From the NCBI GenBank assembly GCA_938016505.1, contig CALLWN010000213.1, positions 1 to 16,242 on the forward strand: 16,242 bases of DNA, read 5' to 3'. The notes under the pieces were generated by a model. The model ran no database searches. It saw only the letters and a list, made by a program, of their open reading frames with translations, and was not told the origin of the DNA. This DNA comes from an uncultured Sphingomonadaceae bacterium (GTDB lineage Bacteria > Pseudomonadota > Alphaproteobacteria > Sphingomonadales > Sphingomonadaceae). Each line of letters opens with the position of its first letter. Position 1 is the stretch's first letter. Positions 1-16,242 of the stretch are shown piece by piece. The translations under genes were made by a program, and so were the position numbers.

Positions 1-117
1 TTTGCCCTCGTGTTCCTCGTCGAGGCGATGCTGTTTGCGGGCGCGGCAGGGCTGGCGCTTCGGGTTCACATGGGGCGCGGCGAAACGCTCGGCGCCACTG
101 CAGGAGCTGCAACATGA
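1..117 (+). CDS. PucC/LhaA-like transporter, C-terminal end (partial)
   Basis: Frame 1 is open from the window edge to a TGA at 115-117 and encodes about 38 residues. They contain one hydrophobic segment (FALVFLVEAMLFAGAAGLAL) followed by a short polar tail, which fits the last transmembrane helix of a PucC/LhaA (bacteriochlorophyll-delivery, MFS-like) protein. The family call rests mostly on context: in purple-bacterial photosynthesis clusters a pucC-type gene commonly precedes bchP. The stop overlaps the bchP start by four bases (ATGA, 114-117), implying co-transcription and translational coupling. Only the end is visible, so another membrane protein cannot be excluded. Confidence 0.55.
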   Translation, partial: FALVFLVEAMLFAGAAGLALRVHMGRGETLGATAGAAT

Positions 118-1307
118 CCGATGACCTCTACGACGCCGTGGTGGTGGGCGGTGGCCCATCCGGGGCGACCGCTGCGACCGCGCTGGCCCGGGCCGGCCGG
201 CGGGTGGCGCTGCTCGACAGGGCCGGGCGAATCAAGCCGTGCGGCGGCGCCGTTCCGCCGCGCCTGATCCGGGATTTCGCGATCCCCGACCATCTGATCG
301 TGGGCCGGGCGACCTCGGCCCGGATGATCGCCCCCTCGAACGCGACGGTCGACATGCCGGTGGGCGGAAATTACGTGGGGATGGTCGACCGCGAGCATTT
401 CGACGAGTGGCTGCGGGCCCGGGCCGGGCGCGAGGGAGCCGAACGGATCGCCGGGACGTTCGAGGCGATCAGCCGCGACCCGGACGGCGTGTCGGTCATC
501 CACTACCGGCCCAAGGGCGCCAGGCGCGATGCGCCGCTGCAGTCGCTTCGGGCCCGCGCGGTCATTGGCTGCGATGGCGCCAGGTCCCAGCTTGCGAGGG
601 CAACACTGACGGGCGCCGACCGGGTTCCATGCGTGTTCGCCTACCATGAGGTCGTGAAATCCCCTGCACGGGACAGTGACAGCTTCGACCGGTCGCGGTG
701 CGACGTCTTCTACCAGGGCAGGCTGTCGCCCGACTTCTACGCCTGGGTTTTCCCGCACGGGGAGACCGCCTCGATCGGGGTGGGGAGCGCCAACAAGGGC
801 TTCGCGCTGCGCGAGGCGGTGGCAGAGCTGCGCCGCGACACCGGGCTCGACCGGTGCGAGACCATCCGGGTGGAGGGTGCGCCGATCCCGCTGAAGCCGC
901 TCAGGCGGTGGGACAATGGCCGGGATGTCGTGGTGGCGGGCGATGCTGCGGGCGTCGTGGCGCCGGCCTCTGGCGAAGGGATCTACTATGCCATGACGAG
1001 CGGGCTCTATGCCGCCGAAGGGGTGGACAGGTTTCTCGCGACCGGCCGGGCTGCGGCGCTTGCCGAGCCGCGCCGGCGGTTCATGCGCGAGCATGGCAAG
1101 GTGTTCTGGGTGCTCGGGATCATGCAGCACTTCTGGTATTCGAGCGACAGGCGGCGCGAACGGTTCGTGAAGATCTGCGAGGATCCTGACGTGCAGTATC
1201 TGACCTGGCAGGCCTACACCGAGAAGAAGCTGGTCCGCGCCCGGCCGATGGCGCACGCCCGGATCTTCTTCAAGGATCTGGGCCACCTGGTGGGGTCGCT
1301 CAGGTGA
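114..1307 (+). CDS. bchP: Geranylgeranyl reductase BchP (bacteriochlorophyll synthesis)
   Basis: This 397-residue flavoprotein matches the geranylgeranyl reductase family in length and motifs. BchP reduces the geranylgeranyl tail of bacteriochlorophyll (or its diphosphate) to phytyl in three steps at the membrane, a late step of pigment synthesis. Visible features are an N-terminal FAD dinucleotide-binding loop (GGGPSG, residues 12-17), the family block RIKPCGGAVPPRLIRDF starting near residue 39, the YVGMVDREHFDEWL segment near residue 90, and the second FAD motif GDAAG (G276-D277) followed by SGEGIYYAM. The ATG start overlaps the upstream stop by four bases, and the stop overlaps the tspO GTG start by four, so it sits inside a tight operon. 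It shows that the organism makes phytylated bacteriochlorophyll. No key residue appears to be missing. Confidence 0.95.
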   Translation: MTDDLYDAVVVGGGPSGATAATALARAGRRVALLDRAGRIKPCGGAVPPRLIRDFAIPDHLIVGRATSARMIAPSNATVDMPVGGNYVGMVDREHFDEWLRARAGREGAERIAGTFEAISRDPDGVSVIHYRPKGARRDAPLQSLRARAVIGCDGARSQLARATLTGADRVPCVFAYHEVVKSPARDSDSFDRSRCDVFYQGRLSPDFYAWVFPHGETASIGVGSANKGFALREAVAELRRDTGLDRCETIRVEGAPIPLKPLRRWDNGRDVVVAGDAAGVVAPASGEGIYYAMTSGLYAAEGVDRFLATGRAAALAEPRRRFMREHGKVFWVLGIMQHFWYSSDRRRERFVKICEDPDVQYLTWQAYTEKKLVRARPMAHARIFFKDLGHLVGSLR

Positions 1308-1819
1308 TCCGCGACGCCGGCCGAAGCGGCTTCAGGCTGAGCGGAGCGGGCCTGGTGCCTGCGGTGGTGGGCGCGCTCGCCGCGCTCATGATCGCCGTGC
1401 TCGGATCGACCCTGACCGATATCGGCGCCTGGTATCGCGCGCTCGCAAAGCCCGAGTGGACGCCCCCGGATGCAGCGTTCGGCGCAGTCTGGACGGTCAT
1501 TCTCGCGCTTTGGGCTGTGTCAGCGGTCGCCGCGTGGCGCGCTGCCCCCGACAGCCGGCGAGCGGACTGGCTGGTCGGCCTGTTCGCACTCAGCGGATTT
1601 CTCAACCTGCTGTGGAGCCTGCTGTTCTTCCGGATGCAGCGGCCGGATCTCGCGCTGGTCGAGGTGCTGTTCCTCGCCGGTTCGATCGTGGTGCTCATCA
1701 TCGCCTGCCGGCCCCATTCGCGCATCGCGGCGCTGCTGCTCCTCCCCTATCTGGGCTGGGTCGGCGTGGCGGCGCTGCTCAACTGGGAGATTGTGCGGCT
1801 CAACCCGCCGTTCGGATGA
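1304..1819 (+). CDS. tspO: TspO/MBR family tryptophan-rich sensory protein
   Basis: A 171-residue membrane protein of the TspO (peripheral benzodiazepine receptor) family. It binds porphyrins; in Rhodobacter it represses pigment and carotenoid genes in response to oxygen. Signature elements are in order: WYRALAKPEWTPPD (residues 43-56), N101-LLWSLLFF with W104, and the C-terminal PYLGWVGVAALLNW (148-161). Five hydrophobic segments are visible, as expected. The N-terminal tail of about 15 residues before helix 1 is somewhat longer than usual. The start is GTG at 1304, overlapping the bchP stop (GTGA), and its TGA overlaps the next ATG, so translation is probably coupled on both sides. Being inside the bchP operon supports a pigment-linked role; tetrapyrrole sensing here is inferred from the family. 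Confidence 0.93.
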   Translation: MIRDAGRSGFRLSGAGLVPAVVGALAALMIAVLGSTLTDIGAWYRALAKPEWTPPDAAFGAVWTVILALWAVSAVAAWRAAPDSRRADWLVGLFALSGFLNLLWSLLFFRMQRPDLALVEVLFLAGSIVVLIIACRPHSRIAALLLLPYLGWVGVAALLNWEIVRLNPPFG

Positions 1820-2064
1820 GCGAATGGTTTGCAAGCGGGCGGGCGATCGATCTCGTCCTGCTTGTGCTGGCCATCGAGGCCGCGCTGATCGCGTGGTTCG
1901 CCGGCGCGCGCCGGTGGTCCCTTCTCGTCGGGCTGGTGCCGGGCGCGTTCCTCCTGCTCGCGCTGCGGGCCGCGCTGGCGCAAGCGCCGTGGCAGCTGGT
2001 CGCGCTTCTTGTCGCCGCGTCGCTGCCGGCACACCTTCTTGATCTTCGGCGGCGGCTCGGCTGA
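1816..2064 (+). CDS. Small hydrophobic membrane protein, unknown function
   Basis: An 82-residue product of no recognised family. ATG at 1816 overlaps the tspO stop by four bases (ATGA), the same arrangement as the two upstream junctions, which is the main support for it being a real gene. It has two to three hydrophobic segments (near residues 12-30, 34-53 and 58-75) and ends in a basic tail (DLRRRLG), so it is probably an inner-membrane protein with a positively charged cytoplasmic C-terminus. It is the last gene of the operon; a 12-bp hairpin begins inside its last codons. A role in pigment assembly or with TspO is only guilt by association. Confidence 0.7.
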   Translation: MSEWFASGRAIDLVLLVLAIEAALIAWFAGARRWSLLVGLVPGAFLLLALRAALAQAPWQLVALLVAASLPAHLLDLRRRLG

Positions 2065-2075
2065 GCCGCCGCCGA
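2046..2075. terminator. 12-bp hairpin between convergent genes, possible bidirectional terminator
   Basis: Perfect 12-bp stem (TCGGCGGCGGCT 2046-2057 with AGCCGCCGCCGA 2064-2075) and a 6-nt loop. It overlaps the stop of the 82-residue gene and lies 14 bp beyond the stop of the convergent cytochrome gene. There is no T-tract on either side, so it is not a canonical intrinsic terminator; its placement suggests it ends or stabilises both transcripts. Confidence 0.45.
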
Positions 2076-2088
2076 GCGATCTCGTGCC

Positions 2089-2505
2089 CTATTTGAACTG
2101 GCGCAGGTAGGCGATGACGTCGGCGCGCTGCTGCGGCTGGCGCAGGCCGGCGAAGGCCATGGTCGTGCCGGGGATGAACTTCCGCGGATTTTCCAGATAT
2201 CTGTAGAGTGTTTCCTCGGTCCACACCACATTGGCCGACTGGTTGGCCTTGGAATATTTGAACCCGGGAACCGATCCGCTCTTGCGGCCGATGACGCCAT
2301 GGAGCGACGGGCCGACGCGGTTCACGCCCTTGTCGGTGACGTGGCAGGCCCGGCACTGGGCGAAGACCTTCTCGCCGGCGGCGGGGTTGCCCTTGAGCGT
2401 GGCGTAGGGCGGTGCGGCGGCCGGCGCGGCGGCCTGGGCGAGCGCGGGCGCAGCGACTGCAAGAGCGCCTGCGGAAACAAGCAGCATTCTGACGAGCTTC
2501 GACAT
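2089..2505 (-). CDS. Periplasmic class I c-type cytochrome (c2/c550-like)
   Basis: A 138-residue secreted cytochrome. Residues 1-24 are a signal peptide ending in ALAQ, followed by an Ala/Pro linker. The haem-attachment site is CRACH (51-55), and M116 in FIPGTTMAF is the likely distal ligand. The HGVIGRKSG and FKYSKANQ blocks are typical of small soluble class I cytochromes of the c2/mitochondrial type. It would shuttle electrons in the periplasm; beside photosynthesis genes the bc1 complex to reaction centre or oxidase route is plausible but not proven. The start at 2505 is chosen because a strong GGAGGTGG lies just upstream and the signal peptide begins there; an upstream extension in the same frame has no such support. 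It is convergent with the bchP operon and preceded by about 270 bp without genes. Confidence 0.9.
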   Translation of the reverse strand: MSKLVRMLLVSAGALAVAAPALAQAAAPAAAPPYATLKGNPAAGEKVFAQCRACHVTDKGVNRVGPSLHGVIGRKSGSVPGFKYSKANQSANVVWTEETLYRYLENPRKFIPGTTMAFAGLRQPQQRADVIAYLRQFK

Positions 2506-2860
2506 CAAGCCACCTCCAAGGACATCCGAGTCATGCCCGGACAGTGCTGCGGTGCGCGTGCACCGCCATGCAGTCAAGTCATGCATGCGCGCAGCTTGAC
2601 GCAGGCTGACCGTATCGCGGCGAAAGCAGGGCAGGTGCGGCGCCGGGGCCAGCAGGTGGAGCCCTGCCTGCTCGCCCCGCAGGCATCGGCATGAGGCCGG
2701 TTCCAAGGTCTGCGCGTGGAGGACTGAAGCTAGACCCTTGCGACCTGGCCTGCTGATCGCCGCGATCGGGGATGAGAGCCGGATGGGCCAATCCCGGCAC
2801 CGGCTGACCCCGGGGCTGGCGACCAGTTGCGCCTCGAGTCACACCTGACGTTGAGCCGCT
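2506..2860. other. Gene-free stretch upstream of the cytochrome gene
   Basis: No convincing coding frame is seen on either strand. It must hold the promoter for the minus-strand cytochrome, but no clear -35/-10 pair was found. A small dyad (GGTGC-N4-GCACC around 2551-2563) is present. The far end merges into the decayed IS3 material. Confidence 0.4.
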
Positions 2861-2864
2861 CCCC

Positions 2865-3050
2865 GTTTCCGGACCGGCTTGCTGGCTGCTGGCCAGCCCC
2901 TGCGAGCAGGGGCTGGCCGTTTGCCGCTGACCGCTTCTGCAGCGTGATCGGCGGCTTGGCTGACACGCGCTGTGCGGTCGCTCCTCGTTGGAGTCTCTAC
3001 GACACGCCTCGCATTTTCTTACCGCGTCCGGCAGGCTCATGACCAGAGAC
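2865..3050 (-). pseudogene. IS3-family transposase remnant, C-terminal end, frameshifted
   Basis: On the minus strand, reading from about 3050, the translation SLPDAVRKCEACRRDSNEERPHSA matches the end of IS3-family OrfB transposases, where the usual form is close to SLADA...EAWRRDYNEERPHSAIG. After HSA the homology continues in another frame as AKPPITLQKRSAANG (expected KPPI-L--RS), so about one base has been lost. The usual Tyr of RRDYNE is Ser here. The catalytic core with the DDE residues is absent. This is a dead fragment, not a functional gene. It lies immediately downstream of a second, different IS3-type fragment in the same orientation. Confidence 0.7.
2891..2918. repeat. Perfect 12-bp hairpin with 4-nt loop
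   Basis: GGCCAGCCCCTG (2891-2902) pairs with CAGGGGCTGGCC (2907-2918) around the loop CGAG. It lies in the tail of the frameshifted IS3 fragment. There is no T-run after either arm, so a terminator is possible but not indicated. Confidence 0.6.
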
Positions 3051-3059
3051 CCTCTGCTC

Positions 3060-3295
3060 CCCCAGGTATTTTGAGGCTCTGACCCCTTCATGTCGGATGG
3101 CTTGAGGTGTGGCCAGCGTGCCGGGAGCGGAGCTCCCGACGAGCTCGAGCGACCGGCGCGCTGCAGGCGTTCGCCCGCCCAGGAATGAGCGAGGCCGGTG
3201 AGGGTTGTCGGCGTGGCGCCCGCGAGCAAGCACCCGGCGGGCGTGGGCGAGGCTGGCGAAGACCTCCTCGTCGAGGCATTCGTCGCGGAGCCTGC
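3060..3295 (-). pseudogene. IS3-family transposase remnant, second copy, truncated
   Basis: From about 3295 on the minus strand the translation begins GRLRDECLDEEVFASLAHA and continues RRVLARG...LGGRTPAARRSLELV. This is the hallmark tail of IS3-family OrfB transposases (usual form NGRLRDECLNE...SLAHAR...WRADYN..RPHS.LGGRTPAE). Homology starts abruptly just inside the upstream NG motif, so the catalytic Glu and everything before it are missing. The WRADYN/RPHS block is scrambled (RHADN, HRPRS), with no stop but obvious decay. The frame stays open to a TAG near 2997, which is chance in high-GC DNA. The sequence differs from the neighbouring fragment, so two separate IS3-type insertions or a mosaic are likely. 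Confidence 0.72.
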
Positions 3296-3332
3296 CAACA
3301 TGTCCGGGGGCATGCCCTCGGACATGTTGGCA
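3293..3332. repeat. 40-bp near-perfect palindrome
   Basis: TGCCAACATGTCCG (3293-3306) pairs with CGGACATGTTGGCA (3319-3332). The 12-base centre contains GGGCATGCCC (3308-3317), itself a palindrome, so the whole 40 bp is self-complementary except for one G/T pair (3307/3318). It sits at the truncation point of an IS3 transposase fragment. It could be a REP-like hairpin, a dimeric-protein site or an IS target; no second copy was seen in the window. Confidence 0.75.
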
Positions 3333-3763
3333 TCACCCCAGGCAACCATCACGAGGGAGCCGGACTCTACCTCTGAACGGCAACAATCAGGGGAGCACGT
3401 CACGTCTCCCGGCCATCATCCCAAATTGGAATCTTCTAGCTCAGAACGGTTCGGGAAACGGGCAGACGGCCCTGTCAGACGCTTATGAAGCGGAAATTCT
3501 GGGAATGACGGGGGCACATCTCTTGATGACGCCGTGCGCCAGCTCCGAGCAGGTGTGAGCGCGTGAAACCCATCAATATCGACAAGCAGTCCGGATGGAA
3601 GGAGCGGCGGAGTTTTCGGCAGGCGATGTTTACAGAGTGGAGGAGCAAAACTTCCCTGCATATTCGCTGGGCAGTCCCGCAAATTCTTCTACACAGAACC
3701 TACACGGGCAAGAACCCGTGGTTTCTGTCTCCAATTTTCAGATATCTAATGGAGGCCAGGATT
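3333..3763. other. Gene-free, AT-richer stretch between IS remnants and tRNA-Gly
   Basis: No recognisable gene on either strand. From about 3560 to 3763 the DNA is visibly richer in A and T than the rest of the window. An imperfect hairpin (core CACGGG 3703-3708 with CCCGTG 3715-3720, extended by ACAGAAC/GTTTCTGT) lies about 45 bp beyond the tRNA 3' end. It has no following T-tract on the tRNA strand, so a terminator role is uncertain. Confidence 0.5.
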
Positions 3764-3838
3764 TGGAGCGGGCGAAGGGATTCGAACCCTCGACTTCAAC
3801 CTTGGCAAGGTTGCGCTCTACCCCTGAGCTACGCCCGC
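3764..3838 (-). tRNA. tRNA-Gly (anticodon GCC), CCA encoded
   Basis: A complete cloverleaf reads on the minus strand. The acceptor stem is GCGGGCG/CGCCCGC, the D arm GCTC...GAGC, the anticodon arm CAACC-TTGCCAA-GGTTG with anticodon GCC, the T arm GAGGG-TTCGAAT-CCCTT (one G-U pair), and the end is discriminator U plus an encoded CCA at 3764-3766. Length is 75 nt with CCA. Its 3' end faces the decayed IS region, the usual side for integrase-driven insertion. No partial copy of the 3' end (att repeat) was seen in the window. Confidence 0.97.
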
Positions 3839-3950
3839 GTTCCAGAAGATGGCCGTCGATAGCCATGCGGGACGCCGGGCGCAAGACCCTTCCATCCGGC
3901 CCTGCGGGCGCCCATATGCACGGTCATGGACATGCGTGGGGAGCGATCCG

Positions 3951-4847
3951 ATGGCTAGCCTGTCACTGAACGAAAAGGAGCGTGCGGCAGTGGACAGGTT
4001 CCGCCGCGACGTGCTGGAAGCCTCGCTCTCGGGCGTGGTGCTGGTGCGCTTCACGGCAACCTGGTGTGGCCCGTGCAGGCAGCTCGCGCCGATCATCGAC
4101 CGGGCGATCGCTGCGGTCGGCAACCCCCGGGTCAAGCAGGTGGTCATCGACATCGACGAGAACCGGCTGATCGCCGATGAGTTCCGGATCCAGTCGGTGC
4201 CGACGGTCTATGCCATCGTCGGCGGACGCCCGGTCGATGCCTTTGTCGGGTTGATCTCCGAGCGGGAGCTGAAGGCGTTCATCGAGAAGCAGCTGGCCCT
4301 GCTCCCGCCCGACCAGACCGAGGCCGATCTCGACGCCATGGTGGAAACGGCGGCAGCAGCGCTTGCCGGGGGCGACGCGGCGCTGGCCGCCGAAACCTTC
4401 GGCCAGCTGGTGCGCGAGCATCCGGAGCGGGTCGATCTCGTGGCACATTATGCCCGGGCGCTGGTTGCGCTCGGCCAGGTGGAGGGCGCGCGGGCAGCGT
4501 TGTCGCGGGTGCCTGCAAACGCCAAGGACCCGGCGGTCCAGCAGGCGCGGGCGGCACTCGCCCTTGCCGAGACCGCGCCAGCCGGCGGTGATCTTGCCGC
4601 GCTGGAAGCGAGGGTTGCAGCCCATCCGGACGACCATGCCGCGCGACACGATCTTGCCGCCGCGCTGCTGGCGCGCGGCGACCGCGATCGCGCGGCCGAC
4701 GCGCTTCTCGGCATCATCGCCGCCGACCGCGACTGGGAGGAGGGCAAGGCGCGCGAGACGCTCCTGAAGCTCATCGAAGCCGTTGGCCTCGGCGACCCGT
4801 GGTCGGTGGCGACACGCCGCCGGCTGCGGCAGATCCTCTTTGCCTGA
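3951..4847 (+). CDS. Thioredoxin/TPR co-chaperone (YbbN/CnoX type)
   Basis: A 298-residue cytosolic protein with an N-terminal thioredoxin fold and a C-terminal helical TPR-like part. The active-site motif WCGPC is at 38-42 and the cis-proline at P84 (SVPTVY). Residues from about 118 on are Ala-rich helices (AAAALAGGDAALAAETFGQLV and similar pairs) typical of YbbN/CnoX. Family members hold unfolded or oxidised proteins and hand them to GroEL or DnaK; some lack redox activity, but both cysteines are present here. The start at 3951 is chosen because GGGGAG (3938-3943) is correctly spaced before it and an upstream extension in the same frame shows no homology. It is the first gene of a three-gene plus-strand operon and ends 19 bp before the next ATG. 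Confidence 0.9.
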   Translation: MASLSLNEKERAAVDRFRRDVLEASLSGVVLVRFTATWCGPCRQLAPIIDRAIAAVGNPRVKQVVIDIDENRLIADEFRIQSVPTVYAIVGGRPVDAFVGLISERELKAFIEKQLALLPPDQTEADLDAMVETAAAALAGGDAALAAETFGQLVREHPERVDLVAHYARALVALGQVEGARAALSRVPANAKDPAVQQARAALALAETAPAGGDLAALEARVAAHPDDHAARHDLAAALLARGDRDRAADALLGIIAADRDWEEGKARETLLKLIEAVGLGDPWSVATRRRLRQILFA

Positions 4848-4866
4848 CGCGCCCGCTGGCCCGGCG

Positions 4867-5526
4867 ATGGAGCCATTCGCGACCCCGGCCGACCTCCCTG
4901 CCGTGATTCCGGTGTTCCCGCTTGCGGGCGCGCTCATGCTGCCGCGGGCGGTCCTGCCGCTCAACATCTTCGAGCCGCGTTACCTCGCAATGACCCGCGA
5001 CGCGATGGCGAGCCACGGGGTCATCGGGATGATCCAGCCGCGCGGCGACGCCGAGCGCGGACCGCCGCCGCTGTTCGAGATCGGCGGGCTGGGGCGGATC
5101 ACGCGCTTCTCGGAGACCGGCGACGGCCGCTTCCTGATCGCGCTCACCGGGCTCATCCGCTTTCGCGTGGCCGAGGAACTCGCCGTCACCACGCCCTACC
5201 GGCAGGTGAGGGCCGATTATGCGCCGTTCGCTGCCGACTGGGACCCGGCGCCGCCGCTGGCGCCGGCCGTTCGCGCAAACCTTGAGGACAGGCTCCGGGG
5301 CTATCTCGAGACCCAGCAGCTCTCGGCTGACTGGGATGCGGTGCGCGGTGCCGATGACGAGGCGCTTGTGACCACGCTCTCGACGGTGTGCCCGTTCGAG
5401 ATCCTCGAGCGGCAGGCGCTTCTGGAAGCGCCGGACCTTGCAGCAAGGGCGCAGATGCTGGCGACGCTCATGGCCTTCGCCGGCAGCGCGACCGGGAGCG
5501 CCGCGCCGCCCGGCACACTCCAGTGA
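4867..5526 (+). CDS. Stand-alone Lon N-terminal (substrate-binding) domain protein
   Basis: A 219-residue protein made only of the LON substrate-binding domain, with no AAA or protease part. The family opening is clear: IPVFPLAGALMLPRAVLPLNIFEPRY, starting near residue 14, then GVIGMIQP, FEIGGLGRI and GRFLIALTGLIRFRV. Proteins of this kind are widespread and their function is not settled; substrate recruitment in protein quality control is presumed from the domain, and the thioredoxin/TPR co-chaperone next door fits that. ATG 4867 has a poor Shine-Dalgarno. A TTG at 4840, in frame and overlapping the previous gene, would add nine residues and is a real alternative. The stop overlaps the next gene's GTG start by four bases. 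Confidence 0.88.
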   Translation: MEPFATPADLPAVIPVFPLAGALMLPRAVLPLNIFEPRYLAMTRDAMASHGVIGMIQPRGDAERGPPPLFEIGGLGRITRFSETGDGRFLIALTGLIRFRVAEELAVTTPYRQVRADYAPFAADWDPAPPLAPAVRANLEDRLRGYLETQQLSADWDAVRGADDEALVTTLSTVCPFEILERQALLEAPDLAARAQMLATLMAFAGSATGSAAPPGTLQ

Positions 5527-5750
5527 CACGACCGGAACCGCCTCGGCCCGGCCCGCAGGCGCCCGACCCTGCCCTTCTCGCCCTGCTGGTCTGCCCGCTC
5601 ACGCGCGCGCCGCTCAGCTTCGACGGGAGTGCCGCGTCGCTCATCTCGGCGCGCGGCACGCGGTTTTCCGTTGTGGATGGCGTGCCGGTCCTGCTGCCCG
5701 GCGACGCGGCCCCCGCGCGTGAGGCTGGGCTCAGGCCAGCTCGCCCCTGA
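5523..5750 (+). CDS. Trm112/UPF0434 (YcaR-like) small protein
   Basis: A 75-residue protein starting at GTG 5523 inside the previous stop (GTGA). The core LLALLVCPLTRAPLSFDG...LISARGTRFSVVDGVPVLLPGDA matches the Trm112-like UPF0434/YcaR family (usual LVCPVTKGPL ... YPIRDGIPVML). Eukaryotic and archaeal Trm112 activates methyltransferases; bacterial members are small, often single-Cys, and their role is unclear. Only one cysteine is present, so a four-Cys zinc site is not expected. The N-terminus is Pro-rich and poorly conserved. It closes the co-chaperone/LON-domain operon. Its last 20 bp overlap the 3' end of the convergent monooxygenase gene, so its final residues are coded on both strands. 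Confidence 0.85.
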   Translation: MTRPEPPRPGPQAPDPALLALLVCPLTRAPLSFDGSAASLISARGTRFSVVDGVPVLLPGDAAPAREAGLRPARP

Positions 5751-6975
5751 GCAGTGGCGGCAGGTCGCCTGCGGTTCCGCGCGCGATCGCGGCGAAGGCC
5801 CGCTTGGCCGGAGGGGCCCGCTCGACCAGGGCGAGCCCGAAGCGGCGCAGCGCCCGGACCGGCGCTCCGGGCAGACCGAAGAAGCGGGCGAGCGTGTCGG
5901 TTGCAAAGGCGGTGAGGCTGTTGTCGGCGCGACGCCAGCGTTCATAGCGGCGGCCGAGCGCCGGATCGCCGAGATCGAGCCCGCTGCGGGCACCCTCGAC
6001 GAGAACCTCGGTGAGGGTCGCCGCATCGCGCAGGCCGAGATTGAGGCCCTGGCCAGCGATGGGGTGGATGCCATGGGCAGCATCGCCGACGAGGATCAGC
6101 CTCTCGGCAACATAGCGTTCGGCGTGGTGGAAGCCGAGCGGCCAGGCGACAGCCGGGGCAATTGCCGCGACCGTGCCGAGGCGGCCGCCCAGCCGCTTTT
6201 CGATCTCGGCGGCAAAGCCGCGTGGACCGAGGCGGACCACAGCTTCGGCGGCGCCGCGCGCGACGGTCCAGACCAGCGCCGAGCGGTGCCGGCCATCGGC
6301 GAGGTCGCGCATCGGCAGGAGGGCGAACGGTCCGGATGGATAGAAGAGTTCGAGCGCGACGCCCTGGTGCGGGCGGGCGTGGGCAAGCATCGAGACGATG
6401 GCCGACGCCGGGTAGGACCAGTGCGCCAGCCGGATGCCGGCGGCCTCGCGGGTCGTGCTGCGGCGGCCATCGGCCGCGACCGCGACCGCAGCCGAGAGGG
6501 TGCGCCCGTCTGCCAGGCGCGCAGCCACGCCGGTTGCCCCGCGGTCGAGCCGGTCGATCGATGCAGGTGCAACGAGCCGGACAAGTGGCGTCTGCTGCAC
6601 CCGGTCGAGGAGGGCACGGCGCAGCGCCCGGTTCTCGACCATGATGCCGAGCGGCTCGGCCTGGCTCTCGCCCGGCCCGGCCTCGGCATCGAAGCGGATG
6701 ATCTCGGGGTTGAGCCCCTCGGCCACCTCGATCCGGTGGATCGGGCAGCCCTCGCGGTCGAGCAGGTCGCCGAGGCCGAGCGCGCGCAGCATGCGCGCGC
6801 TGGCGCTGGCGATGGCCGAGGCCCGGCCGTCGTGGCCCTCGGCGAGGTGGCTGGCCGGATCGGCTCGCTCGACGACCAGCGAGCCGATGTCATGGGCGGC
6901 GAGCGCCAGCGCGAGCGTCTGGCCGACGAGGCCGCCGCCGATGATGAGAACGTCTGCGCTGCTGGCATTGGTCAT
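5731..6975 (-). CDS. UbiH/UbiF/COQ6 family FAD-dependent monooxygenase
   Basis: A 414-residue flavoprotein of the ubiquinone-biosynthesis hydroxylase family, which adds hydroxyl groups to the ring of ubiquinone precursors. Motifs in order are the FAD loop IIGGGLVGQ (11-19) with the ribose-binding acidic E36 (VVERAD), a DG-type region near ADGRRSTTREAAGI, and the family signature VGDAAHGIHPIAGQGLNLGLRD with G297-D298. The length is normal. Which ring position it hydroxylates (UbiH, UbiF, UbiI or UbiL type) cannot be told from motifs alone. It is transcribed divergently from ftsK across a 361-bp spacer, and its end runs 20 bp into the convergent Trm112-like gene. No clear Shine-Dalgarno was seen before ATG 6975. 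Confidence 0.9.
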   Translation of the reverse strand: MTNASSADVLIIGGGLVGQTLALALAAHDIGSLVVERADPASHLAEGHDGRASAIASASARMLRALGLGDLLDREGCPIHRIEVAEGLNPEIIRFDAEAGPGESQAEPLGIMVENRALRRALLDRVQQTPLVRLVAPASIDRLDRGATGVAARLADGRTLSAAVAVAADGRRSTTREAAGIRLAHWSYPASAIVSMLAHARPHQGVALELFYPSGPFALLPMRDLADGRHRSALVWTVARGAAEAVVRLGPRGFAAEIEKRLGGRLGTVAAIAPAVAWPLGFHHAERYVAERLILVGDAAHGIHPIAGQGLNLGLRDAATLTEVLVEGARSGLDLGDPALGRRYERWRRADNSLTAFATDTLARFFGLPGAPVRALRRFGLALVERAPPAKRAFAAIARGTAGDLPPLLRGELA

Positions 6976-7046
6976 CCGGGCTGCCTAGCCGGCGTCGGGC
7001 GATCGCGAAACCCCCGCGCCGCGTCGCACCCCCTGACATCGCCCTG

Positions 7047-7067
7047 CCTGCCGACAGATCGGGCAGG
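7047..7067. promoter_or_regulatory. Inverted repeat, candidate activator site 1
   Basis: CCTGCC-N9-GGCAGG, containing TGCC-N9-GGCA (7049-7065), is centred at 7057. It lies about 117 bp before the predicted sigma-54 start site, where enhancer-binding proteins usually bind. The cognate regulator is unknown; it does not match the NtrC consensus. Confidence 0.4.
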
Positions 7068-7089
7068 ATGGCACAGGCTCTGGCGGGAA

Positions 7090-7106
7090 TGCCCGTTTTT
7101 AAGGCA
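7090..7106. promoter_or_regulatory. Inverted repeat, candidate activator site 2
   Basis: A second TGCC-N9-GGCA dyad, centred at 7098, is 41 bp (about four helical turns) from the first and about 76 bp before the predicted start site. The arms match site 1 for four bases only, so coincidence remains possible, but position and spacing suit a sigma-54 activator pair. Confidence 0.4.
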
Positions 7107-7146
7107 GACTTGGAGGATCTCGAGACGGGCGCTTCCTTGGCGAAGC

Positions 7147-7163
7147 TTGGCACGGTTCTTGCT
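7147..7163 (+). promoter_or_regulatory. Sigma-54 (RpoN) -24/-12 promoter, full consensus
   Basis: TTGGCACGGTTCTTGCT matches every defined position of the bacterial sigma-54 consensus (YTGGCACGrNNNTTGCW). The invariant GG is at 7149-7150 and GC at 7161-7162 with the correct spacing. The predicted start site is near 7174. Such promoters need an ATP-driven enhancer-binding activator; two candidate dyads lie upstream. Confidence 0.8.
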
Positions 7164-7173
7164 ATTGCCGGAC

Positions 7174-7251
7174 TGGGTGCCTTCGGGTTCCTGTGCTCGC
7201 TTCGGGACCTTGGTCCTTCCTGCGGCCCGGGCTTCGGCCCGGGCCTTTTTT
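7174..7251 (+). ncRNA. Predicted sigma-54-dependent small RNA (about 78 nt)
   Basis: A transcript from the predicted sigma-54 start to the intrinsic terminator would be about 78 nt and has no credible ORF with a ribosome site. Visible structure comprises a UUCG-capped hairpin at 7175-7192 with one internal mismatch, a small GGAC-CUUG-GUCC hairpin at 7205-7216, an open UUCCUGC stretch that could pair with Shine-Dalgarno regions, and then the terminator. This layout is typical of trans-acting small RNAs. Alternatively it could be an attenuated leader of ftsK, whose start lies 85 bp beyond the terminator. No known RNA family was recognised. Confidence 0.5.
7224..7251 (+). terminator. Rho-independent terminator
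   Basis: A perfect 9-bp stem, GGCCCGGGC (7224-7232) with GCCCGGGCC (7237-7245), has a UUCG tetraloop and is followed directly by six T residues (7246-7251). It acts on plus-strand transcripts and has no protein gene upstream on that strand, so it points to a separate short RNA. Confidence 0.92.
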
Positions 7252-7300
7252 CCGTTGCACGGTGGCACCACCCGGTCTGGCACAAAGCACGAACAAAGCC

Positions 7301-7330
7301 TTGACGCAGGCGCCGGCTTCAGCGCATCAT
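7301..7330 (+). promoter_or_regulatory. Possible ftsK promoter, near-leaderless
   Basis: TTGACG (7301-7306) is followed after 18 bp by CATCAT (7325-7330), a weak -10 match. The start site would fall at or next to the ftsK ATG (7337), which has no visible Shine-Dalgarno; a leaderless message would explain that. The -10 is poor, so this is tentative. Confidence 0.25.
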
Positions 7331-7336
7331 CGCCCC

Positions 7337-9694
7337 ATGGGAGCGTCAGCCGCCGGGCTTCTTGATGCAGCACCCTGGCGGCGCCGCGGCGGCGAGTCGC
7401 TCAGTGCCCGGGCGCGGGCCGGGTCGCGCCAGCTTCTCGCGAGGGTCGGTTCGCTGGTTGCCGGGCTGCTCCTGCTGGCGCTGGCGGCGGGTCTCGCGGT
7501 TGCGATCTGGAGCCACAATCCGGCCGATCCGTCGCTCAACACGGCAACGGCACGCGCAGCGACCAACCTGCTCGGCCGCCCGGGCGCAATCGTCTCTGAC
7601 CTGCTGCTCCAGGGCTTTGGTGTTGCGACGCTCGGCCTTCTGCCCGTGCTTGCGGGGCGGGGCGTGCGGCGAATGCTCGGCTGGCCGGTCCGCCGGGCCG
7701 ATGCGGCGCTCGGTCTTGCGCTCGGCGGGCTGGTGCTGCTCGCGGCGGGAGCGGGATTGCTGCGACAGGCACCGGTGGGGGGCATGGAAGCAGGTGCTGG
7801 CGGGCTCGCCGGAGTCGCCGCGCAGCGTGCAGCCCTGTGGGCGGCCGACCGGACTGGGGGCGAACCGCTCCTGGTGGCAACCCTTGCCGGCGCGGGGCTG
7901 GGGCTTGCCGGCGCGCTTCTCCTGCTTGGCGCCGGCAGCATCCGGCTTCGTCTGCCGCCATCCATCCGGTTCGGTCGCGACAGGGCGCCTGCCGCTGTTC
8001 GGGGAGCGGCCGACCCCGAGACCGGCCTAGGCGAGCGGCCGGCGCTGCCGGCAGACGTCGAGCAGCGCCCGGCGACACCTGCCGTGCGGCCACGGACATC
8101 GGGATCAACCTCCATCCCCTCGCATCGGGCCGAGCGCGAGCGCCAGCCGAGCCTGATGCTCGGCGACCGGGCCATGCTGCCGCCGCTCGCGCTGCTGAAG
8201 CCGCCTCCGCCCGTGACCGGAAGCGTGGACGAGGCTGCCCTCACCCAGAATGCCCGCCTGCTCGAGGCCGTGCTCGAGGACTATGGGGTGCGTGGCGCGA
8301 TCGTCGGCATCTCGCAGGGACCGGTGGTGACCCTCTACGAGCTCGAGCCGGCGCCAGGCATCAAGGCGAGCCGGGTCATCGGCCTTGCCGACGACATCGC
8401 CCGGTCGATGAGCGCAGTCTCGGCACGAGTCGCGGTCATCCCGGGGCGCAACGTGATCGGGATCGAGCTCCCGAACCGGAGGCGCGAGATGGTCGTGCTC
8501 TCGGAGCTGATCGCAAGCGACAGCTTCGAGCATGGCCGCGGCGCGCTGCCGATCGTGCTGGGCAAGGACATTGCCGGCGCGCCGGTGGTGGCCGATCTCG
8601 CACCGATGCCGCATCTCCTGATCGCTGGCACCACCGGCTCGGGCAAGTCGGTCGGGCTCAACGCCATGATCCTCTCGCTCCTCTATCGGCTGAGGCCCGA
8701 GGACTGCAGGCTCATCCTGATCGATCCGAAGATGCTCGAGCTGTCGGTCTATGACGGGATCCCCCACCTGCTTGCGCCGGTCGTCACCGAACCGGCCAAG
8801 GCGATCCGCGCGCTCAAGTGGGCGGTCGAGCAGATGGAGGAACGCTACCGCAACATGGCGCACATCAACGTGCGCGGGCTTGCCGCCTACAATGAGCGGG
8901 TGCGCGAGGCGATCCGGAAGGGGGAGAGCTTCACCCGCCGGGTGCAGACCGGTTTCGATGCCGAGGGGAACCCGGAATATGAGGAGCTGACGCTCAGGCT
9001 CGAGCCGCTGCCGCTCATCGTGATCGTCGTCGACGAGATGGCCGACCTGATGATGACGGCAGGCAAGGAAGTCGAGTTCCTGATCCAGCGGCTTGCCCAG
9101 AAGGCGCGCGCAGCGGGCATCCATCTCATCATGGCAACGCAGCGGCCGTCGGTCGATGTCATCACCGGGGTCATCAAGGCCAACCTGCCGACCCGCATCA
9201 GCTTCCAGGTGACGAGCAAGATCGACAGCCGCACCATCCTCGGCGAGCAGGGCGCGGAGCAGCTGCTCGGCAAGGGCGACATGCTCTACATGCCGGGCTC
9301 GAACCGGATCGTGCGCGTGCACGGTCCGTTCGTCTCCGACGAGGAGGTGGAAGCGGTGGCGCGCCACTGGCGGGCGCAGGGCACGCCCGACTATCTCGAG
9401 GATGTGACCGAGGAGCCCGAAGGGCCCGACGGGTTCGAGGACATGCCGCGCACGGCAAGCGCGAAGCAGGGCGCGATGGCGGTCGCCGGGGATGGCGACC
9501 TGCTTTCACAGGCGATCCAGGTGGTGGCCGTGTCGCGCAAGGCGACCATCTCCTATCTCCAGCGAACGCTCCGGGTCGGCTACAATTCGGCAGCCCGGCT
9601 GATCGAACAGATGGAGCAGATGGGCCTGGTCTCGGCACCCGACCATGTGGGGCGGCGCGAAGTGCTGATGGACGAGGCTGGCAACCGGATCTGA
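7337..9694 (+). CDS. ftsK: DNA translocase FtsK
   Basis: A 785-residue septal DNA pump that clears and aligns chromosome termini during division. Four N-terminal transmembrane segments are visible (about 36-57, 84-106, 123-142 and 178-200), followed by a short Pro/Arg-rich linker of about 100 residues. The motor domain has Walker A GTTGSGKS at 431-438 and Walker [13 protein letters not shown] with D566-E567. The C-terminal gamma winged-helix domain (about 722-785: [20 protein letters not shown], then [15 protein letters not shown]) reads KOPS DNA and activates XerCD. Length is normal for alphaproteobacteria, with a short linker compared with E. coli. ATG 7337 is chosen because the first helix follows properly; extending upstream to 7193 would read through a strong terminator. 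No Shine-Dalgarno is visible. Confidence 0.96.
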
Positions 9695-9808
9695 GCCGGG
9701 CCGCGCCGCAGCGGGGCCGCAGGCGCGCATGCTGTGCGGCCGGATGGGCGCTTCTGACAGGTCGCGCCGGCAGCTCCTCCGTGCCAATCGCAGCCGGGGG
9801 AGAGGGCG

Positions 9809-11428
9809 ATGGGCGGAGCAGGGACCGGCCAACCTGACCGGGACGACAACCCGGGACCAGACGACGCCGACGTGATCGTCGTCGGCAGCGGTGCTGCCGG
9901 GCTCGCGGCAGCGCTGGCAGCATCGATCGAGGGCGCGCGGGTGCTGGTGCTCGAGAAGGCGCCCCTGATCGGCGGGACGACTGCGGTTTCGGGTGGGGTC
10001 ATCTGGGCACCGGCCGGAACCGACGACCGCGCGGCGGCGCTGGCCTATCTCGAGAGCCTGGCGCCGGATGCCGACCCCGACGTTCTGCGGACCTTCATCG
10101 AGGAATCGCTTCCGGTGCTGGCGGCGCTCGAGAGGCATGCCGGGCTCAGCCTGACACCGCTCGCCGGTTACCCGGACTATCATCTCGACCGGCCGGGGTC
10201 GATGCGCGATGGCGGGCGCGCCCGCTGCTCGGGGCTGTTCGCCTTTTCGACGCTGGGAGACGCCGCAGGTCGCATTTTCGCGCACGATCCGGTGCCGCTC
10301 GCGCTTGCCGAAACTCCGCTGGGGGGCGGCATCGGCGTGGACGCTGCCACCCTCGCCGCTCGGCTTGAAAGCGACACAAGGGGGTTTGGCCAAGCGCTGC
10401 TCGGGCATCTTGTGGCGGCGCTGATGGCGCGAGGCGTGGTGATCGAGACCGGCTGCCGCGTGATGGGTCTCATCGAGGCGCATGGCCGGGTAACCGGCGT
10501 GTCACTGGCTGACGGGGCGCGCCGGCGTACATCGGGCGGCGTGATCCTTGCCACCGGGGGGTTCGAGTGGAATGCCGGCATGGCGGCCGCCTTCCTGCGC
10601 GGGCCGATGACGGCGCCAGCCTCGCCTCCGACCGCGACCGGAGACGGGCACCAGCTGGCGATGCGCGCCGGCGCGGCACTCGGCCACATGACGGCGGCGT
10701 GGTGGTGCCCGGTCATCGTGAACGGCCAGTGGCCCGATGGCAGGCCGCGCGGGGCGCCGGTGCTCATCGAGCGGACCATGCCGGGAACGCTGATGGTGAA
10801 CCGGCACGGCCGGCGGTTCGTGAACGAGGCGATCAGCTATGACCGGATGGCCGGCGCCTTCCATGCGCTCGACCCGGCCACGCACGATCACCCCAATTTG
10901 CCCTGCTGGCTGGTGATGGACGAGGCGGCGCGGCGGCGGATGCCGGTCGCCGGTGCCGACCCGGCGGCACCACCTCCGGCCTTCATGGTTTCGGCACCGG
11001 GCGTCGGGTCGCTTGCCGAAGCGCTCGGCATCGACAGGGCCGCATTCGAGGCAACGGTCGCGCGGTTCAATGCCCATGCCCGCGACGGGGTGGACCCCGA
11101 TTTCGGGCGCGGCACCAGCCCCTATGACCGCTTCTACGGGGACCGCAGCCGGGAGGGTGCGCTGGCGACACTCGCGCCGCTCGACACGCCACCCTTCCAT
11201 GCGGTTCGGCTCGAACCTGGCCTTCTTGGGACCTGCGGCGGCGCCCGGACCGATGCTTCGGCACGGGTGCTGGGGCATGATGGGGCGGTCATTCCGGGGC
11301 TTTATGCTGCGGGAAACGCAATGGCCTCGCCGACCGGGGGGATCTACGCTGGCGCTGGCGGCACGCTGGGCCCGGCGCTCACCTTCGGCTGGATCGCCGG
11401 CCGGCACGCGGCACGGAGGGGCAATTGA
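9809..11428 (+). CDS. 3-ketosteroid-delta-1-dehydrogenase-like FAD oxidoreductase
   Basis: A 539-residue flavoprotein of the FAD_binding_2 family, closest in pattern to 3-ketosteroid delta-1-dehydrogenases (KstD) and related ketone/fumarate-reductase-like enzymes. It has the FAD loop VVGSGAAG (residues 24-31) with E49, GGTTAVSGGVIWAP (55-68), YPDYHLDRPG (121-130), NEAISYDRM with Y344, and the C-terminal YAGAGGTLGPALTFGW with Y513 and G517. In Rhodococcus KstD the catalytic residues are Tyr119, Tyr318, Tyr487 and Gly491; the last Tyr/Gly pair has the same 4-residue spacing here, and Y124 and Y344 are candidate equivalents. The substrate is not fixed by this and need not be a steroid. ATG 9809 follows GGGGGAGAGG. 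The stop overlaps the next gene's start by four bases. Confidence 0.87.
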   Translation: MGGAGTGQPDRDDNPGPDDADVIVVGSGAAGLAAALAASIEGARVLVLEKAPLIGGTTAVSGGVIWAPAGTDDRAAALAYLESLAPDADPDVLRTFIEESLPVLAALERHAGLSLTPLAGYPDYHLDRPGSMRDGGRARCSGLFAFSTLGDAAGRIFAHDPVPLALAETPLGGGIGVDAATLAARLESDTRGFGQALLGHLVAALMARGVVIETGCRVMGLIEAHGRVTGVSLADGARRRTSGGVILATGGFEWNAGMAAAFLRGPMTAPASPPTATGDGHQLAMRAGAALGHMTAAWWCPVIVNGQWPDGRPRGAPVLIERTMPGTLMVNRHGRRFVNEAISYDRMAGAFHALDPATHDHPNLPCWLVMDEAARRRMPVAGADPAAPPPAFMVSAPGVGSLAEALGIDRAAFEATVARFNAHARDGVDPDFGRGTSPYDRFYGDRSREGALATLAPLDTPPFHAVRLEPGLLGTCGGARTDASARVLGHDGAVIPGLYAAGNAMASPTGGIYAGAGGTLGPALTFGWIAGRHAARRGN

Positions 11429-12315
11429 CCATTCTCATTCTCGGCGCGACGGGCGACCAAGGCCAGCCGCTGGTGCGCGCGGCGGTTGCGGCTGGCCTTG
11501 GCGTGCGTGCCGGCACACGGCGACCGGATGCCTTCCCTGCCATGGCGGGGGTGATGCCGGTCGAGGCCGTGCTGACCGATTCCGCGACCATTGCTGCGTC
11601 AGCCAAAGGCGCCCGCGCCATTCTGATGCACCTGCCCTTCACCTTCGACCGGGCCGAGGCGCGGGCGATGGGCGCTGCCATTGCCGAAGGCGCGCGCGCG
11701 GCTGGCGTGGAGCGGATCGTCTTTCACACCAGCTGCGTGGTGGTGGACCGGGACCTCGGGATCGCCGGCCATGACGGGCGCCGCGACATCGAGGCCGCGC
11801 TTGCGGCGAGCGGGGTGCCGACGACCTTCATCCGCTCGACCGTCTTCATGGAGAACATGATCCGGCCCTGGGTCAAGCCGGCGATCGTGCGGCATGGCGT
11901 GTTCGCCTACCCGGCCGGGCCGGACCTGCGGGTCTCGTTCGTGACGCTCGAGGATGTCGCCGAGGCGATGGTGCGGGCGGTTTCGGGCGGCCTGCCCGAC
12001 CGGCTGCTGCTCGGCGGGCCGGAGGTGCTGACAGGCGACATGGTTGCCGAGCGGCTGACGGCTGCGACCGGCCGGCCGATCCGGTTCGAGAGCCTGAGCC
12101 CGGAGGCCTTTGCGAGCCAGATGAGCCTGCTCGTGACCGGCTCGCCCGAAGTGGAGAGGGGCGGCCTCTACGACCGGATGGCGGAGTTCTACCGCTGGTA
12201 CAACCGGACCGACCCGAGCCCGCTGATGGCGGACCCCGATGTGGCGGCCGCAGCGCTGGGACGGCCGGCGACTCCGCTTCTCGACTGGGCACGGCGACAG
12301 GACTGGAGCAGCTGA
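11425..12315 (+). CDS. NmrA-like NAD(P)-binding protein (atypical SDR)
   Basis: A 296-residue Rossmann protein of the NmrA/atypical SDR group. It starts at TTG 11425, inside the upstream stop (TTGA), with GGAGGGG just before it. The cofactor loop is ILGATGDQG at residues 4-12, and R32/R33 after strand 2 (AGTRRPD) suggest NADP(H). Later blocks, including ERIVFHTSC, GVPTTFIRSTVFMENM and SFVTLEDVAEAM, are typical of NmrA/quinone-reductase-like (QOR2-type) proteins. The family includes redox sensors and reductases acting on quinones or other electrophiles; which applies is unknown. Coupling to the KstD-like flavoprotein suggests the same pathway. It ends 13 bp before the end of the convergent transporter gene. 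Confidence 0.85.
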   Translation: MTILILGATGDQGQPLVRAAVAAGLGVRAGTRRPDAFPAMAGVMPVEAVLTDSATIAASAKGARAILMHLPFTFDRAEARAMGAAIAEGARAAGVERIVFHTSCVVVDRDLGIAGHDGRRDIEAALAASGVPTTFIRSTVFMENMIRPWVKPAIVRHGVFAYPAGPDLRVSFVTLEDVAEAMVRAVSGGLPDRLLLGGPEVLTGDMVAERLTAATGRPIRFESLSPEAFASQMSLLVTGSPEVERGGLYDRMAEFYRWYNRTDPSPLMADPDVAAAALGRPATPLLDWARRQDWSS

Positions 12316-12328
12316 CCGGCCCGCCGCG

Positions 12329-13621
12329 TCAGGCGCGCGCCGAGGCGAGCCGGCCGTGGCGCTGGATGGCCCGAGCGGTGCGCGCAAAGACCAGCATCGC
12401 GACGATGGCCGCAGTCGCGCTGACCGCCAGGACCGCGATGCCGAGCGAGGCGCTGCCCTGGGCGGGGGCGAGCCGGTCGCTCAGCCAGCCGATGAGACCA
12501 AGACCAAGGGCCTGTCCGAGCAGGTTGTTGAAGAAGAACGCGACTGCGACCGCCATGCCGCGCTCGCCGGGCTCGACTGCGGCCTGAATCCCGGAGAGGA
12601 TGGGCGCCTGGCTCATGACGAAGACGGCATAGGCGATCGCAAACAGGCCGAGGAACGTGCCAAGACGTTCGGCATTGAGGGCGAGCGCGAGCGGAAGGAT
12701 GGCGACGATGCCGACCAGGCCCGGAAGCCAGGCCCGCCAGCGCTCGTCGATGCGGACCAGCCGGTCGGTGACGAGGCCGCCGGCGAGCGGCCCGGGAACC
12801 CCGCCGGCGAGGAAGGCGAGGCCGAGATAGAGCGAGACATCGCGCAGCGGGACGTCGAACTGGCGCAGCATGACCGGGGCCATCCAGAAGGCGAGCGCAT
12901 AGCCGATCATGATCTGGACGGCGAAGCCTGCAGTGAAGCCGACGAACACCCGGTTGCCACGGAGCGAGGCAAGCGTCTCGCCGACCGGGCGCTGGGCGAT
13001 CTTCGCGCCAGGGGGCGCGTAGCGGCCGCGCGGGGGCTCGCGCACCGTTCGCCAGACCAGGAGACCCATGAACAAGCCGGGCAGGCCCATGAGGACGAAG
13101 GCCCAGCGCCAGCCGAAGGCATGGGCGAGAAACCCGCCCGCCATCAGCCCGGTGACGGTGCCGAGCGTTGCGCCCAGCGTCAGGATCCCCATGGCCCGGG
13201 CCAGCTCGCCGCGCGGGAAATAGTCGGCAACGAGCGACTGCGACGAGGGCCCGCTGCAGCCCTCGCCGACGCCCACGCCGGTGCGGGCGAGAAAGAGGGT
13301 CCAGAAGCCGGTGGCGGCACCGCACAGCGCCGTCATCGCGCTCCAGAAGGCAATTGCGGCGGCGATGATGTTGCGTCTCGTGCTGCGGTCGGCAAGACGG
13401 GCGGCGGGGAAGCCGGCGATCACATAGGTTGCAGTGAAGGCAAGCCCGCCAAGCAGGCCGAGCTCGGTATCCGACAGGCCGAACTCGGCCTTGATGTCCT
13501 CGAGAAGGATCGAGAAGACGAGGCGGTCGGCGATCGAGAACAGCGCGACGAGGGTGAGCAGCGCCAGCACATACCAGCGGTAGCGCGGCGGTTCGGCCCG
13601 GGCTGGCGATGACTCAGTGAT
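12329..13621 (-). CDS. MFS transporter (start codon uncertain)
   Basis: An inner-membrane major facilitator with about 12 hydrophobic segments. The first helix is VLALLTLVALFSIADRLVFSIL, followed by GLSDTELGLLGGLAF, and motif A appears as ARLADRSTRRN. It resembles the sphingosine/hexuronate-type MFS proteins common in sphingomonad catabolic clusters; its substrate is unknown. The start is odd. The natural family N-terminus (xTESSPARAEPPRYRWYVLALL) begins with ATC (13619-13621), overlapping the stop region of the upstream SDR. No ATG, GTG or TTG lies close by in frame except an internal GTG at 13570, which would remove 17 residues, or an ATG at 13717 deep inside the SDR gene. Use of ATC, of GTG 13570, or a mutated start are all possible. 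It is downstream of and coupled to the SDR gene. Confidence 0.88.
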   Translation of the reverse strand: MTESSPARAEPPRYRWYVLALLTLVALFSIADRLVFSILLEDIKAEFGLSDTELGLLGGLAFTATYVIAGFPAARLADRSTRRNIIAAAIAFWSAMTALCGAATGFWTLFLARTGVGVGEGCSGPSSQSLVADYFPRGELARAMGILTLGATLGTVTGLMAGGFLAHAFGWRWAFVLMGLPGLFMGLLVWRTVREPPRGRYAPPGAKIAQRPVGETLASLRGNRVFVGFTAGFAVQIMIGYALAFWMAPVMLRQFDVPLRDVSLYLGLAFLAGGVPGPLAGGLVTDRLVRIDERWRAWLPGLVGIVAILPLALALNAERLGTFLGLFAIAYAVFVMSQAPILSGIQAAVEPGERGMAVAVAFFFNNLLGQALGLGLIGWLSDRLAPAQGSASLGIAVLAVSATAAIVAMLVFARTARAIQRHGRLASARA

Positions 13622-14381
13622 GGGGGCGCGCCGTGAGGCCGTTGTCGACCGGGATGGTGAGTCCGGTGACGAAGCGGGACTCGTCGCTGGCGAGGAACAG
13701 GACTGCGGCGGCGACATCCTTCGGGGCGCCCAGCGCATCGGCGGGCAGCGGGCCCTCCGGGATCTCCTGCAACGGTTCGCCGGCGCGGCCGGCCACGGCG
13801 CGGACCATCGGAGTCTCGATCCCGCCGGGTGCGAGCGCATTCACGCGGATGCCATAGCCCTTGTCCTGGCAATGGATCGCGATCGAGCGGGTCATCGCCC
13901 GGATCGCGCCCTTGGCGGCGGTGTAGGCCACGATGTTGCCGTAGCCGAGGAGGGCCGCGGTGGAGGCCATGTTGATGATGGAGGCGCCTGCGCCGGGGCG
14001 GTGCTTCATGAGCGGAAGCGCGTGCTTGCAGCCGAAGAAGCTGCCCATCACGTGGATGTCGAGATGGAGGCGGAAGTTGGCGGTCGAGCACTCTTCCACG
14101 CTCTCGAAGATGACGTTGCCGGCGTTGTTGACAAGGATGTCGAGCCCGCCGTGGCGATCCTGCACAGCCTTGAGCACGGCCTGCCAACCGGCCTCGTCGG
14201 TGACGTCGAGGGCGTGGGCCTCGCCGCCGATGGCGCGGGCGACCTCATGGGCCAGGTCCGCCTCGCGGTCGGTCACGATGACGGTCGCGCCTTCGGCGGC
14301 CAGCAGCTCGCAATCGGCCTTGCCGAGGCCCATGGCACCTCCGGTCACGAGTGCGACCTTGCCCTCAACCCGTCCTGGCAT
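13614..14381 (-). CDS. Classical SDR family oxidoreductase
   Basis: A 255-residue short-chain dehydrogenase/reductase. The cofactor motif TGGAMGLG (13-20) and D38 at the end of strand 2 (VIVTDRE) indicate NAD(H). NNAG is at 85-88, and the catalytic triad is S140 (INMAST), Y153 and K157 (YTAAK). The usual active-site Asn before helix 4 is His here (DIHVMG, H110), a substitution also known in other SDRs. The C-terminus carries the usual FVTGLTIPVDNGLTA block. Such enzymes interconvert alcohols and ketones, including hydroxysteroids. GGGAGG precedes ATG 14381 at good spacing. It is the first gene of a two-gene minus-strand operon with the MFS gene and is divergent from the TonB receptor, with about 200 bp between. 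Confidence 0.93.
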   Translation of the reverse strand: MPGRVEGKVALVTGGAMGLGKADCELLAAEGATVIVTDREADLAHEVARAIGGEAHALDVTDEAGWQAVLKAVQDRHGGLDILVNNAGNVIFESVEECSTANFRLHLDIHVMGSFFGCKHALPLMKHRPGAGASIINMASTAALLGYGNIVAYTAAKGAIRAMTRSIAIHCQDKGYGIRVNALAPGGIETPMVRAVAGRAGEPLQEIPEGPLPADALGAPKDVAAAVLFLASDESRFVTGLTIPVDNGLTARPHH

Positions 14382-14582
14382 GCAGCAATCCTCCCGCGCC
14401 GATACTGGCCTGCACCGGGCGGCAGGCGCAACACTGGCGAATGGGAGGGGGTGGGCTGCCTGTTGCTTTCACCAGATGGTCGAACGTCGTGCAGCGGTTA
14501 GTCTTCGACTTGGGAGAGGGTTTCAACACATCGCGGCGGTTGTCTCTGCCGAGGCAACGCGTGTGGACCATGGGGAGTGCCA

Positions 14583-16242
14583 ATGGCGCAGCGCATCGTG
14601 CAAGCGTGGGGGGGCGGTCGTGGCAATGGCGCGGCGATGGACCTGCTCGCGGGCGTTGCAGGGTTTGCCCTGCTTGCTGGGAGCGGGCCGGCGTTGGCGC
14701 AGGATGGCAGGCCCATGGCGGGCCCGACGGCGGCCACGGAAAGCTTCGGCGAGATCATCGTGCGGGCCCGGATGCAGAACGAGACACTGCAGGACGTTCC
14801 CGTGACCGTTTCCGTGCTCGGCGGCGAGGACATCGAGCGCTACAATTTCAACCAGGTCGCCCAGGTGGTGAGCCGGGTGCCGACGCTCAACGTCCAGGTT
14901 GGGGGCTCGGGCTCGGGCGGCCAGCTTTCGCTGCGCGGTGTCGGCTCCTCCAACATCTCGGCCGCCTTCGACAGTGCGGTCGCGCTCGACTATGACGGCG
15001 TCCAGGTCTCAAGCATGCGGATGCTGCAGACCGGCTTCTTCGATGTCGGCCAGATCGAAGTTCTGAAAGGTCCGCAGTCGCTCTACTTCGGCAAGAGCGC
15101 GTCTGCCGGGGTGTTCTCGATCAAGTCGGCCGATCCGACGCCGAGCTGGGAAGCAGGGGTCAATGCCTCCTACGAATTCGAGGAGAAGGGCTGGCTGGTG
15201 GGCGGCCATGTCTCTGGGCCGATCACCGACACGCTCGGCATCCGCTTTGCAGGCCAAGTCAACGACATCTCCCAGTATCAGAAGATGCAGCCGGGCACGC
15301 CGGCGGTCAACCAGACCAGGGGCCTCAAGTATCTCATGGGCCGTCTCACCCTGCAGTGGGACCCGGACCCGGGGCTCAACGCGAACCTCAAGCTGCAATA
15401 TTCCCGGTTCGAGAATGACGGCGCGATCGGGACTGCGGAAGTGTTCTGCGGCCCCAACGGCGTTGCCGACCCGATCGTGCTGCTCCAGGGCAATATCGCC
15501 GTCCCTGCCGGCTACGACTGCAACAGCTTCGACCAGCGCTACTTCATGCCCGATGCGTCGCCTGCGCTGGCGCCTGGCGTGCCGCTGCCCTCGAAGGCGG
15601 CCGGGCGCAACGGCGTGCCGTTTGGCGAGACCGACCTGTTCTTCGCCCGGCTGAAGTGGGACGCCAGGCTCTCCGAGCGGTTCACGCTGTCGTCGGTGAC
15701 CGGCTTCCTCAATCTCGATGCGACCGACTTCGACTCCTTCAGCTATGGTGGCGTCGGCCCGGCGTCGACGACCATTCCGGCGCCGTCGCCGCCCTTCCCT
15801 CCGGGTTCGACGCTTCCCGTTGGCCTGGTCGCGCCGGCGCTCGGCGCCAACAACGCGCCCGGCTCGCCGCAGGGGATGGGCACCAGCGACCCGAACAACA
15901 GGCTGACCCAGCTGACGCAGGAGTTCAGGCTTGCGAGCGAGTTCTCGGGCCGGTTCAACTTCATGGTGGGGGCCTTCTACGAGTGGCGGAAGTTCACCTT
16001 CGACACCGCCCAGAATGGCGTGAACATCTCGATCATCGCGCCTGACCCGACCCGGAACCTTGTCGGGGGCGGGGTTGCCGTTGGCACCGGATACACCTTC
16101 TACTGGAACAAGATCCATGTGACCAAGACCGAGGCGATCTCGCTGTTCGGCAGCATGACGCTCGACATCACCGACGAGGTCCAGCTTTCGGGCGGGCTTC
16201 GCTGGACGGATGAGCGCAAGGTCCAGACGATCAGCGTGCCCT
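14583..16242 (+). CDS. TonB-dependent outer-membrane receptor (5' part)
   Basis: An open frame from ATG 14583 to the window end gives at least 553 residues. GGGGAG (14572-14577) precedes the start. Residues 1-40 are a signal peptide with an unusually long Gly-rich n-region, a hydrophobic core (LLAGVAGFALLAG) and cleavage after ALAQ; ATG 14637 would give a conventional short signal but has no good ribosome site. SFGEIIVRA (54-62) is the TonB box. The plug domain follows (LQDVPVTVSVL, VPTLNV, LSLRGVGSS, IEVLKGPQSLYFGKSASAGVFSIKS), then the barrel with repeated amphipathic strands and the QEFRLAS signature. These receptors import large or hydrophobic substrates using TonB energy. Divergence from SDR/MFS genes suggests it takes up the same substrate. 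The C-terminus is outside the window. Confidence 0.93.
   Translation, partial: MAQRIVQAWGGGRGNGAAMDLLAGVAGFALLAGSGPALAQDGRPMAGPTAATESFGEIIVRARMQNETLQDVPVTVSVLGGEDIERYNFNQVAQVVSRVPTLNVQVGGSGSGGQLSLRGVGSSNISAAFDSAVALDYDGVQVSSMRMLQTGFFDVGQIEVLKGPQSLYFGKSASAGVFSIKSADPTPSWEAGVNASYEFEEKGWLVGGHVSGPITDTLGIRFAGQVNDISQYQKMQPGTPAVNQTRGLKYLMGRLTLQWDPDPGLNANLKLQYSRFENDGAIGTAEVFCGPNGVADPIVLLQGNIAVPAGYDCNSFDQRYFMPDASPALAPGVPLPSKAAGRNGVPFGETDLFFARLKWDARLSERFTLSSVTGFLNLDATDFDSFSYGGVGPASTTIPAPSPPFPPGSTLPVGLVAPALGANNAPGSPQGMGTSDPNNRLTQLTQEFRLASEFSGRFNFMVGAFYEWRKFTFDTAQNGVNISIIAPDPTRNLVGGGVAVGTGYTFYWNKIHVTKTEAISLFGSMTLDITDEVQLSGGLRWTDERKVQTISVP

Follow-up and report, generated by a model that had tools for sequence, protein, structure and literature searches.

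A predicted NtrC- and sigma-54-activated small RNA gene between ubiH and ftsK in a lineage of sphingomonads

The stretch of DNA analysed here (16,242 nucleotides, referred to as the window) contains, between ubiH and ftsK, what the comparison of genomes supports as a gene for a short non-coding RNA, conserved in related genera. We hold with considerable confidence that the gene would encode a trans-acting small RNA, activated by NtrC and sigma-54 and probably assisted by Hfq, and that it would be a free-standing gene of the NtrC regulon. This reading is sequence-based, resting on the promoter, enhancer-like sites, RNA structure, conservation and the presence of NtrC with a GAFTGA motif, of RpoN and of Hfq; from these we infer NtrC binding, transcription, the nitrogen response and the use of Hfq by the small RNA. 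A lineage-specific RNA with a clear promoter, enhancer and fold offers an entry to post-transcriptional nitrogen control in sphingomonads.

Promoter and structure of the RNA

A −24/−12 element of the type TGGCAC-N5-TTGCW is the consensus of sigma-54 promoters. The perfect form occurs once in the 16-kb window, at positions 7147–7163 of the forward strand (TTGGCACGGTTCTTGCT, with TTGGCACG as the −24 and TTGCT as the −12 element), compared with a chance expectation of 0.02 (200 shuffles, 4 of which held one), confirming the full-consensus sigma-54 promoter of the initial annotation. When up to two mismatches are allowed the window contains 6 elements against 6.5 expected, and only the perfect match is therefore informative. 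The element is also kept in close relatives, a check that the initial annotation had proposed: the TGGC core of the −24 element and the TG of the −12 element are invariant in all 21 loci that carry the RNA. The third base of the −12 triplet varies, giving TGA in 16 loci and TGC in 5, the window among the latter, and in the same genomes the promoters of P-II genes (all 15) and of amtB have TGC; TGA versus TGC at the promoter of the RNA may tune promoter strength. The stretch between the −12 element and the RNA is weakly conserved, with no more than 0.64 bits except at the first base, which has 1.0 (20 loci, G004 left out), and the distance from the −24 element to hairpin 1 is 28–31 bases in all 21 loci and 29 in 15 of them. 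Because the C of the −12 element sits at 7162, the start of transcription is predicted near 7174 (7174–7175). The rpoN gene is present in all 40 genomes searched, 8 of them carriers of the RNA, with a partial RpoN match in the window's own fragmented assembly.

The small RNA gene is placed at 7174–7251 of the forward strand, a conserved block with covarying structure whose start is deduced from the −12 element; the promoter element ends about 12 bases before this start. The predicted length of about 77 nt and the conserved, covarying fold support the structured RNA of 75–80 nt that had been proposed. The 77-nt fold is stabler than its shuffles (z −2.2), as is that of a slightly longer stretch (z −3.0), and the 5′ half adopts different folds in the two. 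On this point the structure is weaker than the initial annotation had it, more than one fold being available to the 5′ half. Hairpin 1 (7176–7191, forward strand; GGUGCC-UUCG-GGUUCC) is part of the best fold in four of the five members of the genus, L002 being the exception, and is absent from the fold of the longer stretch and from the window's centroid, where a competing hairpin is found. In an 18-sequence alignment hairpin 1 is paired in 92% of cells, with no pair changed on both sides; judged by eye, it is rebuilt with other letters in L168 (GAUAGCGG-GAUU-CCGCGUC) and L189 (CGAUGCC-GUGAUC-GGCAUCG).

Between the two hairpins lies the conserved exposed segment UGUGCUCGCUUC (7192–7203, forward strand), a candidate interaction site. 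UGUGCUCGCU is kept in 15 of the 21 loci, which belong to genera g1, g37, g52, g86 and g109 and to a MAG, and the shorter exposed segment UGCUCGCU in 17, those without it being three g4 loci and G075. The free UUCCUGC segment to which attention was first drawn is particular to the window's genome; the conserved exposed segment is UGUGCUCGCU, which is likely, on the comparison of loci, to be the active segment of the RNA in place of UUCCUGC. Hairpin 2 (7204–7217, forward strand; GGGAC-CUUG-GUCCU) is part of the best fold in all five genus members and shows both-side changes at three of its five pairs (18 sequences). The intrinsic terminator (7224–7251, forward strand) has nine G-C pairs and a UUCG loop, with the stem at 7224–7245 and six U at 7246–7251, and carries compensatory changes at seven of the nine pairs in the same 18 sequences. 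Among the 6 terminator-like sites in the window it is the one with the most pairs, although the number of such sites is itself at the shuffle level (6.8). The UUCG loop and the six Ts are as first described; the distance of about 61 bp from the start is not, the stem lying about 50 and the RNA end about 77 bases past it.

The covariation alignment comprises 18 of the 21 sequences (G116, G177 and G075 left out) and was fitted to the structure, biasing in favour of the structure its figures of 96.2% standard pairs among paired cells and of 10 pairs with both-side changes. None of 500 shuffles matches the latter number, and sliding the pairing partners destroys the signal. The comparison of relatives called for at the outset finds the promoter, the spacing, the structure and the terminator conserved in 21 loci, with covariation in the paired regions of the 18 sequences aligned.

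Enhancer-like sites and the nitrogen signal

Two putative NtrC-type enhancer palindromes of the form TGC-N11-GCA precede the promoter in the window. The proximal palindrome (TGCCCGTTTTTAAGGCA, 7090–7106) is positioned 40 bp before the −24 element, and the distal one (TGCCGACAGATCGGGCA, 7049–7065) 81 bp before it and 41 bp from the proximal site. For NtrC of rhizobia the reported motif is TGC-N11-GCA with an A/T-rich region (PMC10746234). Across the loci the palindromes mostly take the form TGCC-N9-GGCA. Within 150 bp upstream there are 23 exact TGC-N11-GCA sites in 13 of 20 loci (G004 left out), compared with a mean of 2.2 and a maximum of 7 in 300 shuffle runs, and the 150 bp after the RNA, taken as a downstream control in the 20 loci, contain none. 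With G004 added, at least one exact site is present in 14 of the 21 loci, the window included, and two palindromes 40–41 bp apart in 10. The exact form is absent within 150 bp in the other 7 loci, four of which have a one-mismatch version and three none.

A combined pattern of palindrome and promoter, TGC-N11-GCA N30-60 TTGGCA-N6-YTG, was run on 14 carrier genomes and gave 40 matches, with 0 for the reversed pattern. Eight of these are the small RNA, 15 lie before P-II genes, 1 before amtB and 16 elsewhere, and only 8 of the 14 carrier genomes match the small RNA in this way. P-II genes are known NtrC targets. The P-II matches are on the same strand as the gene and at most 190 bp before it. 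The distance from palindrome to −24 element is 41–43 or 52 bp for P-II and amtB and 40–41 or 53 bp for the eight RNA loci matched by the pattern; in other RNA loci the nearest exact palindrome is 64–71 bp from the −24 element. The palindromes and −24/−12 promoters before P-II genes (15 sites, loci L095–L119) and before the one amtB (PF00909; L074, positions 1501–1573) would constitute a readable NtrC regulon for the carrier lineage. NtrC scores above its curated cut-off in 13 of the 14 carrier genomes, the exception being G042 (67% complete), and the sigma-54 contact motif GAFTGA is found in the best NtrC match of all 14, that of G042 lying below the cut-off. In this the carriers differ from Caulobacter, whose NtrC is described as being without GAFTGA (PMC10274813).

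The inducing signal is most likely nitrogen, acting through NtrC. Nitrogen, carbon or motility had been named initially; the palindromes common to the RNA and to P-II and amtB point to the first. Since NtrC-type candidate sites lie in the promoter region, the RNA is probably a new nitrogen-stress RNA. TGC-N11-GCA palindromes alone are no proof of NtrC over another activator such as NtrX, and the presence of several NtrC-like proteins in the genomes, the difference between the −12 element of the RNA and that of the P-II promoters and the 7 loci lacking exact palindromes would all suit a sigma-54 small RNA driven by NtrX or by an uncharacterised enhancer-binding protein. We nevertheless regard such an activator as quite unlikely, as similar palindromes at similar distances precede P-II genes and one amtB.

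Genomic context and distribution

The RNA gene is flanked by a divergent ubiH/COQ6-type hydroxylase gene (5731–6975, reverse strand; TIGR01988, 390 bits) and, downstream, by ftsK (7337–9694, forward strand), which has its ATG at 7337 and FtsK_SpoIIIE, alpha, gamma and 4TM domains. The ubiH gene is on the same side of the RNA in all 21 loci, with an extra ORF intervening in L021. That ftsK follows on the same strand in each of the 20 loci whose stretch extends far enough, starting in the window 86 bases past the last T of the terminator, would be expected if the promoter served ftsK through a sigma-54 leader with an attenuator admitting transcription into the gene under some condition. This arrangement is very unlikely: the terminator is the best supported helix, and in G057 the RNA is intact although about 1.3 kb, including a PIN-like ORF and an ORF in the opposite orientation, separates it from the start of ftsK, so that the RNA is not always directly upstream of ftsK. 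Furthermore, of 23 non-carrier loci, 11 retain ftsK near ubiH in the flanking sequence retrieved and have no element, indicating that absence of the RNA is not only a matter of rearrangement. The evidence from these loci favours the free-standing small RNA gene. It is extremely improbable that the locus encodes a small protein on a short mRNA or extends FtsK at its N-terminus. A GTG frame at 7193 does run open into ftsK in the window, and among the 14 loci having that GTG it stays open for 200 codons or more in 4 (G000, G299, G091 and G158); short frames contained entirely in the RNA stretch occur in 4 of 20 loci and are similar only between the two g86 genomes. Against this reading, the GTG is absent in 6 of 20 loci, its frame ends after 7–139 codons in 10 of the 14, indels are not multiples of three and the changes follow base pairing. 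No frame of 8 or more codons lies wholly inside the window's RNA, in agreement with the initial annotation, which saw no credible ORF.

Several other features of these loci were recorded. In G057 the PIN-domain-like ORF and the opposite ORF (L201, 12097–12866) were judged from their translations. At 7279–7305 the window has GGCACAAAGCACGAAC followed by CTTGAC, which recurs closely before ftsK in three of four genus relatives and partly in G001, and is perhaps ftsK's own promoter and an operator. The window also contains a BchP/ChlP geranylgeranyl reductase gene (114–1819) with a TspO gene directly after it, a pair that may mark the border of a photosynthesis gene cluster, and a tRNA gene on the reverse strand (3767–3838; Rfam RF00005, 70.9 bits).

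When 40 genomes, that of the window among them, were searched at the DNA level, each of the four remaining genus members proved to carry the block; a candidate on contig 38 of G016 (L006) in the same search is an unrelated terminator. A covariance model built from the five genus members matched in 13 of 298 family genomes. With later covariance models, the inspection of 30 loci anchored on ubiH (from 58 genomes that matched) and a scan of named genomes, the total came to 21 distinct loci, 20 of them in nine genera and one in a named MAG. In the last model search 19 of 397 genomes scored at least 42.6 bits, the next score, 34.1, being unrelated, and the 204 genomes that matched at E up to 0.05 appear to be mostly terminator noise (six such matches inspected). 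G009, with 30.2 bits, was accepted as a carrier on the strength of its locus and promoter, and G330, from the carrier genus g109 and 81% complete, has a 25-bit match only. An order-wide sample of 196 genomes returned G000, G002, G091 and one false match. Seven inspected weak matches outside the locus (L052 and L190–L195), taken from G183 in one search and from scores of 34.1 bits and less in the last, are unrelated terminators without a −24/−12 element. A pattern search matched 44 of the 397 genomes, of which 14 match with no more than one mismatch and are carriers, and 30 match with two or three.

The UbiH tree of 40 loci, which represents one gene with a midpoint root, places 17 of the 21 carriers in one part with a single non-carrier, G040, among them, and 22 non-carriers on the other side, so that the carrier label changes 2 times compared with 13 in shuffles. 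G040 (L145) retains ubiH and ftsK, separated by a short gap that contains no RNA, a state that looks like loss. The named carriers are Thermaurantiacus, Sandaracinobacter, Sandaracinobacteroides, Sandarakinorhabdus MAGs, Glacieibacterium and MAGs named to higher ranks only. Glacieibacterium, Sandaracinobacteroides, Sandarakinorhabdus and Thermaurantiacus are reported as one clade, Sphingosinicellaceae (PMC12210278), which is also the NCBI family of T. tibetensis and S. neustonicus. NtrC seems here to have acquired an RNA arm within one family.

Proposed action and comparison with known small RNAs

Under nitrogen limitation, phosphorylated NtrC would occupy the palindromes about 40–105 bp upstream of the −24 element and contact sigma-54 RNA polymerase at 7147–7163, whereupon transcription of an RNA of about 77 nt would begin and halt at the RNA's own terminator. 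The product would consist of a 5′ hairpin, the exposed UGUGCUCGCU, a second hairpin and the U-tailed terminator. It would most likely regulate distant mRNAs through short stretches of base pairing, helped by Hfq, which is present in 16 of 17 carriers searched, and UGUGCUCGCU is the likely contact segment. A search of 13 genomes with the 12-base complement AGCGAGCACAGG recovered the RNA gene itself in all 13 and only 2 places outside it, compared with 4 for a reversed control. Duplex energies between 50 nt of the RNA and 19 P-II and 9 ftsK start regions were at shuffle level (z −1.5 to 2.4), some of the P-II starts having been set at the domain match instead of the true start codon. As these target tests were negative, the trans action of the small RNA is one that we infer. 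That UGUGCUCGCU is unchanged in 15 loci while its 12-base complement is kept in no other gene of the 13 genomes suggests a different, though unlikely, mode, in which protein binding, and not antisense pairing, would be the RNA's main way of working; if so, the Sphingosinicellaceae lineage would have in it a decoy or cofactor RNA triggered by nitrogen.

The predicted small RNA, taken as an Hfq-assisted, NtrC-activated regulator, resembles in its regulation MmgR (alpha-r8; Rfam RF00519 suhB) of Sinorhizobium meliloti, a 77-nt Hfq-dependent RNA with three stem-loops whose transcription is reported to be induced by NtrC and for which RpoD and RpoN motifs are listed (PMC7143759). The two are alike in length, in the number of stem-loops, in their alphaproteobacterial host and in the NtrC induction and Hfq dependence proposed here. 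By score the small RNA is outside RF00519: against a cut-off of 41 bits L010 reaches 23.7 and the window 15.4, the other 10 loci are unlisted at E up to 1, and the match leaves out hairpin 1. The motif CCUCCC, which recalls the anti-Shine-Dalgarno of MmgR, follows hairpin 2 in some g1 and g109 loci and is absent from the window and from g86, g13, g4 and g52. SorX (RF02784, cut-off 46.6 bits) likewise gives 25.8 bits in L009 and 24.7 in the window, scores that rest mainly on the terminator, and no Rfam family matches the small RNA at its cut-off. We take SuhB of Sphingopyxis granuli to be perhaps a member of RF00519, and its sequence was compared with that of the small RNA only through this family. 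SuhB, of 61 nt, is reported to have been demonstrated by experiment in this sphingomonad as a small RNA that acts in trans and depends on Hfq; it follows growth rate and carbon catabolite repression and represses thnR (PMC6563040). It is the one sphingomonad small RNA found in the literature searched, from which subscription papers were mostly absent and in which no NtrC-regulon small RNA of sphingomonads was found.

As the initial annotation stated, small RNAs under sigma-54 occur in Pseudomonas, where CrcZ and NrsZ are reported to be RpoN-dependent (PMC8395346), and RpoN motifs before small RNAs are listed for Bradyrhizobium too (PMC5082802). NrsZ of Pseudomonas aeruginosa is intergenic and driven by NtrB/C and RpoN under nitrogen limitation, a control like that proposed here; it is about 226 nt, processed, located beside ntrC and activates rhlA (PMC8395346). 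The small RNA, in contrast, lies between ubiH and ftsK, with ntrC matches above cut-off on other contigs or more than 250 kb away. CrcZ of the same species, a 407-nt Hfq decoy with A-rich motifs driven by CbrB (PMC8395346), shares the sigma-54 promoter and differs from the small RNA in length, about 77 nt in the latter, and in its activator, for which we propose NtrC. GlnZ of Enterobacteriaceae is described as an RNA arm of the NtrC regulon that is produced by cleavage from the 3′ end of the glnA mRNA (PMC9731577); the proposed role is the same, whereas our gene is free-standing. NfeR1 of Sinorhizobium meliloti has an upstream TGC-N11-GCA NtrC site, as here, but is NtrC-repressed and has a sigma-70 promoter (PMC10746234), unlike the sigma-54 promoter and proposed activation of the small RNA. 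The −24/−12 spacing and the palindromes common to nitrogen genes, both of which are found at this locus, probably place it with the NtrC/sigma-54-activated small RNAs.
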